Origin: Verrucomicrobiia bacterium
GTDB taxonomy: Bacteria > Verrucomicrobiota > Verrucomicrobiia > Limisphaerales > CAIMTB01
NCBI GenBank assembly: GCA_019634625.1
Contig: JAHCBA010000006.1
Span: forward strand, 124,001 to 188,000
Reading direction: 5' to 3'
DNA length: 64,000 bases
Shown piece after piece: positions 1-64,000 of this stretch. A program made the translations under genes and the position numbers. The notes beneath the pieces were generated by a model. It worked only from the letters and a program-made list of their open reading frames with translations, had not been told where the DNA came from and did no database searches. How positions within the stretch are numbered: the stretch's first letter is position 1; each line of letters opens with the position of its first letter.

Positions 1-2
1 AG

Positions 3-3000
3 TTCAACAGCCTGATTCTCGTCGCCGAGGCGATTTACCTCGTTCAATACGCAGACCCGCACTCTCTCGAGACTGCGGTCACCGTGTTCCGAGCCGCTCG
101 GGCCGGGAATTTCACCACGATCCCGCGCGCCATCTTTTCTCCGGAGGATTCCGCGGATTCCGACGGCGACGGCCTCCCTGACGATCTCGAGGACGTTCTC
201 GGCACCAACCCGGCCAACCCGGACACCGACGGCGACGGGATCCCGGATGGCGTGGAGGTGCGGAACGGAACGGATCCACTCGACGGCCTGCCCATGGCGA
301 CCGGGGTCCTGGCTTCGGTGGACACTCCGGGGACCGCAATGGACCTCGGGATCGGGAACCAACTGGCGGTGGTGGCGGATCAGTCGCAGGGGATCGCCGT
401 GATCGACATCTCCAATCCTTTGAGCCCGCTGCACCTCGCTCAGGTGCCTTTCGAACGTTCGGTGCAGTTGGTGGCGGTTTCAGGTCCCACCGCTCTGGTG
501 GGCCTCCCGACCCAGGTGGCCGTGGTTGACCTGAGCGCACCGGCGAGTCCACGAGTCACCCATCGGTTCGACACGTTCTTCACGGTAACAGCAGTCGGCG
601 TCCGTGGGGTGTACGGGTACGCAGGCCTGCAGAACGGATGGGTGCGGAAATACGACCTTCGCACGGGCGCCATGCTTTGGGAGTGGACCGGGGACGGTCG
701 GCCCGTTGATCAAGTCACCGCCACGCGCGGCATGATCTTCGTGCTCACGCGCAACGCATTGCACATTCTCAGCGACGCACCCGGCCCGCCCACGCCGATC
801 GGGACCGTGGCCGTCCCGGGCGACATTCCTGTTCTTGTGCCCGGGCGCCCTCTCTTCGTGGGCGATGACCATGCGGTGGTGGGCCACAACCGGGGTTACG
901 CGATCATCGACATTCGCGATCCGACGGCGCCTGTCGTCGTGGGCGCGGCGGACGAAACGCAGTTGTCCGTTTGGAACCTGGCCTCGACGGGTTCGGGGAT
1001 GATGCTGGCAGCGACCGCCCCGTGGGGTGTTGGCGCCACCGCGCTGCGATTGACGCTCTACGATGCCACGGACCCCGGGGTGGCGGGCCAGGTGCTGACC
1101 ACCTTCGACACGCCGGGAGACTCGAGGAAGCCCGTCCTCCACAACGGCCTTGCGCTGATCGCCGATTCGGGCGCCGGACTGCAGGTCTTCAACTACCTTC
1201 CGGCCGACCTCGCGGGAGTGCCGCCCAGCGTTTCACTGCACCCCATCTTCGACCCGGCCGGGCCCGAGGGCGACTCCGTCGAACCCATCTGGGTGTCGGT
1301 TCGGGCCACCGACGATGTCCAGGTCCGCGATGTGGAGTTGTACCTCGACGGCGAACGCATCCAGGTGGACGGCACGTATCCGTTCGAGTTCGGGTTCCTC
1401 GCGCCGTTGCGCTCGGCGACCCGGAGTGAGTTCACGCTCCGGGCCAGGGCGACCGACACGGGAGGCGCCTTCGCCTGGAGCGACCCGCTCATCGTGCCGG
1501 CGCTGGTGGATCGGGTTCCGCCCACGGTTCGCGCGGTGCATCCGGCAACCAACGCGGTGGTACGCAGCGGCACGTTGTCGCGCCTGTGGGCGACGGTCAG
1601 CGAACCGCTCGACCCGGCAACCGTGAATGCGTCCACGTTCCGGTTGTTCGAGGCCGGCCCCGACGGGAATCCAAACACCGCCGATGACCTCGCGATCGCC
1701 GGTGCGGTGGGGTTCGAGGCCGCGACGAGAACCGCATTCCTCCAGACGGCGCTTCCTTTGCCGCAGGGTTCGTACACCGCCGTGTTGTCCGCGGGCCTCG
1801 CCGATCGTTCGGGGAACACGCTTCCGCAGGAGGTGCGATGGTCATTCCAGGCCCGCGACACCAATACCTGGATCGCGGCCACGGGCGGGAACTGGAATGT
1901 CGCCGCCAACTGGTCGATGGGGGCCATTCGCGCCGGAGACGATCTTGTGATCGACGTGCCGGACGCCGAGATCACCACCCAGGTCACGACCGGCTTCTTC
2001 CCCGTCCGGAGCCTCCTTTCGCAGGAGCGGTTCACCTTCCAGGGGGGCCGGATCGGCGTCAGCGATGAGGCCATCCTCAACGGGTTGTTCGTGTGGTCGA
2101 GCGGTTCCTTCGAGGGAACGCGGGGCATCGTGCGCGCCCGCGGCGGACTGCGCATGGAAGGCACTTCCAGTCGCTCGATCCATACCCTGACGGTGGTCAA
2201 CGAGGGACCGGCCCTGTGGACCGGGGGCGGGCTCACCCTGTTCCAGGAAGCCGGGTTCCAGAATGGCGCCTCGGGGATGCTCGAGATCGTCAACAGCGAG
2301 TTCCTCGCGATGGCGACGAGTTCCGACACCGCCTTGGGCTTCCAGAATCGGGGCACCGTCGTGAAGCGCGGGACGGGCCTCGTGCGGTTTGGCGGCATGG
2401 CGTTCCGCAACCCCGGCCAGCTCGACATCGAGGAGGGCGGGATCGAGTTCTTCGAGACGCGCTTCGCCGGAACCGGCCAGGTGCGCGTGCGGATGGGTGC
2501 CACATGGTCGATCGCCGCATCCGTCCCCGCCATGGCCGGGTGGCCGCGGATCGAGGGGGGGCTCACGCTCGACGAAGGCGGTGTCCTGTCGGTGTCGGGT
2601 TCGCGGTTCGTCGCCGAACCCGGGTCCCGGATCGCCGGAGCCGGACAGGTTCTGGTTCGAGGAGGCGGCTTCACGGGCTTCACCGCCTCGGAGATCGATG
2701 TGCATGGTGCGTATGACGTGGGCAGCACCACCGTCGAGGCGCGATCCAAGGCGCGGTTCCACGGCGACGCCCGCACCGTAGAACTCCTGCTGAAGGATGC
2801 CGGCACCGAACTGGGTGGAATGGGCACCGTCGAAGTGACCGACCGCATCGTCTGGACGGGCGGCGACATGGCGGGCGGGGGCACCACGCGTATCCTGGGC
2901 ACCCTCGAGATCGACGCCGTGAATGCCTTGTCCCTGAACCATCGCACCCTCGAGATCCTCGGGACCGTGACGACCCGGGGTCCGCAACCCTTCTCCTTGT

Positions 3001-3512
3001 TCCCCGGCCGGCGCGCCCATATCGATGTCCTGCCCGGGGCGATCTGGAGGCACGGCGACGGCTTCCGGATCGCCGCCAATCCGGTCTCCGATGATTTCCG
3101 GTTCACCAATGCCGGTTCGTTCCTGCAGGAGGGCGATGGGGAGAGCCGCGTGGACCTGCACGTGGTCAATGAAGGCCTCTTCGCCGTCGCGGCCGGCCGA
3201 TTGACGGTGGGCGGCACCTTCCAACAAACCGCTGACGGGACGCTCGCCCTGGAGATCCTGGCGCCCCCGGCGGAACCGGCTTCCGCCGGGCGTCTCGCGG
3301 TGATCCGTTCCGTCACCCTGGCTGGGCAGCTTGAGATCCGCCGACCCGGGAATTTCGTGCCGGTGGTGGGCGCCATCTATCCCGTCCTCACCGGGGCATC
3401 CCGCGCTGGGGAATTCGAGTCCCTGACAGGGCTGGACATCGCTCCCGACCGGAGGTTTGAAATCGAATACACCGCCACAGGCTTGGAACTGCACGTGCGC
3501 CCCCGCCCGTGA
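3..3512 (+). CDS. Giant secreted multidomain beta-protein, 5' partial
   Basis: The frame is open to the window edge (codons from base 3), so the N-terminus lies outside; a GTG at 84 is only an internal in-frame codon. The visible part has about 1,169 codons. In order it shows two calcium-binding thrombospondin-type-3 motifs (DSDGDGLPDD, DTDGDGIPDG), a propeller of LVIVD-like repeats (for example GIAVIDISNPLSP), an Ig-like domain (VSVRATDDVQVRDVELYLDG), an SbsA-type Ig-like domain (SEPLDPATVNASTFRLF), then a long Gly-rich beta-helix starting at the sequence WIAATGGNWN. It ends in a beta-rich segment like those that close large adhesins. By family this is an extracellular or cell-surface protein, with adhesion or substrate binding as an inference. 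No catalytic motif was found and no PEP-CTERM tail is present. Confidence 0.85.
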   Translation, partial: FNSLILVAEAIYLVQYADPHSLETAVTVFRAARAGNFTTIPRAIFSPEDSADSDGDGLPDDLEDVLGTNPANPDTDGDGIPDGVEVRNGTDPLDGLPMATGVLASVDTPGTAMDLGIGNQLAVVADQSQGIAVIDISNPLSPLHLAQVPFERSVQLVAVSGPTALVGLPTQVAVVDLSAPASPRVTHRFDTFFTVTAVGVRGVYGYAGLQNGWVRKYDLRTGAMLWEWTGDGRPVDQVTATRGMIFVLTRNALHILSDAPGPPTPIGTVAVPGDIPVLVPGRPLFVGDDHAVVGHNRGYAIIDIRDPTAPVVVGAADETQLSVWNLASTGSGMMLAATAPWGVGATALRLTLYDATDPGVAGQVLTTFDTPGDSRKPVLHNGLALIADSGAGLQVFNYLPADLAGVPPSVSLHPIFDPAGPEGDSVEPIWVSVRATDDVQVRDVELYLDGERIQVDGTYPFEFGFLAPLRSATRSEFTLRARATDTGGAFAWSDPLIVPALVDRVPPTVRAVHPATNAVVRSGTLSRLWATVSEPLDPATVNASTFRLFEAGPDGNPNTADDLAIAGAVGFEAATRTAFLQTALPLPQGSYTAVLSAGLADRSGNTLPQEVRWSFQARDTNTWIAATGGNWNVAANWSMGAIRAGDDLVIDVPDAEITTQVTTGFFPVRSLLSQERFTFQGGRIGVSDEAILNGLFVWSSGSFEGTRGIVRARGGLRMEGTSSRSIHTLTVVNEGPALWTGGGLTLFQEAGFQNGASGMLEIVNSEFLAMATSSDTALGFQNRGTVVKRGTGLVRFGGMAFRNPGQLDIEEGGIEFFETRFAGTGQVRVRMGATWSIAASVPAMAGWPRIEGGLTLDEGGVLSVSGSRFVAEPGSRIAGAGQVLVRGGGFTGFTASEIDVHGAYDVGSTTVEARSKARFHGDARTVELLLKDAGTELGGMGTVEVTDRIVWTGGDMAGGGTTRILGTLEIDAVNALSLNHRTLEILGTVTTRGPQPFSLFPGRRAHIDVLPGAIWRHGDGFRIAANPVSDDFRFTNAGSFLQEGDGESRVDLHVVNEGLFAVAAGRLTVGGTFQQTADGTLALEILAPPAEPASAGRLAVIRSVTLAGQLEIRRPGNFVPVVGAIYPVLTGASRAGEFESLTGLDIAPDRRFEIEYTATGLELHVRPRP

Positions 3513-4034
3513 GATACCGTTCCGAGCGTACGTAACAGGTTCCAAGGATTTGGTGCAGGTGAAGATTCTGCAGGAAAACGGTTAACCTGGGTTCCCACTT
3601 TCGACTACAAGATTGCTCAATCGCCAAGGTCACGATGTAACCGTTCACTGGATTTTGAGTGGCAGGGCGCGCGGAGGCGATTGGAGCGGAGGCGACGCCG
3701 GTGTGCCGCTCAGAATCCTGGGAACGGTTGCCCGGAAGGAGTCCCTCTGGAGGGAAGAGGCGAGGTGAAATCGGAGGGCCGAAGCCCCAACGGCGGGGTG
3801 CTTCGGGTTGTGGACTCGCGGAGTTCGTCCCTCCAATTCGCCGCTTCCTCACTCACAACTCGCGGATTCACCATGCGATGATCCGGGACACAACAAAAGG
3901 CTTGCATCTTTTCCCCGCGAGCCAGCAGGCTTCACCCAGTCTGGGAGTTCTCTCTCTTCGCAGAATAAAGAGACGCGCGGGGGCAGAGGGAGACCCAGCC
4001 AACCATTCGTAACCACATCGGCCGAAACCAAGCC
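3513..4034. other. Gene-free stretch with a degenerate family A repeat
   Basis: No ORF with coding character is seen. The right half (about 3760-3880) is a decayed copy of repeat family A in minus orientation. The remainder has no recognised structure; the short ORFs here arise from the repeat. Confidence 0.6.
3760..3880 (-). repeat. Repeat family A, degenerate copy 1
   Basis: It contains the family landmarks GACTCGCGGAGTTCGTCCCT and a decayed right end (CTCACAACTCGCGGATTCAC), which matches the better copies at 36.9 and 24.3 kb. The left end is not recognisable. Confidence 0.6.
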
Positions 4035-4355
4035 GTGAAAGCCATCCCCCTCCTCTTCGGCGCCCTTCTGTTCAACCCGGTGTTGCCGGCCCCCGCACAA
4101 CGAATCCCTGCGACTGCCGCGGGCGAAGCCGAAGAACGCGCGCGCCCAACCATCCTCAATGCCTACTCCACACGTTGGGACGCAGCTCACGAGATCGTGG
4201 GAGGCAATGGCGCGACCACTCCGCAGCGGGCGAGTTACGTGGAACTGTCGGACGGACTGAACTATCGCGACGAGACTGGAACCTGGCAGCGCACACGGCC
4301 GGAGACATCACCCTGCGCAGCGCGCCGCTGGCTCTCGCATACTTCGATCCAGTGA
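4035..4355 (+). pseudogene. 5' fragment (signal peptide and start) of the frameshifted secreted protein
   Basis: A GTG start at 4035 opens a Sec signal peptide (MKAIPLLFGALLFNPVLPAP, then AQ). The frame then carries a motif met at the N-terminus of many verrucomicrobial secreted proteins (ASYVELSDGLNYRDETGTW). Coding sense is lost near 4295-4310 and the frame stops at 4355. The sense continues in the +2 frame, in the ORF that ends at 7252, from about AGDITLRSAPLALAYFDP. The two pieces look like one gene broken by a deletion of 3n+1 bases or by a sequencing error. From family memory some 40-50 residues also seem to be missing at the junction, which favours a real deletion. Confidence 0.7.
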
Positions 4356-7252
4356 GCGGCGAATCCGTGATACTCGCAGGGCTTCAAGATACGTTCGCTC
4401 AGCAGGTTGCATCGAATGTCGTCGTTTACCCGGACAGCTTCCGAGAACTCCACGCCTCGATTCGATACATCTACGAGATCGGCAGTTTTCATCAGGACGT
4501 CATTCTGCACGAAGCGCCGCCGTCGCCACAGGCGTTCGGATTGTCAGACCGATCCCGGTTGGAGGTGATCACCGAGTTCGGGCCGGATACGCCGGAACCG
4601 GAGCGGTTCACTCGTTTCATTCGTGTGGAAGAAAACCCCGCGATCAGGCGCTCCATGGTGGAACCGGATTTCACGGATCACCTGCTCGTCTTTGGGCAGG
4701 AGATTCGGATGCTGATCGGACGGGCGTTCGCCCTTGATGAAGAGCTGAATGATGGCGCAGGCGGCGAGCCAGGGACGGAGATTCCCGTGGGAAAGGAGTT
4801 CCAGCGGATCGACGGCCGCACCCGTCTCATAGAGGGAGTTGAGTATCAGGCAATTGCGCCATTCCTCGAAGACCTGCCACCTGCGACAGCAGATTTGGGA
4901 GAGGCCACCCGAAACGGTGAGTCCATGGCATCCTCCGGACGCCTCGTGCCGGCGCGGATCGCGTCACTCGACCGCGGCCATGAGTTTGCTCGTCGTGAAC
5001 CTTCCCAGCGGGGCTTCGTGCTGGATTACGTGACCAAGACGGGCGGCGCGACCGACTTCAACTTTGTCTCCAAGGGCACCTACTACATCAGCTCCGGTTT
5101 CGGAGTGAGCGGGTACTCGATCGCCTTTGGGGAAGGCGCGGTGATCAAATACGCCAACAATGCCTACCTCTACCTTTACGGGCACTTCACATTCCCGTCG
5201 TCGGGCTCTCCGGTGGTGTTCACTTCCAAGGATGAGAATCTCTATGGTGAAGTCATCAGCGGCAGCACGGGCAGTCCCGCCCACATGGCCAATCCCGCTC
5301 TTTGGGTTTACTACGTCGATTTCAATACGGAGATTCGCAACGCCTCCGTCCGCTGGGCGAAGCAAGGAGTGGTTTACGACCAGAATCCCGGGGTGAGCGC
5401 TTCGCACTCCGTCCGGGATTCCAAATTCAAGAACACGCAGACCGGCGTCGTTGGTGGCTGGAACTCGCCGACGGTTTCGCTGACGAACATCAAGCGCTGC
5501 AACGTGACCACGCCCACCTCGGGCTGCTGCATCGGCGGGAGCATGACCCTCGATTGCGAGGGCGACAACGACTACGACGAACTGCCCGACAGTTGGGAGG
5601 TGACCTACTTCGGCAACACCTCCGCGCAGAACGGCCACGGCGATCCCGATGGCGACGGGTTGATCAACTTCAAGGAGTACCTGTTCGGAACCTCGCCGAA
5701 CCTGGCGGACAGCGATTCCGACGGCCTTGGCGATCTGCTCGAGTATGAACTGTCCTTCAACGTGCTCGTCAACAGCCCAGCCGCGGATTACGGCAAGGAA
5801 CAGAATTCGCAGTTCGAATCGACGTGTGCGGTCCTGAATGGAAATGTCGTGGTCGCCTACGTGGACTCCAACTCGGGTGTGTACGCTCTGGGGCAAAGCT
5901 CCCTCTTGACTTCCTACACACCGAGAATGGTCGGCTATGCCGTTTCGGAATTCGGCGGAGCCGTGTTTGTGGACAAAGGGGTTCCCCCGCTGAGCACGCA
6001 AGGCTCCGGCACCTCCGACGATGGCGATGCCGGAGACCCCGTGCTGGCGGTCGATACTACGGGATCGCTCGTCTATTTGGTGGGAACGTCTCCGCGCAAT
6101 GCGGGCCACAAGGGCATTCCCCTCTGGAAGTCCACAAACGGGGGCGTGAGCTTTGGCACACCTGCCCTCATCTGCGGTGACAAAACCCAGACCGACAAGC
6201 CCTGGATCACCGTCGATAATGCCACGGGCACCGGACAGCGGGATGTCTATGTCACGTTTACGACCTTTGGACCACCTCAGAAGCTGTGGCTGACGGTTTC
6301 GACGGACTACGGCGCCAACTGGAACACCATTCAGGAGATCGCGGCATCTGTGACCAATGGACAGGTCCAGTCAGCTATTCCGGTAGTCGATGCCAATCAC
6401 GTGGCGTACGTGTTTTGGCTCGATTCGCAAAGTGCGGGTGGCGGCGCCTACAACAATTACATCAAATTTCGAAAGGTGCAGAGTCGGGGCGCCAGTGTTG
6501 GGAGCCCCCAGCAGATCCTGCAAACGGTGACCACCGGGGAGGCATACGGGGATCTGGCCCTCAAGCGCAGCAACTCCTCGGCTTCGAACGACACCTTTCG
6601 CGTCTTTCCCTTTCCCGTGCCCGCAGCCAATCCGAGTTCCAGCAAGGCCGGCCATCTTTACGTCGCCTACGCGGACAAGGGAACAGGCAGTGACAGGGCG
6701 GATGTCTTCTTCGTGTGCTCCAGCAACGGCGGCGCAAGCTGGACCAGTCCCCTCCGCGTGAACAGTGTCGCCAGCAACGATCAGTGGATGCCGGTGATCG
6801 CCGTCAAGCCGGATGGCACCAGGCTGTTCGTCGCCTGGTACGACCGGCGGAATGACTCGTCCAACAACTCCCTGATCGACGTGTATGGCCGTTGGGGGAC
6901 GATTGCGAGCGGCGGCAGCGTGACCTTCGGCACCGAGTTTCGGATCACGACGCAAAGTTTTCCGCCGGTATTTGCGGGAACTTTGGCGGCGAACAAGACG
7001 AATGGCCATTACGATCCGGTTTATCCGCCGGGAGGTGTGAACCTTCACTGGCACTATCCGGAGTGGGATGACGACGTGCTCACCGTTACAGAACCGGCCT
7101 ATCAGGGTCATGTTGGCGAGTACAACGGCGCGTGGGCTGATAGCTCCTACGTTTACGTCACCTGGACCGATTATCGGCTCACAGCCCAAGGCACTCTTTA
7201 CGGTCGAAATCAAAGCGATATTCGATTTGCTCGACTGACTTGGCCCCAATAG
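4175..7252 (+). CDS. Secreted beta-helix / sialidase-like repeat protein, main body (frameshifted from its signal peptide)
   Basis: This frame carries most of the protein, but authentic coding probably begins only near 4300; the codons from 4175 to there overlap the upstream fragment and read as a shadow. It shows a beta-rich N-terminal region, a beta-helix-like stretch around 5080-5500 (YYISSGFGVSGYSIAFGEGA, NNAYLYLYGHFTF), then a calcium-binding TSP3/EF-like segment (DPDGDGLINFKEYLFGTSP, DSDSDGLGD). The C-terminal half has BNR/sialidase-like propeller repeats with Asp-box-like pieces (KSTNGGVSFG, STDYGANWN, SSNGGASWTS). Probable role is extracellular carbohydrate binding or hydrolysis. No sialidase catalytic arginine triad could be assigned. 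Without the upstream signal peptide the product would not be exported, so the gene may be dead. Confidence 0.7.
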   Translation: MGRSSRDRGRQWRDHSAAGELRGTVGRTELSRRDWNLAAHTAGDITLRSAPLALAYFDPVSGESVILAGLQDTFAQQVASNVVVYPDSFRELHASIRYIYEIGSFHQDVILHEAPPSPQAFGLSDRSRLEVITEFGPDTPEPERFTRFIRVEENPAIRRSMVEPDFTDHLLVFGQEIRMLIGRAFALDEELNDGAGGEPGTEIPVGKEFQRIDGRTRLIEGVEYQAIAPFLEDLPPATADLGEATRNGESMASSGRLVPARIASLDRGHEFARREPSQRGFVLDYVTKTGGATDFNFVSKGTYYISSGFGVSGYSIAFGEGAVIKYANNAYLYLYGHFTFPSSGSPVVFTSKDENLYGEVISGSTGSPAHMANPALWVYYVDFNTEIRNASVRWAKQGVVYDQNPGVSASHSVRDSKFKNTQTGVVGGWNSPTVSLTNIKRCNVTTPTSGCCIGGSMTLDCEGDNDYDELPDSWEVTYFGNTSAQNGHGDPDGDGLINFKEYLFGTSPNLADSDSDGLGDLLEYELSFNVLVNSPAADYGKEQNSQFESTCAVLNGNVVVAYVDSNSGVYALGQSSLLTSYTPRMVGYAVSEFGGAVFVDKGVPPLSTQGSGTSDDGDAGDPVLAVDTTGSLVYLVGTSPRNAGHKGIPLWKSTNGGVSFGTPALICGDKTQTDKPWITVDNATGTGQRDVYVTFTTFGPPQKLWLTVSTDYGANWNTIQEIAASVTNGQVQSAIPVVDANHVAYVFWLDSQSAGGGAYNNYIKFRKVQSRGASVGSPQQILQTVTTGEAYGDLALKRSNSSASNDTFRVFPFPVPAANPSSSKAGHLYVAYADKGTGSDRADVFFVCSSNGGASWTSPLRVNSVASNDQWMPVIAVKPDGTRLFVAWYDRRNDSSNNSLIDVYGRWGTIASGGSVTFGTEFRITTQSFPPVFAGTLAANKTNGHYDPVYPPGGVNLHWHYPEWDDDVLTVTEPAYQGHVGEYNGAWADSSYVYVTWTDYRLTAQGTLYGRNQSDIRFARLTWPQ

Positions 7253-7291
7253 GCGTTGCCTCGCAACGAAAACCCCAACCCGGCGAAAGCA

Positions 7292-7981
7292 ATGACTCTC
7301 CTCAAATGTGGAATGCTTGGCCTGCTCATCGCGCAGTCTGGACTGGCGCAGGGGTACTTTTCTTTTCGCAACATCTCGCGGGGAGATGGGCTTGACGCTC
7401 CGATTCTCGACGCGCGAGGAATCCCTCTCGAAGGAACCAACTATTTGGCCGAATTGTACGGAGGCGCCAGACCAGAGACCATGGCTCCCGCCCTGGCTGA
7501 GGTTCTTTGGCAGAGGGCGAGCGCGCCGCTAATAACTCGAGGGTACTTTGTGGGAAACGGTGTCCTCGTGCTTGACGTCGGAGGTGGAGGCTACGCCTGG
7601 CTCCAGGTGCGCGCGTGGGATGCACGGTTGGGTGCAACCTACGAGGAAGTCGTTGCCAGGGGATTGGGCGGTTTTGGCGAATCGCCTCTGTTCTACGCAC
7701 TCAGCGCGGCTCATGGACACCTGTCACTCCCAAGGCCACTGATTGGTCTGCAATCCTTTCGCCTCCGGCCGGCAACCGGTGTCCTGATGCGCGGAATCCG
7801 CCGCGAAGGCGATCAGGTGGTGGTCGAGTGGAACCCCGGGTTCGCGCGTTACCAGCTTCAGGAGACCGCCGCGGTGGGCCAGCCGTGGCAGGACGTGGGC
7901 GAGCCGACCACCGCCACGAGCATCACGAACACGATCGGCGGTACGACCCGGTTCATCCGGGTGATCGGGCTCTTGGAGTGA
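7292..7981 (+). CDS. Secreted protein of unknown function with shared C-terminal module
   Basis: About 229 residues. The ATG at 7292 is preferred over a TTG at 7256 because it opens directly into a Sec signal peptide (MTLLKCGMLGLLIAQSGLAQ). The mature protein begins with GYFSFRNISRGDGLDAPI and NYLAELYGG, a pattern I recognise from uncharacterised verrucomicrobial secreted proteins. The last 65 residues form a beta-rich module with the series VVVEW, YQLQE, then W, then TRFIRV near the end. It resembles the C-termini of three other proteins in this window (see findings). It starts about 40 bp after the frameshifted gene and could be co-transcribed. Function unknown. Confidence 0.75.
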   Translation: MTLLKCGMLGLLIAQSGLAQGYFSFRNISRGDGLDAPILDARGIPLEGTNYLAELYGGARPETMAPALAEVLWQRASAPLITRGYFVGNGVLVLDVGGGGYAWLQVRAWDARLGATYEEVVARGLGGFGESPLFYALSAAHGHLSLPRPLIGLQSFRLRPATGVLMRGIRREGDQVVVEWNPGFARYQLQETAAVGQPWQDVGEPTTATSITNTIGGTTRFIRVIGLLE

Positions 7982-8022
7982 GTTCGCGCAGCACACAGGT
8001 TCTCCCGGGTTCGGTGCTGGGT

Positions 8023-8104
8023 CGGGGTCAGATCTCTGAATCTGGCATTCTCGTCGCCCGCCCGATCCCGAGCCTGATTTGTCAATTTCACAGATCTGAC
8101 CCCG
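8023..8104. repeat. REP-like element bounded by a 13-bp perfect inverted repeat
   Basis: CGGGGTCAGATCT at 8023-8035 is repeated in inverse at 8092-8104 (AGATCTGACCCCG). The 56-bp interior is not coding. The form is typical of small REP/MITE elements mobilised in trans; no transposase is nearby. Confidence 0.7.
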
Positions 8105-8130
8105 GGTCCGCTCTCCCCTGCCAGGACGGT

Positions 8131-8192
8131 TGGGTGTACACGCTTCAGCGTGAGCCTTTCAAACCACCCCGACACGCTGAAGCGTGGACACC
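8131..8192. repeat. Palindromic element built on ACGCTTCAGCGTG
   Basis: The left arm, TGGGTGTACACGCTTCAGCG, faces the right arm around 8173-8192, whose complement begins TGGTGTCCACGCTTCAGCGT. Each arm also contains its own small palindrome (CACGCT / AGCGTG). It may act as a hairpin downstream of the preceding gene or be a mobile REP-like unit. Confidence 0.65.
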
Positions 8193-8220
8193 AAACGGAG
8201 TGCGGCCAACCCCGTGCCAT

Positions 8221-8259
8221 CCGTCCTCACCCACCACTCCGGGATGCATGGATGCACGG
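8221..8259. repeat. Repeat family A, terminal fragment (copy 2)
   Basis: Only an end of the family remains (CCTCACCCACCACTCCGGGA, then TGCATGGATGCACGG). The rest of the element is missing. Confidence 0.55.
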
Positions 8260-8316
8260 GTCCGGGTGAGGCTTGGCCTTGACGAATCGGGAAGGAAGCA
8301 TTCGGATGGGGTCGCT

Positions 8317-8925
8317 ATGAAACTTTCTGCACGACATTGGACAGTGTTGACGACGGTTCTGGCGCTGGGAGCGGCGGCGGCATTCGGTGCGGCGAAAGTG
8401 GGCTCGAAGGCGCCGGAGTTCACAGGGACGGACATCCTGGGAAAGGCGCATTCGCTTTCGGACTATCGGGGCAAGGTGGTGGTGATCGAGTCGTACAACC
8501 AGGATTGCCCGTTCGTGGTTCATCACTACAAGGACGGCGCCATGCAGGAGCTTCAGGCGGAGCTGACGGGCAAGGGGGTGGTGTGGTTGATCGTCAACTC
8601 GACGCATGCCAGGAACTCCAGCTACCGCACGCCATCGAAGGCGCAGGCGGAATGGGAGAAACTGAAGATCAAGGCGACGGCGTGGCTGGATGACAACGCC
8701 GGGACGATCGGGAAGGCCTACGGAATGCGCACGACGCCGCACATGTTCGTCGTGACCCGGGACGGCGCGCTCGCCTACGACGGCGCGATCGACGACAATC
8801 CGTCACCGAGCGGCGATCCAAGGAAGGCGCGGAACTTCGTGCGCGAGGCGGTTGAGGCGGTTCTGGCCGGCACCGAGGTCGCGGTGAAGCAGACGCGGCC
8901 CTACGGGTGCGGCGTGAAATACTAA
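8317..8925 (+). CDS. Exported redoxin / AhpC-TSA family thiol protein
   Basis: 202 residues. The ATG at 8317 is chosen because a signal peptide or N-terminal anchor follows (TVLTTVLALGAAAAFGAA); the frame is open far upstream only by chance. The thioredoxin fold begins at KVGSKAPEFTGTDILGKAHS, and the active-site cysteine lies in ESYNQDCPFVVHHYKDG, so it is a one-Cys (CPF) site rather than CXXC. A cis-Pro loop is seen (MRTTPHMFVV). The C-terminus GCGVKY brings a second cysteine that may act as resolving residue; this tail is common in PVC redoxins. Likely role is periplasmic peroxide or thiol redox chemistry. Expression is probably closed by the strong hairpin at 8975. Confidence 0.85.
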   Translation: MKLSARHWTVLTTVLALGAAAAFGAAKVGSKAPEFTGTDILGKAHSLSDYRGKVVVIESYNQDCPFVVHHYKDGAMQELQAELTGKGVVWLIVNSTHARNSSYRTPSKAQAEWEKLKIKATAWLDDNAGTIGKAYGMRTTPHMFVVTRDGALAYDGAIDDNPSPSGDPRKARNFVREAVEAVLAGTEVAVKQTRPYGCGVKY

Positions 8926-8974
8926 CGGTCAACGGGCGGGCTCGCAGGAACCCGCCCGGGCTGGAGCCGGAAAG

Positions 8975-8998
8975 GGAGAGCCGCAATGGCGGCTCTCC
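8975..8998 (+). terminator. Rho-independent terminator-like hairpin after the redoxin gene
   Basis: A perfect 10-bp stem, GGAGAGCCGC / GCGGCTCTCC, closes a 4-base loop (AATG) and is followed by TTCGTTT. A second GC-rich hairpin (CGGGCGGG / CCCGCCCG, 8933-8958) lies between it and the stop codon. Confidence 0.65.
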
Positions 8999-9006
8999 TT
9001 CGTTTA

Positions 9007-9279
9007 GAGCCTGTCTGAAAACTGGAAGGGGCCCTGTTGTCGCGGAAAAGGCCGGATGGCGAGGCGCGAGGAGGGAGCCTACCCGCCAGCGGTCTGTGAC
9101 CGAGGAGCAACGAAGCCAGCCGGCCATTTCCGCGACAACCCTTCGGGCGGCGGTCCTTTCGGCCTGGGCCTGCGTTGACTCGACCGTTACAGCCCGCTGC
9201 GGGGATGCGCCGGCCTCGCCGCCTTGGCCCAGGCCAAAACCCCTCGTCGCAGGGCCCCTCCCAGTTTTCAGACAGGCTC
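9007..9279. mobile_element. Repeat family B: intact MITE with 30-bp inverted ends and TTA target duplication
   Basis: The left end reads GAGCCTGTCTGAAAACTGG then AAGGGGCCCTG. The complement of the right end is the same with one change (29 of 30). Both ends are flanked by TTA (9004-9006 and 9280-9282). The inside has no transposase ORF. Ends of this type and a TA-centred target resemble IS5-family elements (established family knowledge; not searched). The right TTA is the stop codon of the glycosidase gene that follows. Confidence 0.8.
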
Positions 9280-10863
9280 TTAGGGCCGCAGTTGTTCACC
9301 CGGCGCATTGGGAGTGAAGCGATACACCAGATCGGCCTTGGGCGGTGTGACGGTGAATTCGCCTGCCGAAGCTGAACCCATCGCCGTGACCGTCATCTCC
9401 CAGGGCTCGATCAAGTCCACCTTCCAGGGTCGAGAACCGGCGAGGAGGACGGTCTGCGGCTGCTGGTTCATGGTGTAGAGAAGGGCATACTCGCCGGGCT
9501 TGGAGAGCCACAGCCCGCCCTGGGGAGTCCGGCTTGGTGCCAGTTGATGGAACGGCGGCGCCTGGGCCATGAGATCCTTCAACCATCGGATTCGTGCGGG
9601 GCTTTCGCCGTGCAGCACGCCGCCCTTGGACCACCAGAGAATGTCGTCGGGATGCCGGTAGGTTTCTCCGTGCCCGACATAGCCGCCGGTCATCGTGCCC
9701 AGCCAGAAGCGCCGGACCATTTCCTGCGCGCCCAGCCGGCCCCAGCCCTGCGGGATGTCACCCTCGTAGCCGCATTCGTCCACGATCACCGGTCTGCCAT
9801 ACTGACTGCGCCACTCCAGGGTCCGGACCAGGTCCCCGTGTTGCACGCTCGCATGGGTGACCCAGGGCTTGGCGTGATCGTAGAACCCGCGGCAGTTGTG
9901 AATGCCGCGCAGCCGCTGGTGTGGGTCCTCCGCGTGCAGGATCTGGAAGAACCGGTCCCAGTCGGCCATCGCCTTGTCGCCACGATGCCCGGCCATGGCG
10001 CCCGGGGCCATCAGGTCGTACTCGTTGGCCAGCGACCACCAGACATTGCGGAAGGCGCCCAACCGCGCGATGGCGTAGCGCAGGTAACGGTCGTCGTGGT
10101 CGCGCCCCATCTCCGAGAAGCCCCAATGGTCGTAGGGATGCCACAGGATCAGGTCCGCCTCGATGCCGAGCCGCTGCAGATCGAGGATGCGGCGTTCGAG
10201 ATGCCGCCAGAACGACGGGTCTGGCCGGGTGAAATCGAACCTCCCATCCGCGCCCTTCCGGAAGGCGAACCGTTCGGGCTCGTTCTGGTTGTAGGCGTAT
10301 CTCTTGGGAAACACGCAGAACCGGATCTTGTTGAAAGGCGAAGCCGCCAGCGTTCCCAGGGTCTGCTCCTGCAGCGGTTCGGGCTGGTGGGTCCACACAT
10401 AACAGGTGGTGCCGAACGAATGATGCGGCGTGCCGTCGGCATGGCGGAGGTAATGGGTGTCGAACACCTCGACCGGACCGTGGTTGCCGGGGGCGGGCGC
10501 ATGGACGGTGAAGACCCCGGTCTTCCCCTCGAGTTCCGGCACCGAACCCTGGGTCCGGTACCGCCATTCCCCCATCGTCGGCGGGCTGAAGCGGACCCGG
10601 TAAACGCCGTCGCCGTCCCAGAACCCGGGCACGGTCACCTGTCGGTCGCCCTGGGTGAAGGTGGCGGACCATTGCACTTCGAGGTAGGGATTGCCTGAGT
10701 CGGGGCCGCCGAGGACGACTTCGAAGACACCCCAGCGTTCAGCGGCGCGTACGGACGGCATGAGGCTGGCCAGGAGCAGCGCAGCGGCGAGGACCGACCG
10801 GAGCAGTCCCTGCGGAGGAAACCAACGTCCGGAAGGGGTCGGCGGAACAAGGGAGGGTTTCAT
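9280..10863 (-). CDS. Secreted DUF5060/DUF4038 glycoside-hydrolase-like protein
   Basis: 527 residues. A signal peptide is present (VLAAALLLASLMPSVRAAE, about residues 23-42). An N-terminal beta-sandwich (DUF5060; WGVFEVVLGGPDSGNPY, WDGDGVYRVRFSPP) is followed by a TIM-barrel of the DUF4038/apiosidase-like type with typical stretches (FGTTCYVWTHQ, NKIRFCVFPKRYAYN, ILWHPYDHWG, WWSLANEYDL, VIVDECGYEG). The glutamates in ANEYD and DECGYEG are placed as acid/base and nucleophile in related clans; that assignment is inference. A C-terminal beta-domain closes it (PWKVDLIEPWEMTVTAM). Likely role is hydrolysis of plant-type oligosaccharides outside the cytoplasm. Its TAA stop coincides with the TTA duplication of the family B element. 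Confidence 0.85.
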   Translation of the reverse strand: MKPSLVPPTPSGRWFPPQGLLRSVLAAALLLASLMPSVRAAERWGVFEVVLGGPDSGNPYLEVQWSATFTQGDRQVTVPGFWDGDGVYRVRFSPPTMGEWRYRTQGSVPELEGKTGVFTVHAPAPGNHGPVEVFDTHYLRHADGTPHHSFGTTCYVWTHQPEPLQEQTLGTLAASPFNKIRFCVFPKRYAYNQNEPERFAFRKGADGRFDFTRPDPSFWRHLERRILDLQRLGIEADLILWHPYDHWGFSEMGRDHDDRYLRYAIARLGAFRNVWWSLANEYDLMAPGAMAGHRGDKAMADWDRFFQILHAEDPHQRLRGIHNCRGFYDHAKPWVTHASVQHGDLVRTLEWRSQYGRPVIVDECGYEGDIPQGWGRLGAQEMVRRFWLGTMTGGYVGHGETYRHPDDILWWSKGGVLHGESPARIRWLKDLMAQAPPFHQLAPSRTPQGGLWLSKPGEYALLYTMNQQPQTVLLAGSRPWKVDLIEPWEMTVTAMGSASAGEFTVTPPKADLVYRFTPNAPGEQLRP

Positions 10864-11077
10864 GAGGTGCAGTTTCTATATCGTATTGCCCGCCACAAGC
10901 ACGGCTGGACCTTGGAAAGGCGCCCGCAAGGCGTGTTTGATGGCGCCGGCAACCGGGTTGCCCATCACTCTCCTGCCATCCACCGGCGCGATCCACTCGG
11001 TCGCCAGCGGTCCCTCCGCACCCGACATATCCACTTCCACCGGGCCGTGGCAGCGAGGACCATGACCCGATTGTCTC

Positions 11078-14000
11078 CTACTCAAACGACTCCAGCGGGG
11101 TCGCTGACTTCTGCCACTCCTCCCAGCCCGGAATCGGGTGCTCCCGCATGATCTCCTCCATCAGGTAGAAGTCCCGGCGATCCTCGGTCCTGGCGCGGAC
11201 CGCCCGCACGGCGGCCGGGGAGATGAAGGGCAGGTCATTGCCGAAGGACTGGCGGACATAACTGATGACGGCGGCGATCTCGTCGTCGTTGAGCACGGGT
11301 CCGAAGCCGGGCATGGGGGGGACGCCCTTGCCGGGATCGTACTGCTGGCCGGCCAGTTCCATCGGACCCCAGAGACCCTTGAGCACGATCTTGATGAGGC
11401 GTTCGTCGCTGTCCGTGATCCACGGATTGTCGATGGCGGTGAGTGGCGGGTAGATGTTCGCGATGCCGAGGCCGTTGGGTTGATGGCACGAGACGCAGAG
11501 ACCATCCCGTCGGTAGATCTCGCGACCGAGGTCGTACGTCTTCCTTTCGGAGGCCGTGAGATTGCGGGTGGGTCCCTGCGGCCGGTTGTCCTCGGTGGGC
11601 GCGATGCTGGCGAGGTCGAGTCTGCCGTCGAGATACTCGACGGCGCGCGGGTTGGCCTGCTTGATGGCGGCCAGGGCACCGGTTTTCTCCAGTGCCAGGA
11701 CATCGTCGGCGAGGGTCTGCTTCATGATCAGATCGAAAACGGGGCCCATCCAGCGGTCGAAGGGATGCCGGAGGGCTTCCAGGGCGATGCGGGCGCCAGC
11801 GGGGTTGTCGAGCCAGGACGCGGCAACGATGGCTTCGAGGCGGACCCGCGGGTGGGGATCGTTCGCCGCCTGGAGGAGGAGGGCGGTGCTGTTGGGGATT
11901 CTGCGCCAGGCGTGGCGCACCACGTTGGCGGCGGCGGCCCGCGCCTGGTGACTGCGCGCGGCGAAGCACTGCTGGAGAAGGCCGGCATCGACCTGGTTCT
12001 GCGCCCACGTCACCCACAACGCCTCGCACAGATAGCGTTCGTAGTTCGGATCGCTCTGGTCGAGGGAGGCGGCCCAGCGTTTCACCGCCGGAAGGACCTC
12101 ACCGGCCGGGTGCCCGCGCAGTTCGCGGCGGGTGCGGTAACGGGCCCGGTACTCTGGCAGTTTCAGATTCTCCAGCAGCTCCGCGAGGCTTGCGCCGGCG
12201 ATCTTCGGCGGCACCACCAGCGGGCGCGACGGATGGGTGATGCGATAGATGCGGCCGTGCGCGGTGTCGCGGTTGGGGTCGCGGGCGCTGTGCTGCATGT
12301 GACCGATGAGCGCGTTGTGCCAGTCCACGACATAGAGCGAGCCGTCCGGTGCGGTCTCGAGATCGACCGGACGGAAATTGGGATCGGTCGAGGACAGCAG
12401 GTCACCCGCCACCTTGCCGTAAAAGCCGGAGCCCTCCTCCCAGATCTCGTGGTAGCTGATGCCCAGGAAGCCGATGCTGTTGCAGATCATGAAGTGACCC
12501 TGCACGGCGTCGGGGAAATGCCTGGACGAGACAAACTCGGAGCCGGACGTCGGCCGGGCACGGCGCGGAGCGAACTGGTCCACCTTGGGAATCTCGATGC
12601 CGTAAGGCATCTTTGCCGAGACCGGCAGCGCCCAGTAGTTGTCACCGCTCGACGCATCGGAGATATAACCCTGTTCCCATTCGTCGAAGGCCACCGCCCA
12701 CGGGTTGTTGTAGTCGGCCTGCGACCAGCGTTCGAGGCGCCAGCTCTTCGGGTCGAAGCGCCAGACGCCACCGTCGTTGCACCGTCGGGGACCGTACGGC
12801 GTCTCGACCTGCGAATGGAGGAAGCGGCCCTCGCTCAGGTAGAATGCGCCCGAGGCGTCCGCGGTGTACGCCGAGATGGCGTGATGCGTGTCATGGGAAT
12901 CGAAGCCGCCAAGCAGGACGACCTTCTCGTCGGCCCGGTCATCTCCGTTGGTGTCCTTGAGCAGGATCAGGTTGGGTTCCTCGGAGACATAGACGCCTTC
13001 GGGGGCGAGTTCGAAGCCGATGGGCAATGAGAGGCCGTCCGCGAAGACCGTCTGCTTGTCCGCACGGCCGTCGCCATTGGTATCTTCGAGGATGAGAATT
13101 TTGTCGTTGGGTCGCGTGCCGCCGGGAACGTAGTGCGGGTAGCTGGGCAATACGGACACCCACAGCCGGCCCTTGTTGTCGAAGGACATCTGGACGGGAT
13201 TGCGCAACTCGGGAAACTCGCGTTCGGAGGCAAACAGGCTGATTTCGTAACCGGGCAGCAGGGTGAACGTCTTCAGGGCCTCCTGTTCGTCGAGATAGGT
13301 GATCTCGCGACGGAAGTTGGTTTCGATGGGCGTCAGCGGGCGGGTTGTGGAGTCATCCACCGTGAGGTCCGAGGTCCTGCCCTGCGCAATGTCCCAGATC
13401 TTCCGGTCCCGCAACGCCGTCATCTGCCGGATCTTTTCGATCTCCTCCGGGTAATTGACATTGCCGTAGGGGCGGTACCGCTGGCCGTGGACATGCACGC
13501 CGTTGAGCATCCGGTAGTCGTTGAACCACATCCAAATCTTCTCCTGCACCGCGGCGTGGAGCAGGCCGGCCTGTGCCGTTGCCCGATGCGGGCCGCGGCC
13601 ATAGATGCCCTCGACAAGAGGCCCGGCGGTGGCGGCGTAACCGTCGTCGTTGAGATGGCTGCCGTTCTCAGTCAGCGGATTTCGGTGCTGTGCGTAGAGC
13701 TGTTTCGAGACGGAGAACAGATCGACGAAGGTAAGATTGTGCGCTTCGGCGACGGCACGGATGGCACGGGTGTAGAGCGCGAGGTTCTCATTCTCCGCGT
13801 CGCCCCTGGGGAGATCGTAGTCCCGGGAGCGATCCTCGAAGGCAATGGGCGAGACCAGGACAAGCCGGGGCGCGGAACGGCCATTGTACTGCTGGGCGAG
13901 GGTGTGCCGGACGAAGGCTGTCAGTTCGGCGCGAAAACGGTCCACATGGTCGGGTCCGTCGAAGGATTCGTTGAAGCCGAAGAAGGCGAGGATCGTGTCG

Positions 14001-14365
14001 GCCTTCACGAGCTTGAGCCAGTCGTCCGGCTTGTCGTAATGGCCGATGCCGAAGTGCATCTGAAATTCGGGCCGGAACTCCGCTGCACCGGGAAACGCCC
14101 ATTGATCGGGCTGGCCTGGACGGGGTCGGAAGGCCGGGGTGTCGCCTTGATACCCCATGTTGCGGATCACGAGACTGGCGTCGGGAAAGCGCTGATAGAA
14201 CTCGGTCTCCCAGCGGCCGTAGTTCTGTTCGCGTTCGGGCAGGCCGTTGCCAAGAAGCACGATGGTCTCGCCCCTGGCGGGTTCCGGCAACGGGGCGGCG
14301 ATGGAGGAATGAACCGTCGCGAAGCAGGCGAGGGCGTACAGAACAAGTCGGTTCATGGAATCCAT
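11078..14365 (-). CDS. SGNH hydrolase - PVC propeller dehydrogenase - HEAT - cytochrome c fusion
   Basis: About 1,095 residues from the ATG at 14365 (a second in-frame ATG at 14356 is equally possible); both open a signal peptide (MNRLVLYALACFATVHSSIA). The open frame extends to 14554 but runs into the neighbouring gene. Order: an SGNH/GDSL-type domain (IVLLGNGLPEREQNYGRWE, NMGYQGDT, FGFNESFDG, DGYAATAGPLVEG); a PVC-type membrane-bound-dehydrogenase propeller (LKTFTLLPGYEISLFASE, LPSYPHYVPGG, LEDTNGDGRADKQTVFADG); HEAT-like helices; and a C-terminal cytochrome c with one haem site (LCVSCHQPNG) and a distal Met candidate in PPMPGFGPV. By family this is a periplasmic oxidising enzyme feeding electrons to its own haem. 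The substrate is unknown, probably a sugar or ester. Confidence 0.87.
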   Translation of the reverse strand: MDSMNRLVLYALACFATVHSSIAAPLPEPARGETIVLLGNGLPEREQNYGRWETEFYQRFPDASLVIRNMGYQGDTPAFRPRPGQPDQWAFPGAAEFRPEFQMHFGIGHYDKPDDWLKLVKADTILAFFGFNESFDGPDHVDRFRAELTAFVRHTLAQQYNGRSAPRLVLVSPIAFEDRSRDYDLPRGDAENENLALYTRAIRAVAEAHNLTFVDLFSVSKQLYAQHRNPLTENGSHLNDDGYAATAGPLVEGIYGRGPHRATAQAGLLHAAVQEKIWMWFNDYRMLNGVHVHGQRYRPYGNVNYPEEIEKIRQMTALRDRKIWDIAQGRTSDLTVDDSTTRPLTPIETNFRREITYLDEQEALKTFTLLPGYEISLFASEREFPELRNPVQMSFDNKGRLWVSVLPSYPHYVPGGTRPNDKILILEDTNGDGRADKQTVFADGLSLPIGFELAPEGVYVSEEPNLILLKDTNGDDRADEKVVLLGGFDSHDTHHAISAYTADASGAFYLSEGRFLHSQVETPYGPRRCNDGGVWRFDPKSWRLERWSQADYNNPWAVAFDEWEQGYISDASSGDNYWALPVSAKMPYGIEIPKVDQFAPRRARPTSGSEFVSSRHFPDAVQGHFMICNSIGFLGISYHEIWEEGSGFYGKVAGDLLSSTDPNFRPVDLETAPDGSLYVVDWHNALIGHMQHSARDPNRDTAHGRIYRITHPSRPLVVPPKIAGASLAELLENLKLPEYRARYRTRRELRGHPAGEVLPAVKRWAASLDQSDPNYERYLCEALWVTWAQNQVDAGLLQQCFAARSHQARAAAANVVRHAWRRIPNSTALLLQAANDPHPRVRLEAIVAASWLDNPAGARIALEALRHPFDRWMGPVFDLIMKQTLADDVLALEKTGALAAIKQANPRAVEYLDGRLDLASIAPTEDNRPQGPTRNLTASERKTYDLGREIYRRDGLCVSCHQPNGLGIANIYPPLTAIDNPWITDSDERLIKIVLKGLWGPMELAGQQYDPGKGVPPMPGFGPVLNDDEIAAVISYVRQSFGNDLPFISPAAVRAVRARTEDRRDFYLMEEIMREHPIPGWEEWQKSATPLESFE

Positions 14366-14439
14366 GGAGCGGAGCGTAACGAAGCCCGTCGGAGGCGACG
14401 ACGAACTTCTTCCGGACGGACTGGAGCTGCCGTCACGGC

Positions 14440-15924
14440 TCAGTATTGGTTGGTGCTTTCGAGTTCGCCGAAGGCTCGCGGCAACTGGTCGCTGGAAAGG
14501 TCGATCCGGAAATGCGCGATTCCCACCTCCAGCGCCCGCGTCACCACCCGCCACGACGCCGTGGCCTGAGGTTCCAGGGTGGCCACCGGTTCCATCACCA
14601 GGCGTCCCCCGTCCTCGAGATGCGCCGGTGTGGCGCCTGTGCTCGAGACGTACTCCTGCAAATCCGGCACCGTTCCCACCGGGCGCACATTGGTCAGGGC
14701 CGCGGTGCCCTGGTTGGTGACCCGGATCTCATACACCACCTCGCCCCCCACCGGCACCGGGTCCTCCACATCCACCAATTCGAGCAGAATCGCCGGCACT
14801 CCCACCACCCGCGGCTCACACCCCGTCACCACCCGCTCCGCACATGCACCGTGCGCGGCGGCGGCAAAGGTCACCCCGCCCAGATCGGGCGCCTCGAAGG
14901 TCGCGCAGATTCGCACCGCCGCGCCCGGCACGAATTCCCCAAGGTCCCAGGTCAGATTCGGCGGCACATACACCACGCCTTGCGACGCGCTCACCACCGT
15001 CACCCCGGGCGGCACCGGCAGAGTCACCGTGACCAGGTCCGCCGCGTCCCCTGTGTTGCGGACCACCAGGCAGATCTCCAGCGGATGCCCCAGCAACACC
15101 CGTGGCGGCGCCACGCAATCGATCGTCAGGCGCGGCCCCCGCACCGTCGTGTTGCCGACGGCTTCGGCCCGGCCCCCCTCCGCCGACACCGCCTGCCATG
15201 TCATCGACTTTCCCCCGCCTGCCGTCGCCCGCATCGGCACCGGCACGTCCCGCACCTCACCCGCCCGCAACACAGCGATCGTGCCCGTCAGCATCCCCCC
15301 CGGCCCCACGTCCAGCCCCTCCGCCAGCGCGGCGGTCCAGCGAACGTCGGTCAGCGCATCATGACCCGCGTTTCGCAACCGCAGCCGCACCTCCCACGGA
15401 TCGCAGGTCGTCACCTGCGGCGGCACCGACAATTCCAATTCGAGTTCCGGCCGCACGGCCCCCAGGTCCACCAGCAGGAAGTTGCTGCAAGCCTTCGGCG
15501 TCACGCACCGATATCGCCGCCCGTTCGAGTTGAACACGAACACGTACGCATCGATCGGTTGCCGCCCCTCCCAGATCACATCCCGCAGCACCACCGGACG
15601 CCCCCGGTTCCTCGACGACATGAACGGCAACCGGGTGCCCCGGGGGAGATGCACCTCCGTGATCGGCGCCGTCTCCGCCGCCTCGAACAGATCGCCCAGA
15701 TCCCCCTGCCACCCCCATTGGCGAAGGATCGATGCGATGTCCGGGCGCAGCGTCGGATCGCGGAAACGGGCGCGCAGTTCCTCGGGCCGTTGTATCGGCG
15801 GGGCAAACCGCGTCGCCGGGTTCCCCAAATGCGTCGCGCGATGCGGTTGCGCCGCGACCGGCAGCGACGCCAGCCACAGCCACGCCAACGCAACGCCCAG
15901 GAATGCCGTGCATGTCCGTCTCAT
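14440..15924 (-). CDS. Secreted DUF11-type repeat surface protein
   Basis: About 494 residues from the ATG at 15924, chosen because it opens the signal peptide (MRRTCTAFLGVALAWLWLAS); an ATG at 15966 would add 14 residues before it. The mature part carries a 100-residue N-terminal region with no recognised domain, then three to four beta-sandwich repeats of the DUF11/OmcB-like type (LELELSVPPQVTTCDPWEVR, LRLRNAGHDALTDVRW, LVVRNTGDAADLVTVTLPVP, YEIRVTNQGTAALTNVRPVG). Cysteine pairs are scattered through the repeats, as in chlamydial cysteine-rich envelope proteins. Likely a cell-envelope structural or adhesive protein. It precedes the fusion dehydrogenase by 74 bp on the same strand. Confidence 0.75.
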   Translation of the reverse strand: MRRTCTAFLGVALAWLWLASLPVAAQPHRATHLGNPATRFAPPIQRPEELRARFRDPTLRPDIASILRQWGWQGDLGDLFEAAETAPITEVHLPRGTRLPFMSSRNRGRPVVLRDVIWEGRQPIDAYVFVFNSNGRRYRCVTPKACSNFLLVDLGAVRPELELELSVPPQVTTCDPWEVRLRLRNAGHDALTDVRWTAALAEGLDVGPGGMLTGTIAVLRAGEVRDVPVPMRATAGGGKSMTWQAVSAEGGRAEAVGNTTVRGPRLTIDCVAPPRVLLGHPLEICLVVRNTGDAADLVTVTLPVPPGVTVVSASQGVVYVPPNLTWDLGEFVPGAAVRICATFEAPDLGGVTFAAAAHGACAERVVTGCEPRVVGVPAILLELVDVEDPVPVGGEVVYEIRVTNQGTAALTNVRPVGTVPDLQEYVSSTGATPAHLEDGGRLVMEPVATLEPQATASWRVVTRALEVGIAHFRIDLSSDQLPRAFGELESTNQY

Positions 15925-16056
15925 CGATCTGAACGGCAGTCTGCCCCACCCTCCCCACCAATCCAAGGCTAAGCCGTATCCATGGAGTCAGGAGGAGGGC
16001 GATGGCGCCGCGGATTCCCGGGCAGGACGAGGCGTGAGCGAGGCGCGGATCGGAAC

Positions 16057-16146
16057 CGGGTTACGGAACGAGCGAACGACGAAGCTCCTGCCCGAAGAGA
16101 TCAAGCCAGCGCGCCCGACCTTGCCGCGTGGCTACGGCTCAGCGCC
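16057..16146 (-). repeat. Repeat family C, copy 1, overlapping a stop codon
   Basis: Read on the minus strand it begins GGCGCTGAGCCGTAGCCA and continues AAGGTCGGGCGCGCTGGCTT, then AGCTTCGTCGTTCGCTCGTT. It matches the 43.1 kb copy closely. Its first bases encode the last residues of the GH28 gene and supply its TAG stop. Confidence 0.75.
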
Positions 16147-17508
16147 TTCCACCGCGTCCACCCCTTCGATCCGCCACGGCCGGCTGTTGTCCGGTACGGC
16201 GGTCAGTCCCTCGATCCGCACCCGATGGCCGTGCCGGACCTGGAGGACCGGCTGGGCGCCGCTGTTGGCCAGGCGCACATCGCGGAGGGTCAGCGTGTCG
16301 AACCGGTCGACGTCGAGCACCGGTTGATCGAGGTGGGCCCCGTGCAGCGACAGGGAAACGTTCTCCAGGGTCAGTTGAAACTGACGTCCGGCGTCGCCCA
16401 CCACACGGGTGGTGCGCGCAAGCCGGGTCGCCCGGATGTTCCTGAAGTGGAGCCGGCGCGCCGGCTGGCCCTGCATCCAGCCCCCGCGCTCGAAGTCGTA
16501 CAAATACAGCGCCTCCGCCCGGTCCACCGTCAGGTTCTCAATGAGCCAGTCGTCGCTCGGCCGCTGGGGATGGCGGTCGCGCGGGGCAAAATGGACGAAG
16601 GCGCCCAGCATGTTGGTCCGGCCGCTGATCTTGTGCTCGTACTCGCCCGGCCCCCACAGGTGGCAGTCCCGGACAACCAGTCGCTCGCACCCCAGGCGAA
16701 ACCCGTTGCAGGACGAGTTGATCCGGCAGTTGAGGATCTCGAAGTCCGCGTTGTCGCACCCGGCAAACCCGTCGTCGCCCGTCCGGAAATCGCAATCCAC
16801 CACCCGGAATCGTTCACAGCGCTGGGTGTGCAGGGCGTCGTGGCCGCCCCGCACCCTGACGCCTGCCACAACGGCATCGCGGCAGTCGAAGCACATCAGG
16901 GCATAATTCCCGGCGCGCCGGACCGTGATGTCGCGGATCGAAATGTCGCGGCAGTTCCGCAGCACCAGGGCGTGCGGCCCGCGGAACCCCTCCTCCCCCT
17001 GCGGACGGGTGCAGTCCACACCATCGATCGTGCCCGGCCCGTCGATGCGGATATTCGTCGCGTCCAACGCGGTCAGCAGCGCATTGGACCATTCGCCGTC
17101 GCCCCATTGCCTCCGGCCGCCGGACCCGTCGCCGAACGCCGGGTAGTCCTGCCAGTCGTCCGACCCCTGAAGAATGGCGCCCTCCTCGAGATGCAGGCGC
17201 ACATTCGATTTCAGCAGGAGGGCGCCGGTGCGGAAACGTCCCGGCGGCACGCGCACCGTTCCGCCGCCGGCCGCGTGACAGGCATCCAGGGCGGCCTGAA
17301 TCGCGACGGTGTTCCGGTCGCTCCGGTGAGTCCGCGCACCGCGATCCGTGATGCGCACGTCGAGGCCCTGAGCCGATCGGGGCTCGGCTCGCAGTTCGAA
17401 CCGCGAACCCAGGACCGGGATGGACGCGGCAGCGAAACCGAGACGTCGCAGGAATTCGCGTCGAGGGGTTCGGCCGGCGGGGCAGGGCAGGGAAGGCATG
17501 GCTTTCAT
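16132..17508 (-). CDS. Tat-exported GH28 polygalacturonase-like beta-helix protein
   Basis: 458 residues. A twin-arginine signal is seen (RREFLRRLGFAAASIPVLG). A typical beta-helix start follows (NTVAIQAALDACHAAGGGTV, RVPPGRFRTGALLLKSNVRL), then GPGTIDG and the strand series NCRDISIRDITVRR. TGDDGFAG matches the family's catalytic Asp-Asp motif, and further helical turns follow (DCHLWGPGEYEHKISGRTNM). Length fits GH28. Probable role: extracytoplasmic hydrolysis of pectin or another uronic or rhamno-polysaccharide; specificity cannot be read. The stop codon and the last three residues lie inside repeat C, so the original C-terminus may have differed. Confidence 0.85.
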   Translation of the reverse strand: MKAMPSLPCPAGRTPRREFLRRLGFAAASIPVLGSRFELRAEPRSAQGLDVRITDRGARTHRSDRNTVAIQAALDACHAAGGGTVRVPPGRFRTGALLLKSNVRLHLEEGAILQGSDDWQDYPAFGDGSGGRRQWGDGEWSNALLTALDATNIRIDGPGTIDGVDCTRPQGEEGFRGPHALVLRNCRDISIRDITVRRAGNYALMCFDCRDAVVAGVRVRGGHDALHTQRCERFRVVDCDFRTGDDGFAGCDNADFEILNCRINSSCNGFRLGCERLVVRDCHLWGPGEYEHKISGRTNMLGAFVHFAPRDRHPQRPSDDWLIENLTVDRAEALYLYDFERGGWMQGQPARRLHFRNIRATRLARTTRVVGDAGRQFQLTLENVSLSLHGAHLDQPVLDVDRFDTLTLRDVRLANSGAQPVLQVRHGHRVRIEGLTAVPDNSRPWRIEGVDAVEGAEP

Positions 17509-17597
17509 GGCGGGTTGCGGTCAGATCCCCCGACACGCGGACCCGGGCGGGGGATGGCCCGAGTCCCCGGACTCGCCATGGACGCGAATCCTGTCGG

Positions 17598-18386
17598 TTA
17601 CGGCGGAGGCTGCTCCGTGCCCTGACGGGTGCAACGCACCGCACCGGTGGCGCCGCAGCATCGCTTGAACTTGATCTTGGGATCGAACGGACAGGGGTCG
17701 TTGCGGCCGATCTTGGGACCCAATCGGACCGGTGGGACCGGATCGGCTGCCAGCCTGGCGGCCTCCTGCTCGCGTGCCCGCGCCATGATGGCCGCAGCTT
17801 CCTCGTTCGCCTTGAGGATCTGCTGCATCATTCGATCCGACATCCGGCTGGTCTCGAAGGACTCGGACTTCCTGGGACGCCCCCGCTTGCGCGTAAAGAT
17901 GCCGTCGTCGTCATCCTCAGAACCTGCCGATACAGCCCCCGGACTTTTCGGAGCGTGGAACGCTTCTGCCCCCAGCTCCGGATCATCCAGCAGATCCCTG
18001 GCGTCCAGGGAGGGCGCCAGCCGGAGACCGTAATCGGTGCAGACGCGACGCAACTGATGAATGCTCAGCGTGCGGCCATAGGTTCGCCTGAACCACAACT
18101 TGATCTCGTCCGCGCGCCACAAATTGCCGGGCGCGGGATCGTCCGCCGGACGGAGAGAGAGCAGGCGCGCCCGCACGGCCTCCGCTTCCTCCTTGGTCAG
18201 CGCCAGCTCCTTTTGCCGGCCGCGCCGGCGGGAGATCGTCGCCTCGACGCCAGCCTCCTTCGAAAACTTAAGGAGCCACGAAACGTATTGTTTGGTGACC
18301 CCGACGTCCCGGGCGACGTGCGTCGCCTTCTCACCCGCCTGGACGCGCCGAAGGATCTCGGCTTTGCGCTCTTGGCTGGCGGTCAT
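17598..18386 (-). CDS. Transposase-derived HTH regulator with AT-hook and SEC-C zinc motif
   Basis: 262 residues from the ATG at 18386 (a GTG at 18395 is an alternative); the open frame upstream is repeat-derived. Residues 1-45 form a helix-turn-helix like the N-terminus of IS630/Tc1 transposases (EILRRVQAGEKATHVARDVG, TKQYVSWLLKF). A second, winged helix follows (LWRADEIKLWFRRTYGRTLS, IHQLRRVCTDYGL). Instead of a DDE nuclease the protein continues with an acidic linker, an AT-hook (KRGRPRKSE), a helical stretch (MMQQILKANEEAAAIMARAR) and a C-terminal SEC-C metal motif (GRNDPCPFDPKIKFKRCCG). I infer a domesticated transposase DNA-binding region acting as a regulator or nucleoid-associated protein. 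Targets unknown. Confidence 0.8.
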   Translation of the reverse strand: MTASQERKAEILRRVQAGEKATHVARDVGVTKQYVSWLLKFSKEAGVEATISRRRGRQKELALTKEEAEAVRARLLSLRPADDPAPGNLWRADEIKLWFRRTYGRTLSIHQLRRVCTDYGLRLAPSLDARDLLDDPELGAEAFHAPKSPGAVSAGSEDDDDGIFTRKRGRPRKSESFETSRMSDRMMQQILKANEEAAAIMARAREQEAARLAADPVPPVRLGPKIGRNDPCPFDPKIKFKRCCGATGAVRCTRQGTEQPPP

Positions 18387-18789
18387 GTCGCTCACGCGCC
18401 CAGATTGCGCCACTGCGCCGAGCCGTGACAACTCGGGAATGGCCCCTTGCGCTGGCGAAACGCACCCCGTCCGACGGGTGTTGGAATCCTCCAATCCACA
18501 CGGCCGGACACCCATTCTCACCGGGTCCTCCCCGGATCGGGCGTCAGCCCTTGCCCCTGGTTGCCCCGTGCATCCCGGAGGTGTGGGGGAGGAGGCAGCG
18601 AATCGGAGGGACGAGCTTTGCGAGTCCTCAACCCAACGCTCCACACCGTTGCGGCCCCATGGAACTCGGCCCTCCGAAGCGCCGCTGGGCGGAGTTCGCA
18701 CCCCACCCACAACTCCGGGATGCACCGCTGGTTCCCCGCGGCGCTTGTTTCGCGTTCCCAGTCCGGGCGGCTTCGTGTACGACGCCGTG
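18387..18789. other. Divergent intergenic region containing a family A repeat
   Basis: It separates the HTH/SEC-C gene from the DUF418 gene, so promoters for both must lie here. The centre is the intact repeat at 18568-18725. No clear -35/-10 pair was recognised. Confidence 0.5.
18568..18725 (+). repeat. Repeat family A, copy 3 (intact)
   Basis: 158 bp. Ends are inverted copies (GCATCCCGGAGGTGTGGG and CCCACAACTCCGGGATGC), flanked by GT and AC. The interior has the landmarks ATCGGAGGGACGAGCT and CTCCACACCGTTGCGGCC. No ORF of its own is convincing. Confidence 0.8.
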
Positions 18790-20076
18790 ATGCCGAGCCT
18801 CATCCCGCCGGAGGTGCCGCCCGTCATTGCCGGGTTCCGGCCTGATGGTCCAGGGCCGGTCCTTCCTGTGGAACGGATTGAAACGCTGGACGTGCTGCGC
18901 GGCTTCGCGCTGTTCGGCATTCTGCTCGTCAACATGGCCCTCTTCGGCTGGCCGGTTTACCAGTTGGTGCTGGGCAACCCGATGGGGACGGCCTCGCGTG
19001 CCGACGCGGTGGCCGGCTGGACGATTCGGATCCTTGCCGAAGGCAAATTCTATTCGCTGTTCTCCTTTCTGTTCGGCGTGGGCGTGGCGATCCAGATGGA
19101 GCGGGCGGACGCGCACGGGGTCCCGTTTGCCGGCCGCTACGCGAGGCGTCTGACTGCATTGTTCGGGATCGGACTGGCGCACACGCTTCTATTGTGGGAG
19201 GGGGACATCCTCGTCCTCTACGCGATCCTGGGGTTTCTGTTGCTCGCGTTTCTCCGCTGCCAATCCCGGACGCTGCTGATTTGGGCGGCGGTGTTTCTCG
19301 CACTTCCAGTGCTCCTTTACGCCGCCTTCTGGGTGTTGTTCGCGGTGGCTTCGATGTTGCCCAACGTCGCCGGGATGATTGAAAAGGAACTGGCCGCTGC
19401 GAACGAATCCTACGCACGGCAGTCGGAGGAAAACCTCCGCGTGTTTGCGCAGGGCGGCATGGGCGAGATCTTCGTCCAGCGCGGTCGGAATGTGGCGTTC
19501 CTGTATCAGTTTGTCTGGGTGGTTGCGTCGATGGTGTTTCCGATGTTCCTCCTGGGCTTCTGCGCCGGGCGCCGCGGCATCCTGCGGCATGTCGGGGCCA
19601 ACCTGCCGTGGGTCCGGCGTGTAGGTGTCTGGGGTTTGCTGATCGGGTTGCCGGCCAGTGGGGTTTACGCATTGGGTCATGCGGCCAGCGATGCATCGAA
19701 TGTGAATTTCGCGTCGGTTGTTGCCCTGGGGGCGCTGGCCATCAGCGGACCGGCCTTGGGACTGTGCTACGCGAGCGGGCTCGTCTTGCTGTTGCAACGG
19801 GAAGGCTGGCGGCGGGCGCTTCAACCGGTCGCCGCCGCCGGGCGCATGGCATTGAGCAACTACCTGTTCCAATCCCTGGTCTGCACCACGCTGTTCTACA
19901 GCTACGGACTGGGTTGGTATGGTTCGGTGGGGATGGCCGCGGGAGCGGGCTTGGCCGTGGTGATCTACGCGGTGCAACTTCCCCTCAGCGTCTGGTGGTT
20001 GAAACGTTTCAGGTTCGGTCCCGCGGAATGGCTCTGGCGACGGCTGACGTACGGCCGCGAGGCGATGCGGAGATGA
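18790..20076 (+). CDS. DUF418 (YeiB-like) multi-pass membrane protein
   Basis: 428 residues from the ATG at 18790; the frame upstream is repeat sequence. The family start is clear (RIETLDVLRGFALFGILLVN). About ten hydrophobic helices follow, with the conserved loop FYSLFSFLFGVGVAIQM and the C-terminal DUF418 signature (AAAGRMALSNYLFQSLVCTT, then FRFGPAEWLWRRLTYG). Inner-membrane location is certain from composition. DUF418 proteins are thought to be transporters or acyltransferase-like, but no reaction is established, so none is assigned. The gene is divergent from the HTH/SEC-C gene and precedes the sigma factor by about 90 bp. Confidence 0.9.
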   Translation: MPSLIPPEVPPVIAGFRPDGPGPVLPVERIETLDVLRGFALFGILLVNMALFGWPVYQLVLGNPMGTASRADAVAGWTIRILAEGKFYSLFSFLFGVGVAIQMERADAHGVPFAGRYARRLTALFGIGLAHTLLLWEGDILVLYAILGFLLLAFLRCQSRTLLIWAAVFLALPVLLYAAFWVLFAVASMLPNVAGMIEKELAAANESYARQSEENLRVFAQGGMGEIFVQRGRNVAFLYQFVWVVASMVFPMFLLGFCAGRRGILRHVGANLPWVRRVGVWGLLIGLPASGVYALGHAASDASNVNFASVVALGALAISGPALGLCYASGLVLLLQREGWRRALQPVAAAGRMALSNYLFQSLVCTTLFYSYGLGWYGSVGMAAGAGLAVVIYAVQLPLSVWWLKRFRFGPAEWLWRRLTYGREAMRR

Positions 20077-20169
20077 GCCGGGACAGCGGATAGGAATTTG
20101 CTTTTTCTGGGACAGGGTCAGGATGGTGGCAGGACCGGCAGGTGCATCGGCGCAAGGCTCTCTCCGGCC

Positions 20170-20928
20170 ATGGACCCCACGAACGCGAAAAAGTCACCGA
20201 GGCAGGCCTTCGCTTCCACCCACTGGAGCATGGTGCTGACGGCCGGACACAGCTCGATGCCGGGTGCGGCGGATGCGATCGAGACGCTGTGTCGCGCCTA
20301 CTGGTATCCGCTTTACGCCTATGTCCGGCGCCACGGGCATTCACCTGCGGACGCCGAGGACCTGACCCAGGAGTTCTTCGCCCGGCTGATTCGAAAGAAG
20401 CATCTGCGACTGGCGGATCCGGAAAGGGGACGGTTCCGCACCTTCCTGCTCACCTCCCTGCGCCACTTTCTCTTCAACGAGTGGGCCCGGGCCCGGACCG
20501 GGAAACGGGGACGCGGGCATGCCGTCGTCCCGCTCGATCCGCGGACGGCGGAAAGCCTTTACGCGAATGACGTCGAGGAAGGGCCGTCTCCCGAGGCCCT
20601 TTACGACCGGCGCTGGGCCGTGACCCTGCTCGAACGATCCCTGCGTGAATTGCGCGAGCGCTATGCCTCGGCCGGAAAGGCGGAACTGTTCGAGGTCCTC
20701 AAGGCCTCCGTGTGGGGTGCGAAGGGGTCGGCGCCGTATGGTGAACTCGCGACGCGGCTCGGCATGAGCGAGGGCGCCGTGAAGGTGGCGGTGCATCGGT
20801 TGCGCCGGCGCTTTCGGGATCTCCTGCGGACCGAGGTGGGCCGCACCGTCGGCCATCCCGACCAGGTGGACGGAGAATTGCGGGACTTGATGGCTGCCCT
20901 GGGCAACCGCCTCGAGACGCCGGGTTAG
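20170..20928 (+). CDS. ECF-type RNA polymerase sigma factor
   Basis: 252 residues from the ATG at 20170 (MDPTNAKKSPRQAFASTHWS). Region 2 is recognisable (LCRAYWYPLYAYVRRHGHSP, ADAEDLTQEFFARLI) with its DNA-melting part (GRFRTFLLTSLRHFLFNEWA). Region 4 carries the helix-turn-helix (YGELATRLGMSEGAVKVAVH, RLRRRFRDLL). A longer linker between the regions than in classical ECF factors is typical of the planctomycete/verrucomicrobial kinase-associated groups. No anti-sigma gene is adjacent; instead the Ser/Thr kinase starts 75 bp downstream, so phosphorylation is the likely control. Target promoters unknown. Confidence 0.92.
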   Translation: MDPTNAKKSPRQAFASTHWSMVLTAGHSSMPGAADAIETLCRAYWYPLYAYVRRHGHSPADAEDLTQEFFARLIRKKHLRLADPERGRFRTFLLTSLRHFLFNEWARARTGKRGRGHAVVPLDPRTAESLYANDVEEGPSPEALYDRRWAVTLLERSLRELRERYASAGKAELFEVLKASVWGAKGSAPYGELATRLGMSEGAVKVAVHRLRRRFRDLLRTEVGRTVGHPDQVDGELRDLMAALGNRLETPG

Positions 20929-21003
20929 CCCCGGGCCGTAACCTCCGGGGATATCGGCTGGAGATTCCGTCGTAATGCAACGCACCGAAGCGAAGGGTGG
21001 GTC

Positions 21004-24000
21004 ATGAACAAGAAGCAGGCCTGTGCCCGATGCGGCAATGCAATCAACGGGTTCGCCGCCGGGGATCTCTGCGCCATGTGCCTGCTTCAGGACGGCCTGA
21101 TGCCTTCCAGCCCACCGGAAGGGACCCTGCCATCCCGCTCGGGCGCGACAACGACCGACCGGATGGGGCCGCCGTTGCCGTGGGACGGCACGCAACGCTC
21201 CTCGTTTGGGGACTATGAATTGATCGAGGAAATCGCGCGTGGCGGCATGGGGATCGTCTTCAAGGCGCGACACCGAAGTTTGAACAGGGTGGTCGCCCTC
21301 AAGATGGTCCTGCCAGGCCGATCCGCCTCTCAAGGATTCATCGAGCGATTCCACACCGAAGCCGAGGCGGCGGCGCGACTGGATCACCCGCACATCGTTC
21401 CGGTCTATGAGATCGGGGCGCACGAAGGCCAGCACTACTACACGATGAAGCTGATCGAGGGCTCGACGCTGGCTGCACGTCTGGCCACCGGTTCCGGGCG
21501 GAGCATGGGACATGGGGCGCCGGCTTCGTCGCCCGACCCTCCCTCTGTCTGCCGGCCCGCGGAGGCGGCGGTGCTGGTGGCCAAGGTCGCCCGCGCCATC
21601 CATTGCGCCCACCAGCAGGGCATCCTGCACCGGGATCTGAAGCCGGCCAACATTCTCATCGACCAGCAGGGCGAGCCGTTCGTCAGTGACTTCGGACTGG
21701 CCAGAATCGCAGAGAAGGCGAGTGACCTGACCCTGACCGAGGCGGTTCTGGGCACCGCCAGTTACATGGCTCCCGAACAGGCGGCCGGCCAATCCAGGCA
21801 GCTCACGACCTCCGCCGACATCTACAGCGTGGGTGCGATCCTTTACGAATTGCTTGCAGGACGGGTTCCGTTTCGCGGACCCACCCCGATGGAGACCCTG
21901 CGCCAGGTGGTCGAGCGCAGCGTTCCATCACCTCGCTCGATCCGGCCGGCGGTGGACCCCGATCTCGAGACGATCTGCCTCAAGTGCCTCGAGAAGGAAC
22001 CCCGGGACCGGTATGGATCGGCCGAGGCGCTGGCGGATGACCTGGACCGCTGGCTGCGCCACGAGCCGGTCCTGGCCCGCCCGGCAGGCATGGCTGTCCG
22101 GCTGCGAAAGTGGGTCCGTCGCAGGCCGCTGGTCGCCGCATTCTCCGCCGCCATGGCGTCCGTGCTCGGGCTGGCCATGGGCGGAGTGTTCTGGCAGTGG
22201 CGCCGGGCCGAGATTCGCGGTGACCTGCTGCAACAGAAGGCCGACGTCATGCAAAGGACCCTCTACGCGGTGGAGATGAAGGCTGCCCGGCAGGCATGGA
22301 ACGACGCGCGAACCGGAGACGTGCTGGCCCTGCTCCGGAAATACGGTCCCGACAGCGGTCTCGAACAGCTTCGCGGCTTCGAATGGCGGCAGCTCTGGTG
22401 GCTTTGTCATCAGGAGCAGGCCACCCTCCAGAGTCACCAGGAATACATCTGCAAAGTCGCCTTCTCCCCCGACGGAACGCGGGTCGCCGCCGCTGGAGAC
22501 CGCGATGGCGTCATCCGGGTTTGGGATGTCGGTTCGCTTGGGCCGGTCGCCACCCTGGGAGGTCAGACTTCGTGGATGGGTTCCCTCTTCTTCCTCGATG
22601 ACAACCGGACCCTGGCGTTCGACCGCAATGATGGACGGCTCATGCTTTGGGACACCACCACGGCCCGGGCGGTCGAGATCCTCGACGGCCGACTCCGAGG
22701 CATGTGGCCATTGCGGCTCTCCCCGGATGGCCGCTGGGCGGCGGCGGTGGACCGGGCGCAGCCGCGGGTGCTCCGGGTTTGGGAGGTTGCCACCGGCCGG
22801 CAGGTCAGTGAGCTGGCCGGGATCGCCTTTCACAGCCCTTACATGCTCGATAACAGGCTCCTTTTTTCGGCGGACGGTTCAACGCTGGCCATCGCCCTGC
22901 ATGACAAATCGGTGCGGCTGCTTTCCGTCCCGGACCTGACCTCGGAGGTCCGGCTGGTCCTGACCGATCACGCGCGCTGCCTGGCACTGTCCCCCGACGG
23001 CACGCTTCTGGCCGCGGGTTTCATCAGCAGTCCCGGGATAGAGATCTGGGGGCTGGCCTCGCAGCAACGGCTTCACACTCTCCGCGGGCCGCACCACCCC
23101 CCCATGTTCGAACTCCGTTTCTCCCCCGACTCGACCCTGCTCGCCTCCTCGAGCTACGAATCCGTCGTCGCGCTCTGGAGTCTCGCCGAGCCGGAGCGCG
23201 AACGGGCCGGCTTCAAGGGACACCCCGAAGGGCAGGGCATCGCCCTCGCCTTCTCCCCCGACGGTCGGCTGCTGGCGAGCGGCGGCCGCGACGGTGCCAT
23301 CAAACTCTGGAACACCGATGTCAGCCCCGCTTCGCCCCTCGAAACCGCGCTGCCAACCGGCGCGTGGCAGGCGCGGTTCTCCCCGGACGGACGGACGCTG
23401 GCGGTGGCAGCCGACGGCGGCAAGGTGAAGCTCTTCGATCCCGTCAGCGAGGAATGGCTCGGAACTCTGGAGGATCCCGACGACACGGCCCCGCCCGCTG
23501 AACCCTACACGCCGCACTACCGGCCCCTGGCCCTTTCGCCGGACGGCCGGCTCCTGGCCATGGGCCGGGGCGATCGCACCGTCCTCGTGTGGGATTTCGA
23601 GACCCGGCAACTCCGGCACCGTTTGACCCACGACACCGGCACGGTGCTCTGTGTCGCCTTCGCACAGGATTCGAAAACCCTGGGCACCGCCGGCGACGAC
23701 CGCACACTCCGGCTCTGGGATGCGCGGACCGGGCGCCAGACCGGGGGGCTCGAAACCCGGGAGCTGGTTTACATCCTCGCATTCTCGCCGCGGGGCGGGG
23801 TCCTGGCCTACGGCGGATGGACCCGTCTGGCGGATTCGCAGCCGGTCACTCTGTGGAATTATGAAACAGCGCAACCCGTCGCCACCCTCCCCGACCACGC
23901 CGCCCCCGTGAGTGCCCTGGCCTTCTCCCGCAACGGCCAAACCCTGGCTTCCGGCGACGGCGACGGCATCGTCCTCCTCTGGAACCTCGATGACCTCCCA

Positions 24001-24291
24001 TCGCCCCGGAACCTGCCAGTCCTCTCCGGCCACCTGGGACCGATCAGCGGCCTGGCGTTCTCACCTGATGAGATCAACCTCGTGGCGACGTCGTTCGGCG
24101 GCACAGCCAGGATCTGGCATCTGCCCGCCATGCTGGATGCGGGAGACCTCTCCTCCCGGCAGAACCTGCTTGCTTCCGCCGCCTTTTCCCCCGACGGCAA
24201 CACCCTCGCCCTGGCAGGTCGCGAACGGGGTGTCCAACTCTTCCGCGCCGTCCCCTTCGAGCAAACCTCTGCCCAGCCCAACCCTGACTGA
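21004..24291 (+). CDS. Membrane Ser/Thr protein kinase with WD40 propeller sensor
   Basis: 1,095 residues. An N-terminal zinc-ribbon-like pair of CxxC motifs (CARCG near 7-11, CAMC near 23-26) precedes a Hanks-type kinase at about 70-340: glycine loop EEIARGGMGIVFKARH, Lys100 in VVALKMV, catalytic loop HRDLKPANIL at 209-218, DFG at 229-231, and GTASYMAPEQ. All catalytic residues are present. A single membrane helix follows (LVAAFSAAMASVLGLAMGG). The remaining 650 residues, outside the membrane, are WD40 repeats with many FSPDG and LWD/LWN landmarks, probably two propellers. It directly follows the ECF sigma gene, a PVC arrangement in which the kinase is thought to control the sigma factor. 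The ligand is unknown. Confidence 0.93.
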   Translation: MNKKQACARCGNAINGFAAGDLCAMCLLQDGLMPSSPPEGTLPSRSGATTTDRMGPPLPWDGTQRSSFGDYELIEEIARGGMGIVFKARHRSLNRVVALKMVLPGRSASQGFIERFHTEAEAAARLDHPHIVPVYEIGAHEGQHYYTMKLIEGSTLAARLATGSGRSMGHGAPASSPDPPSVCRPAEAAVLVAKVARAIHCAHQQGILHRDLKPANILIDQQGEPFVSDFGLARIAEKASDLTLTEAVLGTASYMAPEQAAGQSRQLTTSADIYSVGAILYELLAGRVPFRGPTPMETLRQVVERSVPSPRSIRPAVDPDLETICLKCLEKEPRDRYGSAEALADDLDRWLRHEPVLARPAGMAVRLRKWVRRRPLVAAFSAAMASVLGLAMGGVFWQWRRAEIRGDLLQQKADVMQRTLYAVEMKAARQAWNDARTGDVLALLRKYGPDSGLEQLRGFEWRQLWWLCHQEQATLQSHQEYICKVAFSPDGTRVAAAGDRDGVIRVWDVGSLGPVATLGGQTSWMGSLFFLDDNRTLAFDRNDGRLMLWDTTTARAVEILDGRLRGMWPLRLSPDGRWAAAVDRAQPRVLRVWEVATGRQVSELAGIAFHSPYMLDNRLLFSADGSTLAIALHDKSVRLLSVPDLTSEVRLVLTDHARCLALSPDGTLLAAGFISSPGIEIWGLASQQRLHTLRGPHHPPMFELRFSPDSTLLASSSYESVVALWSLAEPERERAGFKGHPEGQGIALAFSPDGRLLASGGRDGAIKLWNTDVSPASPLETALPTGAWQARFSPDGRTLAVAADGGKVKLFDPVSEEWLGTLEDPDDTAPPAEPYTPHYRPLALSPDGRLLAMGRGDRTVLVWDFETRQLRHRLTHDTGTVLCVAFAQDSKTLGTAGDDRTLRLWDARTGRQTGGLETRELVYILAFSPRGGVLAYGGWTRLADSQPVTLWNYETAQPVATLPDHAAPVSALAFSRNGQTLASGDGDGIVLLWNLDDLPSPRNLPVLSGHLGPISGLAFSPDEINLVATSFGGTARIWHLPAMLDAGDLSSRQNLLASAAFSPDGNTLALAGRERGVQLFRAVPFEQTSAQPNPD

Positions 24292-24327
24292 ATCTCCAGC
24301 TTGAGCGACCGGCCTGGCAGCGGCGCC

Positions 24328-24486
24328 GCGCATCCCGGAATGGTGGGTAGAGGTGCGAACTCCGCCAAACGGCGCTTCGGAGGGCCGGGTTCCACGAGGC
24401 CGCAACGGTGTGGAGCGTTGGGTTGAGGACTCGCGGAGCTCGTCCCTCCGATTCGCTGGCTCGTTACCGACAACTTGGGGATGCAC
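24328..24486 (-). repeat. Repeat family A, copy 4
   Basis: 159 bp in minus orientation, starting 37 bp after the kinase stop. The left end GCATCCCGGAATGGTGGGTA and the right end ACAACTTGGGGATGCAC are diverged; the interior keeps CGGAGGGCCGGGTTCCACGA and GGACTCGCGGAGCTCGTCCC. Confidence 0.8.
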
Positions 24487-24525
24487 GGGTGAAAGCGAAG
24501 GTGGAAAAGCGCTGCCTGGTTTGGG

Positions 24526-25104
24526 ATGCTTTCGCCTGTGATGAACGGGCGGGATGAAAAGTCAGCTTTGACGCGGGACCAGATTCTCGCCGCCTTGAGC
24601 GCCCTGTCCGATCACCTCGGACAACAGCACGTCACCGGCGAGATCTGTCTGTTCGGCGGCACGGTCATGGTGCTGGCCTTCACCGCCCGTCTTTCAACGA
24701 AGGATGTGGATGCGCTGTTTCAACCCGCTCAAGTCATCCGCGAAGCCGCACGCCGCGTCGGGGAGGATCAACAATTGCCCGCGGGCTGGTTGAACGATGG
24801 CGTCAAAGGTTTCATCTCCGCGCGCCACGAGACGACAACAGGCAACCTCCCGCAGTTCCCCCACTTGCGTCTGACCATGCCCGTTCCCGAATATCTGCTG
24901 GCCATGAAATGCATGGCAGCACGCATCGGCGGCGCGAAGGATGAACCCTCGGATATTGCGGATATCGTGTTTCTGATTCGCCGGCTGAAGTTGAACTCCG
25001 CGAAGGAATCTTTGGATTTGGTCGGCCAATACTATCCGGCCAACCGCATCCCGGTAAAGACACAATACCTGGTCGAGGGCCTCTTCGAAGAAGGGAAAAT
25101 ATGA
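24526..25104 (+). CDS. DUF6036-like nucleotidyltransferase, possible toxin
   Basis: 192 residues (187 if the ATG at 24541 is used). It carries the minimal nucleotidyltransferase signature: a GG[ST] motif (CLFGGTVMVLAFTARLS) followed by the acidic pair in TKDVDALF. A helical part comes next (YLLAMKCMAARIGGAKDEPS, DIADIVFLIRRLKL), like the AbiEii/DUF6036 families. By family it would transfer nucleotides to an RNA or protein, and relatives are toxins; toxicity here is inferred only. It overlaps the next small gene by four bases (ATGA), which implies co-translation. It lies just after a family A repeat, so the pair could have been acquired. Confidence 0.75.
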   Translation: MLSPVMNGRDEKSALTRDQILAALSALSDHLGQQHVTGEICLFGGTVMVLAFTARLSTKDVDALFQPAQVIREAARRVGEDQQLPAGWLNDGVKGFISARHETTTGNLPQFPHLRLTMPVPEYLLAMKCMAARIGGAKDEPSDIADIVFLIRRLKLNSAKESLDLVGQYYPANRIPVKTQYLVEGLFEEGKI

Positions 25105-25481
25105 GACCCAAAACACTGGCCGAAGTCGCGCAACTCACCCTCAACGGCGAATCCTTTGACCGCTGCCTGGCCAATTTCCTCGACGAATTCTACGCCGCGC
25201 CGGATGCCCGGGCGCTGGCCGACACTCCGCCGCGGCTAACGCAACCATGCGGCGATTCCGGCCGCGTGCAGGACGCTTATCTGGCTGCGACTGCCGAAGA
25301 GCTTGCGCGCGTCTGGCAACTTTCCGTTCCGGCATGGACCGCCGACGACTCCCGCATGCTGCATCGCCCGTGGTTTGCATCGCCTTTGGCGGCGCTCCGC
25401 GCCGTTTTGCTCCTGGAAAGTCCTCCTGCCTTCCGCGCCCGAAATCTGTTCGTCAGCGAAAACGCGCTCGCGCGAGCCTAG
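25101..25481 (+). CDS. Small partner protein of the nucleotidyltransferase, unknown function
   Basis: 126 residues. The ATG overlaps the stop of the nucleotidyltransferase gene (ATGA), so the two form one translational unit. The sequence is mostly helical, with SFDRCLANFLDEFYAAP near the N-terminus and tryptophan-rich segments (ARVWQLSVPAWT, MLHRPWFASPLAALRAVLLL). No known domain is recognised, and there is no signal peptide or membrane helix. From the arrangement it could be the antitoxin or a structural partner; that is inference. It is followed by 143 bp without a gene before the di-haem protein. Confidence 0.7.
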   Translation: MRPKTLAEVAQLTLNGESFDRCLANFLDEFYAAPDARALADTPPRLTQPCGDSGRVQDAYLAATAEELARVWQLSVPAWTADDSRMLHRPWFASPLAALRAVLLLESPPAFRARNLFVSENALARA

Positions 25482-25624
25482 TGTCAGAGGACCGGCTCAA
25501 CACGTTGCTCCGGTCCGACCATCCTCGTCCCTATGAGGGCGAGCCTCGGGAAAGCCCAAGTGGGAATCCGCGGGCTGTAACCTTCTTCGCCCGATCCTGT
25601 AGCAGGGGGAGAATCGAGACGCTT

Positions 25625-28294
25625 ATGAAATCGATTGATTTCCCTCCCGCCCGCCGCCCGATCCCGCCGCTCCAGGGTTTCCGCCTGTTCACCGCCCTCG
25701 GCTTCCTGGCCCTCGCCGCCCCAGCGCAGGAATTCGTCAATTTCGAGGGCAAACAGACCAATCCCATCCGTCTGTCCGCCGACGGCACCCGGTTGTTCGC
25801 CGTCAACACCCCGGACGCGCGGGTCTCGGTGTTCGATCTCACCCATCCGGCCACACCCAGGCTGATCGCCGAAATTCCTGTCGGCATCGAACCGGTTTCG
25901 GTCCATCCGCGATCGAACGACGAGGTCTGGGTCGTCAACGAGGTGTCCGACAGCGTCAGTGTCGTGTCGGTCTCACGTGGCATGGTCGTCGCCACTCTCC
26001 GCGTCAGGGACGAGCCGATGGACGTCGTCTTCGCGCGCGGCCGGGCCTTCGTGTCGGTTGGCCGGAGCCACGCGCTCGCCGTGTTCGATGCCGGGACACG
26101 GGAGGAACTCGATCGGATTCCCCTCCTCGGCCTCAACCCGCGCGCGCTGGCCGTCAGCCCGGACGGCAGCAGGGTCTATGTGGCATTCGCGTTGTCGGGG
26201 AACCGCACGACGATCATCCCGCGGGAGGAGGCGCCCGATCAACCTGGCCCGACCCGCATTCCGGACGCGCCGCCGAAGGTGGCGTTGATCGTGGATGCGG
26301 AGGATCCGGCCTGGGCGGATGAGATCCGGTACACGCTGCCGGACAACGACGTGGCCGAGATCGACGCGGATTCCCTCACGGTGACCCGCTACTTCAGCCG
26401 GCTCGGAACGGTGAACCTGGGCCTGGGCGTCCATCCGGGAGGCGGCCAGCTTTGGGTGGCCAACACCGACGCGCGCAACCGGGTCTTCTTCGAGCCGGCG
26501 CTTCGCGGGTACACTCATCTCAATCGAGTCACCCGCGTGGACCTCACGACCGGAGCGGCGACCCCGTTCGACCTGAACCCGGACATCGATTACGGCGTGA
26601 TGCCGAACCTCGAAGCCAGGGCCACCGCGCTCGCCCAGCCCACCTCCGTGGTCTTCCATCCGTCCGGAGACCATTTCTACGTCGCCGCGTTCGGGACCGA
26701 CCGTGTGGCCAGGGTCGATACACACGGGACGATCCTCGACCGGATCGAGGTCGGGGAGGTCAAAGGCGCCACTCCCGATCCGCGGAACAAACGCGGCCCG
26801 CGCGGCCTGGCTCTGCACCCGGACGGTTCCCGGCTCTATGTCATGAACCGCATCGCCAATACGATTTCCGTGATCGACACCGGCACCCGCTCGGTCGTCG
26901 GCGAGTTCCCAACGGGTTCCCATGACCCGACTCCCGAGACCATCCGCGTGGGGCGCGGCTTTCTGTACGACGCCCGGCTCTCGGGCAATGGCACTCTGTC
27001 CTGCGCAAGCTGCCACGTGGATGGGGAGATGGATCACCTTGCCTGGAATCTCGGGAACCCGGACGGCGAACTGCAACGGCTGACGGTCTTCAGGGGGGTG
27101 TTCCCCACCAGCACTCATCCTGCGCATCCCATGAAGGGGCCGATGACGACCCAGACCCTGCGCGGGCTGAAAGGAATGGAACCGCTGCACTGGCGCGGGG
27201 ACCGGGCCTCGCTTCTCGACTTCAACCCCGCCTTCGACTCACTCATGGGAGCCGAGCCGCTGGGCGACGAAGACATGCGGGCCTTCAAGGACTTCGTCGA
27301 GACCATCGCCTTTCAACCCAACCCCAACCGGAATCTCGACAACTCGCTGCCGGTCTCCCTCGCTGGCGGCGATCCGCGGGCAGGCCAGGACTTCTTTCGC
27401 AACACGGACTTCCTGGTCCCGGGGTTCGGGCCGGTCCGATGCGTGAGCTGCCATGCCCAGCCGACAGGTCTGGCCCTGCCCGGCTTCCGCATCACACAGC
27501 ACGATGGGATGGATATTGTTCAGCCCATGAAGATCCCGCATCTCCGCAACCTTTATCAACGGCTCGACTTCGATAACACCCCCGGTGCCATGAGCCTGTC
27601 CGGCTTCGGCCTCGAACACGACGGATCCAGGGCCGGAATTGCCCAGGCCCTGTCCGTCCCGCGCTTCGAAACCATCCGGAACGACGAAACGATCATCCGC
27701 AATCTCGCCGCCTTCCTGCTCGCATTCGACACGGGAACCCCGCCGGCCGTGGGCCATGACCTGACCCTCACCCGGGAAAACCTCTCCTCCCCCGCAGTCA
27801 TCAGCCAGTGGGACACGCTCGAACAGCAGGTCCAATCCAGCCGCATCGATCTCATCGCCAAATCCGATTTCGGAGCCCTGCTCTTCGATCGTGCGACCTC
27901 CGGCAGTTACCGTTCCGATGGGGAAGGGGATCCGTTCCGCAGCCGGCACTGGGTCGAGGAGCGCATTCGCGAAGGAGCCACGGTGACCCTCATGGGGGTT
28001 CCCGTTGGCTCGGGATGGCGTATGGCAATCGACCGCAATCTCGACGGAATTCCCGACGGGGTCCCGCCGCGCATCCCGCTTGTCGTCCGATTCCGGTCCA
28101 CGGGCGATGCGATCCACCTGTCGTGGGATGCCGAGGCGGATCGCGCCTACGCCGTCGATTCCTCGAATTCCCTGGAGCCGGGAAGCTGGACGCCGCTCGC
28201 CACCGGCATTGTCTCCCAGGAAGGTGCCGCGACCTTCTCCGACTCCCTCGCCGATCGCGGACCCGCCCGCTTCTATCGAATCCGCCACGACTGA
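25625..28294 (+). CDS. Secreted YVTN propeller - di-haem cytochrome protein
   Basis: 889 residues. The ATG at 25625 opens a signal peptide (FRLFTALGFLALAAPAQ); the longer frame upstream overlaps other genes. Residues about 45-450 form a YVTN-type propeller (VNFEGKQTNPIRLSADGTRL, VHPRSNDEVWVVNEVSDSVS, LHPDGSRLYVMNRIANTISV). A cytochrome region of the MauG/CCP kind follows with two haem sites, CASCH and CVSCH, and an RGLKGMEPLHWRGDR segment. The C-terminal 75 residues are the beta module shared with three other proteins here (AIHLSWDAEADRAYAVDSS, W, ARFYRIRHD). Probable role is periplasmic electron transfer or peroxidase-like chemistry. It converges on smc, with only 25 bp between stop codons. 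Confidence 0.87.
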   Translation: MKSIDFPPARRPIPPLQGFRLFTALGFLALAAPAQEFVNFEGKQTNPIRLSADGTRLFAVNTPDARVSVFDLTHPATPRLIAEIPVGIEPVSVHPRSNDEVWVVNEVSDSVSVVSVSRGMVVATLRVRDEPMDVVFARGRAFVSVGRSHALAVFDAGTREELDRIPLLGLNPRALAVSPDGSRVYVAFALSGNRTTIIPREEAPDQPGPTRIPDAPPKVALIVDAEDPAWADEIRYTLPDNDVAEIDADSLTVTRYFSRLGTVNLGLGVHPGGGQLWVANTDARNRVFFEPALRGYTHLNRVTRVDLTTGAATPFDLNPDIDYGVMPNLEARATALAQPTSVVFHPSGDHFYVAAFGTDRVARVDTHGTILDRIEVGEVKGATPDPRNKRGPRGLALHPDGSRLYVMNRIANTISVIDTGTRSVVGEFPTGSHDPTPETIRVGRGFLYDARLSGNGTLSCASCHVDGEMDHLAWNLGNPDGELQRLTVFRGVFPTSTHPAHPMKGPMTTQTLRGLKGMEPLHWRGDRASLLDFNPAFDSLMGAEPLGDEDMRAFKDFVETIAFQPNPNRNLDNSLPVSLAGGDPRAGQDFFRNTDFLVPGFGPVRCVSCHAQPTGLALPGFRITQHDGMDIVQPMKIPHLRNLYQRLDFDNTPGAMSLSGFGLEHDGSRAGIAQALSVPRFETIRNDETIIRNLAAFLLAFDTGTPPAVGHDLTLTRENLSSPAVISQWDTLEQQVQSSRIDLIAKSDFGALLFDRATSGSYRSDGEGDPFRSRHWVEERIREGATVTLMGVPVGSGWRMAIDRNLDGIPDGVPPRIPLVVRFRSTGDAIHLSWDAEADRAYAVDSSNSLEPGSWTPLATGIVSQEGAATFSDSLADRGPARFYRIRHD

Positions 28295-28319
28295 TCCGCG
28301 CCAGCCCGCCGGCCGGATC

Positions 28320-31300
28320 TCACTTCGCCATCACCACCTCGAGGGTGTCTTCCTTGGCGCGTGGCGCATCCTCCTCGGTCTCGACCTGAGGTCCCTCGGC
28401 GGGAGGCACCAGCGGGGCCGCGTGCTCCACGGCGTCCTCCGCCTTGTGGAACTTCACACTCACGATCCGGCTCACCCCCTGCTCCTGCATGGTCACCCCG
28501 TACAACACATCGGCCATCCCGATGGTCCGCTTGTTGTGGGTGATGATGATGAACTGCGACCGCTCAAGGAAGCGCTGCAGAATCCGCACGAACCGGTTGA
28601 TGTTCGATTCGTCCAGCGGCGCGTCCAGCTCGTCCAGCACCGCAAACGGCGACGGCTTCACCTGGTAGATCGCGAACAGCAGCGCCACCGCCGTCATCGT
28701 CTGCTCGCCACCCGACAGCAGCGAGATGCCCCGCAACTGTTTCCCCGGCGGCCGCGCCATGATCTCGATGCCGCTCTCCAGCACGTCCTCCGCATCCGCC
28801 AGTTGCAGATCGGCGTGCCCCCCTCCGAAGATCTCGACGAACAGGGTCCGGAAATTCTCCCGGATCTTCTCGAAGGTCTCGGCGAACATGGCCCGCGTCT
28901 CCGTGTTGATCCGCTGGATCACCTCCAGCAACTGCTCCTTGGCCCGCGCCAGGTCGTCGTGCTGCCCGCTGAGAAACGTGTGGCGCTGCTCGGCCTCCTC
29001 GTACTCCTCGATGGCCACCAGGTTCACCGGACCCATCTCGTCCACCCGCCGCTGCATCGCCCCCACCTGCCCCGCCACCGCCTCCCAGTCCGTCGCCGCC
29101 CCGCTCGCCGCCATCTCCTCCGGCGTCACCACATGCACCCTCGGCGGCCCTTCGTCAGCCACCGTGATGGTGATGCATTCGCTGCGGACCTCCTCGAGCC
29201 GCACCTGGTACTTCTCCCAGATCCGGCTGACCAGGTTCTCCATCGCCATCCGCCGCTGCGCGAGTTCGATCTCCAACTGACCCCGGCGCGCCTGCAGGTC
29301 GGCGTGACGCGCCCGCTGGTCCCGGAGCACCCCTTCGCGTTCCCGCACCTCGCCATCCATCTCGCCCCGCTGTCCGTTGAGTTCGGCGATCCGCTCGTTG
29401 GCCAGCCCCCGCTCGTGCCGCAACCGCTCGATGACGGCGCGGGCCTCGACGATCTCCCCCTCGCTCTTCGCCTTCCGTTCGAGATAGCCCGCGCACTCCC
29501 CGCGCCGCTGCTCGACCAGTGCCCCCAGTTCCTCGATGCGCTGGGACAACGGCCCCTTCTGCCGCGTCAACCCGGCCAACGCCTGTTCCTCGCCCGCGCA
29601 CGCCACCTTGGTCTCGGTCAATGCCGCCGTCGCCTCGTCCCTCCGCAGTCGCAGCGCCTCAACCTCGCCGTTCAATACGGTCAACCGCTCCTGCGCCCCG
29701 CGCTCGGCCTCCTCCGTCTCTGCCAAACGCCGCGCCAGCGCCTCGCGTTGTTCGCGGCCCTCGCGATCCTGTTCCGCCAGGCTCTCGATCTCGTACACCA
29801 CCGTGTCGATCCGCTGGTGGAGCACCCGGCGCGACTGTTCCAACGCCTTGAATTCCCCCTCGTGGGTGGCCACCGCCACCTCCTGCGCCCGCAGTTCGGT
29901 CTGCGCCTGCTGCAGACCCGCCTGTAATTCGGTCTGCTCCGCCTGCAACGCCCCCCGCTGCCGCCCCGCCTCGTTCAACGCCTCCTGCAACTCCGCCACC
30001 ACCCCCCGCAGCTCGGCAATCTGGTTCTTCCGCGCCAGAATTGACGAGGCCGGCTTCCCGTTCCCATTCCCCGCCCCGCCCGTGAACACGCCCTGACGCG
30101 ACAGCACCTCGCCCGTCCCGGTCACGAAATCGCACCCCGCCCCCCAGCCGCGCCGGGCGGCAACCGCGGCTCCCAGATCGGGCGCCAGAAACGTCGCCCC
30201 CAGCAGCCCGTCAAGCACCGGCCGGATCGCCGCATCCGATTCGATCACCTCGAGTAGCCGCCGGAATCCCTCCGGAATGCCCGCCCCTTCGCCGGCCCCG
30301 GCCGAAGGCCCCGCCGCCGGTCCGTCTTCCGTCCCCAAACCCCAGTCGAGCGCCGCCAGACTGGCCCGCCCCTTCCTGCCCGCCGCCAGATCCGAGAGGA
30401 TCCCCTGCGCCGCCTCCGGCCGTTCGGTCAGCACCAGTTGCAGGTGGTGTCCCAGGGCGGTCTCCACCGCCATAATGTGCCGCCCGTCCGGCACCCGGAT
30501 ATGGTCCGCCAGGGATCCCAGCACACCCGTCGCCTGCAAGGCCGCCAGGGCACCGCTTCCGAAACCCTCGTGACTGGTCTCCAACTGCTCGAGCACCTGA
30601 AGCCGGGACCGCGATTCCGCCTGGCGCCGGGTCAGGCCGTCGAGCGTCTGACCCGCCTGCTGAAGGGCCTGCTGCAATTCCCTCAGGCGCGCCTGCCGTT
30701 CCTCGACGGTGCCACGCTGCGCCAGGACCCCCGCCTTCTCCGCCTCGACGCTGGCCGCGAACTCCTCCAGCCGTTGTTCGAGGCGCACCCGTTCCTCCTC
30801 CACCTGCACCTTCTCCGCCGAAAGCTTCTCCAACCGCACCGTGTGCGCCTGCTTGCGCAGGTCGAGCGCGGTGAGTTCATTGCGAACCCGGCTCAGCTCC
30901 TGCGCCATCCCGAACGCCTCGCCCTGCGCCTGCCGGACCGCCAGTTGCTTCGCCACCAGGTCCCGTTCCACCTCGGCCAGCGCCGCCCGTCGCGTCTCCA
31001 GCTCCGACCGCAACCCCGCCAGCCGCGCTTCCGTGTCCGCCACCCGCTCCGTCACCGCCGCCATCTCGTCCTCCGCCGCCCGCTTCCGCTCCTCCGCCTG
31101 CGCGATGTCCGCCGCGGCCTGCGCGTTCTGGCGGTCCCACTCCCGCAGCCGCTCCTCGTGAAACTGGATCCGGCTCTCCTCCCGGTCCGCCTGCCCCGCC
31201 AGCTCCGTGGCCCGCTGCTGGTTCGCCGCAATCTCCCGGTCCAGTTCCCCCAGCCTCTCCCGCAACTGCAGCAGCTCGTCCTCAACCCGCAACACCTCCG

Positions 31301-32096
31301 CCGACGCCTCCTCCAGCCCAGCTCTCGCCGCCTCCGAAGCCGCCTCGCGTTCGCGGATCTCGTGCGCCGCCACATCGTACTGGTGCCGGGCAAGCTGGGT
31401 CTCGAGATGCTGAAGATCAGTCATCAGTTGCTTGTACCGGCGTGCCTTCCCTGCCTGTCGCTGCAACGACCCGATCTGCCGCTTCACCTCGCGGATCAGA
31501 TCCGCCACCCGCAGCAGGTTCTGCTCCGTCTGCTCCAGCTTCCGCAATGCCTCCCGCTTCTGGCTCTTGAACCGCGTGATGCCCGCGGCCTCTTCGAACA
31601 CCAGGCGCCGATCCTCCGGACGACTGCTCAGCAGCTGCGTGATGTTCCCCTGGGCCATGATCGAGTAGCTCGTCTTGCCCATCCCCGTCCCCGCGAACAA
31701 CTGCTGGATGTCCTTCAACCGGCAGGCCGTCTTGTTCAGGAAATACTCGCTCCCCCCGTCCCGGAACACCCGCCGCGTCAACGTCACCTCCCCGTAGTCG
31801 ATCGGCACCCCCGCCGCCCGCACCTGCTCCGTATCGACATCGCCCAGCGTCAACGACACCTCCGCCAAGCCCAACTGCTTCCGGGAATCCGTCCCGTTGA
31901 AGATCACGTCGGCCATCTCCCCGCCCCGCAGCGCCTTCGCCGACTGCTCGCCCAGCACCCAACGGATCGCGTCCGCCACGTTCGACTTTCCGCACCCGTT
32001 AGGCCCCACGATTGCCGTGATCCCCCGCTGGAAGTTCAGCGAAGTCCGGACGGCAAACGATTTGAACCCCAAGACGGTCAGGTTCTTGAGATACAT
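28320..32096 (-). CDS. smc: Chromosome segregation protein SMC
   Basis: 1,258 residues from the ATG at 32096, where the conserved start MYLKNLTVLGFKSFAVRTSL begins; the frame upstream to 32669 is non-coding. The Walker A motif (GPNGCGKSN, residues 31-39) sits in the N-terminal head. Two long coiled-coil arms flank a hinge (about residues 520-690; VLGSLADHIRVPDGRHIMAV, FVTGTGEVLSRQGVFTGG). The C-terminal head has the ABC signature (ISLLSGGEQTMTAVALLFA) and Walker B (FAVLDELDAPLDESN). It acts as a cytoplasmic dimer, usually with ScpA and ScpB, which are not in this window. The hinge region has a Gly/Ala/Pro-rich insert (GPAAGPSAGAGEGAGIPE). The short tail after the head is acidic. Confidence 0.96.
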   Translation of the reverse strand: MYLKNLTVLGFKSFAVRTSLNFQRGITAIVGPNGCGKSNVADAIRWVLGEQSAKALRGGEMADVIFNGTDSRKQLGLAEVSLTLGDVDTEQVRAAGVPIDYGEVTLTRRVFRDGGSEYFLNKTACRLKDIQQLFAGTGMGKTSYSIMAQGNITQLLSSRPEDRRLVFEEAAGITRFKSQKREALRKLEQTEQNLLRVADLIREVKRQIGSLQRQAGKARRYKQLMTDLQHLETQLARHQYDVAAHEIREREAASEAARAGLEEASAEVLRVEDELLQLRERLGELDREIAANQQRATELAGQADREESRIQFHEERLREWDRQNAQAAADIAQAEERKRAAEDEMAAVTERVADTEARLAGLRSELETRRAALAEVERDLVAKQLAVRQAQGEAFGMAQELSRVRNELTALDLRKQAHTVRLEKLSAEKVQVEEERVRLEQRLEEFAASVEAEKAGVLAQRGTVEERQARLRELQQALQQAGQTLDGLTRRQAESRSRLQVLEQLETSHEGFGSGALAALQATGVLGSLADHIRVPDGRHIMAVETALGHHLQLVLTERPEAAQGILSDLAAGRKGRASLAALDWGLGTEDGPAAGPSAGAGEGAGIPEGFRRLLEVIESDAAIRPVLDGLLGATFLAPDLGAAVAARRGWGAGCDFVTGTGEVLSRQGVFTGGAGNGNGKPASSILARKNQIAELRGVVAELQEALNEAGRQRGALQAEQTELQAGLQQAQTELRAQEVAVATHEGEFKALEQSRRVLHQRIDTVVYEIESLAEQDREGREQREALARRLAETEEAERGAQERLTVLNGEVEALRLRRDEATAALTETKVACAGEEQALAGLTRQKGPLSQRIEELGALVEQRRGECAGYLERKAKSEGEIVEARAVIERLRHERGLANERIAELNGQRGEMDGEVREREGVLRDQRARHADLQARRGQLEIELAQRRMAMENLVSRIWEKYQVRLEEVRSECITITVADEGPPRVHVVTPEEMAASGAATDWEAVAGQVGAMQRRVDEMGPVNLVAIEEYEEAEQRHTFLSGQHDDLARAKEQLLEVIQRINTETRAMFAETFEKIRENFRTLFVEIFGGGHADLQLADAEDVLESGIEIMARPPGKQLRGISLLSGGEQTMTAVALLFAIYQVKPSPFAVLDELDAPLDESNINRFVRILQRFLERSQFIIITHNKRTIGMADVLYGVTMQEQGVSRIVSVKFHKAEDAVEHAAPLVPPAEGPQVETEEDAPRAKEDTLEVVMAK

Positions 32097-32321
32097 GACG
32101 GTGCCCACGGAACCCGAAGGCGCCCCCCGTGTCAAAAGCAAACCCGCAGCCCCTAGTGTCGAGTTATTCACAGTCCACAATCCCTTGCGCCCGGCCGGTG
32201 AATAACTTTCATGGCCCCCTTCGCTCCCACCCTTGGGGAAGCGGTGTGCGGTCGTGGGTGAAGGGCCTCTAGGATCAAGGCTGCATTGACGGAGCGCGGG
32301 TCCGGGCTGAGCCTGCCGGGC

Positions 32322-32630
32322 ATGATCTCCATCCAGGTGCCGGCAGGGTTCCTCGCGCTCGCTTTGTCGTCCTCCGCAGTGCTCGGACAGGGAACCGTCC
32401 TTCCGGTGGTGACGGTGACAACCGGCGGGGCTGGAACACCCCCGAGTCTGCCCGCTCCGCTGCAAGGAATGGCGGCCTTTCCAATCGTAGTCGTTCCAGA
32501 GCCGGGACTGGGGAGTCTTGGCGCATTCGGAGCCGGGCTCTTGTGGCTGGGCCGAAGGACGCTGCGAACTCGTCGATCCGGTGGAGAAGGGTATCCGATC
32601 CGCGGAACCAACGAGAGTAGGCGGTTCTGA
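32322..32630 (+). CDS. Very small PEP-CTERM protein (exosortase substrate)
   Basis: About 102 residues. The ATG at 32322 opens a signal peptide (MISIQVPAGFLALALSSSAV, then LGQG); a TTG at 32286 would add 12 residues. After a short Thr/Val/Gly-rich middle (TVLPVVTVTTGGAGTPPSLP) comes a PEP-CTERM sorting signal: VVVPEPGLGSLGAFGAGLLW with a short membrane helix and a basic stretch (RRTLRTRR). By family, an exosortase cleaves such tails; no exosortase gene is in the window. About 19 residues follow the basic stretch (SGGEGYPIRGTNESRRF), which is longer than usual and lowers confidence. It lies upstream of, and divergent from, smc. Confidence 0.55.
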   Translation: MISIQVPAGFLALALSSSAVLGQGTVLPVVTVTTGGAGTPPSLPAPLQGMAAFPIVVVPEPGLGSLGAFGAGLLWLGRRTLRTRRSGGEGYPIRGTNESRRF

Positions 32631-32646
32631 CGCCAGTGGCTCTCCT

Positions 32647-32683
32647 TGCTCCCGCTCCTGCTCCCGCACTTGCTCCTGCTCTG
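32647..32683. repeat. Imperfect hexamer tract (GCTCCN)n
   Basis: About six units of GCTCCT/GCTCCC, with one interrupted by GCACTT. Likely a slippage tract; no function visible. Confidence 0.5.
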
Positions 32684-32882
32684 GATCTTACCCGCCCCCC
32701 CTCCGCCACCCCGCACCCCGCGCCCCTCTCGGCTCAACACGAAGGGGGAACGGCTCGGCGCACGAGTGGTCCGGTGAGCTTGGCGGTCGCGGCAAATAAC
32801 AAGGCAGGCTGCTTAACTTGATCTTCCCCGACCCCTCCGGGGCTGCCCTCCGGGCTTCCGTGGATGACCCGGTTACCAAGAA

Positions 32883-32984
32883 GTCAATAGTAATAAGCAT
32901 GGCTCAAGTTTTGACTCCAACGTCAACAACAGTGTGTCGGGCATGTTATGTTTTGGAGTCAATAATAGTGTGTCTGACTTATTG
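32883..32984 (+). repeat. Repeat family D, locus 1: AT-rich direct repeats spaced 36 bp
   Basis: Two good copies start at 32922 (GTCAACAACAGTGTGTCGGG, then CATGTTATG) and 32958 (GTCAATAATAGTGTGTCTGA, then CTTATTG), exactly 36 bp apart. A half copy begins at 32883 (GTCAATAGTAATAAGCATG). The same pair with the same spacing occurs at 60.5 kb. Confidence 0.65.
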
Positions 32985-33383
32985 TTTAGGGGTATTGTGC
33001 TTGTGTTTTTTGAGGAGCCGGACGCGAGGATCTCGCGGCGCCGATCCGTGGCCCGGCTTCAGTTGGTCAGGGGGACGTGACGCCATCCAACCGCCGATGA
33101 AGTCGTGGACGGCGCCTGGCTCTGTAAGACTTCACAGTCAACAACATCTGTCCTGAAGGCGTACTCCCAGCAGACCCGCGGCTAAGAGCCTGCCGAGACC
33201 GTTTCTCCCCTCCTCGTGGTTCCCGTGGCGGGAGGTTCCACCCCGCTTCAACCAGCCCTTCGGAACGCCAGGGTCGCCTCGCGAACCTGTTTTTCTCGTT
33301 TCGGACGCCGCCGCCGCTCGCTATACCTCCCCGGGCGCGGTGGCAGACCGCCGTGCGCCCGTCGAACCCCCAAAGCCGAATTT

Positions 33384-34349
33384 ATGCCACTGACGACCAC
33401 CAAGGAGCTCTTTGCCAAGGCACTGAAAGGCAAGTACGCCGTCGGCGCCTTCAACGTGAACAACATGGAGCTCGTGCAAGCCATCATCGAGGCCTGCGAG
33501 GAGGAAAAGGCTCCGGTGATTCTCCAGATCTCCCGTGGCGCGCGCTCCTACGCCAACCCGGTGTACCTGCGCAAACTCATCGAGGCCTCCGTCAGCGTCG
33601 CCACCATCCCCATCGCCGTCCACCTGGACCACGGTGACACTTTCGAGCTGTGCAAGGAGTGCATCGACGAGGGCTTCACCAGCGTGATGATCGACGCCTC
33701 CCACGAACCGTTCGAGAAGAACGTCGCCATCTGCCGCAAGGTCGTCGAGTACGCCCACAAGCATGGCGCCGTGGTCGAAGGCGAACTCGGACAACTGGTC
33801 GGCGCCCAGTTCGATGAGGGCGAGGAGGGCGGCGGGTACAGCGTAGGCGGCCACTATACCCATCCCGAGGAAGCCGTGAAGTTCGTCAAGGAATCCGGCG
33901 TGGATTCCCTCGCGGTCGCCATCGGCAACAGCCACGGCGCCTACAAATTCAAGGGCGAACAGCACCTCGACATCGAACGCCTCAAGTCCATCAAGAAGGC
34001 CCTCCTCGACGCCGGGCTCGGGGATTATCCCCTGGTCCTCCACGGCGCCTCCAGCGTCCCCAAGGAGCTGGTGACCGAAATCAACCGCTTCGGCGGGCAG
34101 ATGGGCGACGACACCGCCGGCGTGCCCGAGTCGGACATCGAAATCGCCCGGCGCACCGGCTGCACCAAGGTCAACATCGATACCGACCTCCGCCTCGCCA
34201 TGACCGCCGGCATCCGCAAGGCGCTGGCCGAAAACCCCAAGGAGTTCGATCCCCGCAAGTACCTCGGGCCCGCCCGCAAACTCGTCAAGGAACTGGTGCG
34301 CCACAAGCTCCGCAATGTCCTCTGCTGCGCCGGCCACGGCTTCGATTGA
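33384..34349 (+). CDS. fba: Class II fructose-bisphosphate aldolase
   Basis: 321 residues from the ATG at 33384 (MPLTTTKELFAKALKGKYAV). It catalyses cleavage of fructose-1,6-bisphosphate to dihydroxyacetone phosphate and glyceraldehyde-3-phosphate in the cytoplasm. Zinc-ligand regions are intact: AVHLDHGDTFELCKECIDEG, the GGHYTHPEEA loop and the LVLHGASSVPKELV histidine. The phosphate-binding segment NIDTDLRLAMTAGIRKAL is also present. A DAS/NID pattern and the EGELGQLVGAQFDEGEE insertion fit the class IIB-like group. The start is chosen at the family N-terminus; the longer open frame upstream is not conserved. It is a single transcription unit after a long repeat-bearing spacer. Confidence 0.95.
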   Translation: MPLTTTKELFAKALKGKYAVGAFNVNNMELVQAIIEACEEEKAPVILQISRGARSYANPVYLRKLIEASVSVATIPIAVHLDHGDTFELCKECIDEGFTSVMIDASHEPFEKNVAICRKVVEYAHKHGAVVEGELGQLVGAQFDEGEEGGGYSVGGHYTHPEEAVKFVKESGVDSLAVAIGNSHGAYKFKGEQHLDIERLKSIKKALLDAGLGDYPLVLHGASSVPKELVTEINRFGGQMGDDTAGVPESDIEIARRTGCTKVNIDTDLRLAMTAGIRKALAENPKEFDPRKYLGPARKLVKELVRHKLRNVLCCAGHGFD

Positions 34350-34402
34350 TCCGTTCCCAGTGCGCCCGTCACCGCCATGAACACGGCGGATGGCCTGTCG
34401 CC

Positions 34403-35263
34403 TCACGGCTCGCGATCCGCACGCTCGAAGGCCCCTAGAATCCGGTCGAAGGCGCCTCGCAGCTCGGAGTAATCCCGCAGGTCGATCGTGAACCGTTCCC
34501 CGCGGTTCGCCACCGAACGCCCGCTCCCATCCGCAAACAGGATGCCCTGGTCCCGCCGCCGATGATGCGTGCGCGGCCGCACATTGAACGCCTCCAGCTC
34601 GGGCGGGCAGAGAAACTGCGAATCCATCACCAGCGCCTGGATGGGGTGCCCGTCACGATTGTGACCCAGCGAATCCAGCCGGAGGTGATCGGATCGGAAC
34701 GGCTCCCCGGCCGGGTCGAACAACGCCGTGTTTCCTCCGTGACGGTAGTAGTAGCTCCCCTGGGCCTGGGTCTCCCCGACCTTCGCCAGTTCGGTGGCCG
34801 AATCGACGGTCTGATCGTTTCCCGGGCAAAACAGGATCCGAGGTTCCCGGGAAAGCCCGGAGCCGAGCAGCAAGCCAAGGCCCACGGGCTGCCCGTCCCG
34901 CAGGGAGAGCAGGCTCGTCGGCGCCCCCGTGGATGGGTAGAAGCTGGCCGGACTGGTGAATGCCGGCGCCACAGGGCCGAACGGAATGCGCCCCCGATGA
35001 TCGTCGGCGTATAGATGGATGGCCACTCCGATCTGCCGGAGATGGCTCAGACACACGGCCCGTTTCCCGCGAGCCTTCACCGACGCCAGCGCCGGAAGAA
35101 GCAACGAGGCGAGAATCGCCAGAATGACGGTCACCACCAGCAATTCCCCCAGGGTGAACCCGCTCCTCCCCCACCCCGCCCCGGCCCTTTCAACACCCCG
35201 GCCCCGCCTCCACCCGCCCCGCGCTTGGAAGCGTCCGCATCCGGTGATTCCAGGGAGGGTCAC
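34403..35263 (-). CDS. Prepilin-type secreted protein (type II pseudopilin-like)
   Basis: 286 residues from the ATG at 35263; an alternative GTG near 35191 would give a more usual short leader. The prepilin cleavage motif SGFTLGELLVV is followed by a hydrophobic helix (VILAILASLLLPALASVKAR). Glu5 of the mature protein is kept. It continues with KRAVCLSHLRQIGVAIHLYA, DDHRGRIPF and a C-terminal ILFADGSGRSV patch. This is the layout of the large DUF1559-like/H-X9-DG family of PVC bacteria, in which many copies exist per genome. Processing by a prepilin peptidase is expected; the role is unknown. It begins six bases after the stop of the duplicated beta-sandwich gene, so the two are probably co-transcribed. 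Confidence 0.82.
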   Translation of the reverse strand: MTLPGITGCGRFQARGGWRRGRGVERAGAGWGRSGFTLGELLVVTVILAILASLLLPALASVKARGKRAVCLSHLRQIGVAIHLYADDHRGRIPFGPVAPAFTSPASFYPSTGAPTSLLSLRDGQPVGLGLLLGSGLSREPRILFCPGNDQTVDSATELAKVGETQAQGSYYYRHGGNTALFDPAGEPFRSDHLRLDSLGHNRDGHPIQALVMDSQFLCPPELEAFNVRPRTHHRRRDQGILFADGSGRSVANRGERFTIDLRDYSELRGAFDRILGAFERADREP

Positions 35264-35269
35264 AGGGGT

Positions 35270-36781
35270 TCAGGGATGCTGGCGTACCCGGTAAAACTGT
35301 CGTCCTTCACTCCCGATCGGATCGGAGAACTCAACCCAGCCCGTGTCGTTGGTGATCGACCCCACCGTCGTCCACTCCCCGACAGGTGCAACCACGTCAT
35401 TCGCCCTCAACACTTCGAACACCAGACCGGGATCGCTTTGGAGCACGAACCCCAATCGCCCGTCCACGATGCGCGGACTGCGCAGCCCGGGTTCCCCATG
35501 CACCTCCATCCGCGCATGGTCGAGGTTCCAGTACCCTCCCGCCAGCTCCGAACTCACTGTGGACAGCACCTGGAGCCCGATCCCCCTGCCAGCCCAGGCA
35601 TCCGTGGACCTCACGGGCGCCGTGCGCACCCGGAAGTCCGTCAACCGCTGCCGGGACGGAAACGTGGCCGCGGTGTGGGTGACCACGGTCGTGGCAATCC
35701 ATTGCCGCGCTCCCTCCTCATCCCGGTAGTACACCCCCAATTCCAGCGTCGCGCCCTCCTTCATGCCACCCCCGCCCCCCTGCACCCCGAGCGTCAGCTC
35801 GTAGGACCGCCCCGCTTCAAATCTCCCGGCAAACGCCGCTGCCGCACCTTCCGCCGTCTCGTGAGTCGAGGTCTCATCCAGATAAACACCCACCGATGGA
35901 ACCGCGAAAAGGTAGAAGGCCTGGTCCCCGTCCGCATTCTCCAGGTGGTCGTCCTGTCCCGGTTCGGTGTTCCTGAACACCCCGCTGAGCTGGTCCCACG
36001 TGAATCCCCCTGCTTCCTCGTACCAGGATGGTCGGGGGGTCTTCTGCCAGGAGTCCACACGGTTGTCCACAAACGCGGTCACTGGCGATTCAAACGAACC
36101 GTTCGGGATTTCGATCCCTTCGACGAGGCGGACATGGTCGATCTCCCAGTAGCCCCCGGCGCGCCCCGGATCGACCGTCGAGAGGAACCGGATCCCCATC
36201 GGCCGGCCACTCCAGGCGTCGGTGGAACGGACCGTCGGGACCCGCAACCCGACGTCCACCAACTGCTTCGGGTTCGGGAAACGGGACGGATCGTGGACCA
36301 CGTTCGTCGCGGCCACCACCACCTGGCCTCCGTCGGCACCGCGATAATACAGGCTCATCTCGATGGAAGCGCCCGGGGCCATGCCGCCGCCGCCGCCAAG
36401 CATCCCCGCAGTCAGATGGTAGGATTTCCCAATCCCAAACGTCGCCCCCGCGCCAACCGCGTCCTGGAACAAACCCGCTGCCGGGACCGCGAACAGATAC
36501 AGCGCCTGCACCCCGTCGAGATTCCCGATCCGATCCGGTTCGCCCGGTTCCGGGTTCCTGAACACGCCTGTCAACTGGTCCCAGCCAAACCCTCCGCTCT
36601 CGTCGTACCCAACGGGCCGCGCCGTCTTCTGCCAGCCGTCGATCCGCGTCTCCACAAATGACGTGCCGGGCGACTCGAAGGATCCGTTCGGGACGAACAG
36701 GGGCTGGGCGCAGACGGACGCCGCGGTCGCGAGGACGGACCCCGCAGAGGCTATCCAACGATACAGGCTGTACTCACGCAT
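35270..36781 (-). CDS. Secreted protein with two tandem carbohydrate-binding-like domains
   Basis: 503 residues from the ATG at 36781 (an ATG at 36799 adds six). A signal peptide is seen (YRWIASAGSVLATAASVCAQ). The body is an internal duplication of about 200 residues. Each half starts with NGSFESP, continues with SWQKTPRPSWYEEAGGFTW or DGWQKTARPVGYDESGGFGW, QLSGVFRNTEPGQ / QLTGVFRNPEPGE, and LGVQGGGGGMKEGA / AGMLGGGGGMAPGA. The fold suggests galactose-binding-like modules, similar to domains found on secreted PVC proteins. The C-terminal 70 residues are the shared module (LGFVLQSDPGLVFEVLR, EWTTVGSI, RQFYRVRQHP). No catalytic motif. Likely extracellular binding protein. Confidence 0.8.
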   Translation of the reverse strand: MREYSLYRWIASAGSVLATAASVCAQPLFVPNGSFESPGTSFVETRIDGWQKTARPVGYDESGGFGWDQLTGVFRNPEPGEPDRIGNLDGVQALYLFAVPAAGLFQDAVGAGATFGIGKSYHLTAGMLGGGGGMAPGASIEMSLYYRGADGGQVVVAATNVVHDPSRFPNPKQLVDVGLRVPTVRSTDAWSGRPMGIRFLSTVDPGRAGGYWEIDHVRLVEGIEIPNGSFESPVTAFVDNRVDSWQKTPRPSWYEEAGGFTWDQLSGVFRNTEPGQDDHLENADGDQAFYLFAVPSVGVYLDETSTHETAEGAAAAFAGRFEAGRSYELTLGVQGGGGGMKEGATLELGVYYRDEEGARQWIATTVVTHTAATFPSRQRLTDFRVRTAPVRSTDAWAGRGIGLQVLSTVSSELAGGYWNLDHARMEVHGEPGLRSPRIVDGRLGFVLQSDPGLVFEVLRANDVVAPVGEWTTVGSITNDTGWVEFSDPIGSEGRQFYRVRQHP

Positions 36782-36867
36782 ATCTGCGCAATCCTGCATG
36801 AATGAAACCCCGTATCAAGCGCCGGACCGCCCATGGCCATATCGTCAAGGCACTCCGCCCCCACCCC

Positions 36868-37026
36868 GTGCATCCCGAAGTTGTGGGGAGAGCTGCGAAC
36901 TTCGCCACGCATCGCTTCGGAGGGCCGGGTTCCACGAGGCCGCAGCGGAGGGGTGCCATGGATGGAGGACTCGCGGAGTTCGTCCCTCCGATTCGCTGCC
37001 TCCTCACCCACAACTCCGGGATGCAC
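36868..37026 (-). repeat. Repeat family A, copy 5
   Basis: 159 bp, minus orientation. The left end is GTGCATCCCGAAGTTGTGGG and the right end CCCACAACTCCGGGATGCAC. The interior keeps GGAGGGCCGGGTTCCACGAG and AGGACTCGCGGAGTTCGTCC. It fills the space upstream of the ArsR-type gene. Confidence 0.82.
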
Positions 37027-37089
37027 CGGCCCCCACCCGGCGCCGTCTCGCGGCTTCCCAGTCGGGCCCCCACCGGCTAGACCCATCGC

Positions 37090-37395
37090 ATGAAAGGTGA
37101 CGCTTGCCTTGGCGCGCTGAAGGCCATCAGCGACGGGAACCGCATCCGCATCCTGCGTCACCTCCTCGAAGGCGAATGCACCGTCGGCGCGCTCGCCGCG
37201 GCCCTGGACATCTCGCAGTACAACGTCTCCAGGCACCTCTCGATCCTCCGTTCGGCCGGCCTTGTCTCCAATCGCAAGGCGGGACGCGAGCGAATCTACT
37301 GCGTCGCCAAGGAGTGCCGCATCCGGACCTCCGCGGGCTTGAAGGTCATGGACCTCGGCTGCTGCACGTTCCGAATCGACGAAATGCCGGAATAG
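37090..37395 (+). CDS. ArsR-family transcriptional regulator
   Basis: 101 residues. A winged helix-turn-helix is clear: LGALKAISDGNRIRILRHLL, ECTVGALAAALDISQYNVSR, HLSILRSAGLVSNRKAGRER, and the wing IYCVAK. Several cysteines occur (ECTV, KECRIR, LGCCTFRID), but the classical ELCVCD metal-binding motif is absent from the recognition region, so any metal sensing would use the C-terminal CC pair and is not established. The nearest candidate target is the oxidoreductase 260 bp downstream. A family A repeat sits directly upstream and its edges may influence expression. Confidence 0.88.
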   Translation: MKGDACLGALKAISDGNRIRILRHLLEGECTVGALAAALDISQYNVSRHLSILRSAGLVSNRKAGRERIYCVAKECRIRTSAGLKVMDLGCCTFRIDEMPE

Positions 37396-37655
37396 CCTCC
37401 CGCCTGGACCTCCGCCACGTCCTCACCCCACCGCAGTTGTCTCAGGATCCGGTCTGTTCCCGCCAAGAACCGTGTAGTCAACGCCGGCCCGTCGGAAGCA
37501 TGCTGGCCGCCACGGTCGAATCCGTTCCGGGCTCCGGCGCCGGCGGAACGGATGCATTCCGATCCGTGCGATCGCCCCGGTCGTGCCACCCTCGTGGCAG
37601 GAGTTCCGGTGCGGACGCGAGTTCACGGCGGCACCGGCAGGCACGAGGCGCAACC

Positions 37656-38972
37656 ATGCAGGCAATCATCCGGCAGGAACGGCACGGCAACTGGACTCGA
37701 CGACACTTCCTTGGGCGTTCGGCCGCGGCCGCAGGGGCACTGGCGCTCGCCTCCCGCGATCCTGGGCTCGCCCGGGCCGCCACCCGCCCGCGAACGGTCG
37801 GGGCCAACGACCGCATCCGGTTGGGCTTTGTCGGGCTCGGCGGACGTGCCCGATGGATCCTCAAGAACGAGGCCTTGCCCGGGGCCGAGGTGGTGGCGGT
37901 GGCGGACTGCTACCTGCCCCGCCTCGACGAGGCGGCCCGCCAGGTGGAAGGCGGCGATCGCTGGAGGAAGTACGGTTCCTACCGGGAGATGCTCGAAAAG
38001 GAACGTCTCGACGCGGTGTTCGTCGAAACCACCACCCACGCCCGCGTCCTCATCTCCATCCACGCCATGCAGGCGGGCTGCGATGTCTATGCCGAGAAGC
38101 CGCAGAGCCTGACGGTGGCCGAGGGGCGCGCCCTGGTGACCGCCTCGCACCGGTACGGGCGCATCGTCCAGACCGGTTCCCAGCAGCGCTCGATGCCGAT
38201 CAACCGCCATGCCAGCCGCCTCGTCCGCGAAGGCGCCATCGGCAAGGTCCATACCGTCATCGCCTGCAACTTCGAGGGCCCCAAGGTCTGGAACCCCTGG
38301 GATGAACCCAACGACATGCCCGCGGGACTGGACTGGGACGAGTGGTGCAACCAGACCCCGCTGCGCCCCTACTACACGGAACTCCAGTTCAAGTGGGGTG
38401 AGATCGAGGATTACGACGGCGGCGGCCAGATGTGGGGCGTGACCGGTTGGGGCACCCACAGCCTCGACCAGGTCCAGTGCGCGCTGGGCACCGACGACAC
38501 CGGTCCGGTCGAGATCTGGCCCGAACCGCCCTTGGGACCCCGCTGCAAGATCACCATGCGCTACGCGAACGGCACCCTGCTCAAACTGGAGGGAGCCAAC
38601 CGGGGCATGGAGGATCTCGGCGCCATCTTCGTCGGCGACCGCGGCCGCATCGAAATCCTCCGCGGCGACTTCACTTCCGATCCGCCCGAACTCCGTCAGG
38701 ACGCCCCGCCGCCCACCCCGCAGGGCCCGATGGAGTCCGTCCCGCACATCGAGGATTTCTTCGCCAGCATGCGTTCCCGCAAAGCCCCGACCGCCGACGC
38801 CGAAACGGGGCACCGGGCCACCACCGTGTGCCACCTGGTGAACATCTGCCGCAAGGTCCAGCGCCGCCTCGTCTGGGACCCGGTGAGCGAGACGTTCACC
38901 GGCGACGCCGAAGCGAACGCCCTGCTCTCGCGCCCGCGCCGCAGCGGCTACGAACTGCCCAGGCTCACGTAG
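37656..38972 (+). CDS. Tat-exported Gfo/Idh/MocA family oxidoreductase
   Basis: 438 residues from the ATG at 37656. The twin-arginine signal is plain (TRRHFLGRSAAAAGALALAS). The Rossmann NAD(P)-binding start follows (IRLGFVGLGGRARWILKN). The family's lysine motif is YAEKPQSLT (EKP), and the substrate domain includes HRYGRIVQTGSQQRSMPINR, LDWDEWCNQTPLRPY and GWGTHSLDQVQCALG. Such exported dehydrogenases are abundant in PVC bacteria and are thought to act on sugars or sugar derivatives, with the cofactor bound before Tat export. The substrate cannot be deduced. It is preceded by the ArsR-type regulator and followed by a convergent sulfatase, 24 bp between stops. Confidence 0.9.
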   Translation: MQAIIRQERHGNWTRRHFLGRSAAAAGALALASRDPGLARAATRPRTVGANDRIRLGFVGLGGRARWILKNEALPGAEVVAVADCYLPRLDEAARQVEGGDRWRKYGSYREMLEKERLDAVFVETTTHARVLISIHAMQAGCDVYAEKPQSLTVAEGRALVTASHRYGRIVQTGSQQRSMPINRHASRLVREGAIGKVHTVIACNFEGPKVWNPWDEPNDMPAGLDWDEWCNQTPLRPYYTELQFKWGEIEDYDGGGQMWGVTGWGTHSLDQVQCALGTDDTGPVEIWPEPPLGPRCKITMRYANGTLLKLEGANRGMEDLGAIFVGDRGRIEILRGDFTSDPPELRQDAPPPTPQGPMESVPHIEDFFASMRSRKAPTADAETGHRATTVCHLVNICRKVQRRLVWDPVSETFTGDAEANALLSRPRRSGYELPRLT

Positions 38973-38996
38973 CGGTTCCCGCCACCGATGGCCCCG

Positions 38997-40460
38997 TCAC
39001 TCCCCGGGTGGAACGAATCCAAGGTCCGTCTCGTCCCCCGTCCGCACCTGCCATTGCCGCAGTTCCCGGAAGAGTTCCCGCACGCGGCCGATGTGCCGGG
39101 CGTCCCCGGCCAGGTCGCGGCGTTCGTCGGGATCCTCGGTGAGATGGTACAGCCGGGCCCGCTGGAGGGTCGGGTACACCATCAGTTTCCAGCCATCCAT
39201 CGAGACGGCCCGCTGGCAATCGGTGTAGGCGGTGTAGATCGACCGGTACTTCGAACGTCCGTCGCCGCGGACGATCGGAACCAGGCTTTGATAGGAGACA
39301 TGACCGGGAATGGCCACCCCGGCGAGTTCAAGGGTGGTGGGCATGACGTCCTGGTAATAGATGGGCTCGTCCGTGCGCCGGCCGGCCGGCACCCCCGGAC
39401 CGGCCACGATGAACGGCACCCGCACGCTGTGTTCGTACAGGTTCTGTTTGCCCATCAACCCGTGCCGCCCCACCGCCAGCCCATGGTCCGAGGTCAGGAT
39501 GATCCAGGTGGACGCCGCCCGCCCGGACCGTTCGAGAGCATCGAGGATCCGGCCGATCTGCGTGTCGAGGTGAGTCACCAGAGCGAAGTACTCCCGCCGA
39601 TGCACCGCCACCGCATGCGCCGTCCGCGGCATCGGAGCGAGAAACTCGTCCCGCAGCGAATGCGGGCTCCCGATGGCGTCCCGGAAGGGATACTCGGGCA
39701 GGAAGTTCGCCGGCAGCGCGATGCGGTCGGGCGGGTAGCGGTCCAGATACGATGGCGGGGCCTGACGCGGGTCGTGCGGCGCATTGAACGCCGCATACAC
39801 GAAGAACGGCCGGTCATCCCCGCCCACCCCCTCCAGGAACGCCACCGTCTCGTCGGCCAGCACCTCGCTCCAATGCCTCCCGCCGGACCAAAATCCGCCT
39901 TCCGCCGGATTCGCCGGGTCCCATGGATCCGGGACACCCTCGCGCGGCCGGTCGTAGGCGTGCGGATGGCGGTTGGGCACGACATCCGGCATGCCGGGCC
40001 GGACCGTGCCCGTCTCCTCGAAGGTTGAGGCGGCATCGAGACGGACATGCCACTTGCCGGTCAGATAGGTCCGGTACCCGGCCGCTTTCAGGATCTCCGA
40101 CCACAGACGCCCTTCCCGGCGTTCGTCCTCCATCGCGTCATCGACCCGCCGCTGGTCCCATAGGAAGCGTCCTGTTTGCAGCATCGCCCGGCTGGGCATG
40201 CAGACCGCCGCGTGCCAGGACCCCATGTTGTAGGCGTGGGTGAAGGTCAGGCCGCGGGCCGCCAGCCGGTCCAGGTTCGGCGTGTCCACATCGAGATTCC
40301 CCAGTGCCCGGATCGAATCGATGCTCTGATCGTCGGTCAGCAGGAACAGGATGTTGGGCCGCGGGGGAAGGGTCTCCGAGCCATCCGCAGCCTGGACGCC
40401 CTCCGCCACGGCGAAGGCCGCGAGCAGCCCCATCCATCCATTCAGCAAACGGGAGAACAT
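38997..40460 (-). CDS. Secreted sulfatase (FGly type)
   Basis: 487 residues. The ATG at 40460 is supported by a GGAGGG ribosome binding site 7 bases upstream and opens a signal peptide (MFSRLLNGWMGLLAAFAVAE). The S1 sulfatase core is complete: PNILFLLTDDQSIDSIRALG (metal Asp pair), the FGly precursor motif in AAVCMPSRAMLQTGR (C-x-P-S-R), TGKWHV, and ILTSDHGLAVGRHGLMGKQN with the metal-binding DH. It hydrolyses sulfate esters, likely from sulfated polysaccharides, in the periplasm or outside. Activation needs a formylglycine-generating enzyme, not in this window. The choline-sulfatase-like variant cannot be distinguished from polysaccharide sulfatases by eye. Confidence 0.92.
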   Translation of the reverse strand: MFSRLLNGWMGLLAAFAVAEGVQAADGSETLPPRPNILFLLTDDQSIDSIRALGNLDVDTPNLDRLAARGLTFTHAYNMGSWHAAVCMPSRAMLQTGRFLWDQRRVDDAMEDERREGRLWSEILKAAGYRTYLTGKWHVRLDAASTFEETGTVRPGMPDVVPNRHPHAYDRPREGVPDPWDPANPAEGGFWSGGRHWSEVLADETVAFLEGVGGDDRPFFVYAAFNAPHDPRQAPPSYLDRYPPDRIALPANFLPEYPFRDAIGSPHSLRDEFLAPMPRTAHAVAVHRREYFALVTHLDTQIGRILDALERSGRAASTWIILTSDHGLAVGRHGLMGKQNLYEHSVRVPFIVAGPGVPAGRRTDEPIYYQDVMPTTLELAGVAIPGHVSYQSLVPIVRGDGRSKYRSIYTAYTDCQRAVSMDGWKLMVYPTLQRARLYHLTEDPDERRDLAGDARHIGRVRELFRELRQWQVRTGDETDLGFVPPGE

Positions 40461-40467
40461 GGCCGCA

Positions 40468-40473
40468 CCCTCC
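40468..40473 (-). promoter_or_regulatory. Shine-Dalgarno site fixing the sulfatase start
   Basis: GGAGGG on the minus strand, 7 bases before the ATG at 40460. It lies inside the alternative frame from the ATG at 40478, which therefore is unlikely to be the start. Confidence 0.6.
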
Positions 40474-40524
40474 CGCATTCCCGAGGGCAAGGAAACCGCG
40501 AAGGCTGAGCCCCCCCGTGGCGCG

Positions 40525-40690
40525 GTGCATCCCGGAGTTGTGGGTGAGGAGGCAGCGAATCGAGCGAATCGGAGGGACGAGCTCCGCGAGTCCTCGACCC
40601 AACGCTCCACACCGTTGCGGCCTCGTGGAACCCGGCCCTCCGAGGCAACGCGTCGCGCATTTCGCGCCTCGACCCACTACTCCGGGATGC
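40525..40690 (+). repeat. Repeat family A, copy 6
   Basis: 166 bp. The left end is GTGCATCCCGGAGTTGTGGG; the right end, ACCCACTACTCCGGGATGC, has one mismatch. A local duplication (GCGAATCGAGCGAATCGG) makes it eight bases longer than other copies. It lies between the sulfatase and esterase genes. Confidence 0.82.
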
Positions 40691-40730
40691 TGGGTCCGCG
40701 ACGCTTCCCACCCCGTCGATGCAGCCCGGC

Positions 40731-41879
40731 TCAGCGGAACAACAGCGGGGTGAACTCGCGCAGGTACTCGCGCCAGACATCCCACGTATGACCGCCCTCG
40801 GTCTCGCGGTACACCACCTCGAACTGGTGCCGGCGCAGCATCGCCACCGTGGCCCGCGACGTTTCGATCAGGAAGTCATCCTTGCCGGTGGCAAACCACA
40901 CCTTCTTCAGCCCCTCCTTCTTCGCGGCATCCTCCAGGATTCCCCGGTGCCGCTCCTCGAATCCGGGACCGGGAGCCGCCCCGCCAGGTCCGCCCGCAAT
41001 CCCGAACACGCCGGAGCTGAACACCCCGAGATACCCGTATCGGTCGAGGTGCGGGATCCCGATGTTGAGGGTCTGGGCGCCTCCCATCGACAGGCCGGCC
41101 AGCGCCCGGTTGGCCCGGCCCTCCAACACGCGGTAGCGCGCCTCGACCAGGGGCACGACGTCACCGGCAAACTCCCGCTCGAACTCGTCATTGAAGCCCG
41201 CCCCGAACCGGAACGGCCCCGTGTGCCCGGCCGGCATCACCACGATCATCGGCCGCGCCTTTCCCTCGGCGATGAGGTTGTCGAGGATGGTTCCGGCCCG
41301 GCCCACCGTGCTCCACGACTCGTCGCTGTCGAAGGCCCCGTGGAGCAGATAGAACACCGGGTATCGCCCCTCTCCCCGCTCGTACCCGGGCGGCGTGTAC
41401 ACGTGCAGCCGGCGAAACCGCCCGAGGGTCTTCGAATGGTATCCCACCCGGGACACCGCCCCGCGCGGGACATCCCGCTCATCCATGAAATCGGCGCCCG
41501 GCACATGCACCAGGCTCCAGGAATTGGCGTTCGACTCGCTGGTCTTCGGATTCCGCGGATCCATCACCGGCACGCCATCGACCTGGAACCGGTACCGGTA
41601 CGAACCCGGTTCCAATGGGCCCACCACGACCTCCCACACGCCCTCCGCCCCGCGCGTCATCTCCCGGCCACCCTGACCGAGTCCCGGCACATCGCTGCCC
41701 CCCAACCGCACCGCCTTCGCCTCGGGCGCATGGATGCGGAACGCCACCTTCCTTCCGTCCGTCAGTTCCGGCGACTCCACCTGCACCTGGGGCCCGCCGA
41801 AGCGGGGTTGAGCCAGGGACGTCAGGGAGCCCATCAACAACGCCAAGGCGAGGATTGGAGCGGTAGAACGAGGGTTCAT
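40731..41879 (-). CDS. Secreted esterase (CE1/esterase D-like) with N-terminal E-set domain
   Basis: 382 residues from the ATG at 41879; an in-frame ATG at 41891 with a G-rich tract just before it is an alternative. A signal peptide is present (APILALALLMGSLTSLAQ). An N-terminal immunoglobulin-like E-set domain follows (VAFRIHAPEAKAVRLGGSD, GSYRYRFQVDGVPVMDPRNP). The alpha/beta-hydrolase domain has YPVFYLLHGAFDSDESW, the nucleophile elbow GLSMGG, an acid candidate in ATGKDDFLI and the histidine in GGHTWDVWREYL. This architecture is typical of feruloyl and acetyl xylan esterases that remove ester groups from plant polysaccharides; the actual substrate is inferred. It is separated from the sulfatase gene by a family A repeat. 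Confidence 0.9.
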   Translation of the reverse strand: MNPRSTAPILALALLMGSLTSLAQPRFGGPQVQVESPELTDGRKVAFRIHAPEAKAVRLGGSDVPGLGQGGREMTRGAEGVWEVVVGPLEPGSYRYRFQVDGVPVMDPRNPKTSESNANSWSLVHVPGADFMDERDVPRGAVSRVGYHSKTLGRFRRLHVYTPPGYERGEGRYPVFYLLHGAFDSDESWSTVGRAGTILDNLIAEGKARPMIVVMPAGHTGPFRFGAGFNDEFEREFAGDVVPLVEARYRVLEGRANRALAGLSMGGAQTLNIGIPHLDRYGYLGVFSSGVFGIAGGPGGAAPGPGFEERHRGILEDAAKKEGLKKVWFATGKDDFLIETSRATVAMLRRHQFEVVYRETEGGHTWDVWREYLREFTPLLFR

Positions 41880-41933
41880 GCGGGACCGCATCCTCCCCCC
41901 GCCGTCCCCGCCTGTCTTGCAGAAAAATGCGGC

Positions 41934-42278
41934 CCTGCCGTGGACGGGGTCACGTGGAGGGTCCTGGGTCCCGCCGAACCCGGGCCGCAGCCAATGGGAA
42001 CGGGAGGGGAGATGGCGTGGTGGCGGAGCGAGGACGAGGGGCGCACCTGGCGGCCTGCGCGAAGGGTGACCTCGGACAGCGCGTTCAACCACGCGTATGC
42101 GCGCCGGCCCTTGCACGTCCGCGAGCCGTTCGTCGGCTTCTGGGCCGACGGGGACCCGCGGACGTTCGGGCCTTCCCGGCTGTACTTCACCGATGGCCGG
42201 GGCGAGCGGGTATGGCGGCTGCCCGATCCGATGTCCGACGAACGCCAGGTGCCGGAGCGGTGGCCGCCGGGCCGGTGA
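41934..42278 (+). pseudogene. 3' remnant of a BNR_4-type repeat protein
   Basis: About 112 codons in one frame match the C-terminus of BNR_4-like proteins: EMAWWRSEDEGRTWRPARRV, then AYARRPLHVREPFVGFWADG, PSRLYFTDGRGERVWRLPDP, and a stop. There is no start codon, signal peptide or upstream propeller, because the divergent esterase gene begins where the rest should be. I read it as the tail of a deleted gene. An overlapping frame from 41927 is a shadow of the methyltransferase gene. Confidence 0.7.
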
Positions 42279-42322
42279 CGATTCCGTTGCAGGGGCGGTG
42301 TCGGGTGGGACACCGTCGCGCT

Positions 42323-43081
42323 GTGAACTGGAAGAAGCGTTGTCGCGGCACCCTGGCGTGGGCGGTTCCTGGCGGACTGGCGGCGTGTCTCCTGACGGGG
42401 GTGCTGACCGGCGGTTGCCTGGCCGGAAGGAACGGCGTCCCGGCATTGGAGGAAGCGGTCAGTGTCAAGCCCGGCATCAACCGTGAGTTCCTGAACCCGG
42501 ACTTGCAGGTGGCGAACTGGGTCCAGCGGTTCGAGGTCGAGAGTCGGGAGGTTTTCGCGCACCGGCATGGATTGACCCATGCGCTGGGTTTGCGGCCGGG
42601 GGACTGCGTGGCCGACATCGGGGCGGGGACGGGGTTGTTCGTGCCGCTCTTTGCCGAGGCGGTGGGGCCGCAGGGGCATGTGTACGCCGTGGAGATTGCG
42701 CCCGCCTTTGTGGAAGGGATCCTGAACCGGGCGCGGGAGGCGGGCCTGGCCAACGTGACGGCGGTGCTGGGTTCCGATCGCGACGTCGGGCTGGAGCCGG
42801 GATCGATCGACAAGGCGTTCATCTGCGACACCTACCATCATTTCGAGTACCCGTCGGAGACGATGGTCTCACTGCATCGTGCGCTGCGGCGCGGGGGCGA
42901 GGTGCTGGTGATCGACTTCCATCGGATCCCGGGTGTGAGTTCGGAGTGGACGCTCAACCACGTGCGCGCCGGGCAGGAGGTCTTCACTGCCGAGATCGAG
43001 GCGGCCGGATTTCGGAAGGTCGAGGAACTGCCGTTGCTGGAGGACAACTACGTGCTGCGGTTCCGGAAGGTGGGGCGCTGA
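42323..43081 (+). CDS. Lipoprotein-anchored SAM-dependent methyltransferase
   Basis: 252 residues from a GTG at 42323 (codons GTGAACTGG). The N-terminus has a basic start, a hydrophobic stretch and a lipobox ending at a cysteine (LTGVLTGGC), so the product should be a lipoprotein outside the cytoplasm. The body is a complete class I methyltransferase: motif I VADIGAGTGLFVPLF, acidic residue in VYAVEIAPAFVEGIL, motif IV-like KAFICDTYHHFEYP, and GEVLVIDFHRIPGVSS. SAM is normally cytoplasmic, so either an unusual site or a false lipobox is implied. The stop codon TGA falls at the edge of repeat C. No pathway is evident. Confidence 0.82.
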   Translation: MNWKKRCRGTLAWAVPGGLAACLLTGVLTGGCLAGRNGVPALEEAVSVKPGINREFLNPDLQVANWVQRFEVESREVFAHRHGLTHALGLRPGDCVADIGAGTGLFVPLFAEAVGPQGHVYAVEIAPAFVEGILNRAREAGLANVTAVLGSDRDVGLEPGSIDKAFICDTYHHFEYPSETMVSLHRALRRGGEVLVIDFHRIPGVSSEWTLNHVRAGQEVFTAEIEAAGFRKVEELPLLEDNYVLRFRKVGR

Positions 43082-43160
43082 GCCGTAGCCATGCAGCAAG
43101 GTCGGGCGTGCTGGCTTGATCCTTTCGGGCAAGAGCTTCGTCGTTCGCTCGTTCCGTATC
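43074..43160 (+). repeat. Repeat family C, copy 2, overlapping a stop codon
   Basis: It begins GCGCTGAGCCGTAGCCATGC, continues AGCAAGGTCGGGCGTGCTGG and AAGAGCTTCGTCGTTCGCTC. The TGA at its left edge is the stop codon of the lipoprotein methyltransferase gene. Confidence 0.75.
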
Positions 43161-43231
43161 CCGAGTCCGGGGTGGATGGCAGAATTGGCTTTGCGCCGGA
43201 GGCGGGGTTTGCCTCCCAATTCGGGGGTCCG

Positions 43232-44536
43232 ATGAAAGACCTTGTGCCGCCTCCGCCTCCGCTGGTTCGCAATGTGCATGCGGAGGTCCGGGAATTGTTC
43301 AACCGCTACGTGGTGCCCAGCTACGGTCGTTTCGAGCTGGCGCTGGCGCGCGGTCAGGGGAGCCATGTGTGGGACGTGGGAGGGCGGCGTTACCTGGACA
43401 TGGGCGGGGGCATCGCGGTGTGTTCGCTGGGGCATTGTCATCCGGCCATCACGGAGGCGCTGGTAGGGCAGTCCGGGCGGCTGATCCACGTCTCGAATCT
43501 GTACTACCACGAGCCGCAGGGACGGCTGGCGGAGCGGATTGTGCGGCACCTGGCGCCGGGGAAGGTGTTCTTCTCGAACTCCGGGGCGGAGGCGAACGAG
43601 GGGTTGTACAAACTGGCGCGGAAATTCGGGCACGAGGAGGGCCGGTTCGAGATCCTGACGGCGACCCATTCGTTCCATGGCCGGACCCTGGCGGGCATCG
43701 CGGCCACCGGGCAGGAGAAGGTGAAGCAGGGGTTCGGGCCGGCGGTGACGGGGTTCCGCCATGTGCCCTACAACGATCTCGACGCCGTGCGCGAGGCGTT
43801 GTCGCCGGCGACGGTGGCCATTCTCATCGAAGGGATCCAGGGCGAGGGCGGGATCACGCCGGCGGCACCGGAGTACCTGCTCGGACTGCGGCGGCTCTGT
43901 GATGAACGGCGGATGCTGCTGCTGATCGACGCGGTGCAGTGCGGGCATTTCCGGTCGGGCCGGTTTCAGAGTTTTCAACGGCTCCTTGAGGGGGTGCCCG
44001 GGGCCGAGGGGTTTGTGCCGGACGGTGTCTCGATGGCGAAGTCGCTCGGGGGCGGGTTTCCGATCGGGGCGTTCTGGGTGCGGGACCGGGCGCACGGCAT
44101 GGCGCTGTGCGACGTGCTGGGCCCGGGGAGCCATGCGACGACGTTCGGGGGGACGCCGTTGGGCTGTGCGGTGGCGTTGAAGGTGTTCGAGGTCATCGAG
44201 CGCGAGGATCTCGCCGGGAACGTGCGGCAACTGGGCGACTGGATGCGGGCCGAACTTGAGGGACTGGTCGAGGCGTACCCGCATGTGGTGCGGTCGGCGC
44301 GGGGGGTGGGGTTCATGCTGGGCATCGAGTTTCAGCCGAAGGACGGGATTCCCGGAATGCGGGAGGGGGACCGTGCGGCGTCGCTTCAGGCGGTGCAGCG
44401 GTTGCAGGAGGCCGGGGTCCTGACGATTCCCAGCGGCACCCAGGTGGTGCGGCTGCTGCCGCCCTTGAATCTGGGCCGGGCGGAGGCGGAGGAGGCCATC
44501 GAGGCCATCGGGCGGTTGGTGCGGGACGTCGCGTGA
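43232..44536 (+). CDS. argD: Class III aminotransferase, probable acetylornithine aminotransferase
   Basis: 434 residues from the ATG at 43232; the open frame upstream is repeat C. It is a PLP-dependent fold-type I enzyme: YLDMGGGIAVCSLGHCHP, FFSNSGAEANEGLYKLARKF, THSFHGRTLAGIAATGQEK, IEGIQGEGGITPAA, and the Schiff-base lysine in VSMAKSLGGGFPIGAF. The usual DEVQ motif reads DAVQCG here, with a lineage insert (SGRFQSFQRLLEGVPGAE) before the lysine. Likely role is conversion of N-acetylglutamate semialdehyde to acetylornithine in arginine synthesis; other class III substrates (GABA, ornithine) are possible. The TGA stop overlaps a GTG in the recN frame, so the genes are tightly linked. Confidence 0.85.
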   Translation: MKDLVPPPPPLVRNVHAEVRELFNRYVVPSYGRFELALARGQGSHVWDVGGRRYLDMGGGIAVCSLGHCHPAITEALVGQSGRLIHVSNLYYHEPQGRLAERIVRHLAPGKVFFSNSGAEANEGLYKLARKFGHEEGRFEILTATHSFHGRTLAGIAATGQEKVKQGFGPAVTGFRHVPYNDLDAVREALSPATVAILIEGIQGEGGITPAAPEYLLGLRRLCDERRMLLLIDAVQCGHFRSGRFQSFQRLLEGVPGAEGFVPDGVSMAKSLGGGFPIGAFWVRDRAHGMALCDVLGPGSHATTFGGTPLGCAVALKVFEVIEREDLAGNVRQLGDWMRAELEGLVEAYPHVVRSARGVGFMLGIEFQPKDGIPGMREGDRAASLQAVQRLQEAGVLTIPSGTQVVRLLPPLNLGRAEAEEAIEAIGRLVRDVA

Positions 44537-44550
44537 ACGGGCGGGACCGA

Positions 44551-44556
44551 GGGGAG
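44551..44556 (+). promoter_or_regulatory. Shine-Dalgarno site fixing the recN start
   Basis: GGGGAG lies six bases before the ATG at 44563. It supports that start over the GTG at 44533 that overlaps the argD stop. Confidence 0.55.
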
Positions 44557-44562
44557 CGGGCC

Positions 44563-46230
44563 ATGCTGACCACCCTGCGCATCCGGAACCTGGCGCTGGT
44601 CGCGGATCTCACCCTCGAGTGGCGGTCCGGGTTCAACGCCATCACCGGCGAGACGGGTGCGGGGAAGTCGATTTTGATCGGGGCGTTGCAGTTGCTGCTG
44701 GGCGAGCGGGCGGACCGGACGTTGCTGCGGGCGGGGGCGGACAGTTGCACGGTCGAGGCGGTGCTGGAGGTGCGCGGGCTGCGGGCGCCGTTGGGGTCGT
44801 TCCTGGAGGAGAACGGGATCGAGCCCGTTGAAGACGGGCAGTTGCTGTTGAAGCGGACCTTCACGGCGGCCGGGGGAAACCGGCAGTTCGTCAATGGTTC
44901 GCCGACGTCCCTGCCGGTGCTGGTCCGGCTGGGGGAATGGCTGATCGACATCCACGGCTCGCACGATCACCAGTCGCTGTTCCAGCCGGCGCGCCAGCTC
45001 GAGCTGCTCGATGCCCATGCGGGGTTGGCGGGGGCGCGGGGCGATTTTGCCGCGCTGTGGGACGAGCGCGAGGCGGTGCGGGGGAAGATCCGGGAGCTGG
45101 TGGTGGACGAGGCGGCCTATGCGCGTCAGCTCGATCTGTTGCGGCACCAGGTGCAGGAGATCCGGGAGGCGGAGCTTGGGCCCGGGGACGGCGAGGAGCT
45201 GGAGCGCGAGCATGACCGGGTGCGGAACGCCGCGCGACTGGGTGAACTGGCACAGGGGGCACTGGCGCTGGTGGACGACGGGGACGATTCGCTGGTGACC
45301 CGTGGTGGGCAACTGGGCCGGCTGGTTCAGGAACTGGCCCGGATCGATCCCGGGGCCTCGGGTCTGGCCGAGCGACAGGGGCTGGCCATGGAAACGCTTC
45401 AGGAACTGCGGAGCGGGCTGGCGGATTATCTCGAGCGGATCGACCTGGATCCCCTCCGCGTCCGGGCCATCGAGGAGCGTCTCGACCGGGTGCAGGGATT
45501 GCGGCGCAAGTACGGCGCGACGATCGAGGCGGTCCTTGAATTCGGGGAGCGGGCCCGGGAGGAACTCGAACGGCTGGAAGGGCGCGACGAGGAACTGGCC
45601 CGGCTCCGGGCCGGGACGGAACGGCTCGATGCGGCCCTGCGCCGGTCGGGGCAGGCGCTCACCCGGGCGCGACTGGCGGCGATCCCGAAGTTGTCGAAGG
45701 CGGTGGCGCGTGAACTGCGCGACCTCGGGTTCCGCCGGAGCGAGTTCACCGTGGAACGGCGGGGTCTCGAGGCGCCGCAACGGTCCGGATTCGATGCCGT
45801 CGAGTTCCAGCTGGCGCCGAATCCCGGGGAACCGATGCGTCCGTTGCGGGCCATTGCGTCCTCGGGCGAACTCGCCCGGGTGATGCTTGCGCTCAAGACG
45901 GTGCTGGCCGCCCAGGACGACGTGCCGGTGCTGATCTTCGATGAGGTGGATGCCAACGTCGGGGGCGAGACGGCCCACGCGGTGGGGCGCAAGATGCGGC
46001 AGCTCGGGCGGCAACGTCAGGTGCTCTGCATCACCCATCTGGCGCCGGTGGCGGCGGCGTGCGACGCGCATTTCGTGGTGAGCAAATCCGACCGGGGCGG
46101 CCGGACCGTCACCGAGATCCGGACGGTCGAGGGGGAGGACCGGATTGGCGAGGTGGCGCGCATGCTGGGGGGCGATGCGGCGGCCCGGCGTCATGCGGCG
46201 GCGCTGGTCAACGGCGATGGAGGCGTTTGA
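44563..46230 (+). CDS. recN: DNA repair protein RecN
   Basis: 555 residues from the ATG at 44563 (MLTTLRIRNLALVADLTLEW), supported by a good ribosome binding site. This SMC-like ATPase for double-strand-break repair has its Walker A at residues 29-36 (GETGAGKS), the FVNGSPTSLPVLVRLGEWLI and IDIHGSHDHQSLF segments typical of RecN, a coiled coil, the ABC signature (IASSGELARVMLALKTVLA), and Walker B (VPVLIFDEVDANVGGETA), with the closing histidine loop in VLCITHLAPVAAACDAHFVV. Length is normal for the family. Its end overlaps the next gene by 14 bases, so the run argD-recN-mnmC-like is probably one operon. Confidence 0.95.
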   Translation: MLTTLRIRNLALVADLTLEWRSGFNAITGETGAGKSILIGALQLLLGERADRTLLRAGADSCTVEAVLEVRGLRAPLGSFLEENGIEPVEDGQLLLKRTFTAAGGNRQFVNGSPTSLPVLVRLGEWLIDIHGSHDHQSLFQPARQLELLDAHAGLAGARGDFAALWDEREAVRGKIRELVVDEAAYARQLDLLRHQVQEIREAELGPGDGEELEREHDRVRNAARLGELAQGALALVDDGDDSLVTRGGQLGRLVQELARIDPGASGLAERQGLAMETLQELRSGLADYLERIDLDPLRVRAIEERLDRVQGLRRKYGATIEAVLEFGERAREELERLEGRDEELARLRAGTERLDAALRRSGQALTRARLAAIPKLSKAVARELRDLGFRRSEFTVERRGLEAPQRSGFDAVEFQLAPNPGEPMRPLRAIASSGELARVMLALKTVLAAQDDVPVLIFDEVDANVGGETAHAVGRKMRQLGRQRQVLCITHLAPVAAACDAHFVVSKSDRGGRTVTEIRTVEGEDRIGEVARMLGGDAAARRHAAALVNGDGGV

Positions 46231-47110
46231 TCTGGTGCGGTTGCGCGCGGACGCCTGGGGGATGCGTTCCCGGGAATACGGGGAGGTGTGTCATCCGGGC
46301 ATCGGGCCCCGGGCGGAGGCGGAGGCGCTTTATGTTCACGGACTCCGCCTTCCTGAACGGTGGCTGGCGCAGCCCGCGGGGGAACCGTTCGTGGTGTGGG
46401 ATGTCGGGTTGGGGGGCGGGGCGAATGCGCTGGCCGTTCTCAATGCCGCCGGGGCGTGGCCGGTGACGCTTCGGATGGTGAGCTTCGACCGTTCGATCGA
46501 GGGCTTTGACTTCGCGCTCCGGCACGCCGGGGAACTGGGATACTTCGGGTCCCTCCTCGAACCCGCGCGGGCATGGATGTCCGAACCCGGTGTCGAACTG
46601 CGGCATGGGCGGGCACGGATCCAATGGGACCGGGTGCTGGGCGATTTTTCGACCCTGCTGGCGGAGGCCGATGCCTGGCCGGCGCCTCACGCCATTCTGT
46701 TCGATCCGCATTCCCCGGCGGCCAACCCGGAGATGTGGACGTTGCCGGTGTTCGAGGGGCTGGCGGCGCGGTGCGATCCGGCCCGGCCCTGCACGCTGGC
46801 GACCTATTCCCGGGCGACGGCCGTCCGGGCCGCGCTGCTGCTGGCGGGATTCCGGGTGGGGATGGGTGCGGCGACCGGCACCAAGGAGGAGACCACCGTG
46901 GCGGGCACAACGGGATCGCGGGTGGATGGGTTGCTGGGGCGGCGCTGGCTCGAGAGGGCGGAGCGATCGACGAAGGCCGAGCCGTGGCGGCTTCCGCCGT
47001 ACCGGGACCTGCCGTTGCAGCCGGAGACCCGGGAACGGCTGCTGGCCCATACCCAGTTTGCGGAGCTCACACCCGGATCACCGGATTCTCCAGGGTCCCG
47101 ATCCCGCTGA
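46217..47110 (+). CDS. MnmC N-domain-like tRNA-modification methyltransferase
   Basis: 297 residues from the ATG at 46217, which overlaps the recN stop by 14 bases. The start matches MnmC methyltransferase domains: EYGEVCHPGIGPRAEAEALY, then motif I VVWDVGLGGGANALAVLN, SFDRSIEGFDFALRHAGELG, and the AILFDPHSPAANPEMW catalytic loop, followed by LATYSRATAVRAALLLAGFR and a G-x-G-T-K-E-E-T region. The FAD-dependent oxidase half of bifunctional MnmC is absent, as in many bacteria. By family it methylates the aminomethyl group on U34 of tRNA; here the precise substrate is inferred. The last 44 bases overlap the convergent FAH gene. Confidence 0.85.
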   Translation: MEAFDLVRLRADAWGMRSREYGEVCHPGIGPRAEAEALYVHGLRLPERWLAQPAGEPFVVWDVGLGGGANALAVLNAAGAWPVTLRMVSFDRSIEGFDFALRHAGELGYFGSLLEPARAWMSEPGVELRHGRARIQWDRVLGDFSTLLAEADAWPAPHAILFDPHSPAANPEMWTLPVFEGLAARCDPARPCTLATYSRATAVRAALLLAGFRVGMGAATGTKEETTVAGTTGSRVDGLLGRRWLERAERSTKAEPWRLPPYRDLPLQPETRERLLAHTQFAELTPGSPDSPGSRSR

Positions 47111-47921
47111 TGCGGATCCGGACGCGGTCGCCTTCCTCGAGGGTGAAGGTGTCGGGAGGGACGATGCCGGTGCCGGTGAGGAGGATGGCGCCGCGGGGAA
47201 AGCGCTGGCTTCGGAAGAGCCAGTCGGCCAGTTCGCCGAACGACCGTTTCATGCGGCTGACCGAGGTGATGCCGGAGAAGGCGGGGGCGCCGGCCCGTTC
47301 GATGTCGATCTGGATCTCCCAGGTGCGGGCGTCGGCCTCGGCCGCCCCAACGACGATCCAGGGGCCCAGGGTGCAGGAGCGGTCGTAGGTCTTGGCCTGC
47401 GGGAGGTACAGGAGGTTTTCGCCCTCGATGTCGCGGGAACTCATGTCGTTGCCGACGGTGTACCCGGCCAGTTCGCCGCGGGAATTGAGGACCAGCGCGA
47501 GTTCGGGTTCGGGGACATTCCAACGGGCGTCGCGGCGGATGCCGACCGGGTCTCCGGGATGGACCACCTTTTCCGGCAGCGACTTGAAGAAGATCTCCGG
47601 TCGGGGCGCCTCGTACACGCGATCGTAGGCGCGGGCGCTGAAGTCGCTCTCCTCCATGCGGGCGGTCTTGCTGCGGAGATAGGTCACGCCCGCGGCCCAG
47701 ACTTCCTGACCCTCGACCGGCGCCAGCAGGCGGACTCCGGCGAGGGGCAGACGGGGCAGGGTGCGACGGGTCAGTTCGGTCAGGCGCGCCACCAGCGATG
47801 GCGCCTCGATGAGATCGGTCATCGAGGTCACGCCCGAGGCGGTGAGGTCAATGACGGCCTGGTCCACGACGACCCCGACGCGCGGGCCGTCCGAGCCGGT
47901 TTCAAATCGGCAAAGGTGCAT
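47067..47921 (-). CDS. Fumarylacetoacetate hydrolase family protein
   Basis: 284 residues from the ATG at 47921 (MHLCRFETGSDGPRVGVVVD); the frame upstream runs through repeats and another gene. The FAH fold is clear: WAAGVTYLRSKTARMEESD, metal-binding acidic residues in WNVPEPELALVLNSRGELAG, YTVGNDMSSRDIEGENLLYL, AKTYDRSCTLGPWIVVG, and the closing GTGIVPPDTFTLEEGDRVRI. Family members hydrolyse or hydrate beta-diketo or 2-keto-3-deoxy acids, often at the end of sugar-acid or aromatic breakdown. Given the polysaccharide-degrading context a deoxy-sugar-acid substrate is plausible but unproven. It converges on, and overlaps by 44 bases, the mnmC-like gene. Confidence 0.9.
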   Translation of the reverse strand: MHLCRFETGSDGPRVGVVVDQAVIDLTASGVTSMTDLIEAPSLVARLTELTRRTLPRLPLAGVRLLAPVEGQEVWAAGVTYLRSKTARMEESDFSARAYDRVYEAPRPEIFFKSLPEKVVHPGDPVGIRRDARWNVPEPELALVLNSRGELAGYTVGNDMSSRDIEGENLLYLPQAKTYDRSCTLGPWIVVGAAEADARTWEIQIDIERAGAPAFSGITSVSRMKRSFGELADWLFRSQRFPRGAILLTGTGIVPPDTFTLEEGDRVRIRISGIGTLENPVIRV

Positions 47922-47975
47922 GCGGAGGAAGAGCCTCGCCGCAGGGCGGCGGTAAACCAAGTCCGGGATGCGAGG

Positions 47976-48083
47976 GCTGAAGCCTGAGGCCTGAGGCCTG
48001 AAGCCTGAAGTCTGAAACCTGAAACCTGAAGCCTGAAACCTGAAGCCTGAAACCTGAAACCTGAGGCCTGAGGCCTGAGGTCC
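47976..48083. repeat. Heptanucleotide tandem array (CTGARRC, about 15 units)
   Basis: Unbroken 7-bp units CTGAAGC, CTGAGGC, CTGAAAC and CTGAAGT run for about 108 bp, close to the start of the FAH gene. Units differ mainly at the purines and the last base. Read on the minus strand it would encode a Phe/Arg/Gln/Ala/Ser/Gly-rich repeat, but no start or signal supports translation. Confidence 0.85.
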
Positions 48084-48233
48084 AGTTTCCGTACGGAATG
48101 GGAGGTCCGGGCAGGATCGAACCCATCGGGCCAATCCTGAGGCGGCGATCGAAAGGGTGTGTCTGCGGGTTCGAGTCCGAGTCCCCACGAGGGGTGGCTT
48201 GCCAGACGGCGGTCGAGGTGGTGCGCTGGAGGC

Positions 48234-49112
48234 ATGCACCTTCCCCGACCGTTCCTTGCAGGGCTGGATCGACGACGCTGGCTGATGGCGGTGGGCGGGT
48301 TGACAGGGGCCGCGGTGTTGTCGCGATCGAGCCTGGCGGAGGCGGGGACGTCCGGGCTGCGGACGATTTCCTACAACGTGCTGGCCTGCCGGGGGTATCC
48401 CGAGACCGACGCGAACCGCGAGCGGTTGGTAGGCGCACGGGACCGGATGGTCGAGCGGTTTGCGATCGAGTTGGCGGTGTACAACGCGGACGTGGTCACC
48501 TTCCAGGAATCCCCTTCCGAGGCGATGGTCGCGTCCATCGCCAAGGCCATGGGCCGGCATTACACGTACTTCCCTGGCGGATTCCCAGGTGCGGTGATTT
48601 CGCGGTTCGAGATTGTGGAGTCGGAGAACTGTCCGCTGGTCGAGGGGCCGCGTCCGCCGGACTTGTTCACGAGGCACTGGGGCAGGGCGGTGCTGCGGAT
48701 GGGCGGGGAACGGTTGACGGTGTACAGCGCCCATCTGCACCCCAGCAATGTGGAGGTGCGGGCAAGGGAGGTCGGACTGGCGCTCGAACGGATGGCGGCG
48801 GACATCGCGGGCCCGGACCCGATGCTGTTCCAGGGGGACTTGAACCATCGTCCCGACGGACCCGAGATGGCGCGGTGGCGGGAAGCGGGGTTGGTCGATG
48901 CGGTGACGCGCTCCGGGGATGCTTCCGAACTCACGTTTCCAAGCACGGTCCCGGTCCAGTGCATCGACTACATCTGGTCGAACGCGGCGCTGGCCCGGCG
49001 GTTGTCGGGGGCGCGGGTTCTGTTCGAGGGGGCGTTCCGGACCAACCCGGCGGACGAGCGATCCTTCGCGCTGAGCGATCATCTGCCGGTCCTGGCGGAT
49101 TATCGGGGGTGA
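48234..49112 (+). CDS. Exported endonuclease/exonuclease/phosphatase family protein
   Basis: 292 residues from the ATG at 48234, with GGAGG just upstream. A signal sequence follows (DRRRWLMAVGGLTGAAVLS). The EEP fold is well marked: RTISYNVLACRGYPETDANR, ADVVTFQESPSEAMVAS (metal Glu), VYSAHLHPSNVEVR, MLFQGDLNHRPDGPEMARW, CIDYIW and the final SDHLPVLADYRG. All usual catalytic Asp, Asn and His positions are there. The family includes exported nucleases, phosphatases and sphingomyelinases; the DxNxR/K-like GDLNHRPDGPE and the Tat/Sec signal favour an extracytoplasmic phosphoesterase, substrate unknown. Confidence 0.88.
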   Translation: MHLPRPFLAGLDRRRWLMAVGGLTGAAVLSRSSLAEAGTSGLRTISYNVLACRGYPETDANRERLVGARDRMVERFAIELAVYNADVVTFQESPSEAMVASIAKAMGRHYTYFPGGFPGAVISRFEIVESENCPLVEGPRPPDLFTRHWGRAVLRMGGERLTVYSAHLHPSNVEVRAREVGLALERMAADIAGPDPMLFQGDLNHRPDGPEMARWREAGLVDAVTRSGDASELTFPSTVPVQCIDYIWSNAALARRLSGARVLFEGAFRTNPADERSFALSDHLPVLADYRG

Positions 49113-49147
49113 AGTGAATCGCGAATGGCGAAGGGCGAATCGGGCCG

Positions 49148-49284
49148 GTGCATCCCGGAGTTGTGGGTGAGGAGGCAGCGAGTCCTCAATCCATGGCACC
49201 ACTCCACTGCGGCCTCGTGGAACTCGGCCCTCCGAGACGACGCTTCGCGAAATCTGCACCTCTCTCCACAACTTCGGGATGCAC
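49148..49284 (+). repeat. Repeat family A, copy 7 (internal deletion)
   Basis: 137 bp. Both ends are retained (GTGCATCCCGGAGTTGTGGG and CCACAACTTCGGGATGCAC), but about 20 bp are lost after AGGAGGCAGCGAGTCCTCAA compared with the full copies. Confidence 0.8.
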
Positions 49285-49333
49285 GTGCATCGGGCAGCGC
49301 GAGGGGGTGCCGCGGTGGGGGCGGGGCGGGCGT

Positions 49334-50506
49334 TCAGGCGGTCTGGTTCGCCAGTCGATAGACCGTGCCGTCCATGCAGGGCACCAGGACGTTGCCGGAG
49401 GGATCGATGGCGGGACGACCCTGGATGGCGCGGGGGGCAAGGAAGCGCCGGTGAAGGCTGCCATCGCTTCGGATCTCGTTCAGGCGTCCGAGAGGGTCGC
49501 CCAGAATCCACCGGTCGTCGCCCGGGCAAACACCGCCGGCCAGCAGGTAGTCGCACTCCAGGGACACGCTGAATCGGATGCCGCCGTCCGGATCGATGCG
49601 GTGAACGTGTCCGGCGAGATCCGCGACGACAAGGTGGCCGCCGGGAAGCAGGCCGGGCGGGGCATGGACGGCGGCGGGGAGATCGCGTGTCCAGCGGACC
49701 CGATCGGCGTCGAGGTCCCAGGCCAACAGCCGGGCGGTGGCGCCCAGAGGAAGGACTCCGTACGCGACGGACCTTCCCTCGTCGAGGAGGGGGCCGGCGG
49801 TCAGCCGCCCGGGAGTCGCGCCCTGAGGAGGGTCCGGTTCCAGATGGAGCACCTCCTCGTCTCCGCCCGGATGCCGGCGCACCCATTCCACGCCGCGTTC
49901 GGGAACGGCACGGAGAAAGAAGACGACGTCGCGGGCGTCGGCGGCGGGAGCGGCGCGCGGGAAGGCCCCGGCATTCCAGTCGGTGACGGGTTCTCCGTCG
50001 GCGGCGTTGAGGAGCCATCCGCGCCCCCCCCAACTGCTGAACAGCACCGCCTTCGATCCGGGCAGGAAGAGCGGGTCGGCGAGGATGCGGGGATCGGTGT
50101 GGCTGGGGAGGGAGCGGCGCCAGGCGAGGGTTCCGCGGGCGGTGTCGAGGGCCGCCACGGTTCCGTCGTGCGTGCCGACGAACAGGCGTTCATCGGTCGG
50201 ATCGAGGACCGGCGAGGCGGAGATCGCGGCGTTGAGGCGGGTGGTCCACCGATGCTCCCCCGTCGCCGAGTGGGACTGCACGCTTCCGGAAAGGTCCGCG
50301 ACATAGGAACGGCCGGCGTGGTCGAACACGGGCGAGGCTTGAACGGGTCCGGCGGCCCGGAACCAGGACGTCGGGTCGGCGAGTGTCCCGGCGGGGCCGT
50401 CGAACAGGGCACGCCGGGCAGGGTCGCCGCCGGCCGTTCTCCAGACGGCCCGGGGGTGTCCGACCGGACCGGGCGGACCGGGCGGTTTCGGTTCAGGAGC
50501 CGACAC
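49334..50506 (-). CDS. PQQ-like beta-propeller protein, coupled to the DUF362 gene
   Basis: 390 residues from a GTG at 50506 that overlaps the end of the DUF362 gene, so translation is coupled; a longer frame to 50629 would overlap that gene more. The sequence consists of PQQ/BamB-like blades: QASPVFDHAGRSYVADLSGS, ASPVLDPTDERLFVGTHDGT, AALDTARGTLAWRRSL, GRLTAGPLLDEGRSVAYGVL, GDDRWILGDPLGRLNEIRSD, ending GNVLVPCMDGTVYRLANQTA. Tryptophan-docking motifs are degenerate and no PQQ-dehydrogenase catalytic residues are evident. No signal peptide is visible, so the location is uncertain. Context suggests a partner of the Tat-exported DUF362 protein. Function unknown. Confidence 0.78.
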   Translation of the reverse strand: MSAPEPKPPGPPGPVGHPRAVWRTAGGDPARRALFDGPAGTLADPTSWFRAAGPVQASPVFDHAGRSYVADLSGSVQSHSATGEHRWTTRLNAAISASPVLDPTDERLFVGTHDGTVAALDTARGTLAWRRSLPSHTDPRILADPLFLPGSKAVLFSSWGGRGWLLNAADGEPVTDWNAGAFPRAAPAADARDVVFFLRAVPERGVEWVRRHPGGDEEVLHLEPDPPQGATPGRLTAGPLLDEGRSVAYGVLPLGATARLLAWDLDADRVRWTRDLPAAVHAPPGLLPGGHLVVADLAGHVHRIDPDGGIRFSVSLECDYLLAGGVCPGDDRWILGDPLGRLNEIRSDGSLHRRFLAPRAIQGRPAIDPSGNVLVPCMDGTVYRLANQTA

Positions 50507-51734
50507 GCTGGTAGGTGGGTTGGAAGGGGAAACGGGCGGTGTCCAGGGGCACGCCGACGATCTCGAGTTGTGCGGGGCGGTTTTCGCCCAGGCCCCGGCG
50601 CCGCGCCAGGGCGAGGTGATTGGTGCCATTGACGAACGGGAGCGACCGGTCCGGGGCGTCCGGGTTGAAGCCCATGACGCATGCGGCGACGGCGTCGGTG
50701 CAGACCGGGTTGAGTCCGGCGAGGAGCAGTCCGGGTCGGGTGGGCGAGACCATGCCGCCGTTCCACCAGCCTTCGGCGGACTGGATGGTGCTGATACCGT
50801 CGATGACTACCGCGGCGATGGGAAAGGCCGCTGCGAGATCGACGATGAAGCGGGGGACGTTATGGCCGTGGTCGCCTTCGACGGACCGACCGGTGAAGGC
50901 ATCGACGGAGGTCAGCGGCCGGCGCGAACAGCGGTGCATGGCATCGCTGCGATACCCGATGGCGTCCTCCGAAGGTTCGGCGAGGAGATCATCGCCGTAG
51001 AGGCTGCTGGGCGGGATTCCGAAGAGGTTCTTCATTCCGCCGGTGATACCGCCCGAGACGTGGCTTTTCAGCTTGGCCAGGGAGATCAGGACGTCGGTGT
51101 CCACGTAGGCGCGATGGACCTCCCATGCGGTGGCCAGTTCGCCGTGAGGCACCCGCACCTGCGCGTAGTCCGGGTGGGTCCCCCGGTTCCGTGTGTTCTC
51201 GAAGCGCGCCCGTCCCTGCATGACCGCATTGAACGCGGCGAGGTGGAGACCGTAGCCGGCGAAGGCTTCCTCGGCGGAGGTTCGGAACGGCAACTGATCG
51301 CAGAAGACAACGCGCCGGGCCCCGGCCCGGACCAGAAGACTTCCGAGGGCCAGGGCCACCACAGGATGAACGGTCACGGTGAGCCAGAGGGGAATGCCGT
51401 CGAGGTGGGCCTGGGAGGTGTTGACGAGGTTGAGCTTCACCGTCACGTGGCGGCGCCGGACGAGGCGCTCGAGACCGCCCAGGTCGTCGAACATGGCGCC
51501 CAGCGTCCGGGCCACCTGTTCCACCTCGTATTGGCGACAGAGGCCGATGGCTGTGGGCGAGCGTGGCGGACGCGGGGAGGTGCCAGGGGCCGGTTCGGAC
51601 CCGGAGGCCGAACGGGCCAGCAATGCCGGGGGAACGGCGGCGGCCAGGACCGCATTCCTGAGAAAGTCGCGCCGGGAAAGGGTTCGCCCGGGGCAGCGAG
51701 GCGGGCGCGGGTTGGAAGCGACGGGGGCGTGCAT
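50493..51734 (-). CDS. Tat-exported DUF362 protein
   Basis: 413 residues. The twin-arginine signal is clear (SRRDFLRNAVLAAAVPPALL). DUF362 features follow: VTVKLNLVNTSQAHLDG, RRVVFCDQLPFRTSAEEA, TDVLISLAKLKSHVSGGITG, GMKNLFGIPPSSLYGDD, VIDGISTIQSAEGWWNGGMV, and LAGLNPVCTDAVAACVMGFN. The usual ferredoxin-type cysteine clusters of some relatives are missing. DUF362 proteins are widespread in PVC bacteria and anaerobes but have no agreed reaction; an exported role is all the sequence shows. Its end overlaps the GTG start of the PQQ-propeller gene, so the two act as a pair. Confidence 0.85.
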   Translation of the reverse strand: MHAPVASNPRPPRCPGRTLSRRDFLRNAVLAAAVPPALLARSASGSEPAPGTSPRPPRSPTAIGLCRQYEVEQVARTLGAMFDDLGGLERLVRRRHVTVKLNLVNTSQAHLDGIPLWLTVTVHPVVALALGSLLVRAGARRVVFCDQLPFRTSAEEAFAGYGLHLAAFNAVMQGRARFENTRNRGTHPDYAQVRVPHGELATAWEVHRAYVDTDVLISLAKLKSHVSGGITGGMKNLFGIPPSSLYGDDLLAEPSEDAIGYRSDAMHRCSRRPLTSVDAFTGRSVEGDHGHNVPRFIVDLAAAFPIAAVVIDGISTIQSAEGWWNGGMVSPTRPGLLLAGLNPVCTDAVAACVMGFNPDAPDRSLPFVNGTNHLALARRRGLGENRPAQLEIVGVPLDTARFPFQPTYQRVGS

Positions 51735-51814
51735 GGTGCCGACTCCGAATCGTCCCGAGCCAACGCCCGCGGCGCGGCGCTGTCAATGCCCCGGGGATCG
51801 CGCCTGGGTCGCCG

Positions 51815-51905
51815 GTGCATCCGGGAGTTGTGCGTGAGGCGGCTGCGAATCGGAGGGACGAGCTCCGTGAGTCCTCAACCCAACGCCCCACACCGTTGCG
51901 GCCTT
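51815..51905 (+). repeat. Repeat family A, copy 8, truncated and joined to family B
   Basis: The left two-thirds of the family is present (GTGCATCCGGGAGTTGTGCG, then CGGAGGGACGAGCTCCGTGA, CACACCGTTGCGGCCTTGTC). It breaks off exactly where family B sequence begins. Confidence 0.75.
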
Positions 51906-51969
51906 GTCGCGCCTTACCATCCGGCCTTTTCCGCGACGACAGGGCCCCTTCCAGGTTTCGGACAGGCTC
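51906..51969. mobile_element. Repeat family B, right-end fragment
   Basis: It matches the reverse complement of the left 64 bp of the intact MITE at 9 kb (CCATCCGGCCTTTTCCGCGA, then CAGGGCCCCTTCCAGG, GACAGGCTC). It is followed by CTA, the stop codon of the Rrf2-type gene. The other end has been lost to the family A junction. Confidence 0.75.
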
Positions 51970-52389
51970 CTAGATGTAATACATCTTCGCCTTGGCACTG
52001 TCGTCGTCGGCGAGTTGCTGGAAGGTAATGCGGTCGAGGGCGGCTTCGACGTCGGAGCGGACACGGTTCCAGGCCTGTTGCAGTTCGGGGGGACACTGGG
52101 GATCGCGCATGGCGGGGGTGTCGAAGGCCTGCCCGTGGACGCAGCGGACGATGTCGCCGAGGGTGATTTCGGAGGGGGGACGGGCGAGTTGGTAGCCGCC
52201 GGCCTTGCCGCGCTGGCTGCGGACGATGTTGCGGGCCTTCAGTTCGAGGAGGATCTGAACGAGGTAGTTGGGCGGGATGCCGTTGTCGCGGGCCAGGGCA
52301 TCAATGGGAACGGGCGCCCCGGAGGCCGCATGGCGGGCGAGTCCCAGAACCGCGCGGGCGGCGTAGTCGCTCTTCACCGACAGCTTCAT
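51970..52389 (-). CDS. Rrf2-family transcriptional regulator
   Basis: 139 residues from the ATG at 52389, whose bases overlap the transporter stop (ATGA). The Rrf2 winged helix is obvious: MKLSVKSDYAARAVLGLARH, PIDALARDNGIPPNYLVQIL, LELKARNIVRSQRGKAGGYQ, LARPPSEITLGDIVRCVHG. Only two cysteines follow the DNA-binding part (RCVHGQ and DPQCPPE), one short of the classical iron-sulfur set of IscR, so a cluster is doubtful. It probably regulates the DMT-type transporter upstream, with which it is co-translated. Its TAG stop is the target-site-like CTA at the end of a family B fragment. Confidence 0.9.
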   Translation of the reverse strand: MKLSVKSDYAARAVLGLARHAASGAPVPIDALARDNGIPPNYLVQILLELKARNIVRSQRGKAGGYQLARPPSEITLGDIVRCVHGQAFDTPAMRDPQCPPELQQAWNRVRSDVEAALDRITFQQLADDDSAKAKMYYI

Positions 52390-53309
52390 GGGGGCGAGCG
52401 TAGGGGGCGGTCGGGGAATTGCGAGGAAGGGGCGGGCGGGGCGGGGCGGGAGCGGGCCACCTGGATGCCGGCGAGCAGGATGGCGCCGCCGAGAAGCTGG
52501 GCGATGCCGAGGCGTTCCCCGAGCAGCATCCAGGCGGCCAGGGTGGCCACGAGGGGTTGCAGCAGCAGGACCAGCGAGGAGAGGCTGGCGGGAAGGTGGG
52601 CGAATCCGTAGGTGATGAGGCCCTGTCCGAAGACCTGGGCTGTGAGGGCAAGTCCGAGCAGCACCAGCCAGCCGCGGGGGGAGGCGGGCAGCATGGTTTC
52701 GCCGAGCGACCAGGCGATGATGCCGAGGAGCGGGGCGCTGACGAGCGAACTCCAGAAGAGGACCCGTCCGGCGGCGGTGTCGCGGCGGAGCCGGGCGACG
52801 CAGAGCTGATAGCCTCCGTAGAAGAGCGCCGTGGCAAGGCCCCAGAGATCGCCGCGGAGCCGGTTGGGATCCGTCTGGAGGCTGGCCCCGGTGAGGCACC
52901 AGGCGCCCAGCAGGGCGAGAATCATTCCGGCAGTGAACCGGCGTCCGACGCGTTCCCGGAGGAAGATCCAGGCGCCGAGGGTGACGAAGATGGGGGCGAG
53001 ATTGGCGAGGAGGGTCGAGTTGGCCACGGAGGTGTAACGGATCGAGAGGTGCCAGGCCGCCATGTCGATGGCGAAAAAGGCTCCGGCGGCGAAGGCCCAC
53101 CCGGGTCGGCGCGGATTCGAGTGTCGGGTCGCGGCGGGGCGGGAACGTTCGCGGGCCGCCCACAGGACCAGGAGCGGAAGCGCCAGGGCGACCCGGTGAA
53201 AGGCGGTGGCAATGGGCCCAACCTCGCTCCATCGAACCCAGATCGGAGCGAACCCGATGCACACGGCGCCGCCGATCAGCGCCGCCCAGCCGCGAACGTC
53301 AGTCTGCAT
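52386..53309 (-). CDS. EamA/DMT-family transporter
   Basis: 307 residues. Ten hydrophobic helices arranged as two EamA repeats are visible (WAALIGGAVCIGFAPIWVRW to TAGMILALLGAWCLTGAS, then LWGLATALFYGGYQLCVARL to GIAQLLGGAILLAGIQVARS). The repeat landmark LLANLAPIFVTLGAWIFLRE and its partner LLLQPLVATLAAWMLLGERL each end in the conserved Glu-Arg. It is an inner-membrane exporter of metabolites, possibly amino acids or nucleotide precursors; the substrate is unknown. The stop overlaps the Rrf2-type regulator by four bases, which suggests regulation by that factor. Confidence 0.9.
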   Translation of the reverse strand: MQTDVRGWAALIGGAVCIGFAPIWVRWSEVGPIATAFHRVALALPLLVLWAARERSRPAATRHSNPRRPGWAFAAGAFFAIDMAAWHLSIRYTSVANSTLLANLAPIFVTLGAWIFLRERVGRRFTAGMILALLGAWCLTGASLQTDPNRLRGDLWGLATALFYGGYQLCVARLRRDTAAGRVLFWSSLVSAPLLGIIAWSLGETMLPASPRGWLVLLGLALTAQVFGQGLITYGFAHLPASLSSLVLLLQPLVATLAAWMLLGERLGIAQLLGGAILLAGIQVARSRPAPPAPSSQFPDRPLRSPP

Positions 53310-53380
53310 GGTGGGAGGTCAGGCCGGACGATGAATTCCCGAAGGCGCCAGCGCAGACGGTGAACCGTCTTCTTCGCAGG

Positions 53381-53719
53381 TCATTTCGCCCTGCCCATCG
53401 CCGGGTCCAATTCGGGGGAGGCAGGCTGGAGCCGGGCGAGGACTTGTTCGCCGGTGAGGCCTGCGACGCGGACAACCTTGCGCCGTGCGGTGGCTCCCTT
53501 CATGAGGGCGAGGTCACCGCGGCGACGGCCAAGGGCCTCTGCGAGGAGGTGCAGGACGGCCTCGTTGGCGGCGGCGTCCACCGGTGGGGCGGTGACCCAT
53601 ACGGCGAGAGCGTCGCCCTCGGGCGGACCGATGCGATTGCGGCTGGCCCGCGGGCGGACGCGCAGGATCAGGTCCACTCCGTGGGCGGTTTCACGGATGC
53701 AGGGAGGCGGGACGGACAT
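53381..53719 (-). CDS. DUF167 (YggU-like) protein
   Basis: 112 residues. The family pattern is present: GVDLILRVRPRASRNRIGPP, then ALAVWVTAPPVDAAANEAVL and RGDLALMKGATARRKVVRVA. DUF167 proteins are small cytoplasmic alpha/beta proteins of unknown function, frequently next to envelope or cell-division genes. It lies 33 bp downstream of the PAP2 gene on the same strand and likely belongs to the same unit (amidase, PAP2, DUF167). Length is normal. Confidence 0.88.
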   Translation of the reverse strand: MSVPPPCIRETAHGVDLILRVRPRASRNRIGPPEGDALAVWVTAPPVDAAANEAVLHLLAEALGRRRGDLALMKGATARRKVVRVAGLTGEQVLARLQPASPELDPAMGRAK

Positions 53720-53752
53720 GCGGAAGGGAGTGGGAGAAGGTCGCGGCGTGGG

Positions 53753-54391
53753 TCAGGGAGGCGGAGTGCCGGTCTTTGGGCGGCAGAAGGCGACGAGGGG
53801 CCAGACGATCACGATGCCGAAGAGGTAGGATCCGGCGAGGTCGCTTGGCCAGTGGGCACCCAGGGCAATTCGGGCGCTGGCGCCGAGGACGAGCAGGACG
53901 ATGGCGGCCCCGGGAAGGAGCCATTGCCATGGGCGTGGGGCGCACACGGCGGCCAGGGCGCCGAGAAAGCCGAAGGTGCCCGCATAGATGACGCCGAAGG
54001 TGGAGGGGTAGCAGAATCCCCGGGCACTGCCTGCGACGTGGATGAGATCCGGGGTGGGGCGCGGGCGGGCCACGACGGGTTTGAGCACGGCATCGAGCGA
54101 CCAGAGGATGGCGAAGGCCACCAGGGCCGACGCGGCCCCGCGCCACCCGGCGAGGCGAAAGGCGACGGCCATGCTCAGCGCGACCCAGAGGAAGAACCAG
54201 GGGTTCCGGGCGGTGTTCGTGAGGGCATTCGCCCAGGCCGGGTTGGGGCCGGTCAGGGCCTGAAGCCCGAGGGTCAGGGGGACGTCGCCCGGGAAGCGGG
54301 GCCAGACCGAGGCGGCAACGGTCCAGAGGAGGGCGAGGAGGGCGAGGAAGGTCCAGGCGACCCAACGCGTCCGGTCGGGGAAGGGGTTCAC
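53753..54391 (-). CDS. PAP2-superfamily membrane phosphatase, atypical motif 2
   Basis: 212 residues with about six membrane helices (TFLALLALLWTVAASVWP, ALVAFAILWSLDAVLK, GAAIVLLVLGASARIALG). Motif 1 is KPVVARPRP and motif 3 is ARIALGAHWPSDLAGSYLFG, with the catalytic His and Asp in place. Motif 2, normally PSGH, reads YPSTFGVIY and lacks the His. Loss of that residue is compatible with altered or weak catalysis. Typical substrates are lipid phosphates such as undecaprenyl pyrophosphate or phosphatidic acid. The ATG overlaps the stop of the upstream amidase gene (ATGA), so a role in envelope-lipid or peptidoglycan turnover is plausible. Confidence 0.82.
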   Translation of the reverse strand: MNPFPDRTRWVAWTFLALLALLWTVAASVWPRFPGDVPLTLGLQALTGPNPAWANALTNTARNPWFFLWVALSMAVAFRLAGWRGAASALVAFAILWSLDAVLKPVVARPRPTPDLIHVAGSARGFCYPSTFGVIYAGTFGFLGALAAVCAPRPWQWLLPGAAIVLLVLGASARIALGAHWPSDLAGSYLFGIVIVWPLVAFCRPKTGTPPP

Positions 54392-55188
54392 GCGCGAAAA
54401 CGCCGGAAGCGGCCGGTGGGGAAATGGCGGCCGGGGCAGAGGGTATGCTCGCCCTTGAGTTCGCGATGGACGAGGACGCGCGGGGTGCCGGCGAGGAGGG
54501 TGCGCTGGAGGTAACCGACGAGTTCGAGGCTGGCGGCGACCTGTTTGTCCGTGGGCCGGGTTCGCTCGAAGTCGCCGACCAGGCAGATGCCGACGGAATT
54601 GTCGTTGAGGGCGAGGCTGCGGACATGGCCGCCGTTGAGCTGGCGGGTCCAGCGGGGGCCGACCTCGATCTGGCCGTCGGTCGAATCGGTGCCGTTACCG
54701 ATGATGAAGTGGTAGGCCAGGCCGTTTTCCATGCGGCGCCGTTCGCGATGGAACCGGTCGAAGATTTCGGCGTTGCCTCCGGCGGTGGCGCTGTGGTGGA
54801 GGATGATGTGTTTCCAGCGGGTGCGATGGAGGTTGCCGACGGCGATGCGGGAGCGGACGGAGGCGAGGAGGGGATACTCGCTTTCGGCGCGAAGCCGCAG
54901 GCGCTGGCCGGGCCGGATGTGGTCGGTGGTGATGCCGTTGAGGGTGCGGAGACGGCTGAGGGGGACCCCATGCTGAACGGCAATGCCGGAGAGCGTGTCG
55001 CCGGGTCGGACGACGTAGGTGTCGGGCTGGGCGGCGGCGGTGGCGGGGAGAGAACCGGGACCGCCGGGAAGATGAATCGCCGCGGCGACGGCGAAGGCGA
55101 GGCGCCCGAGGAAGCCGCGACGCGAGAAGGCCAGGCGTCCGGGAGGCAGTCCGGGGTGAGGCGGTTTCCGGTTCGGTGGGTAGTTCAA
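54388..55188 (-). CDS. Exported LysM N-acetylmuramoyl-L-alanine amidase
   Basis: About 266 residues; no ATG or GTG fits, and a TTG at 55188 is the best start. A Tat-like signal follows (FSRRGFLGRLAFAVAAAIHL). One LysM domain is present (TYVVRPGDTLSGIAVQHGVP, LSRLRTLNGITTDHIRPGQR). The amidase_2/PGRP domain has zinc-ligand candidates His in IILHHSATAGGN, His in RVLVHRELKG and Cys in TLCPGRHFPTG, plus NSVGICLVGDFERTRPT. It would cleave the amide bond between MurNAc and the stem peptide in the periplasm. The gene is coupled to the PAP2 gene and sits two genes from the kinase-MurQ fusion, suggesting cell-wall recycling. Confidence 0.83.
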   Translation of the reverse strand: MNYPPNRKPPHPGLPPGRLAFSRRGFLGRLAFAVAAAIHLPGGPGSLPATAAAQPDTYVVRPGDTLSGIAVQHGVPLSRLRTLNGITTDHIRPGQRLRLRAESEYPLLASVRSRIAVGNLHRTRWKHIILHHSATAGGNAEIFDRFHRERRRMENGLAYHFIIGNGTDSTDGQIEVGPRWTRQLNGGHVRSLALNDNSVGICLVGDFERTRPTDKQVAASLELVGYLQRTLLAGTPRVLVHRELKGEHTLCPGRHFPTGRFRRFRA

Positions 55189-55346
55189 CGTGCTTGTCGA
55201 TGATGGAAGCCCGGAGGGACGGTGCGGTACGTCACCCTGTCGAGCCCGTGTTTGGGGGTGCTGGCGGAGCGAACGCCGCACCGACCCGCCGGGTTGCGAT
55301 CCCGGCGTCCCCGTTTGCACCACAAACCCCTCCCCTGACGTCAAGT

Positions 55347-56969
55347 TCAATCCGGATCGATTCGGGCACGGAAGAAGGAGGGCCCGGCGTGGACGGCCTC
55401 GATCCGGGTGGTGTGCCGGCCGTCCGGCCCCAACGTCACGCGGTCCGAAAGGCTCCAGGAATTCAGGTCCGTGGACGACTCGATGCGATAGCGGGCACCG
55501 GGTGAGCCGGTGAGTTCGAGGGTGACGACGGGGCCGGGTTCGGGCCCATTGATCTGGAGGGTTGGGGGCGTGACGGCGGTGATCCGGTGACGTTCCAGGG
55601 CGCGAGCGGCGTTCAGGCGCCCGCCGGTGCGGACCTTGCCCTCGAGCGAGGGATGGCGATCGACGGTGTCGAGGACCCCTTCGATGAGTTCGGAGTAGGA
55701 GCAGGTGGGGCATTCCGCGGCGAGCAGGGCGAGCGTGCCGGCGACGTGGGGGGCGGCCATCGAGGCGCCGCTGGCGAGGCGGTAGGATGCGTCACTGGCG
55801 CTCCAGGTCGAATGGATGAGTTCGCCGGGGGCGGCGAGATCCACGGAGCGGAGTCCATAGCTCGAACTGGCGGCGAGGCCGCCCGAGCGGGTGGAGGAGG
55901 CGACGGCCACGACGTTCGCGGCATCGAAGGCGGCGGGATACAGCGGGTTGCGGTCGAGGTCGGCCGATTCGTTGCCGGCGGCGGCGACGAGGATCATGCC
56001 GGCGGCGCGGGCCCGGTCGATGGCGCGGCGCAGGGACTGGGACCGGGCGGTGCTTCCCCAACTGGCGTTGACGATGCGGGCGCCGTGGAGACGCGCGTAG
56101 TCGAGGCAGCGGACGGCGTCCGAGGTGGCTCCCTGTCCGTCGTCGCCGATGAACTTGAGGGCCATCAACCGGACCCGCCAGGCGACCCCGGCGGTGCCGA
56201 TGCCGTTGTTGCCGACGGCCCCGATGATGCCGGCAACGTGGGTGCCGTGACCCTGGGTGTCGGTCGGATCGCCGGAGCCATTGATGCCGTTGATGCCATG
56301 GACGTCATCGATGTACCCGTTGCGGTCGTCATCGCGGCCGTTGCCGGCGATCTCGCCGGGATTGACCCAGAGGTTGGCGGCGAGGTCTTCGTGGGTGAGG
56401 CGGATCCCGGAATCGATCACCGCCACGATGACGTCTCCGGCGTCGGTGCGGACGTCCCAGGCCTGCGGGGCGCGGATGTCGGCGGGGCGGGTGGGATCCG
56501 GGGGGAACCGGTCGTGCAGACTCCAGGCCCGGCCGGACAGGAAATCCGGATCGTTGGGATCGCGGGTGGTGCGGATGAGGTAGTCGGGTTCCGCGAATTC
56601 GACGAGGCGGTCCCGTTCGAGGCGGCGGAGGATGTCGTCGAGGCGGCTGCCCGCCGGTTTGCGGACCACATGGAGGTCGCCGAGGGCGGGGTGGCGGCGG
56701 AGGACCTCGGCGCCGTGGGTGCGGCACCACTGATCGAAGGCGCCGGGGGGAAGGTCGGCCCGGGGCACGACGATGAGCCGATCCGGGACGTGCGGATGAC
56801 TGAGGTCCCAGGATTCGGAGGTGGCCGCGACGGCAGCGAGGGGGAGGGAGAGGGCGAGGCGCAGGACGACCGCGAGCCCGAGCGTGACGGCCAGGGGCGA
56901 ACGAGGCGTGGTGGTTGGGGAGGACGAGGGATTCTGGAGGGGCGGCCTGGGTTCGGAAGGAGGGCTCAT
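55347..56969 (-). CDS. Secreted subtilisin-type serine protease (S8) with C-terminal module
   Basis: 540 residues. The N-terminus has a signal peptide after an unusually long polar start (VTLGLAVVLRLALSLPLAAV). An inhibitor-type propeptide follows (PDRLIVVPRADLPPGAF, LHVVRKPAGSRLDDILRRL). The protease domain has all three catalytic residues: Asp in VIVAVIDSGIRLTHED, His in TQGHGTHVAGI, and Ser in GASMAAPHVAGTLALL, with the oxyanion Asn region VAAAGNESADLD. The last 65 residues are the shared beta module (VVTLELTGSPGARYRIESST, DLNSWSLSD, SFFRARIDPD). Autoprocessing and secretion are expected. A calcium-site insert (WVNPGEIAGNGRDDDRNGYI) is typical of PVC subtilases. Confidence 0.92.
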   Translation of the reverse strand: MSPPSEPRPPLQNPSSSPTTTPRSPLAVTLGLAVVLRLALSLPLAAVAATSESWDLSHPHVPDRLIVVPRADLPPGAFDQWCRTHGAEVLRRHPALGDLHVVRKPAGSRLDDILRRLERDRLVEFAEPDYLIRTTRDPNDPDFLSGRAWSLHDRFPPDPTRPADIRAPQAWDVRTDAGDVIVAVIDSGIRLTHEDLAANLWVNPGEIAGNGRDDDRNGYIDDVHGINGINGSGDPTDTQGHGTHVAGIIGAVGNNGIGTAGVAWRVRLMALKFIGDDGQGATSDAVRCLDYARLHGARIVNASWGSTARSQSLRRAIDRARAAGMILVAAAGNESADLDRNPLYPAAFDAANVVAVASSTRSGGLAASSSYGLRSVDLAAPGELIHSTWSASDASYRLASGASMAAPHVAGTLALLAAECPTCSYSELIEGVLDTVDRHPSLEGKVRTGGRLNAARALERHRITAVTPPTLQINGPEPGPVVTLELTGSPGARYRIESSTDLNSWSLSDRVTLGPDGRHTTRIEAVHAGPSFFRARIDPD

Positions 56970-57167
56970 GGCGGTCTTGGGGCCTGGCCTGGGCGGGCCT
57001 GATGCCGGGCAACATCCCTCAGAACGGCGAATTTGGGAACGGCTACAGGGAGAATCGGCGGTCGGTCACGGAGATCCAAGGCGTGCAGGACCTGGCCAGA
57101 GACGTGGATGCCCGGCGGGTCGTTGTCTTTCCGGCCACTCCCGACGTCGCGTCTTGGGACACGTGTT

Positions 57168-59036
57168 TCACGATCGGTGGGAGCGGGTCGGGGCAAGACG
57201 GGCGATGGCGCGGGGAAGGTTCCAGCGGGCGGCGGCCAGGGCGGCGCGGGCGGCGGGTTCGGTGGCGTCGGTGAGGGCGCAGGCGATTCGAACGGCGCGA
57301 TCGCGGAGCTTCCGGTTCGAGGGACGCAGATCGATCATCCAGTTGCCGCAGACCTTGCCCATGCGGGCCATGGCAAGGGTCGTGAAGAGGTTGAGGAGGA
57401 GTTTGGTGGCGGTGCCGGCCTTGAGGCGGGTGGAGCCGGTGAGGAATTCCGGACCGACACTGGGATCGATGACGACGGTGGGACGGGTGCCGGGACGGAA
57501 CCGCAGGTGGGGTTGGAAGCAGATCAGGACCGTGGGAGCGCCCCGGCGCCGGGCTTCATGCAGGGCACCCCAGACAAAAGGGGTGCGTCCGCTGGCGGCG
57601 ATGCCGACGACGACGTCGCGGGGGCCGACGTCCCGATGGGCAAGGGCACGGGCACCGGCAGGGAGATCGTCTTCGGCGCCTTCGCGAGACCGGAAGACGG
57701 CGTCGGGTCCTCCGGCGATGATGGCCTGCACCTGTTCGGGCGGGGTGCCGAAGGTGGGAGGGCATTCACTGGCGTCGAGGACGCCGAGACGGCCGCTCGT
57801 GCCGGCGCCAACGTAGAGGAGGCGTCCTCCCTGCCGGAAGGCGCGGACGATGAGTCGAATGGCGCGTTCGATGGCGGGTCGCCTCGCGAGGAGCGAGGAA
57901 GGGATACGGGCATCGTCGGCAAGCATCCGTTCGATGGCTTGGGACAGCGGCATCCGGTCGAGGTGGGTGGACTCGGGATGGCAGGCTTCGGTGGGGGACG
58001 GTTGGAGAGCGACGGGGAGAAGGTGGCAGGTGTCAGGCGGAACGGGCTGGGAGGCATCGAACCGCGGCGTGCCTGGGGATGGCATGCTGGCGACGGTCTC
58101 AAGGGGAGGGAGTTGGGCGGCGAGGGCGGCGGCGCCTTCCGCAGCGGAACGGCGAAGGGATTCGATGAGGGCGCCCGGCCAGTCGGAGCGGAGCAGGGCG
58201 GTCAGGCGTCGGGTGAGGGACGATGGATGACGCAGCAGTCCGCCCGCGAGGACGAAGCGGACAGGGGCGGGGCGACCGACCAGGCGCCGGGCACAGGCGA
58301 GGGCGGTGTCGGCCAGGTCGCGGGCGGCGCGTTCGATGACGGCGCGGACGACCGGATCGCGTCGGACGGCGGCGTGTAGGATTGCCGGGGCCAGTGCGGC
58401 GACCTGGGCGCGGGAGGCGTCGCGGATCCAGGGGATGAGGGCATCGGGTTCGTTGAGGTGCAGGGTGGCGAGGAGGTGGGGGCCCAACTGGCCCCAGCGG
58501 CCGTTGAGTTCGGCGTGTCGGACGAGGGAACGGAGGGCGTCGAGGGCAAGGGCGTAGGCGCTGCCCTGGTCGCCGAGCATGGGTCCCCAGCCGCCGGCCT
58601 TGGCGGAGTCACCCGAGGGGGTGCGTCCGAGACAGCAGGAACCGGTGCCGGCAAGGACGAGGACGCGGGGCAGGCAGAGCCGATTGGGCGGGGCGTCCAT
58701 GTCAGCGGCGGCGAGGGCGGGTTCGAGGTCGTCGGTGGCAAGGCAGGGGACGCCGGGCCAGGCCCGATGCGCGGCCCGACGAAGGCGCTCGCGGTCGGCG
58801 CTGGTGCGGGTGCCGGCCATGCCGATGCCGACGGCGCGGGGCGGCGGGTGGACGGCGGCGATGTCTCTGAGCAGCCGGATCAGCGCGGCCTCGGAGATGG
58901 CCTGAAGGTTGGCCGGCCCGAAGGCCCTTGGCGGTGCGGAGGTGCCGTCAGCGTCCAGCCACACCGCCGCAGTCTTGGTTCCTCCGGCATCGATGCCGAG
59001 GAGGCCGCGTTGACCCGTTCCCGGAGAATGTCGCAT
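57168..59036 (-). CDS. murQ: Kinase-etherase fusion: BadF/N-acetylglucosamine-kinase-like + MurQ
   Basis: 622 residues from the ATG at 59036 (MRHSPGTGQRGLLGIDAGGT); the frame upstream to 59198 is non-conserved. Residues 1-300 are an ASKHA kinase of the BadF/NagK type (LLGIDAGGTKTAAVWLD, VLVLAGTGSCCLG, GWGPMLGDQGSAYALALDAL). Residues about 360-622 are a SIS-fold N-acetylmuramic acid 6-phosphate etherase: ERMLADDARIPSSLLAR, GGRLLYVGAGTSGRLGVLDA, SECPPTFGTPPEQVQAIIAG, GAEDDLPAGARALAHRDVG, TGSTRLKAGTATKLLLNL. I infer that the first half phosphorylates MurNAc or an amino sugar and the second removes lactate, coupling two recycling steps. A Pro/Ser-rich linker joins them. Confidence 0.9.
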   Translation of the reverse strand: MRHSPGTGQRGLLGIDAGGTKTAAVWLDADGTSAPPRAFGPANLQAISEAALIRLLRDIAAVHPPPRAVGIGMAGTRTSADRERLRRAAHRAWPGVPCLATDDLEPALAAADMDAPPNRLCLPRVLVLAGTGSCCLGRTPSGDSAKAGGWGPMLGDQGSAYALALDALRSLVRHAELNGRWGQLGPHLLATLHLNEPDALIPWIRDASRAQVAALAPAILHAAVRRDPVVRAVIERAARDLADTALACARRLVGRPAPVRFVLAGGLLRHPSSLTRRLTALLRSDWPGALIESLRRSAAEGAAALAAQLPPLETVASMPSPGTPRFDASQPVPPDTCHLLPVALQPSPTEACHPESTHLDRMPLSQAIERMLADDARIPSSLLARRPAIERAIRLIVRAFRQGGRLLYVGAGTSGRLGVLDASECPPTFGTPPEQVQAIIAGGPDAVFRSREGAEDDLPAGARALAHRDVGPRDVVVGIAASGRTPFVWGALHEARRRGAPTVLICFQPHLRFRPGTRPTVVIDPSVGPEFLTGSTRLKAGTATKLLLNLFTTLAMARMGKVCGNWMIDLRPSNRKLRDRAVRIACALTDATEPAARAALAAARWNLPRAIARLAPTRSHRS

Positions 59037-59219
59037 GGCAGGGCGAGCGTCCGGCGGTCCGCGGTGCAGGGTCAATGCAGGGTCAATGAGGGGCTGGAGG
59101 GTACGGTCCGAGTGCCGAGTCTCCGACGGGCGCCCGTGCCGAGGGGCCGTTTCCCGGGTGACGCCAGACCCATGGACTGGCTTCCCGATCGTTCCCAACG
59201 CGCAGCCATCGGCCGGCCT

Positions 59220-59287
59220 CCTTGGCCGCAGCCATGCCGTAAGTTCGGGGGCGCAGGGTTGATCTTTTCGGGCAAGAGCTTCGTCGT
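59220..59287 (+). repeat. Repeat family C, copy 3 (short, diverged)
   Basis: It aligns with copies 1 and 2 over GGCCGCAGCCATGCCGTAAG, GGGTTGATCTTTTCGGGCAA and GAGCTTCGTCGT. It ends exactly where the CTA stop of the DUF1080 gene begins. Confidence 0.65.
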
Positions 59288-59980
59288 CTAGGGGAGCGGC
59301 GTGATGTGGAGATGGCGGAAGTGGATTTCACCGCCTTCGGATTGGAGGGCAACGGGTCCTGAGAGCACTTCGACACCGGTGACCCGGTTCACCTCGACAC
59401 CATTGATCCAGACCGTGTAGTTGGGACCCTCAGCAAGGATCTCGACGCGGTTCCACGAGCCGGGCGGCGCTTCGGCGTCGGTGGTCTTGCGGACGCCGTC
59501 AATGTCTCCGGCGAGAGGATGTGCGGCCACGTGGAAATGGCGGGGTTGATCCGGGGCGATGCGACGTCCTTGCAGCCCCAGCACATCGCCGGCGTTGCCG
59601 TGCATCAACTGGACTTCGACGCAGCGGGGGAGTGGCCTGGGGTCGCCGTCGAGTCGCGAGAAGAGACCGCTGTTTCCGGGGGGCGTGCCAGGAGCCCACC
59701 GGTATTCCGCCTCCATGCGGAAGTTGGTGAAGTTGCGGTCGGTTTGGAGATACCCGATGGGTTCACCGCGACAGACGAGGATCCCGTCGCGGAGGGTCCA
59801 GACGGCATCGCCGCGGACGGCGGGATCTCCAGTGACGGCGGTCCACCCTTGGAGATCCCGTCCGTTGAAGAGGCTGATGGGTTGGGCGGGACCGGAGTTT
59901 GGCCCGGTTGAGCAGGAGCCGAGGAGTGCGACCAGCGCGGCCAGTGCCGGTCCCATACGAAGGGCGAATCGGGATTGCAT
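59288..59980 (-). CDS. Lipoprotein with DUF1080 (3-keto-disaccharide hydrolase) domain
   Basis: 230 residues from the ATG at 59980; the frame beyond is non-coding. A lipobox is seen (ALVALLGSCS). The DUF1080 jelly-roll is clear: ISLFNGRDLQGWTAV, WTLRDGILVCRGEPIGYLQT, FTNFRMEAEYRWAPGTPPGN, SGLFSRLDGDPRPLPRCVEV, and the closing GPVALQSEGGEIHFRHLHIT. The domain acts on or binds 3-keto-disaccharides or glycosides in PVC and Bacteroidota sugar pathways; activity here is inferred. It should be anchored in the outer or inner membrane by the lipid. Its TAG stop abuts repeat C copy 3. Confidence 0.9.
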   Translation of the reverse strand: MQSRFALRMGPALAALVALLGSCSTGPNSGPAQPISLFNGRDLQGWTAVTGDPAVRGDAVWTLRDGILVCRGEPIGYLQTDRNFTNFRMEAEYRWAPGTPPGNSGLFSRLDGDPRPLPRCVEVQLMHGNAGDVLGLQGRRIAPDQPRHFHVAAHPLAGDIDGVRKTTDAEAPPGSWNRVEILAEGPNYTVWINGVEVNRVTGVEVLSGPVALQSEGGEIHFRHLHITPLP

Positions 59981-60189
59981 CGCGGCCAACCCAAGCGGGC
60001 CGCAGAAGTCGTGTCCAGAACACAGGGGCGATGGATGGGCACGGGGATCCTCGGAAGTGTTGCTCCTCGACCCGTCGGCCAAAATCACGTCGGCCAAATA
60101 CTTGTTGACCCACTCTCGGGCCGGGCCGTCTCGATCCCGGGCAGAAACATAATCGGATGGCGACGGTGGATCCTCCCACAAGCCCGCCC

Positions 60190-60245
60190 CCCCTGGCCGC
60201 CCCCCCTGGCCGCACTCCCTGGCCGCACTCCCTGGCCGCACTCCC
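60190..60245. repeat. 13-bp tandem repeat (about four units)
   Basis: Units of the form CTGGCCGCACTCC occur with TGGCCGC at 60194, 60207, 60220 and 60233, exactly 13 bp apart; the fifth is degenerate. Confidence 0.75.
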
Positions 60246-60318
60246 CAGTCGCCGTCCACCCGCGGGAGAGCATTCCGCAGCGAGGGAAGGGGACGGGGGG
60301 TGGGATGGAGAGAACGCC

Positions 60319-60400
60319 AAATACAAGGTCAGGCATTTAATTCATGACGCCGCACTAGAACAGGAATAATACAAAGGCAGGCACTTAGTTGATAACGCCG
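60319..60400 (+). repeat. AT-rich 32-bp duplicated element
   Basis: ATACAAGGTCAGGCATTTAA at 60321 and ATACAAAGGCAGGCACTTAG at 60369, each followed by a TT..GA..ACGCCG segment, lie 48 bp apart. A related piece is at 32794. Confidence 0.65.
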
Positions 60401-60484
60401 CGATCCCGTTCCAACCGGGCACCTCCAGGAAGAACGCCAAACGGAAGCCCCACTCCGCCGTGGTGATCGTCGCGGGCCGGAACC

Positions 60485-60548
60485 GTCAACATCAGTATGC
60501 CGGGCTTATTATGAGGCAAGGTCAATAATATAATGTCAGGCTTAGTAT
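60485..60548 (+). repeat. Repeat family D, locus 2: direct repeats spaced 36 bp
   Basis: GTCAACATCAGTATGCCGGG at 60485 and GTCAATAATATAATGTCAGG at 60521 match the pair at 32.9 kb, including the 36-bp spacing. Confidence 0.65.
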
Positions 60549-60617
60549 CTTGCGCTTGGGGTTGCATTCCCGATTCCCGGCTGGGCGGCCTGCGGGTCGT
60601 AGCCCATTCTTGCGGGG

Positions 60618-61376
60618 TTGAGTCACCAGGAAACCTACTATCGCCACAACGAGGCGTACGCCGAGTTCCTCGCCAATTGGGACGCGGCCTTCTACGCCAA
60701 GTACACGGACGCCCTGCGCCCGGACCGCCCTGGCGCGCGCGTGCTGGATGTCGGGTGCGGTGCGGGACAGGTGATCGGACGACTCGCTGCCGACGGCTTC
60801 GAGGCCTACGGGGTCGAGGTGTCCGAACCCAGCGTGGCCCGCGCGCGGCGGGTTTGTCCGCACGTCGAGGCCTATGACGGACGCCGTCTTCCGTATCCGG
60901 ATGCCCATTTTGCGGCGGTCGGGACCCTCAACGTCCTCGAGCATGTGGATGAACCCGAAGCGTTCCTTGCGGAGCTGGTCCGCGTGGCCGAGCCGGCCGC
61001 GCGCCTGGTCGTCAGCAGTCCCAACTTTCTTCGTGTCCTGGGCCCCGGGTACCATCCGCGAATGCGGGGTCTCGCCCGGAAGTTCGGTAATCTCCGCATG
61101 CTGCTGGCCCGTCGGCAACGCCTCCGCGCCGCACCGCACGCCGTGCGGTTCGAGCGGATGCTGCCCATCCTGCGCCAGCCGTTTCAGCCCGACGACGACG
61201 CCATCGTGGCCACCAATCCCCTGGAGATCGCCTTCTTTCTCGAACGCTACGGCTGCACCATCGAACGCGTCGAGTGCACCGACCGGTATGTTCCCCGCCC
61301 CTTGGAATGGCTGCTCAATCTCACGCCCCTGAAATGGATCATGTTCAACGCCTTCGTCGTCGCGCGTCGCGCCTGA
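60618..61376 (+). CDS. Class I SAM-dependent methyltransferase
   Basis: 252 residues from a TTG at 60618, preceded by GCGGGG; no ATG is possible nearby. The Methyltransf_11 fold is plain: ARVLDVGCGAGQVIGRLAAD (motif I), YGVEVSEPSVARARRVCPHV, then PDAHFAAVGTLNVLEHVDEP (motif IV), and LVRVAEPAARLVVSSPNFLR. The C-terminal half has RYGCTIERVECTDRYVPRPL and ends at NAFVVARRA. Such enzymes often modify sugars, lipids or small metabolites, so no substrate can be given. No signal peptide. Its last 43 bases overlap the next gene in another frame, indicating co-expression. Confidence 0.85.
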   Translation: MSHQETYYRHNEAYAEFLANWDAAFYAKYTDALRPDRPGARVLDVGCGAGQVIGRLAADGFEAYGVEVSEPSVARARRVCPHVEAYDGRRLPYPDAHFAAVGTLNVLEHVDEPEAFLAELVRVAEPAARLVVSSPNFLRVLGPGYHPRMRGLARKFGNLRMLLARRQRLRAAPHAVRFERMLPILRQPFQPDDDAIVATNPLEIAFFLERYGCTIERVECTDRYVPRPLEWLLNLTPLKWIMFNAFVVARRA

Positions 61377-62050
61377 CCGCCGCCGCCACTCTCGGGCTGA
61401 TCCTTGCCGCCGCCGCCACTCCCGACGCGTCGTGTCTCACCGTCGGTCCCGAAGGCATCCGCTTCGGCCTCGTCCGGGTCGATGCAGGGGCGCGGACGGC
61501 GTCGTTCCCCGCGTATGTCAACATGACCAACGGCATCCTGGAGTACGCGGTGGTCACGGATTACGGGAAGGTCCATGAGAGCCTTCTCTTCACGGAGGCC
61601 AAGCCCATGGATGTGCAGTCCGCCCTCCTTCTGCTCAACGCCCGTCCGGTGGGAACCAACGGCCTTGATCTCCCGTCCGACCGGCAGCCGGCAGCCTCCA
61701 GGGTCGCCCTCCGAGTCGTCTGGGAGGAGAACGGTCGCCGCGTTGAACGCGCCCTTCCGGACCTGATCCGCCTCACGGAGGGGCCTCATGGCGCCATTAC
61801 CGGAGCCCTTGCGCCCGGCCCATGGCTTTTCAACGGCTCGATGATCAGTGCCGAGGGATTCGCCGCCCATTTCGAGGGTTCCCTGATCTCTCTCATCCGC
61901 GACCCGGTCGCCATCGTCAACAATCCCCATCCTTCCCGGGATGACGACGAAATCCACGTTCCCGACCCCGGCCAGGTTCCCGGAGTGGGCACGCCCGTCA
62001 CGGTCGAGATCACCGTACCCAGGACCGAATCAGCCCCTGCGGAACCCTGA
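61334..62050 (+). CDS. Secreted YdjY-like protein
   Basis: 238 residues from the ATG at 61334, inside the end of the methyltransferase gene. A signal peptide follows the basic start (LTAAATLGLILAAAATPDAS). The body matches YdjY-domain proteins: GPEGIRFGLVRVDAGARTAS, FPAYVNMTNGILEYAVVTDY, GKVHESLLFTEAKPMDVQSA, LLLLNARPVG, and SMISAEGFAAHFEGSLISLI. Such proteins are common in PVC genomes and lack a known function; a ligand-binding or structural role at the envelope is likely. The acidic Pro-rich tail is low complexity. Confidence 0.85.
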   Translation: MDHVQRLRRRASRLTAAATLGLILAAAATPDASCLTVGPEGIRFGLVRVDAGARTASFPAYVNMTNGILEYAVVTDYGKVHESLLFTEAKPMDVQSALLLLNARPVGTNGLDLPSDRQPAASRVALRVVWEENGRRVERALPDLIRLTEGPHGAITGALAPGPWLFNGSMISAEGFAAHFEGSLISLIRDPVAIVNNPHPSRDDDEIHVPDPGQVPGVGTPVTVEITVPRTESAPAEP

Positions 62051-62204
62051 ACGGCGCGATCCGGTGCTGGCTCTTGCAGGCGTGGGAATGCCGTGTTTCG
62101 CGACACTGTCCTGAGCCCCCATCGGCGTCTGCCGAACCTTCCGAACCCGTACCCTCCGAACCCAACCTCTTCCCGTCGTCGTTCCACCCCATCCTCCCTG
62201 CCGC

Positions 62205-63131
62205 ATGTCCCGCACGCCGAAAACGACCCGGCCGGCCCGCCTCTGGGCCCTCGCCATCACCGTGGCCCCTGAAGCGGACGAGGCCGTTGCCGAATGGCTG
62301 GCCCATTACACCGATCGGTCGCCCATCACCAGCCACAGCCGGGTCACCGGATTGAGCACCGTGACGGCCTACATCGAGGACCCCGGATGGTGGACACCCG
62401 TCCGGCGACGGGAAACGCGGCTGGCTCTGGGGGCTCTGAGGGAATTCGGTCTCGAGCCGGGCCCCGCGACCGTCCGCTGGCGACGCGTGGCGGACGCCGA
62501 CTGGCGCGAATCCTGGAAGCGCCATTTCCCGCCGCTCTCGATCCAGGGCCGGCTCCTGGTGCGGCCGAGCTGGAGTCGGGCCCGTCCTGCCGCCGGGCAG
62601 GTCGAGGTGGTGTTGGATCCGGGACTTTCGTTCGGCACCGGACAGCATCCGACCACGGCCTTCTGCCTGCGGGAGGTGGTGCGCGGCCGGCCGCGTCGGG
62701 AGCCGGGCGCGCTGCTCGATGTGGGAACGGGCTCGGGCATCCTCGCCATCGCGGCCGCCCGGCTCGGCTATGCGCCGGTGGACGCCTTCGATTTCGATGG
62801 CGAGGCGGTGGAGATCGCGCGCCGGAATGCCGCGGCCAACGGAGTGGCCGACCGAATCCGGTTGCGCCGGCTCGATGTCCGGCGGCTCGCTCCCCGGCCC
62901 CGGCGTCGCTATGAAGTCGTGTGCGCCAATCTCACCGCCAACCTCCTGCTGGAGCACGCGGAGCTGCTGGTGGCGCAACTCGCCCCCGGGGCGCACCTGG
63001 TTCTGGCCGGAATCCTGGCCGGGGAATTCGAGTCCGTGGCCGACCGGTTCCTTGCCCTGGGCCTGCGCGAAGTGCGGCGCCGATGCCAGCGCGAATGGTG
63101 TTCGGGCTTGTTCGTGTGGCCCAGCGCCTGA
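62205..63131 (+). CDS. prmA: Ribosomal protein L11 methyltransferase
   Basis: 308 residues. The family hallmark is complete: VVLDPGLSFGTGQHPTTAFC, then motif I in ALLDVGTGSGILAIAAARLG, VDAFDFDGEAVEIARRNAAA, VVCANLTANLLLEHAELLVA and LAPGAHLVLAGILAGEFESV. The N-terminal substrate-recognition domain is present and includes WRRVADADWRESWKRHFPPL, with the typical W..WK..F. It uses SAM to trimethylate ribosomal protein L11 in the cytoplasm; the modification is not essential in Escherichia coli. The ATG at 62205 fits the family start. It is followed by a convergent permease gene about 60 bp away. Confidence 0.93.
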   Translation: MSRTPKTTRPARLWALAITVAPEADEAVAEWLAHYTDRSPITSHSRVTGLSTVTAYIEDPGWWTPVRRRETRLALGALREFGLEPGPATVRWRRVADADWRESWKRHFPPLSIQGRLLVRPSWSRARPAAGQVEVVLDPGLSFGTGQHPTTAFCLREVVRGRPRREPGALLDVGTGSGILAIAAARLGYAPVDAFDFDGEAVEIARRNAAANGVADRIRLRRLDVRRLAPRPRRRYEVVCANLTANLLLEHAELLVAQLAPGAHLVLAGILAGEFESVADRFLALGLREVRRRCQREWCSGLFVWPSA

Positions 63132-63190
63132 CAAGGAGCACCCTCCGTTGAAGCCAGCGGCGGACGCCAGTCGGTATCGTCGATGTTCCG

Positions 63191-64000
63191 CTATTCCGCC
63201 CGCAGCGCCACGATCGGATTGACCCGCGCCGCGCGCCGGGCCGGAAGCCAGCAGGCGACCAAGGCGACGCTCGTAAGCGCCACCGCGACGCCCAGAAAGG
63301 TGAAGGGATCGGTGGCCCCGACGGCGTAAAGCTGGCTCGAGAGGTAACGCGTCAGGGCCAGGGCCCCGGCCAGCCCGATGGCAACGCCCAGCAGCGTGAG
63401 CCGAAGCCCGCCATGGAGGATCATTCCCAGCACCGCACTCTGTTGCGCGCCCAGGGCCATCCGCACGCCGATCTCGCGCCGACGTTGCGTGACCGAATAC
63501 GACATCACGCCGTAGATGCCGACCACGGTGAGCAGCAGCGCCACCGCCGCAAAGCTGCCCAGCAGGACCGTGTTCAGGCGACGCGAAGTCGTGGTATCCG
63601 CCAGCCGCTGCTCCATCGACATCACGTTGTGGAGCGCCTGGGTCGGGTCCACCTCCGCCACCACGCCCCGGACGGAAGGGATCAGGGTGGCCGGATCCCC
63701 GGCGACGCGGACGACGAAGCTCAGGGCGTCCCCCACTTCCTCCAACTCGGGGCTGTACACTTCCGGCATGACGTCTCCCGCAAGGCCACCCTGCCGCACG
63801 TCGCTGACAACTCCCACCACGGTGAGCCACGGCAGCTCACCCGACCCCAGGAGATGGATGCGTTTGCCGACCGCGCTTTCGCCGGGGAAGTGATGCTTCT
63901 CGAACGTCTCGTTGACGATCACCACGCCCGAGGCGGGACGGGCGTCCTGAGGCAAGAATGCCCTTCCGCTCTTCACCGGAATCCCCATCGCATGGAAGTA
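63191..64000 (-). CDS. MacB/FtsX-type ABC transporter permease, 5' partial
   Basis: The reading frame is open at the window edge, so the N-terminus lies beyond 64000. The visible part has about 269 codons. It contains the end of a periplasmic MacB_PCD-type domain (YFHAMGIPVKSGRAFLPQDA, VVIVNETFEKHHFPGESAVG, GVVSDVRQGGLAG) and an FtsX C-terminal permease core with three membrane helices (VLLGSFAAVALLLTVVGIYG, SVTQRRREIGVRMALGAQQS, VALTSVALVACWLPARRAAR) and the terminal VNPIVALRAE signature. In the ADOP/MacB group many copies occur in Acidobacteria and PVC genomes. Its role is probably export or mechanotransmission with an ABC ATPase, which is not in this window. Confidence 0.92.
   Translation of the reverse strand, partial: YFHAMGIPVKSGRAFLPQDARPASGVVIVNETFEKHHFPGESAVGKRIHLLGSGELPWLTVVGVVSDVRQGGLAGDVMPEVYSPELEEVGDALSFVVRVAGDPATLIPSVRGVVAEVDPTQALHNVMSMEQRLADTTTSRRLNTVLLGSFAAVALLLTVVGIYGVMSYSVTQRRREIGVRMALGAQQSAVLGMILHGGLRLTLLGVAIGLAGALALTRYLSSQLYAVGATDPFTFLGVAVALTSVALVACWLPARRAARVNPIVALRAE

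Follow-up and report, generated by a model that had tools for sequence, protein, structure and literature searches.

An unnamed C-terminal domain of exported verrucomicrobial proteins, comparable in position to a sorting tail

Four copies of one module in the window

The window analyzed here, a stretch of 64,000 nucleotides from a Verrucomicrobiia bacterium whose genome comprises 6.74 Mb in 88 contigs, encodes four proteins that end in the same module. Its limits are approximate for all four copies. The features are listed below, with E values from a profile that leaves the window out.

7292-7771, plus strand: signal peptide and core of the protein ending at 7981; in relatives, this core usually has a PEP-CTERM tail
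7778-7978, plus strand: C-terminal module of the protein ending at 7981, the shortest of the four (E 9.2e-7)
28076-28291, plus strand: C-terminal module on a beta-propeller and di-haem (CCP_MauG) protein, likely CDS 25625-28294 (E 3.5e-16)
35273-35485, minus strand: C-terminal module of a protein with HpiC1-like domains, CDS 35270-36799 (E 3.5e-12)
55350-55568, minus strand: C-terminal module of a subtilase (Peptidase_S8), CDS 55347-56969 (E 3.9e-12)

Upstream of the module, Pfam identified CCP_MauG in the protein ending at 28294, PF22825 in two stretches of the product of CDS 35270-36799, and PF00082 in that of CDS 55347-56969. The first-pass annotation had aligned these four C-termini by eye through a common Trp and a final motif of the RFYR type, and both their places and their motifs were borne out. 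The leave-window-out profile, built from 138 copies of the same genome minus all window copies and one near-copy, recovers exactly these 4 of 586 window frames above background, the next best frame having an E value of 0.48. Pairwise identity among the four modules is only 15-25%. Across the 138 copies, conservation is highest at the second Arg of R-[FY]-[YF]-R (96%) and at the Trp (95%); further constant positions are the aromatic pair preceding this Arg, and a Tyr/Phe and a Glu/Gln in the third strand. A conserved stretch of 7-10 residues is absent from an alignment of 44 members.

None of these 44 representative members gave a convincing match to a Pfam or NCBIfam model. Such a domain is not described in the open-access papers searched, and its name is likewise absent from Pfam and NCBIfam. 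The results support a distinct, unnamed C-terminal domain of about 70 residues. Sorting tails as a kind are already known, and what appears to be new here, judging from sequence, is an unnamed C-terminal domain family that resembles them in position.

Occurrence, position, and carriers

The module had initially been described as shared by four unrelated proteins. Their upstream parts do differ, but the number proved to be a large understatement. A first profile of 11 members gave at least 139 matches in the same genome (150 of 415 candidates scored), and at least 130 frames with the module were found in the fetched regions after iteration. In an 820 kb sample chosen irrespective of the module, it is present in 22 of 542 called genes (about 4%), as against none of the reversed proteins of the sampled genes. 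Across the phylum, it was detected in 47 of 115 sampled genomes (E up to 1e-5), with up to at least about 50 copies per genome among the matches listed. In another phylum, that of a Solibacteraceae MAG, one of 60 genomes has it.

As first proposed, copies of the module typically end their proteins. At most 15 residues separate the last copy from the stop in 109 of 130 frames, and at most 5 in 87 of them; in 6 frames, the last copy lies 16-40 residues before the stop, and in about 15 it lies further inside. For other genomes, the distance to the C-terminus is at most 15 residues for 31 of the 32 best copies, this set including one row from the genome studied here and two rows of one acidobacterial genome. 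One internal copy follows shortly after the signal peptide in a protein of 2015 residues, and tandem arrays are found at the protein end in L122 (five copies), L052 (three), and L099 (three). L064, L067, L104, and L119 each have an Ig-like stretch of similar sequence (TSP..GE.GVSVTRETVVRFS) behind an internal module; they form a paralogous family with a non-terminal module.

The first-pass annotation had viewed the module as a secretion, anchoring, or sorting tail. The part of this proposal that stands is a distinct C-terminal domain on exported proteins; the tandem arrays of 3-5 copies in three frames and the internal copies (about 15 of 130) argue against a pure or obligate tail signal. The main rival to a sorting tail is a general accessory domain of Fn3-like type, adhesive or ligand- or glycan-binding, which would be C-terminal mostly by domain shuffling and would carry no sorting information. 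We consider this possible but doubtful. Fn3-like domains often serve as spacers or in binding. The existence of internal and tandem copies speaks for such a role, as do the conserved Trp and aromatic residues and the similarity of positions 7-56 to the discoidin-type binding domain of a glucanase/chitosanase of known structure (profile match, E 6e-6). However, a plain binding domain needs neither the closeness to the stop seen in the 87 frames nor a constrained last residue.

This constraint is apparent from the composition of the protein end. Among the 109 terminal carriers, the last residue is Pro, Arg, Glu, Asp, or Gln in 100, with Pro accounting for 53, whereas Ala and Gly never occur and Val occurs once. 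The corresponding background frequencies for other genes are 18% for Pro, 16% for Arg, 13% for Ala, 9% for Gly, and 5% for Val. Other genomes show a similar picture, with Pro as the last residue in 16 of 30. The bias relative to background indicates that the very end of the protein is under constraint, and the free C-terminus itself seems to matter. The same composition, and its recurrence in other genomes, would also suit a C-terminal protective cap, in which a small, stable sandwich with Pro or a charged residue at its end shields exported proteins from periplasmic tail-specific proteases. Such a cap is nevertheless very unlikely: it leaves the near-invariant Trp and Arg and the internal copies unexplained, module-free proteins manage without one, and the end-residue bias may merely reflect the end of a beta-strand. 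In the 820 kb sample, Pro is also the commonest last residue among non-module genes, with the 18% given above as against about 9-11% at each of the five preceding positions.

The carriers are diverse. A scan of the parts preceding the module, to a length of at most 460 residues, found 83 Pfam families in 113 proteins. The 25 commonest of these families include TSP3 repeats, Big_9, lamin tail, Ig, cadherin-like, LamG, PKD, RCC1, LRR_5, Calx-beta, and FG-GAP, the commonest being extracellular types (TSP3, Ig, cadherin, LamG, PKD, RCC1). According to a simple heuristic, signal peptides are present in 13 of 22 module genes versus 101 of 435 others (p = 5e-4), which bears out the link to signal peptides expected at the outset; by eye, the start is probably miscalled in several of the nine signal-peptide-negative module genes. 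These data support a module that is appended to exported proteins of many architectures. It can also be missing from homologs: L139, the acidobacterial ortholog of the protein ending at 28294, is 50% identical to it and stops just before the module. In the viral-contig subtilases L176 and L177, which are relatives of the 55347 protein, the C-terminus does not look module-like by eye.

Exchange with PEP-CTERM tails

The genome also encodes a PEP-CTERM system, with 11 PEP-CTERM matches above the curated cut-off and five exosortases. Six module proteins, including the one ending at 7981, have matches to the cores of the PEP-CTERM proteins encoded there, as against only 2 of the 435 other genes; one of these two itself codes for a PEP-CTERM protein. 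L251, one of the two nearest relatives of the 7981 protein, shares 44% identity with it over 169 residues that end in LIGLQS-F/Y-x-LRP. In the 7981 protein, homology ends with LIGLQSFRLRP (about 7771), and the module follows immediately. Past this junction, L251 continues with VPEPSTWAL..., whereas the 7981 protein continues with the module.

The core of the 7981 protein was found in 76 of 146 genomes by an order-level search; a phylum-wide search, in which close relatives are hardly sampled, found it only in the genome studied here. Among 66 distinct complete relatives of the core, 46 have a PEP-CTERM tail, 14 the module, and 6 another end; when no more than 130 residues follow the core, the numbers are 46, 9, and 4, respectively. 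As relatives were sampled by closeness to a four-sequence profile and PEP-CTERM tails were assigned by a simple pattern, these proportions are approximate and not unbiased. A tree of 63 cores requires five tail changes, at least two of which are forced by starred branches, and the 7981 protein falls within a starred clade (96) together with 11 PEP-CTERM proteins. These results support the view that, within one protein family, the module and PEP-CTERM replace each other at the same junction, as judged from the sequences compared. The comparison with PEP-CTERM tails made in the first-pass annotation thus holds as far as position is concerned, and such a replacement is not what a general accessory domain would lead one to expect. 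The description of GlyGly-CTERM relied on the same kind of argument, from alternative tails on homologs (PMC3237569). What the swap shows is that the two tails are equivalent in position; it does not show that they are equivalent in function.

Two observations concern the surroundings of these genes. A PEP-CTERM gene adjoins a module gene three times, at G000:C7:155536/156313, C11:92786/93579, and C3:40439-43042/43249-44001; the PEP-CTERM protein at C3 is matched by those at C7 and C11, and this may be a conserved gene pair. In addition, window positions 6852-8014, which contain the 7981 gene, are 98.8% identical to G000:C12 about 20593-21755 (L051:1459-2621) over at least 1163 bases. This match is a recent duplication, whose length is a minimum because it is cut at the end of the locus.

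At the level of the phylum, exosortase is distributed more broadly than the module, being present in 80 of 115 genomes. Most genomes with the module have an exosortase, as do many without it, and G046, which has two strong module copies, is absent from the exosortase list. This distribution does not single out a partner for the module and is not decisive.

Predicted fold, possible role, and known counterparts

Two window copies were modeled separately with AlphaFold, each with the same three sequences; a three-copy alignment was used because MAFFT applied to the four window copies alone misplaced the Trp. The copy at 28076-28291 was predicted to form six strands (pLDDT 89.3), and the copy at 55350-55568 the same six strands in the same order (pLDDT 87.9). 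The nearest solved folds are Fn3- or Ig-like. The alignment to monobodies spans chain residues 4-75 (Z 6.4-6.9), which we take to be Fn3 strands A to F, and its ending at strand F indicates that strand G would be absent. The sequence agrees, since R-[FY]-[YF]-R corresponds to the last strand and is followed by only a few residues in most proteins. The tandem modules of L052, which are about 77 residues apart, also leave little room for a seventh strand. The module is thus predicted to be a compact Fn3/Ig-like sandwich of six strands, in which strand G is missing and which extends to the C-terminus. Because sandwiches of this type commonly give Z values below 8, the similarity would denote a fold class rather than a relationship. 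That the module is a partial discoidin (F5/8 type C) fold instead of a reduced Fn3/Ig domain might be suspected because the profile matches discoidin domains in solved structures of glucanases (E 6.3e-6). This is scarcely credible, as the match covers 50 residues only and PF00754 is touched by just one of the 44 members (E 0.075), whereas both AlphaFold models are compact six-strand Fn3/Ig-like sandwiches with matches over all 72 residues.

For this family, which is biased toward the C-terminus, attached to exported proteins, and exchanged with PEP-CTERM tails, the reading that we find marginally probable is that of a folded C-terminal sorting or surface-anchoring tail, which would serve as an alternative to the PEP-CTERM/exosortase tail. 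A carrier would cross the inner membrane by means of its signal peptide, and the tail domain would fold in the periplasm. An outer-membrane or surface component that exports the carrier or holds it would then, we infer, recognize the face with the near-invariant Trp and Arg, the open edge of the last strand (RFYR, the pairing site of strand G), or both. Precedents exist for secretion information in such folds: the signal for T9SS export is a C-terminal sandwich of Ig-like type (PMC4804311), and part of a type II secretion signal resides in the Fn3 domain of the pectate lyase Pel3/PelI (PMC7949064). A more specific proposal, which we regard as unlikely, is that the module is the export and surface-display signal of an undescribed outer-membrane route that runs parallel to exosortase and serves at least 100 proteins per genome in the phylum. 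The sandwich lacking strand G would be completed in trans by a strand of its receptor, as pilins are by chaperones; this donor-strand completion is speculation prompted by the missing strand alone.

Protein sorting in this bacterial group is poorly known, and PEP-CTERM accounts for only part of the exported proteins. The module may represent an unrecognized way to direct such proteins to their destinations. A domain found on more than 100 proteins per genome would help to annotate many 'hypothetical' proteins, and one that is positionally interchangeable with a sorting tail would give a handle on the machinery behind it.

Several known systems can be compared with the module. First, in Fn3 monobody/Tencon structures, strands A, B, C, C', E, and F align with it over the chain residues given above, but strand G is missing from the module according to both the prediction and the short distance from RFYR to the stop; the fn3 Pfam model gave no match in the 44 members at E up to 1. 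The best fold match is the Fn3-like domain of PelI/Pel3 (3b8y, 4u49), with 68-69 of 72 residues aligned, Z 7.2-7.6, and an rmsd of 2.4. This domain is N-terminal whereas the module is C-terminal, identity is 16-19%, and such Z values are shared by many sandwiches.

PEP-CTERM tails (TIGR02595; exosortase PF09721) resemble the module in lying at the same junction behind homologous cores, in accompanying an N-terminal signal peptide, and in being numerous per genome, and the two coexist in the genome studied here. By contrast, the module is a folded domain of 70 residues, 2-3 times longer, rather than a motif followed by a membrane helix and a basic end. Its assignment as a PEP-CTERM tail was rejected, since its C-termini have no helix or PEP motif and end in a predicted strand; TIGR02595 was not among the NCBIfam matches of the 44 members.

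Finally, the T9SS tail (TIGR04183, Por_Secre_tail) is likewise an Ig-like C-terminal beta-sandwich of about 70 residues, found on exported proteins with varied upstream parts, present in tens of copies per genome, and having its last strands at the protein end (PMC4804311). It has seven strands as opposed to the six predicted for the module, which also occurs internally and in tandem. TIGR04183 gave no match in this genome at E up to 10, whereas control genomes did match, and it was not among the NCBIfam matches of the 44 members at E up to 1; membership in the T9SS tail family was rejected on these grounds. SprA (PF14349), representing the T9SS translocon, was matched in none of the 115 genomes, but the control genomes gave no match either, and the absence of T9SS tails from the fold matches listed excludes nothing. 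The module is probably best read as an analog of the T9SS tail family rather than as one of its members.

Follow-up and report, generated by a model that had tools for sequence, protein, structure and literature searches.

Family C, a probable MITE of a Verrucomicrobiia genome that lands at CTNAG and often touches gene stop codons

Introduction

A 64,000-nucleotide stretch of Verrucomicrobiia DNA, hereafter the window, carries three copies of an interspersed repeat, family C, each overlapping or touching the stop codon of a gene. The locus raises the question of how a repeat comes to lie at gene ends: it could have arrived there, it could have replaced the original 3′ ends, or it could serve as a portable 3′-UTR or terminator-like element, as a sequence-only reading of the window had suggested. 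Here we describe the size, target, distribution and folding of family C, and weigh these possibilities against one another.

The three copies in the window

All three stop-codon contacts put forward by the sequence-only reading exist in the sequence and its open reading frames (ORFs). The features concerned are as follows.

15972-16139, minus strand: copy 1, a full but decayed 168-bp core (alignment, end pairing)
16132-16134, minus strand: TAG with which the GH28-like gene stops, located within the left end of copy 1 (ORF)
16132-17508, minus strand: GH28/pectate-lyase-like beta-helix gene (weak Pfam matches), its last residues coming from copy 1
42323-43081, plus strand: SAM-dependent methyltransferase gene, start uncertain (Pfam Methyltransf_31/11/25)
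43077-43081, plus strand: target word CTGAG at the outer left end of copy 2, with TGA 43079-43081 as the methyltransferase stop
about 43081-43169, plus strand: copy 2, left half (AGCCGTAGCCATGCAGCAAGG...), right half missing (alignments)
43091-44536, plus strand: acetylornithine-type aminotransferase ORF (NCBIfam argD from residue 73 on)
about 59224-59287, plus strand: copy 3, truncated left part with outer end CTTGGCCGCAGCC and a broken inner edge (alignments)
59288-59290, minus strand: TAG stop of the DUF1080 gene (CTA at 59288-59290), abutting the inner edge of copy 3 at base 59287
59288-60259, minus strand: DUF1080 ORF

The repeats are real, but the unit is larger than the 87 bases assigned to it and belongs to a 168-bp element. 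Copy 1, which had been placed at 16057-16146, does contact the stop codon, although only its left half had been seen. Copies 1 and 2 match at 91% over 96 bases in inverted orientation. The core of copy 2 begins at the A of the methyltransferase TGA (43079-43081), with which the mechanical ORF of that gene (41927-43081) ends, and the GH28-like ORF ends in GCT GAG CCG TAG, the TAG lying within copy 1. The idea that two frames use the same repeat edge does not hold; these are two separate stops, a TGA in the target word at copy 2 and a TAG seven bases inside the element at copy 1, which probably altered the end of the GH28 protein by a few residues. Copy 1 is flanked by CTAAG on its low side and CTCAG on its high side, with unequal middle bases. 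The TAG of the DUF1080 gene abuts copy 3 as described, but it does so at a broken inner edge and not at an element end, and this contact is different in kind. All three window copies are decayed or short of one arm.

The mechanical ORF of the aminotransferase starts inside copy 2. In each of the four same-genus genomes it has homologues whose alignment begins no earlier than residue 28-61, and its true start is likely near 43225.

Structure and identity of family C

In BLAST searches of the window's genome (G000), copy 2 gave at least 39 matches with E ≤ 0.001, with 40 of 61 candidates scored, and a full copy gave at least 54 matches, dispersed over many contigs, with 40 of 69 candidates scored. 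A 21-base end pattern, allowing up to 3 mismatches, matched this genome 72 times, compared to 2 times with the pattern reversed. Similarity of this extent greatly exceeds what chance would produce. Altogether, 59 full or partial copies were recognised, of which 43 have one recognised end only and many are merely 20-30 bases long. Most full copies, in three genomes, share a core of 168 bp (AGCC...GGCT), and its two arms match each other imperfectly as inverted repeats over nearly the whole length; when full copies are aligned with their flanks, the left end reads AGCCGTAGCCATGCAGCAAGG and the inverted right end reads AGCCGTATCCATGCAGTAAGG. Family C therefore shows the features expected of a MITE, namely terminal inverted repeats, a short unit free of a transposase, many dispersed copies and, as described below, a duplicated target. 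We conclude that it is very probably a non-autonomous, non-coding MITE with a 168-bp core and long terminal inverted repeats, which inserts at the word CTNAG.

Two further repeats accompany family C. A second MITE of about 275 bp (window 9006-9280) has the ends AGAGCCTGTCTGAAAA and mostly follows CTN; at L028, L068 and L069, and at L095 and L096 of the same-genus genome G003, it and a family C end lie back to back and share one CTNAG. Such back-to-back ends make up 4/16 in G000 (by a loose rule, three of them clear) and 2/2 in G003. Tandem landing is expected, since each insertion remakes the target. A third repeat family of about 160 nt (CGGTGCATCCCGGAGTTGTGGGTGAGGAGGCAGCGAATCG...) has several copies on both strands and outnumbers family C in the window.

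window 3780, 8224, 18554, 24326, 36866, 40511, 49134 and 51801, both strands: copies of the third repeat family

The window also holds a 7/14 nt tandem repeat (CTGAAGC / CTGAAAC) at 47963-48095.

The CTNAG target

Both ends of family C sit in CTNAG, that is, CTGAG, CTAAG, CTTAG or CTCAG, and one strand or the other of this word holds TGA, TAA or TAG, the last being read one base on (T-TAG). Because the target spells stop codons, a gene can end exactly inside it. The middle base N is equal at both ends in 37 of the 42 two-ended copies from four genomes (G000 14/17, G003 10/10, G307 8/8, G310 5/7), where the chance of equality is 0.28-0.45 per genome. This equality is the mark of a target duplication, whose length could be 1, 3 or 5 bases. 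Deviations from CTNAG in the 42 copies number 17 in the outer half and 6 in the inner half, an excess not expected from a simple 5-bp duplication.

Stop-codon contacts across genomes

A copy was counted as lying exactly at a stop on the basis of genes called by our own codon-usage model, which was trained on the fetched sequence and was also applied to the controls; genes with a score of 15 or less or with fewer than 60 codons were omitted, which removed one locus (L009). In G000, 19/59 copies lie exactly at a stop, compared to 17/129 non-coding, element-free CTNAG controls (Fisher p = 0.0025), an excess of about 2.4-fold. In G003 the corresponding counts are 5/15 and 3/31 (p 0.06). No excess appears in G307 (0/10 vs 2/22) or G310 (2/11 vs 3/16), for which 8 and 9 loci were fetched, of 18 and 97 end matches. 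The counter-possibility named in the sequence-only reading, that the majority of copies would be distant from stop codons, applies in part: of the 59 copies in G000, 40 do not coincide with a stop, but 19 do. Among 75 element ends in G000, the stop of the inward-reading gene is the TNA of the target in 13 and TTAG one base on in 7; an in-element CCGTAG stop at +7 is used in 5, copy 1 included, and in 2 the stop lies at +18.

The proposal that the repeat arrived at gene 3′ ends is supported, as its insertion word CTNAG frequently forms a stop codon. The target word by itself accounts for some of the contacts, and the further excess in G000 may arise because insertions into promoters and genes are selected against. 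A preference of the element for stops beyond CTNAG and purifying selection is rather unlikely in our judgement; for example, the transposase or the hairpin DNA would recognise gene 3′ ends, and the covarying full-length palindrome would be kept because it acts there.

Are the stop codons native?

For copy 2, the methyltransferase orthologues in three same-genus genomes (L113, L114, and L115) terminate at the same residue with no element at that place, the C-termini being FRKVAH* in G002, FRKIGR* in G003, FRKVGR* in G004 and FRKVGR* in the window. The stop at copy 2 is thus native on the evidence of these alignments, and the suggestion that the repeat replaced the gene end does not apply there. 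The site of copy 2 is not cleanly empty in the element-free orthologues, as the downstream gene differs. In G002, G003 and G004, a transporter-like gene lies within about 20 nt past the methyltransferase, where the window has the aminotransferase; the fetched loci of G000 do not contain the one that follows the G003 methyltransferase. The half element, lying in the interval 43081-43225, may mark a rearrangement point.

In 11 further genes that stop exactly at a copy, family models run to within the last 0-9 profile positions, and for four of these the reach is as follows.

GyrA: profile positions 2-797 of 798
Dxs: 3-614 of 616
HisJ-like: 5-267 of 269
RlmI-like: 18-395 of 396

The others are MarC-type, PIN toxin, DUF6807, LysR, CysE/EpsC-like, DivIC and PPIase genes. 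Including the methyltransferase, 12/19 exact-stop genes look complete; in the remaining 7/19 the family matches are weak, partial or absent, two genes (L072 and L067:3839-4669) having been searched with Pfam only. One of the 4 stretches found by the pattern, an independent contig from Verrucomicrobia (L108), has an element end that coincides exactly with the TGA of an HpnD gene, and this gene is complete to profile position 265/267. These comparisons suggest that the stops at the contacts are mostly native.

Hairpin structure and alternative explanations

Copy 2 folds with a z-score of +0.30 against shuffles, that is, with no structure above chance, and the hairpin of copy 1 is hardly better than its shuffles (z -0.55). 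No intrinsic terminator (a GC-rich hairpin followed by a T-run) was found at copies 1 and 2, a promoter scan of both returned nothing, and Rfam gave no match at gathering score in the whole window; the notion of a portable terminator is not borne out at these copies. An intact copy (L014) folds end to end at -74.1 kcal/mol (z -5.87). In an alignment of 30 two-ended copies of G000, G003 and G307 (without L025 and L073 of G000 and L168, L170, and L171 of G307), double changes occur in 17/56 pairs, a number reached in 0/500 shuffles. Mismatched cells comprise 80 G-U and 99 A-C, in 16 and 23 columns, respectively, with no clear asymmetry, although the right-first strand has the lower z-score in 29/30 copies. 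Near-equal frequencies of G-U and A-C mismatches give no clear sign of RNA-strand-specific selection and would point instead to upkeep of the palindrome at the DNA level, which is what the covariation looks like. As a separate observation, full copies, among them the one on the plus strand of L014 (2922-3089), contain AAGGAGG and then ATG in the right arm read inward. The ATG opens an ORF of 11 codons (by eye, M A P Q I F G Q D E E stop); this ribosome-site-like start could affect neighbouring genes.

The end-to-end hairpin could in principle have been co-opted as a portable 3′-UTR, kept at stops so that the RNA ends or stabilises transcripts, and a role of this kind has been suggested for the pneumococcal SPRITE (PMC3049150). 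The end-to-end folding of intact copies, the doubly changed pairs and the stop-codon excess in G000 would all fit it. However, 12/19 on-stop copies have one recognised end only, and one end cannot form an end-to-end stem; copies 1 and 2 gave no terminator match, the mismatches show no clear sign of RNA-strand selection, and inverted-repeat termini recognised by a transposase covary too. We therefore hold a co-opted 3′-UTR to be very unlikely. Truncation of genes by family C, with the element supplying a new stop, draws on copy 1 and the four other ends whose stop lies at +7 inside the element. It predicts a random spread over frames, whereas 20/75 ends have the stop at 0 or +1, compared to 5 at +7 and 2 at +18, and most exact-stop genes look complete; as a general explanation it is likewise very unlikely.

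GTAG-type REP elements are defined by a GTAG tag retained at one end. That family C is a short functional motif or REP-like gene-end repeat, with no transposon behind it, might be read from the copies that are 20-30-base ends directly past stops (Dxs, RlmI) and from the GTAG in the left end in G000. The tag is not kept, since the right end has GTAT and G003 has GGAA, and a paired-end 168-bp unit with matching flanks recurs in three genomes, which makes this reading extremely improbable. The insertion of a MITE at CTNAG accordingly remains our preferred explanation.

Distribution and candidate mobiliser

A full-copy search of 58 genomes, including the window's own, matched five, namely the own genome, G003 strongly (14 of 28 candidates scored), and G038, G016 and G057 weakly; no match was found in the same-genus genomes G001, G002 and G004. 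Allowing up to 2 mismatches, the end pattern is present in 21/320 searched genomes of the order, with 97 matches in G310 and 18 in G307, and the G310 unit measures 284-292 bp with a different interior. Several G003 contigs (L100-L103) have a terminus that lies within a family C copy or at its margin. As the repeats break assemblies, the G003 copy number is probably above the count.

Family C is probably mobilised in trans by a transposase of the IS1380 type, as suggested by one decayed candidate from another family of the order (L217, in G117). Its inward-facing ends at 756 and 2408 are both flanked by CTCAG and enclose a 419-aa transposase, which scores 170.2 bits with the NCBIfam IS1380 model, just under the cut-off of 180; the end-pair score is 36, barely above the 35 that 30 shuffles of 44 loci reached at most. 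This locus was found among the PF01609 loci of nine genomes, mostly new (30 checked and 20 more). The 8 PF01609 loci of G000 and G003 include no autonomous partner with family C ends. An origin from the PF13340 group of the IS5 family was rejected, because the 6 PF13340 loci, found in 3 of nine genomes, have no family C ends. Two ends separated by 1.8 kb on contig C20 (L067) were also discarded as a transposon, since they span ordinary genes, including an ORF that we take to be alanine-dehydrogenase-like.

Proposed mechanism and comparison with known systems

In the proposed mechanism, family C inserts at CTNAG and leaves the same middle base at both ends, as the two-ended copies show. Where the target lies at a gene end, CTNAG is remade on insertion, so that the stop is kept and the protein is unchanged; the orthologues show this at copy 2, and family models matched to their full length suggest it for other genes. 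Copies in gene bodies would be lost, while those at stops and in intergenic DNA would survive, and some would later decay or lose an arm, as in all three window copies; mobilisation in trans would be provided by an IS1380-type transposase. A landing word that holds a stop and is remade would give a concrete reason for small mobile elements to gather at gene ends. The family C end type could also serve as a marker of repeat-driven genome change and of annotation errors, that is, ORFs that start or end inside repeats.

The excerpts available of the open-licence literature contain no description of family C or of a CTNAG target that would explain it. Family C is a new MITE family, while stop-providing repeats are already known from pneumococcus. 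There, according to PMC3049150, 58 CDSs overlap BOX; in 36 of these BOX lies at the very 3′ end and supplies the stop codon, and the study found no strong evidence that genes had been truncated. The pneumococcal BOX, RUP and SPRITE are small interspersed repeats like family C (PMC3049150), with the difference that in family C the target word itself holds the stop; this likeness is one of type, the sequences not having been aligned mutually. Fusions of MITEs to gene ends are known in enterobacteria and Coxiella, where ERIC/RU-1, YPAL/RU-2 and QMITE2, inverted-repeat MITEs as is family C, are described in PMC2759123, PMC2229807 and PMC5896051 as duplicating TA or varied sites and often extending the ORF, whereas the gene affected by family C mostly stops in the target. 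For the IS1380 family, Table 2 of PMC3281130 lists IS1247 with inverted repeats of 16/13 and a 5 bp duplication. The L217 candidate has ends of similar type with CTCAG on both sides, but it is decayed and below the curated cut-off, and no IS1380 parent was found in the own genome. ISPsp10, of the IS5/IS427 group, offers a further parallel (PMC4133298): it lands at a stop-containing target that gives the stop, like family C, but there the transposase gene borrows the stop, whereas with family C the host gene keeps its own.
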